From the NCBI GenBank assembly GCA_025062105.1, contig JANXAQ010000064.1, positions 1 to 37,848 of the forward strand: a DNA stretch of 37,848 bases, in the 5' to 3' direction. Under the pieces are notes generated by a model. It was not told the origin of the DNA and made no database searches. It saw only the letters and a program-made list of their open reading frames with translations. The DNA is from Thermoguttaceae bacterium (GTDB lineage: Bacteria > Planctomycetota > Planctomycetia > Pirellulales > Thermoguttaceae). Below, piece after piece: positions 1 to 37,848 of the stretch (within the stretch, counting starts at the first letter, position 1; every line of letters starts with the position of its first letter). The translations under genes were made by a program, and so were the position numbers.

Positions 1-61
1 TGGAGCGGGAACCTGCGCAGAAAGAAACCCACCTCCGGACCTCAGCTTTGCGCTACCTAAG

Positions 62-209
62 CTCGACTTTTGCCATTTTTCCTAACTGCTTTTGCTTCCA
101 AGAGTTCCGCCGAAACATCCTTTTGTTCACCGAATTTCCTAAGTCCAATAGTTACAAGAACTTAGAACTTTCCTCTTCTAGGACGAGGTTAAAAATGGCA
201 AAAGTCGAG
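62..209 (+). repeat. Family A miniature inverted-repeat element, copy 1
   Basis: A 148 bp element with perfect 19 bp terminal inverted repeats, CTCGACTTTTGCCATTTTT on the left and its complement on the right. It has no coding capacity. The flanks CTAAG (left) and GTAAG (right) resemble a 5 bp target duplication with one mismatch. The second internal hairpin stem reads CTAAGT/ACTTAG, where copy 339-486 has CTAACT/AGTTAG, which is a compensated change. It appears to sit inside a family D element whose remainder runs to about 334. Confidence 0.9.
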
Positions 210-334
210 GTAAGGTTTCCTTCATTAATGCCCCAGAATCCCCAAAAGCCCTGTTTTTAAGGCGTCGGAAGGCTAGGAGCCGGTCGGCCAAAACCCATGG
301 GAAACCAGCCAAATCCCCTTTTTAGGACAGCCTC
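210..334 (-). repeat. Family D element, main part (interrupted by family A copy 1)
   Basis: The reverse complement closely matches 2391-2510: both start with GGCTGTCCTA, continue with a block around GGGGATTTGGCTGGTTTCC, then GGTTTTGGCCGACCGGCTCC, and a TTAAAAACAGGG block. The left end of this copy is not resolved because family A copy 1 lies in it; the rest probably extends to about position 15. Confidence 0.75.
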
Positions 335-338
335 TAAG

Positions 339-486
339 CTCGACTTTTGCTATTTTTCCTAACTCCTTGTGTTTCCAGGAGTTAGGGCGAAGGCGGCGTT
401 TGTTCATACAATTTGCTAACTCCAATATTCATAAGGAGTTAGAGCATTCCTCTTCCGGGCTGAAGCCAAAAATGGCAAAAGTCGAG
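339..486 (+). repeat. Family A element, copy 2 (most canonical)
   Basis: A 148 bp element bounded by the CTCGACTTTTG / CAAAAGTCGAG inverted repeats and directly flanked on both sides by CTAAG, an apparent target duplication. Inside it are two separate hairpins with the identical 8 bp stem CTAACTCC/GGAGTTAG and 11 nt loops (stems 359-366/378-385 and 416-423/435-442). This gives an outer stem with two inner arms. Confidence 0.93.
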
Positions 487-491
487 CTAAG

Positions 492-639
492 CTCAATTCC
501 CATTTTTTTCCTAACTTCTTTTGCCTCCCCTCGCTGCGACGAAACCCCCTTTTGTGTACACAATTTCCTAAAGTCCAACAATTCCAATGAGTTAAAGCTT
601 TCCCCCTTCGGCAGGAGGCCCAAAATGGCAAAAGCCGAC
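492..639 (+). repeat. Family A element, copy 3 (diverged)
   Basis: Aligns along its full length with copies 1 and 2: it begins CTCAATTCCCATTTTT, has the CCTAACTTC and TTTCCTAA blocks in the same places, and ends AAAATGGCAAAAGCCGAC. It lies next to copy 2, separated only by CTAAG. The terminal repeats have decayed, so it is an older copy. Confidence 0.8.
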
Positions 640-882
640 TTAACTGGGGCTCCAGTAAAGCAGTTGCTATCGTCGAACGGGTTTTCCCTCCTAATGCCCT
701 GGAATTTCTTGAATCCCTAATTTTTAAGAACTCTCGAGGGAACAGGATAGTGAACGAAAATCTATGAAAATCACCAACATAATTTTAGCACAGCTTTGTA
801 TGTTGAAAATGGAGGCTGTTCTGGTAAGGAAAATACCCATTGAACAGGGGCAGCAAGTAGCTGCTGCTGTTAGGAGAGCCTC
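640..882. other. Intergenic region with a family D fragment
   Basis: There is no gene here. About 680-725 resembles the TAATGCCC...GAATCCC...TTTTTAAG part of family D (compare 215-262), so this is probably a decayed D copy. The last part, 849-868, forms a small GCAGCA/TGCTGC hairpin close to the 3' end of the leftward gene at 883. It has no T-run, so I do not call it a terminator. Confidence 0.4.
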
Positions 883-1971
883 TCAGGCACGGTAGGCTCG
901 CACCTTTTCCATCAGGCGGTTGACGGCATCAGTCCCTGGAGCGCCCCGAACTTTGTAGATGACGCCCCCGGGCAAGCTATGAGCCTTCAGCCGCTCGACA
1001 AATGGTTCGAAATCGGCCTGAACCACTAAAGGCACCGTACCAGCCCGCCGCTTTAGCTCCCCAATGATATCGAATGCCTTTGGGTAGCCTCGGTCATCGC
1101 CCATAAAAATGGCTCGGAGGCCTCGGAGAGTGCAGACGGCTTCAAGCAGATGTCGGCCATTGGCGTGCAAATGGAGCACGCCACCATCGAAATGGTCGAA
1201 TATCCGTTGTACCGGCTCTCGGCCCCATCGCTCGAAATACTGAACTGATGTCATATGAAACGGATCAACACTTTCTGAAACTACTCGGCCTGGTGCCCAA
1301 CCGACCATATTGCTAGCAGTACCGCCAGCCAAAAGCGGTACCTGCTGAAAAAACAGTTCCTGGACCGCTACATTGGTCTGAAATGCCAATTCAATGGCCT
1401 GCCGAACCCAATCGGGCCTTTCTAACAAGGCCAAATAGGTATTCGTGGCTCCCACCAGTTCGAAACAAAAATTCAGCCCATCGATCAAGATAAAATGGCT
1501 AATAGCAAACTTGCCTGCCGCATGGCGGACAAAAACCTCCAATTGGTGTTGGTAGCGGTGGAACCATGGATGCCCGTAATCCAACCGAAGCCGACTTAAT
1601 TGGTCCCAATCTCCCAAAAGCGGCGCACACATGGAAGAAATCCAACCGGTTTCCGGATGGGCCAAAAATTGCACCTGCCCGCCAAACAGCCCCCCATATA
1701 ACCCCTGATCCATTTCACTCAAGTAGGCCGACGGTATGGAGTCGTCCAACAGCCCGGCCCGTTCTGCTAATAGCCGATCCCAAAACGTCGCCCGCTCCTC
1801 CGGATCCGGATACTCACAAAAACCGCCTGGATACTTCTGGGCAAATTCTTGCAGGACTGCTGAGGAAATCTCAAACTCGGCAAAAATTTGATCCTCCGCC
1901 TGGCCCTGATAAAGCAGCCGTAATCGCTCGATTACCTCGGCCAGATTCGGTTTGTATGCTAACTTTTCCAT
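883..1971 (-). CDS. Uroporphyrinogen decarboxylase (URO-D)-like protein
   Basis: A 362-residue protein that resembles the uncharacterised URO-D/methyltransferase TIM-barrel superfamily (HemE, MtaA/CmuA type). Supporting features are the length and the C-terminal half, where a DGGVLHLHANGRHLLE stretch (about 262-277) and a following GDDRG (about 292-296) look like the barrel strands that hold the ligand in this family. I do not see the N-terminal motif of true HemE, so heme synthesis is not implied; the family also includes corrinoid methyltransferases and many uncharacterised planctomycete proteins. No signal peptide is visible. AGGG lies 6 nt upstream of the ATG. It stands alone, with repeat-rich gaps on both sides. 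The substrate is unknown. Confidence 0.65.
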   Translation of the reverse strand: MEKLAYKPNLAEVIERLRLLYQGQAEDQIFAEFEISSAVLQEFAQKYPGGFCEYPDPEERATFWDRLLAERAGLLDDSIPSAYLSEMDQGLYGGLFGGQVQFLAHPETGWISSMCAPLLGDWDQLSRLRLDYGHPWFHRYQHQLEVFVRHAAGKFAISHFILIDGLNFCFELVGATNTYLALLERPDWVRQAIELAFQTNVAVQELFFQQVPLLAGGTASNMVGWAPGRVVSESVDPFHMTSVQYFERWGREPVQRIFDHFDGGVLHLHANGRHLLEAVCTLRGLRAIFMGDDRGYPKAFDIIGELKRRAGTVPLVVQADFEPFVERLKAHSLPGGVIYKVRGAPGTDAVNRLMEKVRAYRA

Positions 1972-2120
1972 AAAAATCCCTTTTAAGTAAAGGGCCCACC
2001 CGAGCCGGCAGGTTCAAACCGCCGACACTTTCGTTGGCCAAAGGAACCAACCTGTTTGCTGGTTCATTTCTGCCCAAGGAGCAATTCGCCCCCCGGCATT
2101 CCCGTCCCAACGGGCCTCCT

Positions 2121-2308
2121 GGACCTCGGCATAATTCCAAGAGGCTATTTTTATACCAATTTGGTTCGTTTCTGCTTTATTCCAATAGATACGGCTCTAC
2201 CAGTCCCAGCAGCCAACATGTTCGAGCCCTTCGGCAAAAGCAAGCGACTACCACCCGAAGCAAAAGTTCCTATCGTTCCCTATATCATCACAGTTTTGCT
2301 GAAGTTCC
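2121..2308 (+). repeat. Family B element, old copy
   Basis: 188 bp, the same length as other family B copies. The left part has GGCATAATTCCAAGAGGC then TATTTTTATACCA, and the right part has GCAAAAGTTCC followed by a decayed GTTCAC...TTTTGC.GA.GTTCC end. The terminal repeats are degraded (GGACCTCGGC / TGAAGTTCC), so this is an ancient insertion. Confidence 0.7.
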
Positions 2309-2390
2309 AAAAATTTTTCCCCCATGGTGGACAGTCCCGGCGGCTGATTACACCCAAAGAGAACCTGAGAGGTGTTTTTTAGTCTTCTAC

Positions 2391-2547
2391 GAGGCTGTCC
2401 TACAATGGGGATTTGGCTGGTTTCCGATGGGTTTTGGCCGACCGGCTCCTATCCTTCAGGCTCCTTAAAAACAGGGATTTTGGGGATTCTAGGGAATTGA
2501 GGAAGGAAACATCTTTTCATCTTAGAACATGCTTTTTCCGCCAGCCT
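2391..2547 (+). repeat. Family D element, copy 2
   Basis: About 157 bp starting GAGGCTGTCCTA and ending near CCGCCAGCCTC. The first 110 bp match the reverse complement of 220-334 almost continuously. The terminal repeats (GGCTGTC versus GGCTGGC) are short and imperfect. Its ends resemble those of the family E element at 19100-19253, so D and E may be related. Confidence 0.7.
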
Positions 2548-2625
2548 CTTAGGGTTTTCCGGTAGCTCCCATCTGCCCTCAAAGCCCAAGAGGTTAAAAA
2601 CCAAAATTATACAAAAGTTCCTTTA

Positions 2626-2773
2626 CCCGACTTTTATCATTTTTCCTCACTTGTTTTACAACCAGACGCTGCAACGAACCTACCTTTGGTTCACACAATT
2701 TCCTACGCCCAACAATTTCAAGGAGTTAGAACTTTCCCATTTCGGCAGAAGACCAAAATTGGCAAAAGTCGCG
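2626..2773 (+). repeat. Family A element, copy 4
   Basis: Exactly 148 bp, with mildly mutated terminal repeats (CCCGACTTTTATCATTTTT / GGCAAAAGTCGCG). It is flanked directly on both sides by CTTTA, an apparent 5 bp target duplication. Confidence 0.88.
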
Positions 2774-3659
2774 CTTTAGCCTATGTTGGCTATTTTGCCC
2801 ATGGTGTGGTTTTCAAGGTTCTTTTAGAATTTAGCCCTTCTGATGGTGCTCCTGCCGAATCTTAACTTGGGGATAACAGCCACCCATTGGAGGGGATCGG
2901 CAGGTTTCTTCACTCGGCCGAAATGTTACCTGTTTAATTGGTTGGTCAAGCTCAAGGTTCCCACTTGGCAAGTCAACAAGGCATTTTCTTTTGTCGGGCG
3001 GAAATATTTCGTGGTTATAAAATCGACATGCTTGTCGAAAAAGTAACCATTGCCGGGGGACACCGCCCGTTTCCTGCCTCCGAATCGATGGGACTTTTGA
3101 GAAAATGAAGAAGAAAATAAAATGGGGATAACTCTTTTTCTTTGGTATAGTTTAAGTTGGGTCACAGTTCCGTCCAATGGAGTGGGGTTTATTTTTCCCT
3201 CTCCCCTGGCGGGAGAGGGAGAGGCTGATAGAGGAAACGAAATGGCCAACTGTCCTTTTTTGGCCCTGCAGCGGGCATTACCAGAGGTAATGCCGGCCTC
3301 TCCCAGGGAGGGAAGAATCAATTCCTCCCCTCGGCGAAACTATTACCATTTGGCCAACACTTCCGTACCATGGAGTGCTCTAATGGTTCGCCCCCCTTTT
3401 AGCTAGCTATCGACAGGGGCAGGGTCAGGAAAGAAAAGATGGCACGGTGGCCTTTTGGACCCTCGGCAGTTGATACTCTGAACTCTACCAGGCCTCCGGC
3501 TCAGAAAGGAGAAGGCGTTTTGCCGCTTGACTGAAATGTTACTTTGGCATGAAAAATGCAATAAGAGTCTTGGGTCCTCAGGACATTCAAAAGCTCTGAA
3601 TGGTTGTGCCACATCAAGGGCATTCAGGCACAATTCCCATTTCCCGGAAGGGCACCCCT
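2774..3659. other. Long intergenic region with perfect palindromes
   Basis: No credible gene. It holds a perfect 9 bp stem CCCTCTCCC/GGGAGAGGG at 3197-3219 (5 nt loop) and a second perfect 9 bp stem GGCATTACC/GGTAATGCC at 3274-3294 (3 nt loop). Similar phrases TTCCGTCCAATGGAGTG (3169) and TTCCGTACCATGGAGTG (3361) flank both hairpins. Neither stem is followed by a T-run on either strand. This may be a further palindromic repeat unit. Confidence 0.4.
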
Positions 3660-3896
3660 ATGCTAACCGCTTTAGAAGTGGTGGAGAAATACTTTTTAGA
3701 TGTTCGGGCGATGATTTTGGAACTGGCGGCGTTTTTAGACCGATATGACCGGGCGAGGGCGCAAGCAGCCGACTCGCCGCCGGAAGACCCCCGGATGGAA
3801 CTTTTGTATCAGGCCTTGGAAGTTCTGGTTGACCGAAGAGCAACTCCAAATCGAGTAGAACGACTGTTGATGATGTTCTCCGATCCGGCCGAGTAG
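3660..3896 (+). CDS. Small conserved hypothetical protein, 78 aa
   Basis: I do not recognise a named family. The reading frame opens further upstream at 3600, but the ATG at 3660 is preceded by GGAAGGG at a suitable distance and gives a well-formed acidic helical protein (MLTALEVVEKYFLDVRAMIL...). It is rich in Leu, Glu and Arg, with no signal peptide or membrane segment. The predicted helices (about 3-25, 42-57 and 62-73) suggest a small cytoplasmic helical-bundle or partner protein. The codon use looks like that of neighbouring genes rather than of the surrounding repeats, which is why I accept it. It has no operon partner, and its function is unknown. Confidence 0.6.
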   Translation: MLTALEVVEKYFLDVRAMILELAAFLDRYDRARAQAADSPPEDPRMELLYQALEVLVDRRATPNRVERLLMMFSDPAE

Positions 3897-4081
3897 ACGG
3901 GGCCTTTACTCCTGGGAGCCCGGCTGCTAGATGAGCACATTCCCTTTTCTTTGAGGGAAAAGCTCGCCGAGACAGCGGGCTGGTAGGCCAAAGCTTCTGG
4001 GGGAAACTTCACAGGGCAGCAAGGCGTTGGCACATCTTTTGAACCTCACCCATACCCACCCTGGAGGTCATTAGGAAAAGC

Positions 4082-4237
4082 CATGAGCTGGCTGTTGGCT
4101 TTTTTTTCACTAACTTGGTTTGTCTCTGGCAGTTATGGCGGATCCTCTTTTTGTTCACCCAATTGCCTAAGGCCAATACATCCAAGGAGTTCGAGGTTTC
4201 TGCTTTCGCCAAAAGGCCGAAAAGGGCAAAACTCATG
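4082..4237 (+). repeat. Family A element, degenerate copy 5
   Basis: The interior matches family A block by block (CACTAACTTGG, GGCAGTTATGGCGGA, TTTTGTTCACCCAATTGCC, ATCCAAGGAGTT, GGGCAAAA), but the usual terminal repeats are replaced by CATGAG...CTCATG. Just downstream, 4246-4267 carries another isolated family A-like end (TCGACTTTTACCATTTTCC). Confidence 0.5.
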
Positions 4238-4367
4238 CTAAGGTATCGACTTTTACCATTTTCCGGGATGCAGGCTCCTTTCGCTGTGCTAACATTTTGA
4301 AAATCGTGGTGTTAAGAAATTTACTGCGCAAAGATTTCTCAAATCCTACCTCAAGGCATTTGCGAAA

Positions 4368-4710
4368 GGAACCTCTGCGTAATTTAAAGGAGATATTTTT
4401 ATCTCGACTTTTGCCATTTTAGGCCTTCTCCCGGAAGGGGAAAACTCTAACTGCTTGTAACTATTGGACTTAGGAAATTATGTGAACGAAAGGAAGGCTC
4501 GTCGTAACTACAAGAAACAAAAGGACTTAGGGAAAATGGCAAAAGTCGAGTTTTATGCCATTTTGGCTTACTCTCCCTCTAATACAATATCTAGAGAGAC
4601 TAGCTTACAAGCACCTAATAGATAGTATGCATTTGGATCGAAGTGCCGAACGTCTCAAGAATCAAAAGTTCATAAATTTAACTGCATGTTCAGTATTTTG
4701 CAGCGGTTTC
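4368..4710 (+). repeat. Family B element interrupted by family A
   Basis: The left end is GGAACCTCTGCG and the right end ATTTTGCAGCGGTTTC. A complete family A element occupies 4403-4550. Removing it and one copy of the 6 bp TTTTAT duplication leaves 189 bp, the normal size of a family B element. The family B landmark GATATTTTTAT is the insertion site. Confidence 0.9.
4403..4550 (-). repeat. Family A element, copy 6, inserted in family B
   Basis: 148 bp in inverse orientation, with ends CTCGACTTTTGCCATTTT / AAAATGGCAAAAGTCGAG. TTTTAT directly precedes and directly follows it, a 6 bp target duplication made within the family B sequence ATTTTTATGCC. Confidence 0.93.
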
Positions 4711-4851
4711 GAAAAAATGGCCGAAGTTGATCCAAGGTTCCGTCGTCCGAGGCTGCAAAGTTCTGGTGTCATTATGCCCGGCATTGGAAGGGGAAAACAG
4801 TATCCATAAGAAAAAGACCATCTGGGTAGCTCTTTTTGAAGGACTCTCACT

Positions 4852-5727
4852 ATGCGAATCATTCAGCCGCATTATCACGGAATTGCCCGCACTACACAGG
4901 ATTACCAGCGGATGGCGTATGCGGGGGTGGTAGCTGTGGCCGAACCAGCCTTCTGGGCAGGATTTGACCGGAAATATCCGGAAACTTTTTTAGACTATTT
5001 TCGGCAAATCAGTGAGTTTGAACCCACCCGTGCTGCCCAGTACGGCATCCGGCACTTTTGCTGGGTGGCTGTCAATCCGAAAGAAGCGGAAAATCCTGCT
5101 CTGAGCCAAGAGGTGCTCCGACATATGCCGGAGTTCTTCCAAAAACCAACGGTGCTAGGCGTGGGCGAAACCGGTCTGCATAAATCCACCCCCAACGAAT
5201 GCGAAATCTTCGAGGCTCAGATCGAACTGGCAATAAAGTATAACCAGCTTCTGTTGGTCCATACCCCGCATTTGCAGGATAAACTTCGGGGTACCAAACG
5301 GATTTTGGAGATCTTGCGACGGATGCCGATTTCACCGGATCGGGTTTGGATCGATCATGTGGAGGAGCATACCATCCGGGCTTGCAAAGATGCGGGCTAT
5401 TGGGTGGGGTTTACTTTGTATCCAATAACTAAATGTTCACCATCCCGGGCAGTGGATATGATCGAACAGTATGGGATGGACCGAACATTGGTGAATTCGT
5501 CGGCCGATTGGGGGCCCAGCGATCCGGCCACCTTGCATGAGTGTATTCTGGAGTTCCGCCGTCGCGGCCATAGCCTCCAAGAAGCGATCGAACTCTTCCA
5601 TAATAATCCGGCTCGCTTCCTAGGGCAAAATCCAAAATTTGATATCCGCCCCATCCGAATCGAAGAATTGGAGCCTGCCTCAGGAGCAGAACCAGTGGGG
5701 ATCGGCCGATCCATTAGGGGGACTTAG
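4852..5727 (+). CDS. TatD-family metal-dependent hydrolase (EboB-like)
   Basis: A 291-residue amidohydrolase-superfamily TIM barrel. The TatD metal ligands are visible in order: H7-x-H9 after the first strand (QPHYHG), E106 in GVGETGLHK, H137 in LLVHTPH, H169 in WIDHVEEH and D219 in SSADWG. These fit a two-metal hydrolase of the TatD subgroup, which includes the EboB proteins of bacterial ebo clusters. None of the other ebo genes is nearby, so that assignment is only by resemblance. No signal peptide is visible, so it is likely cytoplasmic. GAAGGA lies 8 nt before the ATG. The stop codon abuts a family A repeat that starts at 5728, so the 3' untranslated region is built from that element. The substrate is unknown. 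Confidence 0.8.
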   Translation: MRIIQPHYHGIARTTQDYQRMAYAGVVAVAEPAFWAGFDRKYPETFLDYFRQISEFEPTRAAQYGIRHFCWVAVNPKEAENPALSQEVLRHMPEFFQKPTVLGVGETGLHKSTPNECEIFEAQIELAIKYNQLLLVHTPHLQDKLRGTKRILEILRRMPISPDRVWIDHVEEHTIRACKDAGYWVGFTLYPITKCSPSRAVDMIEQYGMDRTLVNSSADWGPSDPATLHECILEFRRRGHSLQEAIELFHNNPARFLGQNPKFDIRPIRIEELEPASGAEPVGIGRSIRGT

Positions 5728-6071
5728 CTCGACTGTTCCCATTTTTGGAAGTTCTTGGAACCTCTGTAAAATCTTGAACATATAGTGAACTTCAGGAACT
5801 TTTAATCCTCTAGCCGTTGGGGCCTTCTATTCGAAATACCTAACTATCTATTGGGTCCGTAGCACTGCTAGCAACACTAGATATTGGGTTAGAGGAAGAA
5901 TAAGCAAACATGGGACAAAAATATCCCCCTTCTATGATGCAGAGGTTCCTGTTTATTTTCCCGGACATGGGCTTTGAGGAATCTTTGTTCAGAAAAATCT
6001 CTACGTCCAATGTAGTTAAAGGGTTAGGATATCCAAGAGGGACGACACCCTAAAAATTGACAAAAGTTGAG
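5728..6071 (+). repeat. Family A element interrupted by family B
   Basis: The outer ends are CTCGACTGTTCCCATTTTT and AAAAATTGACAAAAGTTGAG, a family A pair. A full family B element fills 5757-5949. Without it about 151 bp remain, close to the 148 bp of family A plus a short duplication. It starts directly at the 3' end of the TatD-like gene. Confidence 0.83.
5757..5949 (-). repeat. Family B element inserted in family A
   Basis: 193 bp in inverse orientation. It begins GGAACCTCTGTAAAATC, contains the GCACTGCTAGCAACACTAG core and the ACATATAGTGAAC block, and ends GATGCAGAGGTTCC. No clean target duplication remains at its borders. Confidence 0.88.
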
Positions 6072-6114
6072 CTGTAGCCGCTCAGAGGTTTGGCTGCCCA
6101 CCTAGGTGAAGGAG

Positions 6115-8052
6115 TTATGGTTTAAGGGCGGCGGGGAGTTTATCGGCCGTTAGTTGCCGAAGTTCTCGATCTAGTTGAGATGCCCGGATGTCTCGGTGAA
6201 TGACTTTTCCGTCTGTGCCGATCAGGAACATGGTTGGCAGGGTAAGGATCCCCAACTCGGTAGCCGGTCGGCTTTCCAGTCCTCCTGGTTCATGAATATG
6301 CGGCCAATTGAGCCGATGTTCCTGCACGAACTGAATAGCTTCTTCGGGGCTATTATCCAAATTAACGCCCACAATACTAAATCCAGCTTTTCCGTATCGT
6401 TCTAGGAGGTCTTTGAGCGTGGGCAGATCGGCTTTACAGGGTTCGCACCAACTGGCCCAGAAATGCACAAGCACAATTCGGCCCCGGTACTGAGCTAGAT
6501 CGACCTGAGCCTCGGAAAGCCCCTTACCGGCCAGTTCCAGCAATTTTCCGACGGATTGCAACCGGCGAGAAGCGCCGGCAGCTTTTCGGCCGGCATGGGT
6601 TTGAGGAAATTTGGTGGCCAAATCACTATACCATTTTAGGGCTTCGGTCTCTTGCCCGGCGAATTCATGGCCCATAGCCAATTGAAGCATTGCCTCCGCG
6701 GTGTCCGGGCTGTTCGGATACTGGCCGATGAATTCTTCAAGGGTTTTGAGCCATTGGGCCTGAAGTTTTGCAAAGTCGGCTTTGGGATTTTGGAGGGCCA
6801 GGCCATATTCGGCCGTCAGTTGCCGGAACCGTACATAAGCGGCGATATCTATATCCTGGGTTTTTTTGAGTTTTTCGTATAATGTAGCTAATCGTTCCAC
6901 ACCTTTTGGATATTCTCCGGTCTGCACGGCGGCGCCGACGGTATCGGCCAATTGTTTGTACCAAAGGTGTCGATCCTGAGGATTATCGGCTTGCTGCGCG
7001 ATTTGTTCTAGAAGGTTAGCCCGTTGAGCATGGAGGGAGGCTTTTTCTTCGGGACGTTGGGCTTGGCCGAGCGCCTGGTCAATCTTTTCTAATTCTGCGA
7101 GAAGTTTTTGGAATTGTTCACTCGCTCCGCCTGGCGTAGTAGGTCGAACAGCCGGAGCCGTCGCAGGCCGGAAGAAGATGCCACCTGCTACCGCTGCAGC
7201 TTGGTCCTCGCCCAGCTGCGGTAGATCAATAATCCGCCAGGCTTGGCCGACTTCGATCAAAGTGCCGATATTTATTTGTACATGCTTCCCCCCACTTTCG
7301 GCAATGGCAAGAGCGTTTTCATAAACTCGTAGATCTCTACTGCTGCCCTGAGTACCGGCGGGCACTAAGCCTGGTTGATGCCCCAGAAACTGCACCCACC
7401 GAGCAGTTGGATCTAACAGGTTCTGCTGAGCTAGCAGCTTTTCAAATCGCTCTCTCAGCGTGGCAAGCCGCTCAGCTAATGCTCTCTCCTGCACAGGACC
7501 AAGACCTAAACTGCGCAGCTCTTCGGGACTCAGAGCCAAACGCAAAAAACGCCCGACATCCCGTTGTGCAATCGCTGCCACCAGTTCGGCAGCCACCTCC
7601 TCGGGCGAAATCATTTTCCAGACATCGATTTGGCCATCTTCGTTCAGGTCCAAGCCCCACCGAGTACCAGCTGTATGAAACCATCGATACTGATCCGCTT
7701 TCCCATTGTAATTGGCATCAATATCCCGATAGACCTCCAAACCGTCTTTATAATAGGCCCAGATATCCACTAAATTGTCACCATTGGTATCGATAAACCG
7801 CCGCAGCAAGGTTCCGTTGGAATCCTGCACAATCCAGCCACTTAGTTTTCCCTCCTTAACAGGACTAATTACACACTTGGCTGCTTCTTCTGGGGTAGGG
7901 CGATCATATTCGACCCCCTTTTGCACCGGGACCAAGCGTAAGGCTTGTTCGATCGGCGGAGTGGCTGCTAGCAGGTGGCCAACTGTTCCGATCATCATCC
8001 ATCCCCCCAGCAAAATCTCTAACCAACATTGGCCGAAACTTTTCACCACCAT
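6115..8052 (-). CDS. Secreted TlpA/ResA-type thioredoxin-fold protein with TPR-like region
   Basis: A 645-residue exported redox protein. An N-terminal hydrophobic segment (about residues 8-30, ending HLLAATPP) looks like a signal peptide. Next come acidic calcium-loop-like repeats (DTNGDNLVD, DANYNGKAD, DLNEDGQID, about 88-145), then an alpha-helical region with coiled-coil and TPR-like character (about 310-495). The C-terminal domain of about 145 residues is a TlpA-like redoxin with the active-site motif W535-C-E-P-C539 and a later cis-proline-like LTLPTMFLIG. Such proteins act outside the cytoplasm in thiol-disulfide exchange; this domain order is common in planctomycetes. The client is unknown. 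The gene is monocistronic, and its ribosome binding site is duplicated. Confidence 0.88.
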   Translation of the reverse strand: MVVKSFGQCWLEILLGGWMMIGTVGHLLAATPPIEQALRLVPVQKGVEYDRPTPEEAAKCVISPVKEGKLSGWIVQDSNGTLLRRFIDTNGDNLVDIWAYYKDGLEVYRDIDANYNGKADQYRWFHTAGTRWGLDLNEDGQIDVWKMISPEEVAAELVAAIAQRDVGRFLRLALSPEELRSLGLGPVQERALAERLATLRERFEKLLAQQNLLDPTARWVQFLGHQPGLVPAGTQGSSRDLRVYENALAIAESGGKHVQINIGTLIEVGQAWRIIDLPQLGEDQAAAVAGGIFFRPATAPAVRPTTPGGASEQFQKLLAELEKIDQALGQAQRPEEKASLHAQRANLLEQIAQQADNPQDRHLWYKQLADTVGAAVQTGEYPKGVERLATLYEKLKKTQDIDIAAYVRFRQLTAEYGLALQNPKADFAKLQAQWLKTLEEFIGQYPNSPDTAEAMLQLAMGHEFAGQETEALKWYSDLATKFPQTHAGRKAAGASRRLQSVGKLLELAGKGLSEAQVDLAQYRGRIVLVHFWASWCEPCKADLPTLKDLLERYGKAGFSIVGVNLDNSPEEAIQFVQEHRLNWPHIHEPGGLESRPATELGILTLPTMFLIGTDGKVIHRDIRASQLDRELRQLTADKLPAALKP

Positions 8053-8082
8053 TTTCTCTACCTCCTTTTTCTCTACCTCCTT
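8053..8082 (-). promoter_or_regulatory. Tandemly duplicated Shine-Dalgarno region
   Basis: On the minus strand the sequence AAGGAGGTAGAGAAA occurs twice in direct succession immediately before the ATG at 8052. Both copies hold a near-perfect anti-16S match (AAGGAGGT). The proximal one is about 8 nt from the ATG and the distal one about 23 nt. Confidence 0.8.
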
Positions 8083-8634
8083 AATTCAAAATACACAAAA
8101 TAGAAAAATTGACCAATTTACAGAAAGATTACTCGGTGAACCAAACGGACCTTCAAGTTTCGACGACAAATACCCCTCTTCCGTTGACCTTCTTCCCGAA
8201 AGACTCAGAATCCTTTTCGAGCGTCGCTCCATCCCTTTTTACTCCGTTTTGAAAAAGTTGGAAATACCAAAATGAGCCCTCCACCCCCCGAAAAATCTTC
8301 TACTCAAGGAATTCCGACACGCAAGAGTAACTCGTTCTCCGAATGAACCATTTATGAATTTGGAGAAATTGAATAAATTAGGAAAATAAGGTCAATTTTG
8401 GCCCATTTTCTGATTTCTCTTTTCTTCAAGTGCTAGCTCTTCTTCAAAACCTGGCTCCGAGGCCCACTGGGCTGATCGGTAGGCATTCAGCCCAAGATCT
8501 TCTCCCCAAAAGGCCAAGCAGAGCTAACCACAAATCCCTCTTGGGGGCCGGGGGATGGCGTGATATGATCGTCCGGTTCAGGTGGAAGGAACCGAAACCA
8601 GAAATACGGAAGACCATCCAAAGGATTTGGCAAA
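8083..8634. other. Divergent intergenic region
   Basis: It separates two divergently transcribed genes, so it should hold both promoters. It is A+T-rich at 8083-8130 and 8350-8425. I see no family A-G repeat, no convincing gene and no promoter I can place with confidence. Confidence 0.4.
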
Positions 8635-9678
8635 ATGGAGGCAATGGAGGAATTAGGCAAGATTGCGGATGCTTTTCTCCGGACCGCCAAAAAAATCCTT
8701 GGCTATTTGGTAGCGGAAAAAATTCACCTAAATAGTGGCAGAGAACCTCCTTCTAATGAGGGGTGCCCTCTCTCAGAAAAACTAGACCACCGGAAAAAAC
8801 TCTGGGAGTTTCTTACCGACCAAGGGGTGAGTGTGGATCGGCTGGAGCGATTTGCCGTAGGCTGGATCGATAATCCGCAGACAATGTTTCAACGCCTTCT
8901 GGAGGAGGGATTTTCTGCTGAGGAGCTCAAGAGGTCCAAATTATTAGCCGATCGACGCTTGGCTGGCCGATTGATCGGCCCTATTCAAACACCTTCTGGA
9001 AAGATTATCAGTTTTTGGGCTCGGAGCGTTGGCTCTCCGCAGGAAGGCCCAAAGTATCTCTATTGGCGACCGGATTGGACGGCAAAAGTACCGGCTGTTT
9101 GGCTTCCGACCGCGCTACTGCGGGGAGGACGAAAAAAGGGTATTCTGGTAGTGGAAGATATTTGGGATGCTTTTGTGCTTCAGATACATGGGTTTTTGCG
9201 CAGCGTGGCCCTTGGCGAATCGGGGCAGTCGATCCTAACCAAACGGTTGGCCCATTTCGCTCGACTGGGCATCCGGTGCCTTACCATAGCTTTGAACCAG
9301 ACCCAGGATTGGCCTGTCCGATTGGCCTGCCTCCGGGAGGTTTTCCAGCCAGGCAGAGAGCCGTTTCAGCTTTGGGTGCTGCCGCCAGACGAGTTAGGTC
9401 TATACTTTTCGCCCGCAGAATTGGTTCAGAAACAAGGACCTAAGGCTTTCCAGAAGTTATTGACCAACAAACGCATTGCCATTGAAAGCTTACGCACGCC
9501 TGTACCATCCCAGCAGTCCAGCAGCCCCAGATCTTCTGCACAATCAACACCTTCTAAAGAATTGGTCTCCTCTATAGAAGAGGCGAACATTGCTGAGCAA
9601 ATACGCCCCACGGGGGGATTTCCGAAACGTTGTCCCCTGCATCAGTGCCTGGAAACCGACTGTTTCTGCTTTGATTAG
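8635..9678 (+). CDS. Stand-alone DnaG-like primase-core/TOPRIM protein
   Basis: A 347-residue protein that resembles the catalytic middle of bacterial primase DnaG. Residues about 50-135 match the N-terminal part of the RNA polymerase domain (VDRLERFAVGWID, then GRLIGPIQTPSGKIISFWAR and PKYLYW). Residues about 168-230 form a TOPRIM-like unit with the glutamate E174 in ILVVEDIWDAF and GESGQSILTKRLAHF. The expected acidic DxD segment reads TIALNQTQDW, so the metal site is altered. The DnaG N-terminal zinc finger and C-terminal DnaB-binding domain are missing. Instead, a Ser/Pro linker leads to a Cys/His-rich tail (CPLHQCLETDCFC). AAGGA lies 9 nt before the ATG. The role, perhaps in repair or plasmid/phage-derived priming, is unknown. 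Confidence 0.72.
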   Translation: MEAMEELGKIADAFLRTAKKILGYLVAEKIHLNSGREPPSNEGCPLSEKLDHRKKLWEFLTDQGVSVDRLERFAVGWIDNPQTMFQRLLEEGFSAEELKRSKLLADRRLAGRLIGPIQTPSGKIISFWARSVGSPQEGPKYLYWRPDWTAKVPAVWLPTALLRGGRKKGILVVEDIWDAFVLQIHGFLRSVALGESGQSILTKRLAHFARLGIRCLTIALNQTQDWPVRLACLREVFQPGREPFQLWVLPPDELGLYFSPAELVQKQGPKAFQKLLTNKRIAIESLRTPVPSQQSSSPRSSAQSTPSKELVSSIEEANIAEQIRPTGGFPKRCPLHQCLETDCFCFD

Positions 9679-9738
9679 CTAACCTTCTTCTATCGGCTGG
9701 GCTAAACCTGCTACCAATCCTCGTACCTTTTACTAGAT

Positions 9739-9774
9739 AAAAAAACGACCGAGCCTGAGCCGTCTGGCTCAGGC
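9739..9774 (-). terminator. Rho-independent terminator of the porin gene
   Basis: On the minus strand a 9 bp perfect stem GCCTGAGCC/GGCTCAGGC with a 4 nt loop is followed after a few bases by seven T. It lies about 115 bp downstream of the stop codon at 9888. Confidence 0.8.
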
Positions 9775-9887
9775 CGGCCGTAAGGAGGGCTTGTTGTTGG
9801 TTTGAGTGGGGGGGCGATGCCTGGCTGGCAGGGCCGCTGCCAGAAAACCGAGGCGGTTGGTTCTGGGATGGGGATGGCCAAGGCTTA

Positions 9888-11318
9888 CTAGTAGGTGAAG
9901 ATCAGATCCACACCGCCAGATAGTTGCTCACGGTCCTGGCCGTCATTAAATGGCCGGGCGCCGGGTATAAAGTTCCCATTGGCCCAGTCATATCGGATTT
10001 CGGGTCGGATGGTCAGGTTGGCATGTGGCTTCCAGTTCAGGCCCAGCGTAAGGGCGTACAGATCAGGCGCTGCGCCGGTCCACAGATAGGGGAACCAGCC
10101 ACTGAATACGCCTCCCGACCAGGCAGGCGAACCGGCAAGCCAAGCCAACCCATCGTCATCGTGGAACCATTCAAACCGGCCGCCTAGGCTCCAGCATTCG
10201 TTAATCTTGAAGAACAAGTATTGGTTGATGCCATACCACTGGCCGTTAGGTACCTGCCCCCCGGCATTGGTAACCAAACCAAGGTCATGTTGGAAGACAT
10301 AGGTCCAGCGTTCGTTAATGGCAAACTTTACCACAAAACTGTTCATGTACAGATCGCCCCAGTCCAGACCCCAGCGTTCGCCGAGGTCACCGCCGCTGAC
10401 CATCCAGGTAAAAATAATCCGCTGGCCGATGGGCACATCCACACCACCCAGGAACAGGCTTGCCTCTCCCGGATTGTCGAAGGCGGTATCCCAAGCGGTA
10501 GTCCAGCCTGCATGAATGTTCAAACCATCCGTAACCTCATAGCTGGCCAACACGCCGGTCAAGGTTTGCGGCTCACCAAACTGATGGCAATAGCTGTGAG
10601 AATAGAAGAAGTTTTCCGTAACCGGGACTCGCTCATAGCCGATGGGCGAGAAGAAATGCCCTAGTTTTACCGACAACTTGTTCCAGGCTACCACCGCATA
10701 AAGTTGAGGAATCGCTGTACCATACACCCCATCGTCCGAGCTAATCCAGGCATTATCCCACGCGAATCGACTGTTTCGGAATGCGCGGGTATCTGGTCCA
10801 TCGGCACCAAACAGAATGTCGAAACGAAACCCCCAATCAAAGGCCCGACAAGAGGTATCCGCCGGTTTATCCACGAAGAGCCAGGTTTGATCTACGGTAA
10901 AATCGTTCTCTGGCCGATAGGCGATCGGGCCGTTTAATTCCGAACCCCAGGCATTGGCAAAAATACCAGCCGACACCCACCCGCCAATTTTCAGGCCACT
11001 ATCAAATTCAGGAAACAGAGTCCAGGGATCCGGCAGGCAGCCGTTGCAGCAACGTCGGCTCACACAGCACCGGGGCAGACACATCAACCCGCAGCTTTCT
11101 TCAGCTGCTGGTTTTGCAGATGGTGCAGCACCCGGAGCAGGACTAGGAGCAGCCGGCTGTTCGGCATAAGCATACTCGCCGCCGCCGTAACTATAGCCTG
11201 CTGGGCGGGTCAAACTCGGTCCCATCGCCCCCCAGGGCTGTTGGGCCAGCGCTGAAGCCGCCAGCCCACTACAAATCAACACAAAGACCCCACCCCACCA
11301 CAATCCTTGGCATTTCAT
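9888..11318 (-). CDS. Outer-membrane beta-barrel porin, planctomycete type
   Basis: The open frame begins at 11414, but the ATG at 11318 is preceded by AGGAGG 9 nt upstream and gives a proper signal peptide (MKCQGLWWGGVFVLICSG...ASALAQ), so I use it: 476 residues. After a Pro/Ala-rich segment comes a compact seven-cysteine block (CGLMCLPRCCVSRRCCNGC), then about 370 residues of alternating aromatic beta-strands (GWVSAGIFANAWG, KLGHFFSPIGYE, DLYALTLGLNWKPH, RPEIRYDWANG) ending in the terminal aromatic Tyr typical of barrel assembly signals. It fits the BBP2-like (OmpL-type) porins abundant in Planctomycetota. Its role would be passive solute passage across the outer membrane. A strong terminator follows, so it is probably monocistronic and well expressed. 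Confidence 0.85.
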   Translation of the reverse strand: MKCQGLWWGGVFVLICSGLAASALAQQPWGAMGPSLTRPAGYSYGGGEYAYAEQPAAPSPAPGAAPSAKPAAEESCGLMCLPRCCVSRRCCNGCLPDPWTLFPEFDSGLKIGGWVSAGIFANAWGSELNGPIAYRPENDFTVDQTWLFVDKPADTSCRAFDWGFRFDILFGADGPDTRAFRNSRFAWDNAWISSDDGVYGTAIPQLYAVVAWNKLSVKLGHFFSPIGYERVPVTENFFYSHSYCHQFGEPQTLTGVLASYEVTDGLNIHAGWTTAWDTAFDNPGEASLFLGGVDVPIGQRIIFTWMVSGGDLGERWGLDWGDLYMNSFVVKFAINERWTYVFQHDLGLVTNAGGQVPNGQWYGINQYLFFKINECWSLGGRFEWFHDDDGLAWLAGSPAWSGGVFSGWFPYLWTGAAPDLYALTLGLNWKPHANLTIRPEIRYDWANGNFIPGARPFNDGQDREQLSGGVDLIFTY

Positions 11319-12033
11319 GGACACAGACCTCCTTTTTGGAAGACAAGGGTTCTTAGCACGACTTCTCTTGGGTAGGTATCGGGTATCCAAACTTAGCGGT
11401 CGTATCAAAAACACTCAAAAATCAGATCGCAATAACCCTAGAGGGGAAAAAGAATGATAAAATTTTCGGGTTAGGGAACTTAGAAAGGCTCTCTTGAACC
11501 AAAGAAAGAACCCAGGAATCTCCCAGCTCCCCGGCCCCTGGTACCTAACCCCCTCTACCGTAACCAACCGTTTTACGATGCTTGTGTTATTTAAGGGATG
11601 TTGTCCCACCTAGCCGGGGCCATGAACATCCGGAAAGAGGTTAAGTTGATGGGGCTCACTACCCAGGGCGGTGAGAAAATAGCAGAAGGATCCTCGGAGA
11701 TTTCTCCCCTACTAAAACGTGTTGGGCACTCCGCTTTGGCTCTTTTGTCTGCTGGGTGAAAGGCTCTCTCAGCCGGCCAGTGAGAGAATTCCCCTCTGGC
11801 TCGGAGGCCAAAACCAGTTTCCATAAGCGGTGGAAATGCCATAGAGGTGGGAGTATTCACGGAGAGAGTTTCTGTGAATTTGGAGAAAATAGTAAAAATA
11901 GAGAAAACTTTTGAAATTTCTAGAGTTCTCCAATTGCCCACCCCCTTCTTTATCGTTATTGCCCATTTCCCTTAAGGAAGAGTTCCGAGATTGCCTACAC
12001 CTCGGGCTGAAATAGCACAGAAACGGAGAAAGT
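11319..12033. other. Intergenic region upstream of the porin gene
   Basis: About 700 bp without a supported gene. It should hold the porin promoter. A hairpin ATTCAC/GTGAAT sits at 11857-11880, followed by an A-rich tract (11881-11925). I see no copy of the repeat families. Confidence 0.35.
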
Positions 12034-12957
12034 TTAAGCGGATTCTGCTTCCAACAGAGCTTCTACGAAGGTGTCGGCATCAAAAGGAGCCAGGTCTTCG
12101 GGCTGTTGGCCCACACCTACAAATTTGACCGGCAGCCCCACTTGTTGTCGAATAGCCACTACCACCCCCCCTTTGGCAGTGCCGTCCAATTTTGCCAATA
12201 CAATCCCCGTGCAGCGGACAGCATCGGTAAAATGCTTGGCTTGGCTAATGCCGTTTTGTCCAGTAGTTGCATCCAACACCAAGAGCACTTCATGGGGAGC
12301 TTGGGGGATCTGTTTTCCAAGCACTCGGTGGATCTTGGCCAGCTCTTGCATCAGGTTATACTGGGTTTGGAGTCGGCCTGCGGTATCCACAATACACACG
12401 TCAGCGCCGGTTTGGAGGGCTTGGCTGACGGCCCGATGGGCCACACTGGCCGGGTCGCTTCCAGGCTGGCCAGTTACAATCGGGCAACCTAGTCGCTGGG
12501 CCCATATGGTCAGCTGTTCAACTGCTGCTGCCCGGAATGTATCCGCTGCACCCAGAATCACCTTTCGGCCCTGATCCTGAAACATCCGGGCCAGTTTGGC
12601 AATCGTGGTGGTTTTACCACAGCCATTGACCCCACAGACCATGATCACGGTGGGACCTTGAGGGGCCAAACGGATGGGTTCTTCCGGCTGGCGGAGCAGT
12701 TCTTTAAGTTTCTTTTTGATCTCGGCTAACACTTCTTCCATGGTGACTTTCCGAGACCAGAAACGAGAGCGTACTTCTTCGACGATTTGACGGGCCGCCT
12801 GTACTCCCATATCCGTTTTCACTAAAAGGGCAAACAGCTCCTCCAGAAAGCTCTCATCCACTAATCGGCCTTCTGTCTTAAAGATGTCCCGGATGTCGGT
12901 CCGCAGAAGCTGAACCGTTTTTTTCAAGCCCTGTTTGATTTTTTCGAACCAACCCAT
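12034..12957 (-). CDS. ftsY: Signal recognition particle receptor FtsY
   Basis: SRP receptor GTPase that docks ribosome-SRP complexes at the membrane for co-translational insertion. This is the short NG form with no acidic A domain. Numbering from the upstream ATG, the N helical bundle covers about 1-100; G1 is GVNGCGKTTT (111-120), then DTFRAAA (141-147), G3 DTAGRLQ (193-199), the G4 region AKLDGTAKGG (257-266) and the closing GVGQQPEDLAPFD. The usual TKxD reads AKLD. I choose the ATG at 12957 (MGWFEKIKQG) because AGGAG lies 6 nt ahead of it and overlaps the nusB stop; the other ATG at 12963 has no room for a ribosome site. It is translationally coupled to nusB. Confidence 0.95.
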   Translation of the reverse strand: MGWFEKIKQGLKKTVQLLRTDIRDIFKTEGRLVDESFLEELFALLVKTDMGVQAARQIVEEVRSRFWSRKVTMEEVLAEIKKKLKELLRQPEEPIRLAPQGPTVIMVCGVNGCGKTTTIAKLARMFQDQGRKVILGAADTFRAAAVEQLTIWAQRLGCPIVTGQPGSDPASVAHRAVSQALQTGADVCIVDTAGRLQTQYNLMQELAKIHRVLGKQIPQAPHEVLLVLDATTGQNGISQAKHFTDAVRCTGIVLAKLDGTAKGGVVVAIRQQVGLPVKFVGVGQQPEDLAPFDADTFVEALLEAESA

Positions 12958-12966
12958 ATCCATCTC

Positions 12967-13656
12967 CTAGGTGGGAAGAGAGTTGTTGGGTTCTGTCTGG
13001 GCGGAGGAACGTGGATTTGCCACGCTGTTGTTTTCGGGCTTTAGGGAATCGGTAGATCTCCTGGGATCGGCCGCGGAAATATATTCACGCCGAAGCCGAT
13101 CTAAAATCCCGTTCACAAAGCTGGGGGATTTGGCGCCTCCGAACCGTCGAGCCAGTTCAATAGCTTCATCCAATACCACCGGATCTGGCGTAGATTCGTA
13201 GAGCAATTCATACGCCCCTAGGCGAAGCACATTCCGATCCGTCGGCGCCATCCGCTCTAGGGCCCAATGATGGGCCACCCGAGCTAAGGCCGCATCGATC
13301 TCAGTCCGATGCCGACGGACACCCGCCACTAACCGCCGGGCCAAATCCAGCATCTGCTCCTTCCGCCACTGCGAAAATCCCTCGCGTACAAACCGTTGCA
13401 ATTCCGCTCGAATCAGCTCCACCTGCTCGGCCATCGGATGATCCCGAAATCCCTCCCGCAAGAATTCTTCGAGCTCTTCCTGGGCAAATTGAAGAATGGC
13501 CTGGTCGCCAAGTTCCCGACGCACAAACTCCTCCCCCACGGCAGGCGAAACCCCAGGATTAAGATCATCTTGATAAAGCACCTGGAAGGCCACTTCTCTA
13601 GCCCGCCGCCGCAGCACCTGCACAGCTAATTCTTCACTAGCACTCCGTTTTGTCAT
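12967..13656 (-). CDS. nusB: Transcription antitermination factor NusB
   Basis: NusB binds the boxA RNA of rRNA operons together with NusE (ribosomal protein S10) and supports antitermination. The all-helical NusB fold is recognisable from RRRAREVAFQVLYQ (about 16-29) to the conserved C-terminal pattern VLDEAIELARRFGGAKSPSFVNGILDRL (about 170-197). At 229 residues it is longer than the usual 135-150, because of about 50 extra residues in the first half (a charged repeat around FLREGF/FVREGF) and a Ser/Asn-rich tail. No clear Shine-Dalgarno precedes the ATG at 13656, so a later start is possible. It is followed directly by ftsY, an arrangement I recall from other planctomycetes. Confidence 0.93.
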   Translation of the reverse strand: MTKRSASEELAVQVLRRRAREVAFQVLYQDDLNPGVSPAVGEEFVRRELGDQAILQFAQEELEEFLREGFRDHPMAEQVELIRAELQRFVREGFSQWRKEQMLDLARRLVAGVRRHRTEIDAALARVAHHWALERMAPTDRNVLRLGAYELLYESTPDPVVLDEAIELARRFGGAKSPSFVNGILDRLRREYISAADPRRSTDSLKPENNSVANPRSSAQTEPNNSLPT

Positions 13657-13704
13657 CGTCTTAGCTCGAGGGTGGCTATTTTTCGTAACTTCTTTTTCAA
13701 CAGG

Positions 13705-13742
13705 TTAGTTTTTCGAGAGCCTTTTAGTTTTTCGAGAGCCTT
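13705..13742. repeat. Short tandem duplication in the nusB upstream region
   Basis: TTAGTTTTTCGAGAGCCTT occurs twice in direct succession with a period of 19 bp, 50-90 bp upstream of the nusB start. Confidence 0.8.
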
Positions 13743-13821
13743 TGTTCTGCAAATCTCCGCAACCTTTCAGCCCAGCGAAGAAACCCGCCTTTTGCCCGAA
13801 AGCCTCTTCTTCATGCACAAG

Positions 13822-14339
13822 AAGTTAGAGTTGAGGAGATCAGAGACTTTAGGCAAAATGCGAAAGCTCGTTGAAGAACACAGAATGAAAATAGCTTCCG
13901 AACCAAACCCTGCCTGATGCCCAAAAATGCCCTCATGCTCCAAAGTAACCGTTGGCCTCTTTTGAAAAGTTCGGTATCCCCGATGAGGGGCAATCATCCG
14001 TCCGATGCGACGGCAAATCCATACCAAATGTGTATATAGGGCCCCCTGTTAGGCTCGATGTTATACACAAGTTAGAGTTCAGGGGTTCGGACATCACTTT
14101 AGGAAAATGCCAAAAGTTTGTTAAAGGAATGGATAAAATAGGAAATATAGGCAAAGCAGTTTCTAAAAGCAAACATTTCCTGATCTTCCAAATGAGCTTT
14201 CCCTAATGGTCTCTTTTCTCCAAAGTAACGGTTGGCTTCTTTTGGAAGTTTGTTATACCCCTAGGTGGGCAATTGTTGTGGCCCATTGGGATGGGAAATC
14301 CATCCCAAAGCTGTCTATAACATGGACCCCTGTTAGGGG
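13822..14339. repeat. Imperfect tandem duplication, unit about 250-280 bp
   Basis: Two diverged copies lie head to tail. Each begins AAGTTAGAGTT (13822 and 14069), continues with CTTTAGG.AAAATGC and reaches CTCCAAAGTAAC.GTTGGC (13938 and 14218). Each then has a TTTTGGAAGTT...GGGCAAT...GGCAAATCCAT-like segment and ends CCCCTGTTAGG (14053 and 14339). An indel of about 33 bp separates them. No gene is encoded. Confidence 0.8.
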
Positions 14340-14489
14340 GGACCTTCCTCGAAAAACCACTTCTCCATACTAACAATGATGATACACCCTTCTTAATCGG
14401 GGCAAAGAGGTTCTGGCTGCTCGATAGAGCTAAAAACCATTTTCTTTAGACAGTCACTAGAGAGTATTCCCTAGTGCGAATTATCGTAC

Positions 14490-14642
14490 CTCGACTTTTA
14501 CCATTCTTCGGCTTCTTCCGAAAGGAAAAAGTCTAACTCCAGATAATCATTTATTGGAGTGAGGAAATTGTGGCTAGAAAAGGGGCGGCTCGGCGTAACT
14601 GTGCTGCAAATAAACCAAGCTAGGGAAAAAGCAAAAGTCGAA
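14490..14642 (-). repeat. Family A element, copy 8 (mildly diverged)
   Basis: It begins CTCGACTTTTACCATTCTT and ends GGGAAAAAGCAAAAGTCGA. The inner blocks GAAAAAGTCTAACTCC and GAGTGAGGAAATTGTG occupy the same places as in copy 4403-4550. About 5 bp longer than canonical. Confidence 0.82.
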
Positions 14643-14753
14643 CTTAGCAGGCTGTTCCGAAAAGTATTTCCCGGCATGTAAGCAGAACTTTGCCCGAGGG
14701 CGGCAACACTTCCCAAAACCTCTATTTTACCAAGTTTTGACACCGGGACCGAT

Positions 14754-14809
14754 CAGCTGGAACAACTGGTGGCGGATGAGAACTGTTCAGCCGGAACAAC
14801 TAGTGGCGG
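14754..14809. repeat. 22 bp direct repeat, two copies
   Basis: CAGCTGGAACAACTGGTGGC (14754) recurs as CAGCCGGAACAACTAGTGGC (14788) with a spacing of 34 bp. It overlaps the left edge of the family G element. Confidence 0.7.
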
Positions 14810-15051
14810 TGGAAAGTCTGAGTGTTAATTCAGGAAAGATAGATAATATAGTCAAATCTGCCTCCTCCCGGAAATCCAACTTTGTGCCGAACCTCCTCTT
14901 TACTCCGGATATGGAGATAGAGTCCCAAACCCTTTCGAGAGTGTTATAGCTCCTGGAATCTCAAAAATACGGAGCTTCTTGTATCTGGAAGAGGAGGGAT
15001 TTATGTTCTCCCTAAATATCTCCTAAACTGACCGCAAAAATCAGCCTCCGA
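14802..15051 (-). repeat. Family G element, diverged copy
   Basis: The reverse complement matches 28920-29193 over its whole length: GGCTGATTTTT, GGTCAGTTTAGG, GAACATA, CAAGAAGCTCCG, TATATCCGGA-like, GGTTC, TTTCCGGG, TATCTATCTT and GTTAATT occur in the same order. The ends have decayed. Confidence 0.78.
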
Positions 15052-15251
15052 AAACAAGACGGAAAACGCCGAAATCCCTTAGGATAGCCATTCATAGTGC
15101 CGGCAGCAGATCGGTAGCAGGTAGCTTCTGTCCGCTCCGAACCTTGGACAACACTCCTTCAGCTAGCAATGCTAAAAGCAAAGGCCTTTTATTGTTTAGT
15201 TTCCCAAATCGCTTTGAACAAGCGAACTCTAATACAGTGGCTAGTCCCTCT

Positions 15252-15505
15252 CTGTACTTTCTGAAAAATTCCCCTTTATGGGGGGTTAAATTGCTCTGGG
15301 GCCGGCTTACCTGCAGCGGCTATCAGCCAGACCCTTTGGGTTGCCTAGCAGCCTAACCTATTGGAAGGCCATAGGTTCCCAGGTTCCATTTTGGTAGGCT
15401 CTTCGGTCAGGGCTTAGAAGTTGGAAATTCTCTTCGGGAACGGCGGCCCGGTGGGGCTAGCTCCATAGCCTCTTCCCCTGAAGAGTGAGTTTGCAGAAAG
15501 GACAG
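15252..15505 (+). repeat. Family C element, copy 1
   Basis: 254 bp bounded by CTGTACTTTCTGAAAAATT and TTTGCAGAAAGGACAG. CCCTCT occurs directly on both sides (15246-15251 and 15506-15511), a 6 bp target duplication. It contains the family landmark AGACCCTTTGGGTTGCCTAG, shared with 25468-25727. The following gap to 15719 has no further feature. Confidence 0.88.
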
Positions 15506-15719
15506 CCCTCTGGGTAATGGTAAAAAATCGACTGTTTCCTTAGTGGACCATGGTAGCAAGCCCAACTTATCCTTTAGGTTCCTCCCTGGGACCCTCTTTT
15601 GTTGCTTCAAATGAGTGTGATACCTGCTCGTTTTAGATAATAGGAAACCAAAACGGCTTGATTCCGAAGCTCGTTGCTGAAAATAGTATCCCCAAAAAAG
15701 GGAGATATAAGATTCCCTA

Positions 15720-16886
15720 ATGAGTGGAATCAGCACGGGGATTACTCCGATGGCCAGGCGAACTATTATCGTGGGCGATATCCACGGATGCTGGGCGGAG
15801 CTGGAAGAACTGCTGGAGAAGGTCGGCCTGGGCGATGGGGACCAACTGATTGCACTGGGCGATATTGTGGATCGGGGACCAGACACCCCGAAGGTGTTAG
15901 AGTTTTTCCGCCGCCACCCTGCTGCCCGATCCCTGCTGGGCAACCATGAACGAAAACATCTGAAAGCCTTCCGAGGCGAAACCAAACCGGCCTTGTCTCA
16001 ACTGATTAGCCGGGAGCAAATTGGCCAGGCCCACTATCCGGATGCCTTAACCTACTTCAGCTCGCTTCCTGAATCCCTGGAACTGCCCGAGGTGATTTTA
16101 GTGCACGGCATGTGGGAACCTGGCAAAGGGGTGCAGGAGCAGAAATCCGAAGTGCTCATCGGTACCCTTTCGGGAGAGCAGTACCTGTGGAAGCAATTGC
16201 GCCGGCCATGGTATGAGGTGTATGATGGGCCAAAGCCTTTGATCGTCGGCCATCAAAATTACTCCCAGAAGCCGGAACCATTTATCTGGCGCGATCGTGT
16301 TTTTGGCCTGGATACCGACTGTTGCCACGGTGGAGCGCTAACGGCACTGATCCTGCCGGAGTTCCGCTTTATCAGCGTACCAAGCCGACATGACTACTGG
16401 ACCCAAATGGCCCAGCAATACGCTCATTTGGCCGCCGAGGCTATCCGAATAAAAGAGTTGTCCTGGGAAAGGGCGGAGGCCCTTCTAGGACAATGGCAGG
16501 ATCCGTCTTCGGAAGAGGCGATGGCCCCTCAGGTGGTGGAGGAACTTCGGCAGCTGATCTTCGAAGCGCAGAGGGCGTTGGAGGGCCTCCATAATTATAT
16601 ACTGCAGTTTACAGAGCGAATCCTAGCGGCGCTTCGGCAGCAGGGCGATTTTGATCAATTGCCGCCCCAAGAGCAGGGCCGACGCTTCGCCCACCGAATA
16701 GGCAATACGCCACTAGCCAGCTTTCTCCACCTAGCCCGGAAAGGCCCACTCACCCTGGCAGAACTGCGCAACTACTTTAAAAAACCTCAAGCCCTCCTCC
16801 AGTTCGTCAAACGCCATCGGATTCCATTGCCCCTCGATCCAACCAACCCAACTTCACCAGACTCGGAAAATAAGAGCCTTTACTAA
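15720..16886 (+). CDS. PPP-type metallophosphoesterase with extra C-terminal domain
   Basis: A calcineurin-like phosphoesterase of the bacterial PPP/ApaH-PrpE type. The catalytic motifs are complete: GDIHG (19-23), GDIVDRG (47-53), GNHE (74-77), a later GHQNYS histidine and the CCHGGALTAL strand. Such enzymes dephosphorylate proteins or cleave diadenosine polyphosphates; the sequence does not decide which. The catalytic core ends at about residue 225. The remaining 160 residues form a charged helical extension with a winged-helix-like end (FLHLARKGPLTLAELRNYFKK), which could bind nucleic acid or a partner. ATG 15720 has poor ribosome-site support, and ATG 15750 (MARRTIIVGDIHG) is a credible alternative. 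A second phosphatase follows at 17195. Confidence 0.85.
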   Translation: MSGISTGITPMARRTIIVGDIHGCWAELEELLEKVGLGDGDQLIALGDIVDRGPDTPKVLEFFRRHPAARSLLGNHERKHLKAFRGETKPALSQLISREQIGQAHYPDALTYFSSLPESLELPEVILVHGMWEPGKGVQEQKSEVLIGTLSGEQYLWKQLRRPWYEVYDGPKPLIVGHQNYSQKPEPFIWRDRVFGLDTDCCHGGALTALILPEFRFISVPSRHDYWTQMAQQYAHLAAEAIRIKELSWERAEALLGQWQDPSSEEAMAPQVVEELRQLIFEAQRALEGLHNYILQFTERILAALRQQGDFDQLPPQEQGRRFAHRIGNTPLASFLHLARKGPLTLAELRNYFKKPQALLQFVKRHRIPLPLDPTNPTSPDSENKSLY

Positions 16887-16965
16887 AATGAAATTCCACA
16901 GAAAGCAGTCGAGCCATTTTGCCACTTATAAAGAGGATGCAAGTTCATGTTGTTAAAGGCTCTCA

Positions 16966-17109
16966 GCGTGAGTTTTGCTATTTTCCCTAACTTAGTCTGC
17001 TTCTGGTAGTTACGACGCCCCCCTTTTGTTCATCCAATTTCCTAAGCCGCATAGTTACAAGGTGTTCGAACTTTGCTTTTCCCGCTAGAGCCCAAAATGG
17101 CAAAAGTCA
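16966..17109 (+). repeat. Family A element, copy 9
   Basis: It lies between the two phosphatase genes. It begins GCGTGAGTTTTGCTATTTT (a decayed end) and holds CCCTAACTTAG, TGGTAGTTACGACG, TTTTGTTCATCCAATTTCC and AAGGTGTTCGAACTTT in the canonical order. It ends AAAATGGCAAAAGTCAATGG. Confidence 0.82.
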
Positions 17110-17194
17110 ATGGGCTTTCCCATCCACTAAGAGTTGTTACTGACTTGTTGAAGCACACATTTTTAAGGCCAGAGTTTCTCAAACAAACGGACCC

Positions 17195-17965
17195 ATGCCC
17201 GAAAAGCTGATCCACCTCCCGCCCAAAGGCAGAGTCGTTTTTGTCGGCGATACCCACGGCGATCTGGAAGCGACTCAAACGGTCCTGCAATGGTATCGCC
17301 GAGAGGAGACAGTCCTAGTATTTTTGGGCGATTACGTGGATCGTGGCCTTAAAAGTAAGGAGAATCTCGATCTGGTGATTCACCTCTGGGAGACAGATCC
17401 TAGGCATGTCATTCCGCTGCAAGGAAACCACGAAGGATATTTTGTGCGGCGCTACAGCCCGGCGTATTTTTGGATGAGCCTGGATGCCCAAGAATTTGAA
17501 TATTACAAGCAGAAGGTATCGGAGTTTCCTTTGGCTGTGTCGGTGGGCAGCATCCTAGCCTTGCATGGCGCCGTGCCGAATCTGGAAACACTGGCAGACT
17601 TCGAAACCATAAGGATCGGCGACTCCCATTGGCTCACCCTGACCTGGGGAGACTTTTCCGAGCAGCAAACCGCAGGTGGTAATAGAAACAGGGTCTATAC
17701 AAAAGATTATTTCGATCGGATCATGCAAAAACTTGGCAAGTCTCTGTTGATCCGGGGTCATGATCCGGAAGCGAAAGTAGCGATCTACGACGGTCGATGT
17801 GTAACGCTTTCTACAACCATCGTATTTGGCCCAAGGAAAATCGCCATTGCCGATTTTACCAAAAGGCCGAAAATCGCCGCTGCTGGTGATTTGGAAATTG
17901 TTGACATTGACCAACTGACAGCCATCATCGGAGAGACTAAACGGCCTCTGCGGAAGGAGAGATGA
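17195..17965 (+). CDS. Serine/threonine protein phosphatase-like metallophosphoesterase
   Basis: A 256-residue PPP-family enzyme. The two-metal active site is complete: GDTHG (18-22), GDYVDRG (45-51), GNHE (77-80), LHGAVPN (about 126-132) and RGHDPE (about 187-192). The GDTHGDLEAT and GDYVDRGLKSKENL spacing resembles bacterial Ser/Thr phosphatases more than ApaH. It has no signal peptide. The C-terminal 40 residues form one more beta-strand hairpin, as in the family. It is in the same orientation as the phosphatase at 15720, but 308 bp away with a family A repeat between, so joint transcription is possible but not shown. No clear Shine-Dalgarno is visible before the ATG. Confidence 0.88.
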   Translation: MPEKLIHLPPKGRVVFVGDTHGDLEATQTVLQWYRREETVLVFLGDYVDRGLKSKENLDLVIHLWETDPRHVIPLQGNHEGYFVRRYSPAYFWMSLDAQEFEYYKQKVSEFPLAVSVGSILALHGAVPNLETLADFETIRIGDSHWLTLTWGDFSEQQTAGGNRNRVYTKDYFDRIMQKLGKSLLIRGHDPEAKVAIYDGRCVTLSTTIVFGPRKIAIADFTKRPKIAAAGDLEIVDIDQLTAIIGETKRPLRKER

Positions 17966-18228
17966 AATTTTATCGAGCCACCCGACATGCCTTTTCCTAC
18001 GTTCACTGCCCCGTGCCTAGGAGCGGAGAACGGCCCCCGGAAAACCAACCTATGGGAAAAATACAAATGGGAAAATACAAAAGTCTATGAGCGTGTCTGA
18101 AAAGGCCTTGACAGGCGGGGAAAGCTGCGGTATTTAAGGCGCCCAGGAAGTCTGGGAAACGGATTTTGCCACCAAAGGAAAACGGAGTTTATCCCCCAAG
18201 CAAAAGGCTGCTCCGATGAAACGGGTTT

Positions 18229-18248
18229 ATCCATCCGATCGGATGGAT
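18229..18248. other. Perfect 20 bp palindrome
   Basis: ATCCATCCGATCGGATGGAT is a perfect uninterrupted palindrome, as expected for a dimeric DNA-binding protein site or a recombination site. It lies 50 bp before the paired hairpin elements at 18298. Confidence 0.7.
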
Positions 18249-18297
18249 TCTTAATGGTAGACGATCGCCCGGTTGATCGCTCCGGACCGACCGCGGA

Positions 18298-18401
18298 CAT
18301 TGGTATCTACACATCTTCCCGGACACGCAATAGGTGGGGGGTGATCCGGCTGACAAGCTCCCAACATCTTGTAGAGAAAACTGGTTATATAGATACCAAT
18401 G
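18298..18401 (+). repeat. Inverted-repeat element, unit 1 of a pair
   Basis: 104 bp bounded by CATTGGTATCTA and TAGATACCAATG. The right part, CAACATCTTGTAGAGAAA then GGTTA..TAGATACCAATG, is shared with the next unit. Confidence 0.85.
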
Positions 18402-18406
18402 GACGG

Positions 18407-18509
18407 CATTGGTATCTACACAGCTTTTCGGATCCACAATATGTTGGAGTAAACTGTTCGGCAAAGCCACAACATCTTGTAGAGAAAGACGGTTACGTAG
18501 ATACCAATG
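18407..18509 (+). repeat. Inverted-repeat element, unit 2 of a pair
   Basis: 103 bp with the same ends (CATTGGTATCTACACA / GTAGATACCAATG), separated from unit 1 by GACGG and followed by GACCG. The left and middle parts differ from unit 1, while the right third is nearly identical. Confidence 0.85.
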
Positions 18510-18581
18510 GACCGTAGGGGCGGCCGCGTCAAGTTGACATGCAAGCGGTGCTCAACGGCATCTTTTCCATTGTATGGGCTG

Positions 18582-18667
18582 GTTGTGCGGGCAGATGTTG
18601 CCCAAAGGCTATCCGCCCGAACAAAACGAAACACGTAAGCCATCGACAGTTGCGCGGGCAGATGTTG
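18582..18667. repeat. 19 bp direct repeat, two copies
   Basis: GTTGTGCGGGCAGATGTTG (18582) and GTTGCGCGGGCAGATGTTG (18649) differ at one base and are 67 bp apart, in a region without genes. Confidence 0.75.
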
Positions 18668-18713
18668 TCTCCGCCCTGGCAAACGGTCTATTATTGACGT
18701 TTGAATTACCAAA

Positions 18714-18902
18714 GGAACCTCTGCATGATTCAAGGGCGATATTTTGATACCATGTTGGATGTCTTTCCTCTAACACAACATATAGAGCTCGAGCATTGCT
18801 AGCATCCGATAGATAATAGGTATTCGGATAGGAAAAACCGAACGGCTATAGAAGCAAAAGTCCATAAAGTTCACTACATGTTCAGGATTTTGCAGAGGTT
18901 CC
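18714..18902 (+). repeat. Family B element, tandem copy 1
   Basis: 189 bp with ends GGAACCTCTGCATGATTC and GGATTTTGCAGAGGTTCC and the core GAGCATTGCTAGCATC. The 15-16 bp segment GTTTGAATTACC(C)AAA precedes this element and the next, so B plus this segment forms a tandem unit. Confidence 0.92.
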
Positions 18903-18918
18903 GTTTGAATTACCCAAA

Positions 18919-19266
18919 GGAACCTCTGGATAATTCAAGGGCGATATTTTTATACCATTTTGGTTCACAGTGCCTCTACCCGAATATGTAGGGTGCTAGA
19001 ATGGCTAGCACCGAATAGATAGTAGTTCTTCGGGTAGGAGGGCTAAAAGGCTATAGAATAAAAATTCATATAGTGCACTACGTATTTTGGATTTTCAGAG
19101 GCTGTCTGGAAATGCGTTTTTCTAAGGAAAATCAGCTTGGTAGCGGGATTACCTAGCATCCGGAACGTGCCTATTTTCTCGCCTTTTACTGTATAAGATC
19201 TGCTTAAGCCCACCCTTATCGGGAAACGGCCAAGTCTTGATTTGCAGACAGCCTATCAGAGGTTGC
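18919..19266 (+). repeat. Family B element, tandem copy 2, interrupted by family E
   Basis: The left end is GGAACCTCTGGATAATTC. The right terminal repeat is split by a family E insertion (19100-19253): GATTTTCAGA comes before it and TATCAGAGGTTGC after it. Without E and one flank copy the length is about 187 bp, the family B size. Confidence 0.82.
19100..19253 (+). repeat. Family E inverted-repeat element inserted in family B
   Basis: 154 bp with terminal repeats GGCTGTCTGGAAAT and GATTTGCAGACAGCC. Flanks TTTCAGA (19093-19099) and TATCAGA (19254-19260) look like a 7 bp target duplication with one mismatch. Confidence 0.8.
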
Positions 19267-19279
19267 TTTGTGCCTGCTT

Positions 19280-19366
19280 GGTTCAAGTAAATTTCCTCAT
19301 GCCAATATTTTCAAAGGGTGGCGGATCTCACGGTGGCAGCACCCTTGGAAAATGGCAAAAGCGGAG
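19280..19366 (+). repeat. Family A remnant (right half only)
   Basis: GTTCAAGTAAATTTCCTCA, GCCAATATTTTCAAAGG and GGAAAATGGCAAAAGCGGAG correspond to the right half of family A. The left half is absent. Confidence 0.6.
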
Positions 19367-19369
19367 CTT

Positions 19370-19881
19370 ACATATTAGGATTTCTAACCACTGTCCTGGG
19401 GCCTAAAATTTAATAAGAAGACAGGGCCCCTTTTTGCGGGAGCCAGAATCATAACTTTCAAAATAAACGCAGGTTAATAAGATAACCCGGCCAGTTTTTA
19501 GACAATATTGAAACCACAGCCTTAGATCACCGGACAAACTTTCTCTGGGGGTGGAGGCTCGGGACCCATCCTTTGGAAAAATGGTTCATTAAAGAAGGCT
19601 AGACAATCTGGGAACTTAGAAAATTTAGAAAGTTTTCCTATACCTTTGTCTTTTCCAAATTCAGAGGTACTCCATTTAATCCGTACCACTTCGCATGAAG
19701 GAAATGGGGCGGTGTTTTCCCCTCATGTTGTTGATCCTAGAGGGTTAGGGGCCGACGGAAGGGGACAAACTGCAGAGTTTGCCGCCCCGCAGGGGGGAAC
19801 TTAGCTAACCAGCCTTTGCCACGGGGCAGAGAGATATTACTTCACTTGGCAGAGGGTTACCATCTATAGTGCGGTGGGTTT
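19370..19881. other. Upstream region of the radical SAM gene
   Basis: No gene. A GGGGCC/GGCCCC stem with a 20 nt loop followed by TTTTT lies at 19397-19436; no rightward gene ends nearby, so I do not call it a terminator. A hairpin CAAACT/AGTTTG enclosed by GGGG and CCCC lies at 19761-19788, about 95 bp before the start codon and possibly in the leader. Confidence 0.4.
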
Positions 19882-21693
19882 ATGGAACGAGATCCATCTT
19901 CTGCAAAGAATAGTTTTGCTGCGTTGCGGGAGCAGGTCGAGCGAACGATTTTGCCTCGAGTCCAGACGCCGGCTCAGTATATTGGCGGGGAGCTGAACGC
20001 CGTGGTGAAATCGCCGGAGGGGCTACGAGGCCGGATGTGCCTTGCCTTTCCGGATGCTTATACCATCGGTATGAGTTGTCATGGCTTGCAAGTTCTGTAT
20101 GCGGCGGTCAATCGGCGGCCGGATTGGGCATGTGAGCGTATTTTTACTCCTGGCCGGGACATGGAAGCCATTCTTCGCCAAGAGGGGATTCCCTTATGGA
20201 GTTTGGAAACCTTTAGCCCGCTTTGGCAATTCGATATTGTGGGCTTCTCCCTGCAATATGAACTTTTAGCTACTAACATCTTGACCATTTTGGATTTGGG
20301 GGGCATTCCGCTTCGGAGTCAGGAGCGTACGGATCGGGATCCCTTAGTCATTGCGGGAGGTCCCTGTGTGCAGAATCCGGAACCTTGGGTGCCATTTATT
20401 GACTTATTTATTCTTGGCGACGGAGAAGAGAGTCTGTTGGAGGTGGCCGACGCGTGGTTAGAAGTCCGTTCCCAAGGGGGAACCCGTCAAGAGAAGCTAG
20501 CCCGTCTAGCGGCTCGATTTGCCTGTGTTTATGTTCCTAGCCTGTACCAGGCGGCCTTGGATGCCGATGGCCGACCGTTGCCGCCAGTGCCGTTTCGGCC
20601 CGAAGCCCGTCCGGTGATCGAACCGGCCGTACTTTTGGATTTGGAAAGTTTTCCTCTACCGACTCGGCCTGTGGTTCCTCATGTGGCCGCTGTGCAGGAC
20701 CGGATTACTTTGGAAATTATGCGGGGCTGTCCGTGGCGGTGCCGGTTCTGCCAAAGCAACCCCATGAAACGTCCTGTGCGGTTCCGTAAAGTAGAAACCA
20801 TCCTTCGGGCCGCCTGGGAATCGTACTGGGCTACCGGCTATAACGAAATTGGTCTTTTGTCCCTTTCGACGAGCGATTATCCATACTTTGATGAGTTGAT
20901 GGATCGTCTTTCGGCGGAGTTTGGTCCGTTGGGGGTGAGCATTTCGGTACCTAGTCTGCGGATTAATCACCAATGGAGGCTTTTGGCGTTGCAGCTGGGC
21001 ACGGAACGGCATTCCGGCCTAACGCTAGCGCCAGAGGCTGCCCGGGACGAAATGCGTCGCCGTATTGGTAAACAAGTTACTAATGATGATCTTTTGGAAG
21101 GATGCCGACAAGCCTTCCAGCGAGGGTTCCATCGGGTAAAACTTTACTTTATGTGTGGTCTGCCTGGCGAAACTGCCCAGGACCTGACGGCCATAGTGGA
21201 CCTAGCGGAGGACATTGCCCGAGTGGGCCGCCAGGTCCGCGGCCGACCGGTTACTGTTGTTGCTAACGTCTCCAACTTCATCCCGAAGCCGCATACTCCG
21301 TTCCAATGGCTCGGTATGGCAAGCCGGGAGTACCTCCAGCAAGCCCATCGTCTGCTTCGCCGCCGGGTCCGACTGCGCAGCGTAGAGATCAAATGTCATG
21401 ATCCGGATGCCAGCCTGCTGGAAGGTCTTATTAGCCGAGGCGACCGCCGACTGGGTGACGTCATCCAATGGGCATGGGAACACGGGGCTCGCTTCGACGC
21501 CTGGACCGATCAGTTTCAGCCCCAGCTTTGGCAAGAGGCCCTCCGGGCCTGTCGGCTAGATCCTGCGCCGCTTTTGCACCAACCCTATCAGCTGGACCGC
21601 CCCTTGCCCTGGGACCATACGACCGTCCGCCAAGGTCGTCAGTACCTCCAGCAGGAATACCTCCAATCCATCGATGTGAACTTGCAACCATAA
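19882..21693 (+). CDS. Radical SAM protein of the TIGR03960 type
   Basis: A 603-residue radical SAM protein. Residues about 50-190 form a Rossmann-like domain at the position of a B12-binding domain (AFPDAYTIGMSCHGLQVLYAAV, FDIVGFSLQYELLATNIL, PLVIAGGPCVQNPEPW), but there is no DxHxxG cobalamin-histidine motif. The [4Fe-4S] motif is C283-PWR-C287-RF-C290, in MRGCPWRCRFCQ, followed by a radical SAM barrel (SVPSLRINH, GLTLAPEAARDEMRRRIGK, VKLYFMCGLPGE). Many bacteria encode this protein next to or fused with a DUF2344 (TIGR03936) protein, often near ribosomal or RNase G genes; no such partner follows here. The substrate is not established, though an RNA- or translation-related modification has been proposed by context. 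The start codon has only a weak GGTGGG ribosome site. Confidence 0.88.
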   Translation: MERDPSSAKNSFAALREQVERTILPRVQTPAQYIGGELNAVVKSPEGLRGRMCLAFPDAYTIGMSCHGLQVLYAAVNRRPDWACERIFTPGRDMEAILRQEGIPLWSLETFSPLWQFDIVGFSLQYELLATNILTILDLGGIPLRSQERTDRDPLVIAGGPCVQNPEPWVPFIDLFILGDGEESLLEVADAWLEVRSQGGTRQEKLARLAARFACVYVPSLYQAALDADGRPLPPVPFRPEARPVIEPAVLLDLESFPLPTRPVVPHVAAVQDRITLEIMRGCPWRCRFCQSNPMKRPVRFRKVETILRAAWESYWATGYNEIGLLSLSTSDYPYFDELMDRLSAEFGPLGVSISVPSLRINHQWRLLALQLGTERHSGLTLAPEAARDEMRRRIGKQVTNDDLLEGCRQAFQRGFHRVKLYFMCGLPGETAQDLTAIVDLAEDIARVGRQVRGRPVTVVANVSNFIPKPHTPFQWLGMASREYLQQAHRLLRRRVRLRSVEIKCHDPDASLLEGLISRGDRRLGDVIQWAWEHGARFDAWTDQFQPQLWQEALRACRLDPAPLLHQPYQLDRPLPWDHTTVRQGRQYLQQEYLQSIDVNLQP

Positions 21694-21931
21694 TCACCAG
21701 CACTTCGGAATCATTCACCCGAACAAATCTTATCCTCCTCTTCTCTCGGCCATACGTATTTACACGTTTTCTAGAGCCTTGCCGCAGCCAGAAGACCGGA
21801 CAAACCGGTATATTGGCGTCGCCTCTGCCCGGCAGCGGAAAAGATCGATTCGCAAAACTTGCCAGCTGAAGGGTAAGCTCAGCGAGCATTCAGAGGAACT
21901 TCAGCATGATTCAATAGAGATATTTTTATAC

Positions 21932-22078
21932 CTCGAGTTTTGCCATTTTTAACTCCTCCCGGAGGGGAAAAGTTCTAACTTCTTGTAAATATTGGAATTA
22001 GGAAATTGAGTGAACAAAAGGCGGTTTCGTCGTAACTCTTGGAAATAAAAGCAGTTAGGAAATTTGGCAAAAGTCGAG
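21932..22078 (-). repeat. Family A element nested in family B
   Basis: 147 bp with ends CTCGAGTTTTGCCATTTTT / AATTTGGCAAAAGTCGAG. TTATAC precedes it (21926-21931) and follows it (22079-22084), a perfect 6 bp target duplication. The insertion site is the same TTTTTATACC motif of family B that is hit at 4403. Confidence 0.94.
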
Positions 22079-22084
22079 TTATAC

Positions 22085-22276
22085 GGAACCCCTGCATAAT
22101 TCGAAAGGGATATTTCTATACCATTTTGTCTGGTATTTTCTCTAACACAACATATAGGGCTGCTAGCATTGCTAGCACCCAATAGATAATAGTAGATGTC
22201 CCGAGAGGAGAATCAACCGGCTAGAGAGTCAAAGGTTCCCAAAGTTCACTATATGTTCAGGATTTTGCAGAGGTTC
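22085..22276 (+). repeat. Family B element nested in another family B
   Basis: 192 bp with ends GGAACCCCTGCATAATTC and GGATTTTGCAGAGGTTCC. It holds the GGGCTGCTAGCATTGCTAGC core. TATAC directly precedes and directly follows it, a 5 bp target duplication in the outer copy. Confidence 0.93.
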
Positions 22277-22492
22277 CTATACCATTTTGGTTCCTTGCCC
22301 GTCTGACCCGATACATTGGGCTGTTAGCAATGCTAGACATACTGCAGGTGTTTGGATGGGGGCAGCAAAAACGTAGAAAAGCGAAGGTTCAGAGAAGTTC
22401 ACTATTTGTTCAGGATTATGCAGAGGTTTCCAGTGGCTAAGGACGTGAAAGAGAAAGAGCAAATGCGCTTATGAGGACAAATGGTTATTTGT

Positions 22493-25387
22493 TTATTTGA
22501 TCTTCTCTTGCCAGCGTTTGAGCCACAGGAGCGCTTCTAGCGGCGGCATTTTGTCCAGGTCCAGCCGTCGCAACTCATCCAGGATCGGATGTTCCATTGG
22601 CTGGAACAGAGTCAGTTGCACGTAGCCGCCAGGGCGGCTGGGGATTTTAGATCGACTGCCCGAACCCGACCGACGGTGGCTGTCGACAGGAGCAGCATCT
22701 TGAGAGGCGGCAGAGAAATGTGGTGTTGTTTGGCTGGGGAAGCCGAGCAATGTTTGCGAGGCAGGCGGTGGTCTATCCGGGGTTTGAGCTTCGGGGCAAG
22801 CTTCCAGCCTGTCTTCCGGCGGCAGAGCTTGGGCCGGGAAAACCCCACCCGGACTTTGAGCTTCGGGGCAAGCAATCGGCTCCGTCGGGTGTTGTTCTCC
22901 AATTGGGGAAGTTGGTGGGCTAAGAGTGGTCCAGGCGGCCGTTTCGGCGGCCAGACGCTCATCTTCCAGTTGCACCAGGACATCTTTGGCCCGTTCGATG
23001 ATCGGCCGAGGCACCCCGGCCAATCGGGCCACATGAATGCCGTAGCTTTTATCCGCCGCTCCTGGCAGGATTTTATGGAGGAAGATGACCTCGTCTTGCC
23101 ATTCTCGGACCGCCACATTCAGGTTCATGACGCCGGGCAGGTGTCGTTCCAGGTCGGTCAATTCATGGTAATGGGTGGCAAAGAGCGTTCGGCACTGGAT
23201 GCGATCATGTAGGTACTCGGCCACCGCCCAGGCCAGCGAGATGCCGTCGTAGGTGCTAGTACCTCGGCCGATCTCGTCTAGGACAACCAAACTCCTCCGG
23301 GTGGCCAAGTGGCAGATGCGGGCTGTTTCGGTCATTTCGACCATGAAGGTGCTTTGGCCTCGGGCTAATTCGTCGCTTGCACCGACGCGTGCAAAAATCC
23401 GGTCGGCCACGCCGATGACGGCCTCCTTGGCCGGGATGAAGCTGCCGGTCTGGGCCAAAAGTACCAGGAGGGCGACCTGACGAATATACGTACTTTTACC
23501 TGCCATATTGGGTCCGGTTACCAGGGCAATCGTTTTACCTTCGCCCATGCCGACGCCCAGTTCCGTGTCGTTGGGCACAAAGGCCCCTTCTGGTTCCAGG
23601 ATGTCTAGGACCGGATGACGGCCATCTCGGATCAGAAGGATTGGTTCTTCGACCAATCGAGGTCGGCAGTAGTTGCGCTGGCGTGCAAGTTCTGCCAGAG
23701 CGGCCACCACATCCAGTTGGGCCAAAGCGGCGGCAGTCTGCTGCAATCGGGCTCTGGCCGCCGACGCCTCCTCTCGCAACTGACAAAACAGTTCATATTC
23801 CAAAGCCCGTGCCTTTTCGTCGGCCGTTAGCACCCGCTCCTCGTACTGCTTGAGTTCCGGCGTAATGAAGCGCTCGGCGTTTTTGAGCGTCTGTTTGCGG
23901 ATGTAATCCTCAGGGATTTTATCCCGATGGGTGTTGGTTACTTCGATGTAATAGCCGAACACTTTGTTAAACCCCACTTTCAGGGTGGGGATACCCGTCC
24001 GCTGGATCTCATGTGCTTGATACTGGGCAATCCATTGTTTACCGCCCTGGGCTAGATCGCGCAGTTCATCCAATTCTGGACAAAAGCCTGTGCGGATGAA
24101 ACCACCCTCTCGGCTGCTCAATGGACAATCTTCCACCAAGGCAGCGTCCAGTTTGGTCTGTAGCTCCAGGCAAGGGTCAATGCTGGACTGGATCTGTTGC
24201 AACAGGCGGCTTGTGCGGCCAGCTAGCTTGAGCTCTAATTCCGGCAGCATCCGGAGCGTCTTGGCCAGGAAGCTCAGGTCCCTTGGGGTTGCCCGGCCGG
24301 TGGTGATGCGGGCTAAAAGGCGCTCCAAGTCATAAACCCGTTGGAGCGATTCCCGGAGTGCATTGCGCAGCCGATCGGCCTGGTACAGTTCTTCGACGGC
24401 ATCCAGACGCTGGTTGATAGCGGCAATATCGGTTAGCGGACTAGAAAGCCACTCAGCCCAGAGCCGAGCCCCCATCGGTGTAACCGTGCGGTCCAACACG
24501 GCGGCCAGCGATCCTTCCCGTCGGCCTTCGCGCAAGGTGCGGGTTATCTCCAGGCTTCGGCGGGTCGATTGGTCAATCTCCAGCACACTGCCCCGGCGAT
24601 AGGGCAGCAGCCGATCCAGGTGCGCTAACGATGTCTTCTGGGTTTCGGTCAGATAGTCCAAGATGGCCCCGGCGGCCCGGATGGCTTGCCGATCTTCCGG
24701 GCTGTCGGTAAAACCGAATCCTTCCAGGCTGTGCAGGCCGAAATGTTTTCGCAGGATCTGGCAGGCCGTCTCCCAATTAAACGCCCAGGGCGGCCGACGG
24801 GTAAGCATCATCCGGTGCTGATCGGCGCCGGCAGGCAAAGCTTCGCCCTCGGCCAGCAGGCATTCCGACGGCCCAATCCGGGCCAATTGGTCTGCAAGTT
24901 CCCCCCTAGGAAATGCAGCCGCCTGGAACCGGCCGGTCGATAGCTCCACCCAAGCCAAACCAGCCGGCTCCCCAGGGCTGATGGCTGCCAAATAGTTGCT
25001 CGAGCGGGGGTCCAGCAGGGTCTCTTCGGTAATAGTGCCGGCCGTTACTACCCGGGTGATCTCTCGACGAACCAGCCCCTTGGCCAATTTAGGGTCTTCT
25101 ACCTGCTCGCAGACAGCCACCCGAAGACCTGCCGAAATAAGCTTGGCCAAGTAATGCTCCAATTGATGATGCGGAAAGCCGGCCATGGGGATGGCGTTTT
25201 CGCCTTTTTCCCGGCTAGTAAGGGCCAGGTTCAGTAGGCGGGCGGCCGTTTTGGCGTCCTCATAGAAAAGCTCGTAAAAATCCCCCATCCGAAACAGCAA
25301 CAAAGCATCCCCACAGGCCCGCTTGGCCTCCTGATATTGCCGCATCATCGGCGTAAGCGACTCGTAGGCTCCATGCATACCCTCCAT
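22493..25387 (-). CDS. mutS: DNA mismatch repair protein MutS
   Basis: Full-length MutS1, 964 residues (typical 850-880). The mismatch-contacting motif F37-Y38-E39 lies in GDFYELF; then follow connector, lever and clamp regions and the ATPase with Walker [10 protein letters not shown] (about 622-632), [20 protein letters not shown] and [15 protein letters not shown]. The excess length is a Pro/Ser/Gln-rich linker at about 820-918 between the ATPase and the final helices, which includes the repeated peptide ACPEAQ(S/T)P. Just after it comes QLTLF (924-928), which fits the sliding-clamp binding consensus. No mutL is nearby. The start at 25387 has weak ribosome-site support; the in-frame ATG three codons later is possible. 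Confidence 0.97.
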
Positions 25388-25432
25388 GCTAGCAGATGGA
25401 CTCCCCGCCCCTCAAGGGGCCACCTGGAACAG

Positions 25433-25467
25433 GGTGCAGCTTAAATTCTGGTGGGTTAATTGGGCAA
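25433..25467 (-). repeat. Family G terminal fragment
   Basis: GGTGCAGCTTAAATTCTGG then GGGTTAATTGGGCAA equals the reverse complement of the right end of 28920-29193. It stops exactly where the family C element begins. Confidence 0.75.
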
Positions 25468-25727
25468 CTGTAGTTTCTGAAAAAATCCCCTTTATCGGGA
25501 TTAACTTGCCTTGACTTCGGCTTGCCTTCATCGGCTACCAGCCCAGACCCTTTGGGTTGCCTAGGAGCCTAACCTGTTGGAAAGCCATAGGCTAAGAGTA
25601 GATGTGCCATGTTGGTTAGGGTCTTCGGGCAGGGTGTAGAAGTTGGCCATTCCCTTTGGGAAGGGCGGACCGTTTGGGCTGGCTCCATCACTTATCCCCA
25701 CAAAGAGCGATTTTGCAGAAAGTACAG
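25468..25727 (+). repeat. Family C element, copy 2
   Basis: 260 bp with ends CTGTAGTTTCTGAAAAAAT and GATTTTGCAGAAAGTACAG. It shares the AGACCCTTTGGGTTGCCTAG block and GGTCTTCGGGCAGGG with copy 1. Unlike copies 1 and 3 it has no target duplication: a family G fragment abuts the left side and a family B fragment the right side. Confidence 0.88.
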
Positions 25728-25855
25728 TTCTAACCCGACATATAGTGTTGCCAGCATTGCTAGCAGCCAATAGTTAGTAGGTGAGGAGAACAGCAGGCCC
25801 TAAGAATCAAAAGCTCATTTAGTTCACTACATGTTCAGTATTTTGCAAAGGTTCC
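25728..25855 (+). repeat. Family B element, left-truncated
   Basis: It starts inside the element at TTCTAACCCGACATATAG, has the GCCAGCATTGCTAGCAGCC core and ends GTATTTTGCAAAGGTTCC. The first third of the family B sequence is missing; the family C element occupies that side. Confidence 0.85.
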
Positions 25856-26010
25856 CGCTATCCTTTGCCTTTGCTAAACCATTCCTGGTATGAGCAATCA
25901 GTGTGAGGGGAAAGTGCCCGAAAATGTCCACTGCCATGCTAACAAGGACAGCTTATGCATCATCTTGCTCCGGAGCAGAGCCTGGTGTGGGAAGTGGGTC
26001 CCTAGGGATT

Positions 26011-28620
26011 TTACACAATCTCGCAGGAGGGATATGCTTTTCGCAATCTGTGCAAGGCTCTTCGGCCCAATCGGTTCTCTCCGAGCTCTAGTGTCCATAA
26101 GTTTTTCAACCCATTTAGAAGCCTCTCTAGACCTGCCCTAGAGACTCGGACACCTTTAAGTTGGAGTTCTTCCAACTTTTTCAGGCCGGTTAAATAACGG
26201 AGGCCCGCATCGCTGATCCAGGTGTACGAAAGATCCAACTGTTTCAACCTTTTCAGACCGCCAAGATGGACCAATCCAGCGTCTGTAATTCGGGTTCTCG
26301 AAAGGACCAGCCGTTGCAGGTTTTTCAGTCGGGCCAACTCCGCCAGCCCTGCGTCGGTAATCTGACTCCTCCCAAGATCCAGATACCGCAAGTTTCTCAG
26401 TTTTCTTAAATAGATTAATCCCCTATCTGTAATTTGGGTGGTGGCCAGGTCCAGGTAGCGCAATTTTCCCAGGCCTGCCAGATGCACTAGACCCGCATCG
26501 GTGATCCGAGGGGCTGAAAGTACTAAAAATTCCAAGTCTTTTAAGTCGGCCAAGTATCGTAGGCCTTCGTCGGTAATCTGGGTGCCGGAAAGCCATAGCT
26601 CTTGCAAGTTTTGTAGATCTGCCAAGTGCTTTAATCCTGCATCGGTGATAGGGAGTTGGCAAAGGTTCAGCTTTTGCAACGTTTTCCGTCCTGCCAGATG
26701 CTCCAGGCCTGCATCAGTGATCTTCCAGGCAAATGGCTCCCCTAGTGTCAGTTCCTGAGGTTCTTGGGTGGCGGCCAAGTAATGTTTTAATCCGACATCC
26801 GTTTTTGCGGACTCAGGCAACACCACCCAGTGCAGTTTCAGACCGGCCAATTGGGCAAGGCCGGCATCGGTAATCTGGGTATCAGAAAGGTTCAGCCACT
26901 CTAATTGTTTTAGCCCGGCCAAATACTTTAGCCCCCCATCGGTAATTCGGTCTCGCCACAGACAGAGACGTTTTAATTTTTTCAATTCTGCCAAGTAGGC
27001 CAGACCCGCATCGGTGATTCGGGTTTCAGAAACGCTTAACTCCTCTAGACTTTTCAGCTTCGCCAGATGCTTTAAGCCTACGTCGGTAAGAGGGGTGGAA
27101 TAAAGCTCCAGCGATTTCAAATGTTGCAGCCTAGCTAGATACTTTAGGCCCGGCCCTCTGATCCGGGTGCCCGTAAGGTCCAGCTTTTGTAAGGTGTTCA
27201 GCCCTGCTAGATGCCTTAGCCCTTCGTCGGTGATTTGCTTCGGAAGAGTAAGCTTCTGGATGTTTTTCAGTCCGGTCAAATAGGCCAGTCCCGTATTGGT
27301 AATCTTCCACCAGAATAGGTTCAATTCGGTAGGTTCTTCTACGGCGGCCAGATAGTATTTCAAACCAAGGTTGGTACAGATACTGTGGGGAATTTCTAGA
27401 GTTTTTAGGTCCATCTTCGCTAGATGCCTCAGACCAGCAGCAGTAATTTTCGTCCCGGAAAGCCTCAAATATTTCAGGTTTTTCAGCGCTGCTAAATAGC
27501 GTAGGCCTTGGTTCGTTACGGGGCAGGATTGCAGCCCCAAAGACTGCAATTTGTCCAAGCCAGTCAAATACCTCAGGCCTTGGTCAGTTATCGGTGTTAA
27601 GGAAAGGTCCAAGTCCTTCAAAGCTTTCATCCCTATTAGATACCGCAAGCCCGGACCGGTGATTTTCGTACCAGTGAGAATGAGCCGCTGCAGGTTTTTT
27701 AACCCGGCTAAATACGATAGGCCAGCGTCCGTAATTTCCGTGTGAGAAAGGTTCAGAGCCGTTAATTGGGTGAGGTCAGCCAGGTGTTTCAGGGCGGCAT
27801 CCGTGATTTTAGTAGAGGAAAGCTTCAGATGCTGTAAATTTTTTAGCCCTGCTAAGAAGGCCACACGCCTAGGGGTAATTCGGGTATGGGAAAGGTCCAG
27901 ATGCTGCAATGTTTTGAGTCTGGCCAAGAGGTTGATCGCGGTATTACCGATCCGCCCCCAGGAAAGGGCCAGTCCTCGCAACTGCGCTAACCCGGCCACG
28001 TGCTTTAGGCCTCGATCGGTGATGTTTGTCTCGGAAAGGTCCAGCCATCTCAACTGCTTCAGTCCAGCTAGATGCTCTATGCCCGCATCCGTAATCTGAG
28101 TATGCGAAAGGTCCAACCCTCGCAGTTGTTTTAGTCGAGCCACCTGCCTAAGCCCGGCGTCGGTAATCCAAGTGCGGGCAAGCTCCAGGTACTGTAAGTT
28201 TTTTAGCCAACCTACATATCCCAGCCCCACATCCGTCAATCGAACACCAACCACCACACGCCACCGGCAGATCGGGCCTAGCCGGAGCACCCGTAAACTG
28301 CTCAGGTGGGTCAGTTCTCGAACGGTGGCATTAGTAATTTCGATTTGGCTAAGGTCTAAGGCAAAGGGCCCAGCAGGCGACGGCAGACTCCTCAGCCAAC
28401 CCTCTTCCCACTCCCGAGCTCGAAAGGCTGGAAGAATTTCAACCTCCTGGGGGGAAGCCCCTGGAAGATTTTGGAGGGCTTCATGTTGGGAGGTAGCAAA
28501 TCTGCCGACCATCCCTCGGCCGGTATCCCAGGCCAGCCAGCCTACTTCGGCACCTCCTTCCTGCCAGGCCTGCAGAATTGCTTCCGGAAGTGGTTTGGAC
28601 AACGTATCCCCATCCCTCAT
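26011..28620 (-). CDS. Giant leucine-rich-repeat protein, 869 aa
   Basis: After an N-terminal part of about 95 residues without a recognisable domain, nearly the whole protein consists of about 30 leucine-rich repeats of 24 residues. The consensus is ITDAGLxxLAGLKxLQxLxLSxT, of the Cys-free, GALA/RI-like bacterial type seen in many planctomycetes. No signal peptide, membrane segment or sorting signal is visible, so a cytoplasmic protein-binding scaffold is the simplest view. Two atypical units (near residues 420 and 611: YYLAAVEEP and HYLAATQEP) are 191 codons apart, which shows that a block of eight repeats was duplicated. GGGAGG lies 8 nt before the ATG. The partner is unknown. Confidence 0.9.
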   Translation of the reverse strand: MRDGDTLSKPLPEAILQAWQEGGAEVGWLAWDTGRGMVGRFATSQHEALQNLPGASPQEVEILPAFRAREWEEGWLRSLPSPAGPFALDLSQIEITNATVRELTHLSSLRVLRLGPICRWRVVVGVRLTDVGLGYVGWLKNLQYLELARTWITDAGLRQVARLKQLRGLDLSHTQITDAGIEHLAGLKQLRWLDLSETNITDRGLKHVAGLAQLRGLALSWGRIGNTAINLLARLKTLQHLDLSHTRITPRRVAFLAGLKNLQHLKLSSTKITDAALKHLADLTQLTALNLSHTEITDAGLSYLAGLKNLQRLILTGTKITGPGLRYLIGMKALKDLDLSLTPITDQGLRYLTGLDKLQSLGLQSCPVTNQGLRYLAALKNLKYLRLSGTKITAAGLRHLAKMDLKTLEIPHSICTNLGLKYYLAAVEEPTELNLFWWKITNTGLAYLTGLKNIQKLTLPKQITDEGLRHLAGLNTLQKLDLTGTRIRGPGLKYLARLQHLKSLELYSTPLTDVGLKHLAKLKSLEELSVSETRITDAGLAYLAELKKLKRLCLWRDRITDGGLKYLAGLKQLEWLNLSDTQITDAGLAQLAGLKLHWVVLPESAKTDVGLKHYLAATQEPQELTLGEPFAWKITDAGLEHLAGRKTLQKLNLCQLPITDAGLKHLADLQNLQELWLSGTQITDEGLRYLADLKDLEFLVLSAPRITDAGLVHLAGLGKLRYLDLATTQITDRGLIYLRKLRNLRYLDLGRSQITDAGLAELARLKNLQRLVLSRTRITDAGLVHLGGLKRLKQLDLSYTWISDAGLRYLTGLKKLEELQLKGVRVSRAGLERLLNGLKNLWTLELGENRLGRRALHRLRKAYPSCEIV

Positions 28621-28909
28621 CGCAACCGCCTCCCTGAGAAGTTACTTTAGCAGATCTGGCCTCCGAAAAGGCCTACCCATCCTCTCCCCCTGAGCGGCCG
28701 GAACTGCCACAGAGAGGGATATTGATCTTGTCGCCCCAGAAAGTTTGCAAAACCTGCCTCTTCTCCGATCTCCAGCCACAAGCACCAAAATTTTCCAGGT
28801 TAGGCTCCCACCTACCCAGAGGAACTTTCACATATGCAGGACCTTTCCCAAAGAACCCAAAGGCATTCCCCCCTGTTTGGGTACGGAATCGGGTTCCACC
28901 AGATCGTTT
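28621..28909. other. Gap upstream of the LRR gene
   Basis: It should hold the LRR promoter. I see no gene and no repeat family copy before the family G target site at 28910. Confidence 0.35.
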
Positions 28910-28919
28910 CCGTCGCAGG

Positions 28920-29193
28920 GGTGCGGCTGATTTTTTTGTGGTCAGTTTAGGGGATTTGGGGAACATAGATAATCCCCAGGCCCATCGAACCGGCCCTCCC
29001 ACAGGCATCTCCAGAAGCAACAAGCTCCGGATTCCAGATTCCATGGGGTATGAGTCTCTGGAAGGAGTTTAGGTCTCTATATCCGGAAGTAAAATGGGTA
29101 GGTTCTGGACCAAGGTGGCTTTCCGGGGGGTGAGGCTTGTTTTGCCTTTATTGTCTATCTTGCCCAATTAACCCACAGAATTTCAGCCGCACC
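28920..29193 (+). repeat. Family G element, intact copy with 10 bp target duplication
   Basis: 274 bp with perfect 11 bp terminal inverted repeats GGTGCGGCTGA / TCAGCCGCACC, the similarity continuing a few bases inward. It is flanked on both sides by CCGTCGCAGG (28910-28919 and 29194-29203), a perfect 10 bp target duplication. No protein is encoded. Confidence 0.95.
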
Positions 29194-29203
29194 CCGTCGC
29201 AGG

Positions 29204-29419
29204 AACTTAGATTCAGAATAGCCCATCTCTGTTTCCTTGCTTAGTATTGCCGGCCGAACGTCCTCCCCTCCGTGGATATTGGGAGGCCGGCGTTCTACCT
29301 TCCAGCTATGCTAGGAATTCTTTGGGCCTCCTGAAGCTGAACCGGGTGGGGATACCAGTTTTTGTCCTCCTCTCTTTCCAGGGAAATCGAAAGGGGATAG
29401 AGTGCTTGGTTCTCCCAGA
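29204..29419. other. Gap between family G and family C elements
   Basis: About 215 bp. A GGCCGGC-rich inverted pair (GCCGGCCGAACG and GGGAGGCCGGCGTTC, 29249-29294) is visible. No gene is supported. Confidence 0.35.
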
Positions 29420-29686
29420 GTGTACTTTCTGAAAAATCATTCTCCAGTGGGGAAGGCTATTGACCGAGGCCCATCGGGCCAACCATGCCCTAGTGCCATT
29501 TCCCACTCCTTACGACCGAGCCGAGCAGTCCACCAAAAATTGCTTCTCCAACCTATGTCCTTCCACCAAGTGATCCTGCTAGAGATCCCAAAGCACTGGC
29601 TGGCAGCCGCTGAAGCCAAGCCGGCCCCAGACCGGTTTAATCCCACTCTCCTACCCCCATAAAGGGGAACTTTTTAGAAAATACAG
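29420..29686 (-). repeat. Family C element, copy 3
   Basis: 267 bp with ends GTGTACTTTCTGAAAAATC and GAACTTTTTAGAAAATACAG. CCCAGA directly flanks both sides (29414-29419 and 29687-29692), a 6 bp target duplication. The right end CCCCATAAAGGGGAACTTTT is the inverse of the left end of copy 1. The middle is diverged. Confidence 0.83.
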
Positions 29687-29704
29687 CCCAGAGGGAACCA
29701 GTTA

Positions 29705-29737
29705 GAAAAAACGCCCCTGCCGCTCACGCAGAGGCGT
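29705..29737 (-). terminator. Rho-independent terminator of the Gfo/Idh/MocA gene
   Basis: On the minus strand ACGCCTCTGC pairs with GGCAGGGGCGT (10 bp including one G-T pair) around a short loop, followed directly by TTTTTT. It is about 120 bp past the stop at 29858. Confidence 0.85.
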
Positions 29738-29857
29738 CAACATGCGGGGCGTCGTCCACACTGTCAGCCCCCCCTTCAGCGTAGGTAGCCCCTATGCCCT
29801 ACCAAGATTTTTCCGTGATGAGCAGTGGGGGCAAGAGGGGTACTCAGCGAGTAGGTA

Positions 29858-31222
29858 TTAGTACTCTCGGTCTTTGAGGATGCCTGGCTGCGGCACGGGG
29901 TATCGGCCGTCTTTGTCGGCTTGAAGTGGTGCGGGGCTATCCATGGTCAGTTTATCCACGTCCGGGGCAAACTCATGCGGGCAGTTGAGCATTTGCTCAT
30001 AGGTGATGATTTGCCCGGTATGAGCGGCCATTCGACCCATGCTGGTTACCAGACTAGCAATTGCCCCGCGCTCCGCCTCGTTATAGGGCTTATCTTGCCG
30101 GATGGCATCGACCAGATCGTCCAGTTCCAATTGATAGGGATTGGGTTCCGGCTGCGGGAACGCCCAGATGAGCTTCTCCTGGGCGAAATCCTGCCCACGG
30201 AAGGTCCGCACTCGGCCAGGTGTATGGGCGGAGGTGGAAATAATAGCAGTGCCTTTGGTGCCATGGGCGTAGCTAGCAAACTCTTCATGGCAGCCGGGCA
30301 TTTGCCGACCATAGTAGAACAGTTTCGTGCCGTCCGGATAGGTATATTCGACGGCGTAGGTGTCGAAGTTTTGATCGACGTTCCCGCCCCGGTAATGGCG
30401 GCCGCCGACCGCCTGGGCTTTGATGGGCCAGGCATCCTTCATCCAGGAACATTCGTCGATCTGATGGATGTAAAAGTCGCTATACACGCCGCCACTTGCC
30501 CACAGGAAGGCATGGAACCGGCGGACCTGATAGAGCAGTTCCCTTTCATTGGGCGGTTTCGGCCCGGTCATGCCGCCACCAGAGCCCATCCGATAGGCCC
30601 GCATGGCGATAATCTCGCCGATTTCGCCATCCCGGATTCGCTTGTATAATTCCTGTCTGCCCCGGCAGTGTCGTACCATTAGGCCTACACCCACTTTAAG
30701 GTTCTTTTCCGACGCCTTTTTGGCCAGTTCCAACATTTTGCGCGTGGTGGGGCCGTCGACGGTAACCGGTTTTTCCATAAACACATGGATACCTTTTTCG
30801 ATGGCATAGGCAAAATGCACCCATCGAAATGCCGGCGGGGTGGCAAAGATGGCCAAATCCCCAGGACGTAAACAATCCATCGCTTTCTTGTAGGCGTCAA
30901 AGCCGAGAAACAGCCGATCCTTCGGCACATCCACCTGCTTGTCGAAGTGGTCTTTCAGATGCTTATAACTACTGGCTAGCCGATCTTGGAACACATCGGC
31001 CATGGCCACTAGCTTCATGGGTCCACTTTTTACCGAAAGGGCATTAGCCGCTGCCCCAGTCCCTCGACCGCCACAGCCAATCAGCGCCACCTGAATCAGG
31101 TTCCGTTCGGCCGCATGAACATGGGGGACCTTTACCCCAGCCAAAGCCGAGCTGGCGGCAATCGCCCCAGCAGCCTGTAAAAACTCCCGACGGGTCGTTG
31201 AAATCGTTCTGTTGCTCTGCAT
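29858..31222 (-). CDS. Tat-exported Gfo/Idh/MocA family oxidoreductase
   Basis: A 454-residue NAD(P)-dependent dehydrogenase of the glucose-fructose oxidoreductase family. A twin-arginine signal is visible (TTRREFLQAAGAIAASSALAG, R11-R12), so it is folded in the cytoplasm and exported. The Rossmann dinucleotide loop is VALIGCGGRGTGAA (about 44-57), the conserved lysine lies in FMEKPVTVDG (about 150), and the substrate-side histidine in DFYIHQIDE. Such proteins act on sugars and sugar-like polyols and are greatly expanded in planctomycetes; the substrate cannot be read from the sequence. AGGAG lies 9 nt before the ATG, and a strong terminator follows. A second family member is transcribed divergently from 32160. 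Confidence 0.92.
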   Translation of the reverse strand: MQSNRTISTTRREFLQAAGAIAASSALAGVKVPHVHAAERNLIQVALIGCGGRGTGAAANALSVKSGPMKLVAMADVFQDRLASSYKHLKDHFDKQVDVPKDRLFLGFDAYKKAMDCLRPGDLAIFATPPAFRWVHFAYAIEKGIHVFMEKPVTVDGPTTRKMLELAKKASEKNLKVGVGLMVRHCRGRQELYKRIRDGEIGEIIAMRAYRMGSGGGMTGPKPPNERELLYQVRRFHAFLWASGGVYSDFYIHQIDECSWMKDAWPIKAQAVGGRHYRGGNVDQNFDTYAVEYTYPDGTKLFYYGRQMPGCHEEFASYAHGTKGTAIISTSAHTPGRVRTFRGQDFAQEKLIWAFPQPEPNPYQLELDDLVDAIRQDKPYNEAERGAIASLVTSMGRMAAHTGQIITYEQMLNCPHEFAPDVDKLTMDSPAPLQADKDGRYPVPQPGILKDREY

Positions 31223-31719
31223 CGCTCAGCACTCCTGTAAAAGCAGTGGTTCGAAGATCAGGATGTTTTTTGAAGGTTTGTAGCACGAAAGCTCAGGGAA
31301 TTAATTCGCCTGTGGCCTCAAGTGGGAAAAGCCGGCTGCAAAGCTTGCCGCCGAAGGAGGACAAAAAGCCCTGCTTAGTTGCCTCCTTCCACCTAACTCT
31401 AACCCTCTTGGAACAACGGAAAGAAGGGAAAATATAAGCTCACTCCATTCGGCTGAAATACTAGGAAGGTTTATTGCCCGAAGGCTGAGGGAGACAGTCT
31501 GGGCGGCTTCTTTGTAGTTAAGCAGGCTATGTTGCTCAGTGTAACTTAGATCGTGCGTTTGTCAAGTAACAAACCCCAAAAGGGCGGTCAGGGGTGGTGG
31601 GCACAAGCCGGCTTCTTTTTTCCACATGATGCCTCCGAAGCCGTCCTGGAATATAGGCTTTTAAGGTTTGCCGACCAGTTCCTCGTTAACCGGTCCTTCG
31701 ATCGATGGTTCTGTAAAAT
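31223..31719. other. Intergenic region between divergent dehydrogenase genes, left part
   Basis: No gene. Segment 31334-31450 (GGCTGCAAAGC, CCCTGCTTAG, GCCTCCTTCC, GAAAATATAAGC) is loosely similar to 36645-36760 (GGCTGCCAAGC, CCCTGCTTGG, GCCTCCTAGC, GAAAATATAGCC). It may be another old repeat family, but no ends are defined. Confidence 0.35.
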
Positions 31720-31865
31720 CTCGCGTTTTGCCATTTTACCCTTCTGCCGAAGGGGAAAACTTCTACCCCCCCGAATTATTAGACTTAGGAAATGATGTGA
31801 GCAAAAGAATGGTTTGGCCTAACCACTGGAACCAAACGCAGCTAGGGAAAGGGGCACACATCGCG
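31720..31865 (-). repeat. Family A element, copy 11 (right end decayed)
   Basis: It begins CTCGCGTTTTGCCATTTTA; the blocks CCGAAGGGGAAAACTTCTA, ATTAGACTTAGGAAATGATG and CAGCTAGGGAAAG are in canonical order. The right end, GGCACACATCGCG, has lost most of the terminal repeat. Confidence 0.75.
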
Positions 31866-32159
31866 GAAAATAGCTTTTCCGGAATCCTAGAGGACGCAAC
31901 TTCTTTTCTAATGCAAATCGCTTTTCGAGGGACTCTCCAGGCAGTCCCACAGGTGTTTAGCCTTCCCAACCGGAGTGGGGATGGCCAAAAGATTCTGCAA
32001 CTTTCTAGGTCAATTAAGTCTCTGGCAGTGGGAGTCTTGACAATGGTCTTCATGGCCTGCTAAGTTAGGCCAACAGCGCTAAAGGCAGGCGTCCGATAAA
32101 GGAGCAGGGGAGTAGAACAGATTTTCCTATGAATCGGACTTTCCTTAGGGGACAAAACC

Positions 32160-33440
32160 ATGCAAGGATCCAAACGAGTTTCTCGGCGGGAGTTTGTGGA
32201 GTCGGCTTTCGGGGTTGGAGCGGCTATTAGTGCACCCATGGTGTTGGCCGCTCCCAAAGGCAATGGTCGGAGCTTTAAGATCGGCCTGATCGGGTGCGGC
32301 GGCCGAGGCCAGGGCGCTGTGGTCGATGCCTTGGAAGCGGGAAAAATCCTGGGCTTCGATGTGCGGGTAGTGGCAGTAGCCGATTATTTTAAGGACCGAG
32401 CAGAGCGGGCAGGTAAACGTTTCGGCGTACCGCCGGAGCGTTGTTTTGGTGGGCCAAAGTCCTACCAGGCCCTGTTAGAGACCGACGTAGAAATTGTGCT
32501 TTTGGCCGAAGCGCCGCTATTTCGGCCGGTGCATCTAGAGGCAGCTGTACGGGCAGGTAAACATGCTTTTATCGAAAAGCCGGTAGCTGTCGATCCGCCT
32601 GGTTGCCGGCGGGTTATGGCCGCTGGACAGGAAGCCCTGAAAAAAGGGCTGGTCATTACCTCCGGCACCGAAATGCGCCATGACTGGAACTTTCGACTTA
32701 CCCACCAGGCGGTAGCCGTAGAAAAGGCTCTGGGTAAACTTTATGCAGGGCGGGTCTCCTTCTGCATCGGCTCGATGTTCCACACCAAACCCATTAACCC
32801 CAAAACAGCCGACGATCTGGTGCGAACCTGGCAGAACTGGGTGGCTCTGTCGGGGGACCATCTAGTCGAACAACACGTGCATAATATCGACATAGCCAAT
32901 TGGTTCTGTGGTCGGCCGCCGGTCAGTGCGGTTGGTTTTGGCGGCCGGGCCCGCCGAAACGCTGGCGATATGTACGACTTCTTCAGCGTCGATTACGACT
33001 ACGGCGACGGCGTGCACATCCACTCCATGTGCCGACAAGTCAATGACTGCTGGAATTGGGTGGGCCATGAATTTGTCTACGAAAGGGGGCGCACCAACGG
33101 CAGCGACTATCCCCGACCACAACAATCGCCCATTCCGCCGGACCTGCCGCGAGGCCCCAGCAGCCACCATCAGGAACAAATTGACACGCTTTACTATGTG
33201 GCCAAGGGGCAACCACGGAACGAAGCCCAAGCAGTGGCAGAATCCACAGCCGCCGCTATCATGGGACGCATCTCCGCCTACACCGGTAAACAAGTCTTTT
33301 GGGACGAGATGATGCTCGATCCGAAGAAGAACCCAGCCGTATATAATCTGACCCTCAAACCCTCTGCCGAAGACTTCGAGCAAGGTACAGTCGAAATTCC
33401 CAAAGAAAACGTAGTCGCCCTGCCGGGCGTCCCCGCATAA
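32160..33440 (+). CDS. Tat-exported Gfo/Idh/MocA family oxidoreductase
   Basis: 426 residues, paralogous in domain order to the product of 29858-31222. The twin-arginine signal is SRREFVESAFGVGAAIS (R9-R10), and the Rossmann loop is KIGLIGCGGRGQGA (about 41-54). The family lysine lies in FIEKPVAVDP (about 140), and the C-terminal domain contains EQHVHNIDIANWF with the expected histidines. It probably oxidises or reduces a sugar-like substrate in the periplasm or paryphoplasm with a tightly bound cofactor, as in glucose-fructose oxidoreductase; the substrate is unknown. A modest AGGGGA ribosome site lies 8 nt upstream. A GGTACC repeat array starts 26 bp after the stop. Confidence 0.92.
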   Translation: MQGSKRVSRREFVESAFGVGAAISAPMVLAAPKGNGRSFKIGLIGCGGRGQGAVVDALEAGKILGFDVRVVAVADYFKDRAERAGKRFGVPPERCFGGPKSYQALLETDVEIVLLAEAPLFRPVHLEAAVRAGKHAFIEKPVAVDPPGCRRVMAAGQEALKKGLVITSGTEMRHDWNFRLTHQAVAVEKALGKLYAGRVSFCIGSMFHTKPINPKTADDLVRTWQNWVALSGDHLVEQHVHNIDIANWFCGRPPVSAVGFGGRARRNAGDMYDFFSVDYDYGDGVHIHSMCRQVNDCWNWVGHEFVYERGRTNGSDYPRPQQSPIPPDLPRGPSSHHQEQIDTLYYVAKGQPRNEAQAVAESTAAAIMGRISAYTGKQVFWDEMMLDPKKNPAVYNLTLKPSAEDFEQGTVEIPKENVVALPGVPA

Positions 33441-33466
33441 ACGGGTTTATTGCCAGAACGCAGATC

Positions 33467-33560
33467 GGTACCATTTTCCGTAAAGGGTACCATTTTCCCG
33501 AAGGGGTACCTTGGGTTGTTTACCTGTGCGGTACCTTCGTTTGTTTACCCGGAGGGTACA
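33467..33560. repeat. GGTACC tandem array, units of 19, 19, 25 and 25 bp
   Basis: GGTAC(C/A) starts at 33467, 33486, 33505, 33530 and 33555. The first two units are GGTACCATTTTCC.. and the next two GGTACCTT..GTTTACC.., so two related unit types are each duplicated. Confidence 0.85.
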
Positions 33561-33565
33561 TTCCG

Positions 33566-33687
33566 TTGTCATCCCCGCCCAAGCGGGGATTCAGATCCTC
33601 TTATGCGCCAAACTCTAGAGCTTAGTTTTTCCTCCACCGGGAAGAAACGCACATTCTGATGAATTCCTGCTTCCGCGGAAATGACAA
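33566..33687. repeat. Palindromic element with GTCAT ends
   Basis: 122 bp bounded by TTGTCATCCCCGC and GCGGAAATGACAA (10 of 13 bases inverted-complementary), with CCCCGC/GCGGGG near the left end. It resembles the GTCATTCCCGC-type repeats of many bacterial genomes. No target duplication is visible. Confidence 0.65.
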
Positions 33688-33753
33688 CTCTGGGCTTTGT
33701 TTTGTCACAAAACGACTTTCCCGGTCCATTGGCGGAAATGATCCTGGTTGACA

Positions 33754-35259
33754 ATGCATCCAAGAGGTTTTTCCGGTTTGTCTAAGAATGAAGATGGAAA
33801 GCGGGCCAAGGCGGATGACGCCCGCTCTACGGGTCCGACGGGGGATATACCGGCTTGTTGGCGGCAGCCAGAATGGCGGCAGGGGTTTCGGCGTCGGCTT
33901 TTGAGTTGGTTTGCCCGGCAGAGACGGGATCTTCCTTGGCGGCGTACAAAAGATCCGTATGCCATCTGGGTAAGTGAAATTATGCTCCAACAGACCCAGA
34001 CGCCCACGGTGGTTCGGTATTTTGAGCGGTTTTTGGCCGCTTTTCCTACGGTGGAGGCCTTAGCCCAGGCGGACCAAGCGGAGGTTCTCCGCCTCTGGGA
34101 GGGTCTGGGGTATTACCGGCGGGCTGTGCTACTGCACCAGGCAGCCCAAAAGATCGTCTCGGATTTTGGCGGCCAATTTCCCAAAACAGTCGAACAGCTC
34201 TTGCAACTGCCGGGCATCGGCCGATACACTGCTGGGGCGATCTTGTCGATTGCTTTTGACCAGCGACGGCCGATCTTGGAGGCCAATACCAGCCGCCTGT
34301 GGGCCAGACTGTTGGCATATCCAGAACCAGTAGGTTCGGCGTCGGCCCAACGGCTGCTTTGGTATATGGCAGAATGTATCCTACCCCGTCGTCGGGTAGG
34401 TCAGTTCAACCAGGCTCTCATGGAACTGGGCAGTACTGTCTGTCTGCCCCGACAACCGCGATGTCGGGAGTGTCCGGTAAGCCGATTCTGTTTGGCCTTC
34501 CAAAAGGGCATCCAAGAGAACCTTCCCCGGCAGCGTCCCAAACCGGCCATCGAGTTTTACCAGGAAGCAGCCTTGATCGTTCGGCACAACGATCGGGTGT
34601 TTTTGCGACGGATTGCTGAAGGTGAGCGATGGGCCGGCCTTTGGGATTTTCCCCGGTTTACCTTTCCACCCGAACTGGCCGACCAATTGGACCACATGCA
34701 GTCCTCTGCCCCCAAGCAGGCTTGGTTGTTTCCGTTGTCATCCGAGCAACCAAGCACTATCTCTCAGGACCGGGCCGATTCACCAACCGGCAACCCTCTT
34801 AGCTCTTGCGCCCGCTTGCCCACAGCCTGGCCAGTCCGAAGGAGTAGAAAAACCGCTTCCTCCTCGGCTTTGACGGATACTGTGCCTCCAGTAGTGGAGG
34901 ATTTTCTGACCAGGCAGATGCGGGCGGACACAGGGATCCTGGTTCGGCCCGTCCGACAGCTAACAACCATCCGGTATGCAGTTACCCGGTATCGGGTTTG
35001 CATGCACTGTTATGAGGCGGAGTATGTGGGGCTGGCAGACCAGGCGGAGAAAACAACGAAGCCCTGGGAAGGGGCCCGTTTGGAACGCTCCGGGGATGGT
35101 TTAGACCAGGCAGCGCAGTCGGGCGGTGGATTTCAGTGGGTTGGGCTAGATGCGTTGGAGAAATTACCCATGAGCAGCCCGGCTCGCAAGTTGGCCTGTT
35201 TTGTCCAGACAAGTTCTGTCAACGCCTTGAAGGGAAAAGCCAGCCAGCGTCGAACGTAA
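33754..35259 (+). CDS. mutY: A/G-specific adenine glycosylase MutY, variant
   Basis: Base-excision repair glycosylase, 501 residues from the ATG at 33754 (typical 350). The helix-hairpin-helix core is intact: catalytic E75 in SEIMLQQTQT, GLGYYRRA, the hairpin LPGIGRYTAGAI (152-163) and four iron-sulfur cysteines C230-x6-C237-x2-C240-x5-C246. The second catalytic residue, Asp138 in E. coli (ILDGN), is Glu176 here (ILEANT). The C-terminal NUDIX-like domain is split by a low-complexity insert (about 325-375), and the 8-oxoG-recognising FSH loop reads VTR (IRYAVTRYRV). A 40-residue charged N-terminal extension precedes the core. No good ribosome site is visible, so the start is uncertain. It may act on A:oxoG with altered preference. 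Confidence 0.88.
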   Translation: MHPRGFSGLSKNEDGKRAKADDARSTGPTGDIPACWRQPEWRQGFRRRLLSWFARQRRDLPWRRTKDPYAIWVSEIMLQQTQTPTVVRYFERFLAAFPTVEALAQADQAEVLRLWEGLGYYRRAVLLHQAAQKIVSDFGGQFPKTVEQLLQLPGIGRYTAGAILSIAFDQRRPILEANTSRLWARLLAYPEPVGSASAQRLLWYMAECILPRRRVGQFNQALMELGSTVCLPRQPRCRECPVSRFCLAFQKGIQENLPRQRPKPAIEFYQEAALIVRHNDRVFLRRIAEGERWAGLWDFPRFTFPPELADQLDHMQSSAPKQAWLFPLSSEQPSTISQDRADSPTGNPLSSCARLPTAWPVRRSRKTASSSALTDTVPPVVEDFLTRQMRADTGILVRPVRQLTTIRYAVTRYRVCMHCYEAEYVGLADQAEKTTKPWEGARLERSGDGLDQAAQSGGGFQWVGLDALEKLPMSSPARKLACFVQTSSVNALKGKASQRRT

Positions 35260-35361
35260 CACCCAATATATGTAAATAAATTTACTATTCCCTGATGAGG
35301 GATTTCCCATATTCAGGCGGAAAACGGGTAAGGGATCTCTTGCCAAAAGGAGACCCAAACG

Positions 35362-36306
35362 ATGCAAGGCAACTACTGGAGTGTCTGGGTGTGGGCGGTA
35401 ATTAGCATATGGGTAGGCTCTGGTGGAGTGCTGGCGGCAGAAGAGCCCAAACCGATTGTGCTTTGGCCGGATGGCGCTCCGGGCGCTCTGGGCCAAGAAC
35501 AGGCAGATATACCGACGCTTGCGCCGTATTTGGCGCCGGCGGACCGGGCCACCGGCGCAGCTATCATCATTTGTCCAGGCGGTGGTTATCATCATGTCTC
35601 TCCGGCTCATGGAGAGCCGGTGGCCCGCTGGCTCAATTCCATCGGCGTGGCCGGGTTTGTCCTGAAATATCGCCATTTGAAGTATAAACACCCAGCGCCT
35701 TTTCAGGATATTCAGCGGGCTATCCGCTTGGTGCGAGCCAGGGCGGCCGAGTGGCGGCTGGACCCCAAACGTATCGGGGTGATGGGATTTTCGGCGGGTG
35801 GGCATTTAGCTTCGATGGCTGCTGTGCACTTCGATCCGGGCAAACCAGATGCGCCGGATCCGATCGAGCGCCTCAGCAGCCGACCAGATCTGCTGATCCT
35901 TTCGGTGGCGGTTATTACGATGCGGCCGCCATATGCCCATGCCGGTTCGGTGAAGAACTTACTGGGTGAGAATCCTTCGCCGGAGTTGATTGCTTTTTGT
36001 TCCACGGATGAGCATGTTCGTCCGGATACGCCGCCAACCTTTATTGTAAGCTCCTGGAGCGATGAAGGCGTACCGGTAGAAAATAGCCTGCGGTTTGCCC
36101 TAGCCCTTCGGCAGGCGAAGGTCCCCTGTGAGATCCACATTTACGAACGAGGGCCGCATAACTTCTTGCTGGCCAAAGGTGAGGTCCGGCGGGTATTGGA
36201 CAGTTGGTGGGAGCGGTTGGCCGACTGGCTACGCCTGCAAGGCTTTGCCGCCCACACCCCAGCAGGCCCTCCCCCAACCTGGGACTATAGCCAACCGAAA
36301 AAATAA
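35362..36306 (+). CDS. Secreted alpha/beta hydrolase (BD-FAE / acetylesterase-like)
   Basis: A 314-residue exported serine esterase. The signal peptide is residues 1-25 (hydrophobic, ending GGVLAAEE). The oxyanion-hole strand is IIICPGGGYHHVS (68-80), the nucleophile S144 lies in GFSAGGH, the acid is probably D234 in SWSDEGVPVENS, and the base is H266 in RGPHNF. This pattern matches the BD-FAE/axe esterases that remove acetyl or feruloyl groups from plant polysaccharides, often found with planctomycete carbohydrate genes. AAAGGAG lies 9 nt before the ATG, a good ribosome site. It starts 103 bp after mutY in the same direction, and a small TCCCT/AGGGA hairpin lies between. Its exact substrate is unknown. 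Confidence 0.88.
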   Translation: MQGNYWSVWVWAVISIWVGSGGVLAAEEPKPIVLWPDGAPGALGQEQADIPTLAPYLAPADRATGAAIIICPGGGYHHVSPAHGEPVARWLNSIGVAGFVLKYRHLKYKHPAPFQDIQRAIRLVRARAAEWRLDPKRIGVMGFSAGGHLASMAAVHFDPGKPDAPDPIERLSSRPDLLILSVAVITMRPPYAHAGSVKNLLGENPSPELIAFCSTDEHVRPDTPPTFIVSSWSDEGVPVENSLRFALALRQAKVPCEIHIYERGPHNFLLAKGEVRRVLDSWWERLADWLRLQGFAAHTPAGPPPTWDYSQPKK

Positions 36307-36393
36307 AAAATCCAGCCGCCCAGAGAAGGAAGAGCTTTTTGAACAGAAGATTGCTTTAGAGGACCATCTCGCACAAGCGGGAATCCAAAATGG

Positions 36394-36578
36394 GGAATCT
36401 CTGCCAAATGCTGAACATGTAGCGAACTTTATAAACATTAGATTACCTATCTGTTGCTTGTCCTACCTGGACAGCTCCTGTCTATTGGAGACTAGCAATG
36501 CTAGCAACCCTATATATTGGTTAAGGGGCGTAAACCAAAATGGTATAAAAATATGTTTTTGAATTATGCAGAGGTTCC
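36394..36578 (-). repeat. Family B element, inverted copy
   Basis: 185 bp with ends GGAATCTCTGCC and TTATGCAGAGGTTCC, the core ACTAGCAATGCTAGCAACC and the GAACATGTAGCGAAC and AATGGTATAAAAATATG blocks. The inverted similarity extends outward (AAATGG / CCATTT). Confidence 0.87.
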
Positions 36579-36948
36579 CCATTTCAGCCCAGGAAAGCAC
36601 GTTGCCTCTCCCTCGGGCAGAAGAGGCTGTCCAACGAAGCTCACCCGGCTGCCAAGCGCAAAACACCCTGCTTGGTGATCCCCTTCTGCCGCCTCCTAGC
36701 TTTCTAGGAACAGCTGATGAAAATATAGCCCCCTCCCATTGACTAAGCTGTGGCCAAGAAATCCTAACCCTGAGCGAGGGAAAGAGCTTTTTCGATAATA
36801 AGCTTGCTTTCGAGTGTGGCAGGTTCGGAAGCTGATATCCCAAACGGTTGCCCTTGCCTGCCATGGCAGGGGGAAGGAAAAGGAGGCATACCTTGTTTCG
36901 CCGGGAGGACAAGCGTAGAAAATATAGGCTTCGGTCCGGAAGTGGTGA
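36579..36948. other. Gap before the DUF1571 gene
   Basis: No gene. A segment near 36780 (GAAAGAGCTTTTTCGATAAT...TTGCTTTCGAG) resembles one near 36328 (GAAGAGCTTTTTGAACAGAA...TTGCTTTAGAG). Segment 36645-36760 is loosely similar to 31334-31450. These may be parts of a further old repeat family. Confidence 0.35.
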
Positions 36949-37815
36949 TTACGGGAAGTTATAGTTGGGGTTTTTCGGATCGAAGTCCAGATCGGTAAAG
37001 CCATTATTGAGCTTTAGGTTGAGATAGGTATATTCTTCGATTAGTTCGGGTTCGCCGCCCGGCTGTTTGGGCCAGTCGTAGGATTCATAGCGGATCGGCA
37101 GATTCAATTCGTCATCGACGAAGATGCGGGCCACATGGAAGAGAAAGTTCCGCCGGGGGACCGGGTGGACGACCTGAATACAAGTGCAGGATCGGTCGTT
37201 GATTTTGGCTCCCTCAAAAAACTTGACTTCACATTCACCGTATTGGAGATCTTTTTCGGCCACTTCGATCAGTCGGCGGACTAAGTTGAGGATGCCGACT
37301 TCGGTAATCGGATACCGTTGACCTTTCATGGCGACCGGGCCGGTAGGTTTAAGCTTGACCGTGCCAAACATGCTGCGTTGCACCCCGGTGCCATGGGCGA
37401 TGATCATGTTATCGTTTTGGTTATGGACGTAGATGACCTCTTGGCCGCGGCGATCTTCGGGTCCTAGGAAGTACATATAGACGCTGAAGGGTTGGTGGCG
37501 GATTTTAAGGAATATATGTTCATATTCTCCAAGTTTACCGCCTACCCGTTCTCGTTTGACCAAGGTGGCCGAGTAGTCCTTGATCTTTTCGATCTCGGGT
37601 AGTCCCTGATAGGCCCAGCGGAGGGCAGGCATCAAAGGATGTTCGTTTGGATTGGAGGTCAACAGGGACGGGGGTTTAGCAGGTGCAGTGGTGGGGCGTT
37701 CGGCAAGCCGTTGGGGGGGATCAGCCTGGATCCTATCTCCTCCCCCGGCCCCTTGCAACCAAATAACTCCAGCCACAAATGCCACCAATCCGATCATCAT
37801 TTGCCAGATTCTCAT
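36949..37815 (-). CDS. Exported DUF1571 protein
   Basis: A DUF1571-family protein, known mainly from planctomycetes and without an established function; the fold probably resembles LolA/LolB-like lipoprotein carriers. The start at 37815 (MRIWQMMIGLV...) is supported by AGGAG 8 nt upstream; the frame opens seven codons earlier, but that ATG has no ribosome site. An N-terminal hydrophobic segment (about 3-20) is a signal peptide or anchor and is followed by a Pro/Ala-rich stretch. The mature domain begins ALRWAYQGLPEIEKIKDYSATLVKRERV, as in the family, and continues in beta-strand-rich sequence (VYMYFLGPEDRRGQEVIYVHNQND, LPIRYESYDWP) to YTYLNLKLNNGFTDLDF. It runs leftward, and a gap separates it from its neighbour. 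It was seen entire. Confidence 0.88.
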   Translation of the reverse strand: MRIWQMMIGLVAFVAGVIWLQGAGGGDRIQADPPQRLAERPTTAPAKPPSLLTSNPNEHPLMPALRWAYQGLPEIEKIKDYSATLVKRERVGGKLGEYEHIFLKIRHQPFSVYMYFLGPEDRRGQEVIYVHNQNDNMIIAHGTGVQRSMFGTVKLKPTGPVAMKGQRYPITEVGILNLVRRLIEVAEKDLQYGECEVKFFEGAKINDRSCTCIQVVHPVPRRNFLFHVARIFVDDELNLPIRYESYDWPKQPGGEPELIEEYTYLNLKLNNGFTDLDFDPKNPNYNFP

Positions 37816-37848
37816 TCGGGAAACTCCTTTTCTCATGTGCTCTGAAAG

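Follow-up and report, generated by a model that had tools for sequence, protein, structure and literature searches.

The 148-bp repeat studied here, denoted family A, is a non-coding type II MITE, very probably mobilised in trans by an IS701_3 transposase of the type encoded at C130 of the same genome. A single MITE family makes up about 5% of a bacterial genome, the likely source being a single intact transposase gene. As a family it is apparently undescribed; the kind of element, a MITE, is already known.

The window, i.e. the whole stretch of 37,848 nucleotides that was analysed, belongs to a 6.07-Mb draft assembly of 345 contigs (G000). A profile HMM built from family A detects 13 copies or fragments in it, with E-values from 1e-43 to 4e-6, and yields no match in 757 kb of reversed sequence used as control. 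All window copies listed in an earlier sequence-only reading were recovered, and one unlisted fragment was added (4246-4356, minus strand). The features are as follows.

339-486, plus strand: reference copy of family A, 148 bp, HMM score 140.9 bits
334-338 and 487-491: direct repeats CTAAG around the reference copy, identical 5-bp flanks
339-357, plus strand: left terminal inverted repeat of the reference copy, complementary to 468-486 with one mismatch
468-486, minus strand: right terminal inverted repeat of the reference copy, exact CTCGACTTTTGCCATTTTT on the minus strand
359-385, plus strand: inner inverted repeat, arm 1 of the reference copy, CTAACTCC / GGAGTTAG, 11-nt loop
416-442, plus strand: inner inverted repeat, arm 2 of the reference copy, CTAACTCC / GGAGTTAG, 11-nt loop
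62-209, plus strand: full copy, 148 bp, 146.6 bits, flanks CTAAG / GTAAG
491-639, plus strand: copy with decayed left end adjoining the copy at 339, 98.4 bits, aligned over 505-638
2626-2773, plus strand: full copy, 148 bp, 116.1 bits
4090-4237, plus strand: copy 4082, left end decayed, 98.1 bits, aligned over 4104-4234
4246-4356, minus strand: fragment, the one previously unlisted, 33.7 bits
4403-4550, minus strand: full copy, 148 bp, within another repeat, 147.5 bits, 6-bp flanks TTTTAT / TTTTAT
5728-6071, plus strand: copy split by another repeat, HMM part 5953-6071
14490-14642, minus strand: diverged copy, 81.2 bits
16967-17111, plus strand: diverged copy, 101.4 bits
19278-19365, plus strand: fragment, model positions 61-147, 25.5 bits
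21932-22078, minus strand: full copy, 147 bp, 135.3 bits, flanked by GTATAA (6 bp) when read on its own strand
31720-31865, minus strand: diverged copy, 94.2 bits

The A-type ends of the split copy were located by blastn end matches at 5728-5746 and 6053-6071, and another copy, 96.6% identical to copy 21932, lies at L116:6157. Other high-copy repeats occupy positions 230-330, 2390-2530, 4340-4400, and 5750-5950 of the window (e.g. GGATAGGAGCCGGTCGGCCAAAACCCATGGGAAACC, AAAGGAACCTCTGCATAATTC...TATTTTTATACCATTTTGG). Single 14-mers from them reach as many as 50 occurrences in 757 kb, and these repeats look like further MITE families, some of them nested with family A.

That the element recurs throughout the genome is borne out by a search, proposed in the sequence-only reading, for the 19-bp end CTCGACTTTTGCCATTTTT; with up to two mismatches it gives 1,114 forward and 1,106 reverse matches (2,220 in 6.07 Mb), as against none for the reversed 19-bp pattern used as control. 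In 757.6 kb of G000 sequence, the profile HMM finds 341 copies, of which 189 are complete in length. Since this sample consists partly of contigs chosen because they bear the repeat, its unscaled density of 0.45 copies per kb (6%) was rescaled by end matches, yielding ~2,300 copies genome-wide, ~1,200-1,280 of them full length. A second sample of contigs picked by number holds 48 copies in 194.7 kb (0.247 per kb) at an end density of 0.66 of the mean, and the same scaling leads to ~2,270 copies. Both samples put the share of family A in the genome at ~4.7-4.9%, and within a genome carrying this load the window is unremarkable. The highest figure in a 2024 review of prokaryotic MITEs is 711 copies, for ERIC in Photorhabdus luminescens, and the review states that plant MITE loads reach 8-10% of the genome, with nothing comparable observed in prokaryotes (PMC10969869). 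The copy number of family A exceeds that of every prokaryotic MITE quoted there, a comparison that leaves room for a higher published case elsewhere.

In size and ends, family A agrees with a type II MITE (148 bp, non-coding, 19-bp terminal inverted repeats). Its near-constant length, remarked on from the window copies, holds for the sample as well: the mode is 148 bp, and 116 of the 189 full-length copies measure 147-148 bp. The two identical inner stems described for the copy at 339-486 are present there, but family-wide they are confined to one small subfamily (5 of the 189 sampled copies), the overall consensus having TAACTTCT/AGGAGTTA as arm 1 and CTAACTCC/GGAGTTAG as arm 2. Likewise, the compensated stem change pointed out in copy 62 is genuine, but it runs through one whole subfamily (21 sampled copies) and therefore reflects few events.

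Movement has left its trace at the borders of the copies, where a target-site duplication is found (5 bp, sometimes 6 or more). Flank-to-flank identity peaks at exactly 5 bp (65%, versus 46% with flanks shuffled between copies); the 5-bp flanks are identical in 49 of the 189 full-length copies and match in at least four of five bases in 94, with CTAAG and CTTAG as the commonest duplications and CTWAG as the preferred target. When joined flanks were compared without gaps to unoccupied sites of G000, 14 elements matched with 5 bases removed, some of them weakly, as against none with no base removed and 1-6 for other lengths. A clear empty site exists for the element at L043:5724, inserted within another A copy (L112:18894-19008, 98.3% over 115 bp), and for that at L126:3531, inserted within another repeat (L125:2195-2284, 92%); the site of window copy 4403, with its 6-bp duplication TTTTAT, is represented by L130:6481-6564 (84.5%). 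Copy pairs that are 95-98% identical lie in unrelated flanks, which indicates that some transposition was fairly recent, and the mean identity of 80% to the family consensus marks most copies as old. Together with an intact IS that shares the same ends and with congeners that lack copies at the syntenic loci, these duplications, empty sites, and near-identical copies at unrelated loci strongly support the earlier view of a mobile unit recognised in trans.

Within ORFs of at least 150 aa, 4 of the 341 copies are found versus ~201 expected at random, a deficit that arises partly by construction, as the insertion itself disrupts ORFs. Copies per kb of spacer amount to 1.39 between convergent, 1.18 between tandem, and 0.92 between divergent genes. 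The target often stands in a palindromic context, ACAGCCTCTWAGAGGCTGT, which equals the end of another repeat, GAGGCTGTCC (window 326-338, L046:6114), and family A seems to favour insertion adjoining the GAGGCTGTCC repeat.

The full-length relative with the same ends and a transposase, for which the sequence-only reading proposed to look, is present at a single locus, L080 (G000:C130): among 26 DDE_Tnp_1 matches in G000 it is the one flanked by two A-type ends, none of the other loci lying between such ends. This IS701_3-type element comprises 1,611 bp between its A-type ends (705-2315). The left terminal inverted repeat of copy 339-486 recurs on it, and its ends match the MITE consensus at 19 of 19 (left) and 18 of 19 (right) positions. 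Similarity is restricted to the terminal 19-23 bp, the interior giving no significant match; matching ends with unrelated interiors make family A what PMC10969869 calls a type II MITE. The ORF of L080 scores 251.2 bits against NF049999 (NCBIfam IS701_3; cut-off 170), 83.7 bits against Pfam DDE_5, and 67 bits against NF033540 (transpos_IS701), below the cut-off of 150. In the alignment with its relatives, the transposase retains the catalytic residues D, D, and E, and translation probably starts at the ATG at L080:949. Besides this intact copy, the genome holds one relic of the IS (C259) and terminal remnants on C52 and C156. The flanks of L080, CTTAG and CTAAA, match only partially. Pairing of ends in the first 400 kb revealed no autonomous element, just three ends lying outside A copies there.

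A single-protein scan of GTDB contigs for relatives of the IS returned nothing, and an alignment-based scan of these contigs found distant ones, both in an Armatimonadetes MAG and in further Planctomycetota, Blastopirellula marina DSM 3645 among them. These relatives have ends of the type YTCRACTTTYGC, are mostly 1,413-1,498 bp long, and are bordered by duplications of CTTAG (L164, L180, L216) or CTCAG (L174), as read from the MITE boundary, two bases inside the printed inverted repeat. IS701_3-like elements with CTCGACTTTCG ends were also seen in Streptomyces and other Actinomycetes (L190, L192, L198, L200, L202), which makes this end type much older than the planctomycete MITE.

For IS701 elements, PMC2266710 gives a length of 1,400-1,550 bp and, in nearly all cases, a 4-bp duplication. 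The partner resembles them in its IS701-type DDE transposase, which passes NF049999, and in ends partly like the published consensus ---YACT-Y--YR (PMC2266710), but it differs in its length of 1,611 bp and in a 5-bp CTNAG duplication. Since both the MITE and the IS relatives duplicate 5 bp, the partner is called IS701_3-type and not a typical IS701. Correia, ERIC, QMITE, and Chunjie, type II MITEs treated in PMC10969869, share with family A the short, non-coding unit with terminal inverted repeats, target duplication, intergenic location, stem-loop folding, and a resemblance to the helper limited to the ends, whereas ~2,300 copies, ~5% of a genome, and an IS701-type partner set family A apart. 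Within the literature collection searched, no paper covering both MITEs and IS701 was found.

REP/REPIN elements are likewise present in high copy number, palindromic, intergenic, and moved in trans. Family A, itself palindromic, very abundant, and intergenic, might on these grounds be taken for a unit of this sort, dependent on a RAYT (Y1) transposase, yet target duplications, long ends shared with a DDE element, and a near-constant 148-bp unit are not known as traits of REP. RAYT represents another transposase class, and its elements are not known to form a target duplication and are much shorter. This reading, hardly credible beside the near-constant 148-bp unit and the 19-bp terminal repeats common to family A and a DDE IS, was rejected because of the clear 5-bp target duplications and the DDE nature of the partner transposase.

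To judge from the shared ends and the shared target preference, it appears to be the C130 IS that moved the copies. Its DDE transposase would bind the CTCGACTTTTGCCATTTTT ends in trans and mobilise the 148-bp unit, and insertion would proceed by a 5-bp staggered cut, preferably at CTWAG, producing the 5-bp duplication (sometimes 6 bp or more); the chemistry of this step is deduced. Selection would then remove copies in genes, while those in spacers would pile up and decay neutrally until they filled ~5% of the genome. The observation that congeners without the transposase carry just diverged relics counts for this explanation, and the extreme ratio of one intact IS per ~2,300 MITEs counts against it, as do the imperfectly matching flanks of the C130 IS itself and the 4-bp duplication published for IS701. 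Further helpers may have been lost or be absent from the draft assembly. A different helper in place of the C130 IS, such as a second DDE element bearing these ends but now lost or unassembled, would fit the single intact IS remaining, the C259 relic and the C52 and C156 remnants as earlier IS701_3 copies, and an assembly in 345 contigs; it is nevertheless unlikely, for the genome has no second DDE_Tnp_1 locus between A-type ends and the C130 ends match almost perfectly. With a load of ~5%, one intact transposase gene as likely source, and congeners for comparison, it becomes testable in bacteria how a non-autonomous element can come to exceed its helper a thousandfold in number.

Two congeners, G001 and G002, with 82-84% DNA identity to G000 (one gene) and a gene order common to part of the window, serve as natural controls bearing few or no copies. 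Copies are missing at their syntenic loci: the spacer at ~3,900-4,800, housing copies 4082 and 4403, spans ~880-910 bp in G000, measured between the aligned blocks, as against ~40 bp (G001) and 60 bp (G002), and the spacer at 5,676-6,107, housing copy 5728, ~430 bp versus 76 bp in G002. G001 contains diverged relics (at least 51 matches, with 68-77% identity to the G000 consensus where full length) and G002 only few; a transposase of the C130 type was found in neither. ORFs of at least 150 aa cover 59-69% of the G000 samples, compared with 80% in G001 and 77% in G002.

The suggestion that the repeat might also be a folded RNA or DNA element fared poorly, and the claim is weak. The family consensus folds with an outer stem joining both ends and the inner arms inside, the inner part reaching a z of about -4 versus mononucleotide shuffles. 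The covariation test proposed in the sequence-only reading fails within the family: across copies, 82.2% of stem cells are paired versus 82.5% in shuffled data (covariation score 0.077 versus 0.082), RNAalifold predicts zero consensus pairs, and the majority of stem changes disrupt pairs. The top pairs of an APC-corrected G statistic are subfamily-diagnostic positions, not stem pairs. Tree-based counts of co-change give 7 compensatory events in arm 1 versus 0-3 when the arm is slid, and no excess in arm 2. Subfamily consensus sequences retain 6-8 of 8 pairs per arm, with one clear compensated pair among them (C82-G100 to G82-C100). On a rival reading, family A is retained by the host for its usefulness, as structured RNA or as regulatory DNA (a terminator, an RNase III site, or a protein-binding site), and owes its spread to this, mobility being merely its means of arrival. 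The nearly exclusive intergenic location, the well-folding consensus, and hairpins at matching positions in MITEs of other genera would agree with this. It is, however, quite improbable in view of covariation not exceeding shuffles, the RNAalifold result, mostly pair-breaking stem changes, no match in the window to Rfam 15 at gathering scores, the empty syntenic loci of the congeners, and an orientation relative to genes (87 versus 67) without clear bias.

In the mobile, non-autonomous element favoured here, the inner inverted repeats probably act in cis. The first guess, at somewhat less than even chances, would be that they serve transposition, for example in end synapsis or by binding a host factor; an RNA-level insulating role is a more doubtful guess, and an ancestral residue a third.

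Related or analogous elements occur in small numbers in some other genera of the family. Low-copy MITEs of their own, 151-153 bp long and sharing the ends of family A, exist in G003 (L232, L252-L262), where 16 copies or fragments of a 151-bp element are found, and in G020 (L055, L236), where the flanks read CTAAC/CTAAC and CTAAG/CTAAG. Hairpins lie at 22-46 and 78-104 in family A, at 20-50 and 71-97 in the G003 MITE, and at 21-49 in one and 80-98 in the other G020 copy, and their stem sequences differ between genera (arm 1 stems TAACTTC, CGCAACT, and TCACAAGTT). With regions fixed from the G000 family, arm 1 gives p-values of 0.0005 (G003) and 0.003 (G020a) and arm 2 of 0.16 (G003) and 0.014 (G020b); significance is not reached for the other G020 arms. 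As this comparison involves few sequences and was made after the hairpins had been seen, it is a lead and not proof for pairing, more suggestive than the result within family A. Matching hairpin positions with different sequences in two other genera indicate that the two-arm architecture may matter, and the layout offers a concrete hypothesis on the role of the interior. Tentatively, the interior could be a selected device, given that the MITEs which depend on this IS701_3 subgroup retain, in three genera, a near-fixed length of 148-153 bp and fixed hairpin positions despite differing stem sequences. If so, folding into two arms, as a cruciform or as RNA, would favour either transposition or tolerance by the host, and it would be the basis of the highest MITE load so far described for any prokaryote.

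Two further segments of the window are shared with both congeners. A ~50-bp non-coding stretch at 2997-3053 is 88-90% identical in them, above the neighbouring genes; it has no match in Rfam and is a possible regulatory site or small RNA. A small ORF of ~79 aa at 3660-3899 shows ~78-79% DNA identity in the two congeners.

Follow-up and report, generated by a model that had tools for sequence, protein, structure and literature searches.

The window analysed here is a 37,848-nucleotide stretch of the genome of a Thermoguttaceae bacterium (the source genome). In it, a B12-binding radical SAM protein gene and a convergent mutS gene enclose a composite of short repeats belonging to two families, A and B (Table 1). 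Sequence inspection and nhmmer boundaries showed that one B copy, the outer B (21895-22431), is broken after base 37 by an A element and a younger, inner B. The A element is flanked by the target-site duplication (TSD) TTATAC, while the inner B uses the last five bases of A's right duplication as its own left TSD. No Rfam family matched the window.

Table 1. Features of the composite, its neighbouring genes and a second nested copy in the window
Feature	Position	Strand	Evidence and remarks
Second nested composite, A (4403-4550) inside B	4369-4710	+	TSD TTTTAT; same AT-rich B stretch
Upstream neighbour gene, TIGR03960 B12-binding radical SAM protein	19882-21693	+	NCBIfam, 612 bits
Outer (oldest) B, left part	21895-21931	+	nhmmer, B profile, model positions 1-36; starts GGAACTTCAGCA; last letters TTTTTATAC, ending with target TTATAC
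TSD TTATAC, left copy flanking A	21926-21931	+	Sequence; genome-wide A TSD statistics
A element, 147 bp	21932-22078	+	nhmmer, 135.3 bits; terminal inverted repeat CTCGAGTTTTGCC...GGCAAAAGTCGAG
TSD TTATAC, right copy of A; last five bases are also the left TSD of inner B	22079-22084	+	Sequence
Inner (young) B, 193 bp	22085-22277	+	nhmmer, 197.8 bits; terminal inverted repeat GGAACCCCTGCA...GCAGAGGTTCC
TSD TATAC, right copy of inner B	22278-22282	+	Sequence
Outer B, right part	22283-22431	+	nhmmer alignment, model positions 37-189; ends GCAGAGGTTTCC
Downstream convergent neighbour gene, DNA mismatch repair protein MutS	22493-25387	-	NCBIfam, 1074 bits

We then rejoined the outer B by cutting out A, the inner B and the additional copy of each TSD. 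The resulting 186-bp sequence matched the B profile end to end (model positions 1-189, 122.9 bits, E 3e-39). This profile was derived from full-length copies retrieved by BLAST with the inner B as the query; the outer copy, being split, was not long enough to enter this set. The left half covers the model as far as position 36 and the right half picks up at the next one, position 37, indicating that both halves are one B copy. An initial annotation of this DNA had described an outer B cut by an A (TSD TTATAC) and by a second B (TSD TATAC), and this architecture was borne out; its concern that the outer halves might come from different B copies is answered by their contiguity in the profile. 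The excised length it gave, 187 bp, proved to be 186 bp, while its equation of the remainder with a normal B agrees with the full profile match. What it called a three-layer nest is instead one host copy with two inserts at one point. The outer B has no recognisable TSD (flanks CAGA and AGTG), as might be expected of an old copy.

Both families are spread genome-wide. Family A elements are about 148 bp long with the terminal inverted repeat CTCGACTTTTGCC and TSDs of 5-7 bp, and family B elements are about 190 bp long with the terminal inverted repeat GGAACCTCTGCA and TSDs of 4-5 bp. Searching 1.33 Mb of the source genome with the profiles returned 574 A and 505 B matches. Among 203 aligned A and 159 aligned B copies, the terminal repeat columns were about 84-99% conserved, and similarity was lost immediately outside the ends, apart from a preference of A for CTWAG targets. 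For B, a 4-bp TSD was found in 59 of the 159 copies, against 2.0 expected from shuffled pairing, and a 5-bp TSD in six. For A, TSDs of 5 bp (66 of 203 copies, 12 expected from shuffled pairing), 6 bp (10 copies, 0.1 expected) and 7 bp (8 copies) were found. The excess over shuffled pairs in both families indicates that the TSDs are not due to chance. The TATAC and TTATAC of the composite are each one base longer than the usual TSD of their family (4 bp for B and 5 bp for A), and these lengths represent minority classes that occur elsewhere in both families. A and B are non-autonomous MITE-type elements: both are short (below about 500 bp) with terminal inverted repeats, duplicate their target (5 bp for A and 4 bp for B), are too short at about 148 and 190 bp to hold a transposase gene of their own, and have ends in common with an autonomous partner in the genome.

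Nesting of these elements is frequent. Besides the composite, the 1.33 Mb contained about 29 B-in-B, 18 B-in-A, 13 A-in-A and 9 A-in-B copies with the same kind of TSD-flanked structure, one of them in the same window (Table 1). The initial annotation had noted that both inserts hit the same motif; their common TTTTTATACC target was confirmed, and insertions into further copies were found there as well. Five of the ten A-in-B insertions, including that of the composite, lie at model positions 31-41 (binomial 1e-4), and nine of the 30 B-in-B insertions at positions 23-41 (0.002); the test was defined after the positions were known, and these post hoc p-values are descriptive. A preference for AT-rich targets would explain this hot spot.

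The TSD-flanked structure of the other nested copies also bears on whether the composite is the product of two insertions or of repeat copies that recombined or were misassembled. A draft metagenome assembly of 345 contigs with many near-identical repeats gives occasion for such errors, but exact TSDs on both inserts and exact contiguity of the host copy would be unexpected from misjoining, and we find this explanation scarcely credible. Alternatively, A and the inner B could already have been joined when they entered, by one insertion with the TSD TATAC, which would fit the outermost TATAC duplication on both sides. In that case the agreement of the middle TTATAC with the host target would be a coincidence, unless it stemmed from the same site of another B. 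Moreover, the junction GTCGAGTTATACGGAACC of the composite occurs exactly once in the source genome, with no second instance at 0 or 1 mismatch, and A and B differ in their ends and candidate transposases, which makes joint arrival very unlikely. The junction is also absent from G001 and G002, two sister species of the source genome.

Given two separate insertions into one host copy, we examined their order and age. The inner B is a high-scoring copy, with only 9% of 294 full B copies scoring above it and a closest other copy that is 96% identical; 20% of 403 full A copies score above the A of the composite. The outer B falls in the lower third of its family, with 69% of the full B copies above it. 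The outer B would thus be the oldest of the three elements, as the nesting requires and the divergence is consistent with. If A came first and the inner B entered A's right TSD copy, the product would be TTATAC-A-TTATAC-B-TATAC; if the inner B came first and A entered its left TSD copy, the product would be identical. The junctions therefore fit either sequence of arrival for A and the inner B, and of the order of events claimed in the initial annotation only the seniority of the outer B stands. A true three-layer nest was found at another locus (L124, positions 3413-3949, G000:C304), where a B holds a B that is itself cut by an A in its TTTTTATACC stretch; there the order of events is fixed by the layering.

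We further compared the locus with related genomes, as the initial annotation had proposed. Among 30 genomes, A and B were confined to the source genus. G001 carries both families at about 67-88% identity, and G002 carries one B. An exact scan of GTDB genomes for the B core gave no match, and by its MutS relatives the source genome sits beside uncultured Thermoguttaceae. In G001, the same TIGR03960 radical SAM/mutS pair encloses a single B on the opposite strand, abutting the mutS stop, without A. Outside the genes and this B, the intergenic region of G001 could not be aligned with the source locus, and the G001 B is, judging from these sequences, an independent insertion. This shows that the composite is not conserved, contrary to the alternative considered at the outset that all relatives share it, and supplies no empty site. 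The DNA retrieved downstream of mutS in G002 matched neither the radical SAM end nor A or B, and no empty-site or single-insertion allele was found in G001 or G002. The same comparison bears on the suggestion that, instead of being left behind by transposition, the composite is a functional structure conserved between the two genes, such as a bidirectional terminator. Its location between convergent genes and the strong single-strand folding of the family consensus sequences (z about -6.0 for A and -5.7 for B) are compatible with such a role, but any MITE forms hairpins by virtue of its terminal repeats, A and B occur hundreds of times elsewhere, and between the same genes G001 has no A and a single B, which is oppositely oriented. 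We therefore regard a functional structure as extremely unlikely.

Candidate mobilisers were sought in three ways. Looking in the first 0.71 Mb for A or B ends paired at a transposon-like distance turned up just neighbouring MITEs or host genes, and ORF clustering in 1.7 Mb revealed no multicopy transposases; a PF01609 family search over whole genomes was successful. For A, we identified a 1,611-bp insertion sequence (L190, contig C130) with an intact 542-codon frame and the ends CTCGACTTTTGCCATTTTT, starting at position 705, with an inverted copy ending at 2315. Its transposase passes the NCBIfam IS701 model NF049999 (251.1 bits, cut-off 170) and matches Pfam DDE_5 (83.6 bits). Homology to a decayed relative in C259 and to right-end relics in C52 and C156 stops at the ends of L190. 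Its flanks, CTTAG and CTAAA, are similar and non-identical, with a second element directly beyond the right flank. Since the intact insertion sequence and its relics carry A's terminal repeats, an IS701-family transposase most likely moves A in trans. L190 resembles IS701-family insertion sequences in passing NF049999 and also bears A's ends, whereas A itself is non-coding and has a very high copy number. IS701 targets are short and of YTAR type, with which the CTWAG preference of A is compatible. The term IS701 is absent from the 2024 MITE review (PMC10969869). A decayed multicopy IS5-type group with the ends AGCGTGTTTGAAAAG (L164, L169-L173, L175-L176, L179-L180 and L182-L189), of which several copies have internal stop codons, also lies beside CTWAG sites; its ends differ from those of A, and L190 was preferred as the partner.

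For B, IS5-family elements with the left ends GGAACCTCTGAATAATTC, of which 17 of 18 positions are as in B, and right ends ATTTATTCAGAGGTTCC or nearly so were found in the source genome (L167) and in G002 (L161). The transposases of L161 and L167 pass the NCBIfam IS5_4 model NF033581 with 304 and 261 bits (cut-off 140). Further copies of this left end have the first 18 bp of B exactly, and five of them run off their contigs within 230-550 bp, as would be expected if near-identical IS5-type masters had collapsed in assembly. The near-complete copies lack a matching 4-bp TSD (AATA/ATAG for L167 and CTCT/TATA for L161), whereas B copies have 4-bp TSDs; we treated the TSD as supporting rather than family-defining for IS5, because its length varies within the family. 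Since these insertion sequences carry B's terminal repeats, IS5-family transposases most likely move B, which shares only its ends with them. C56, the sole full-length IS5-type ORF assembled in the source genome, is scrambled over a stretch close to its C-terminal catalytic motif, and its transposase may be inactive. B may no longer be moving, or working IS5-type copies may have collapsed in the draft assembly.

Taken together, we consider it very probable that the composite is a MITE cluster in which an old B was struck successively by an A and a B, moved by IS701- and IS5-family transposases. An old B copy would first have settled between the radical SAM gene and mutS, and the younger A and second B would then have struck its AT-rich stretch one after the other, the target being duplicated at each insertion (TTATAC for A and TATAC for the inner B). 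The initial annotation held that the locus proves the mobility of both families. Past mobility is well supported by the TSDs, the precise interruption of the host copy and the probable mobilising insertion sequences; "proves" is too strong a word for evidence drawn from sequence. As a record of mini-transposons inserting repeatedly, the composite is clean; as a product of two busy families of MITEs it is ordinary, and its interest stems from the surrounding genome.

To estimate the genome-wide load, we sampled the first 20 kb of each of 39 contigs in numerical order (C1-C45, leaving out six that had previously been fetched for other reasons; 428 kb). The sample contained 137 A and 113 B pieces (E<=1e-5), covering 8.5% of its bases (95% bootstrap by contig 7.0-10.1%), and its reversed control contained none. 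Extrapolated to the genome, this amounts to about 1,900 pieces of A and 1,600 of B, a density that accounts for the frequent nesting. Bases with three or more matches elsewhere made up 15.8% of the sample, indicating that other short repeats are nearly as abundant as A and B together. According to the 2024 MITE review, a MITE content of 8-10% is unseen in prokaryotes (PMC10969869), and the load of A and B (about 8.5%) exceeds any prokaryote value given there, although the literature compared was open-access and a higher published value could exist. The combined content of insertion sequences and MITEs can be higher in other bacteria, at as much as 40% in Orientia (PMC3852290); what stands out here is therefore the share of MITEs. 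We think it reasonably likely that this genome bears a plant-like MITE load, with two IS701- and IS5-linked families at about 8.5%, all repeats at about 16%, and mutual insertions recording the relative history of their bursts. Nested copies could serve to reconstruct the order of transposition bursts, and the two named candidate transposases are open to test.

MITEAba12 of Acinetobacter is a MITE derived from the IS5 family. B resembles such elements in being short, non-coding and intergenic, with short TSDs and with terminal inverted repeats like those of an IS5-family insertion sequence in the same genome. Copies of MITEAba12 number 1-22 per genome (PMC10969869), against an extrapolated figure of roughly 1,600 pieces for B in the source genome. 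In features, A and B are also like the Correia elements of Neisseria, ERIC, QMITE2 and the Chunjie MITEs, all of which are high-copy intergenic mini-elements with inverted repeats. The reported copies of these elements are fewer (Correia >120, ERIC up to 711, QMITE2 78 and Chunjie about 95; PMC10969869). A nesting comparable to the A/B composite is known from Coxiella, where IS1111 is inserted into QMITE2 copies (PMC10969869).

Further short repeat families were seen in unselected contigs (L101-L120 and L309-L328), among them CTWAGAGGCTGTC (about 170 bp), GCTCGCTGTTATACACA (about 300 bp), CTGTACTTTCCGAAAAATTCC (about 260 bp) and TGGCTCTGTTGAAACC (130-290 bp). About a quarter of full A copies adjoin a CTWAGAGGCTGTC end, as if preferring the duplicated target of that family. 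In the window, two 49-bp repeats (CCAGACCCTTTGGGTTGCCTAGCAGCC..., positions 15327-15375 and 25543-25591) are 94% identical and resemble part of a further repeat family, and positions 26011-28620 encode a leucine-rich-repeat-like protein of 869 aa, in whose coding sequence a 72-bp unit occurs at least 17 times.
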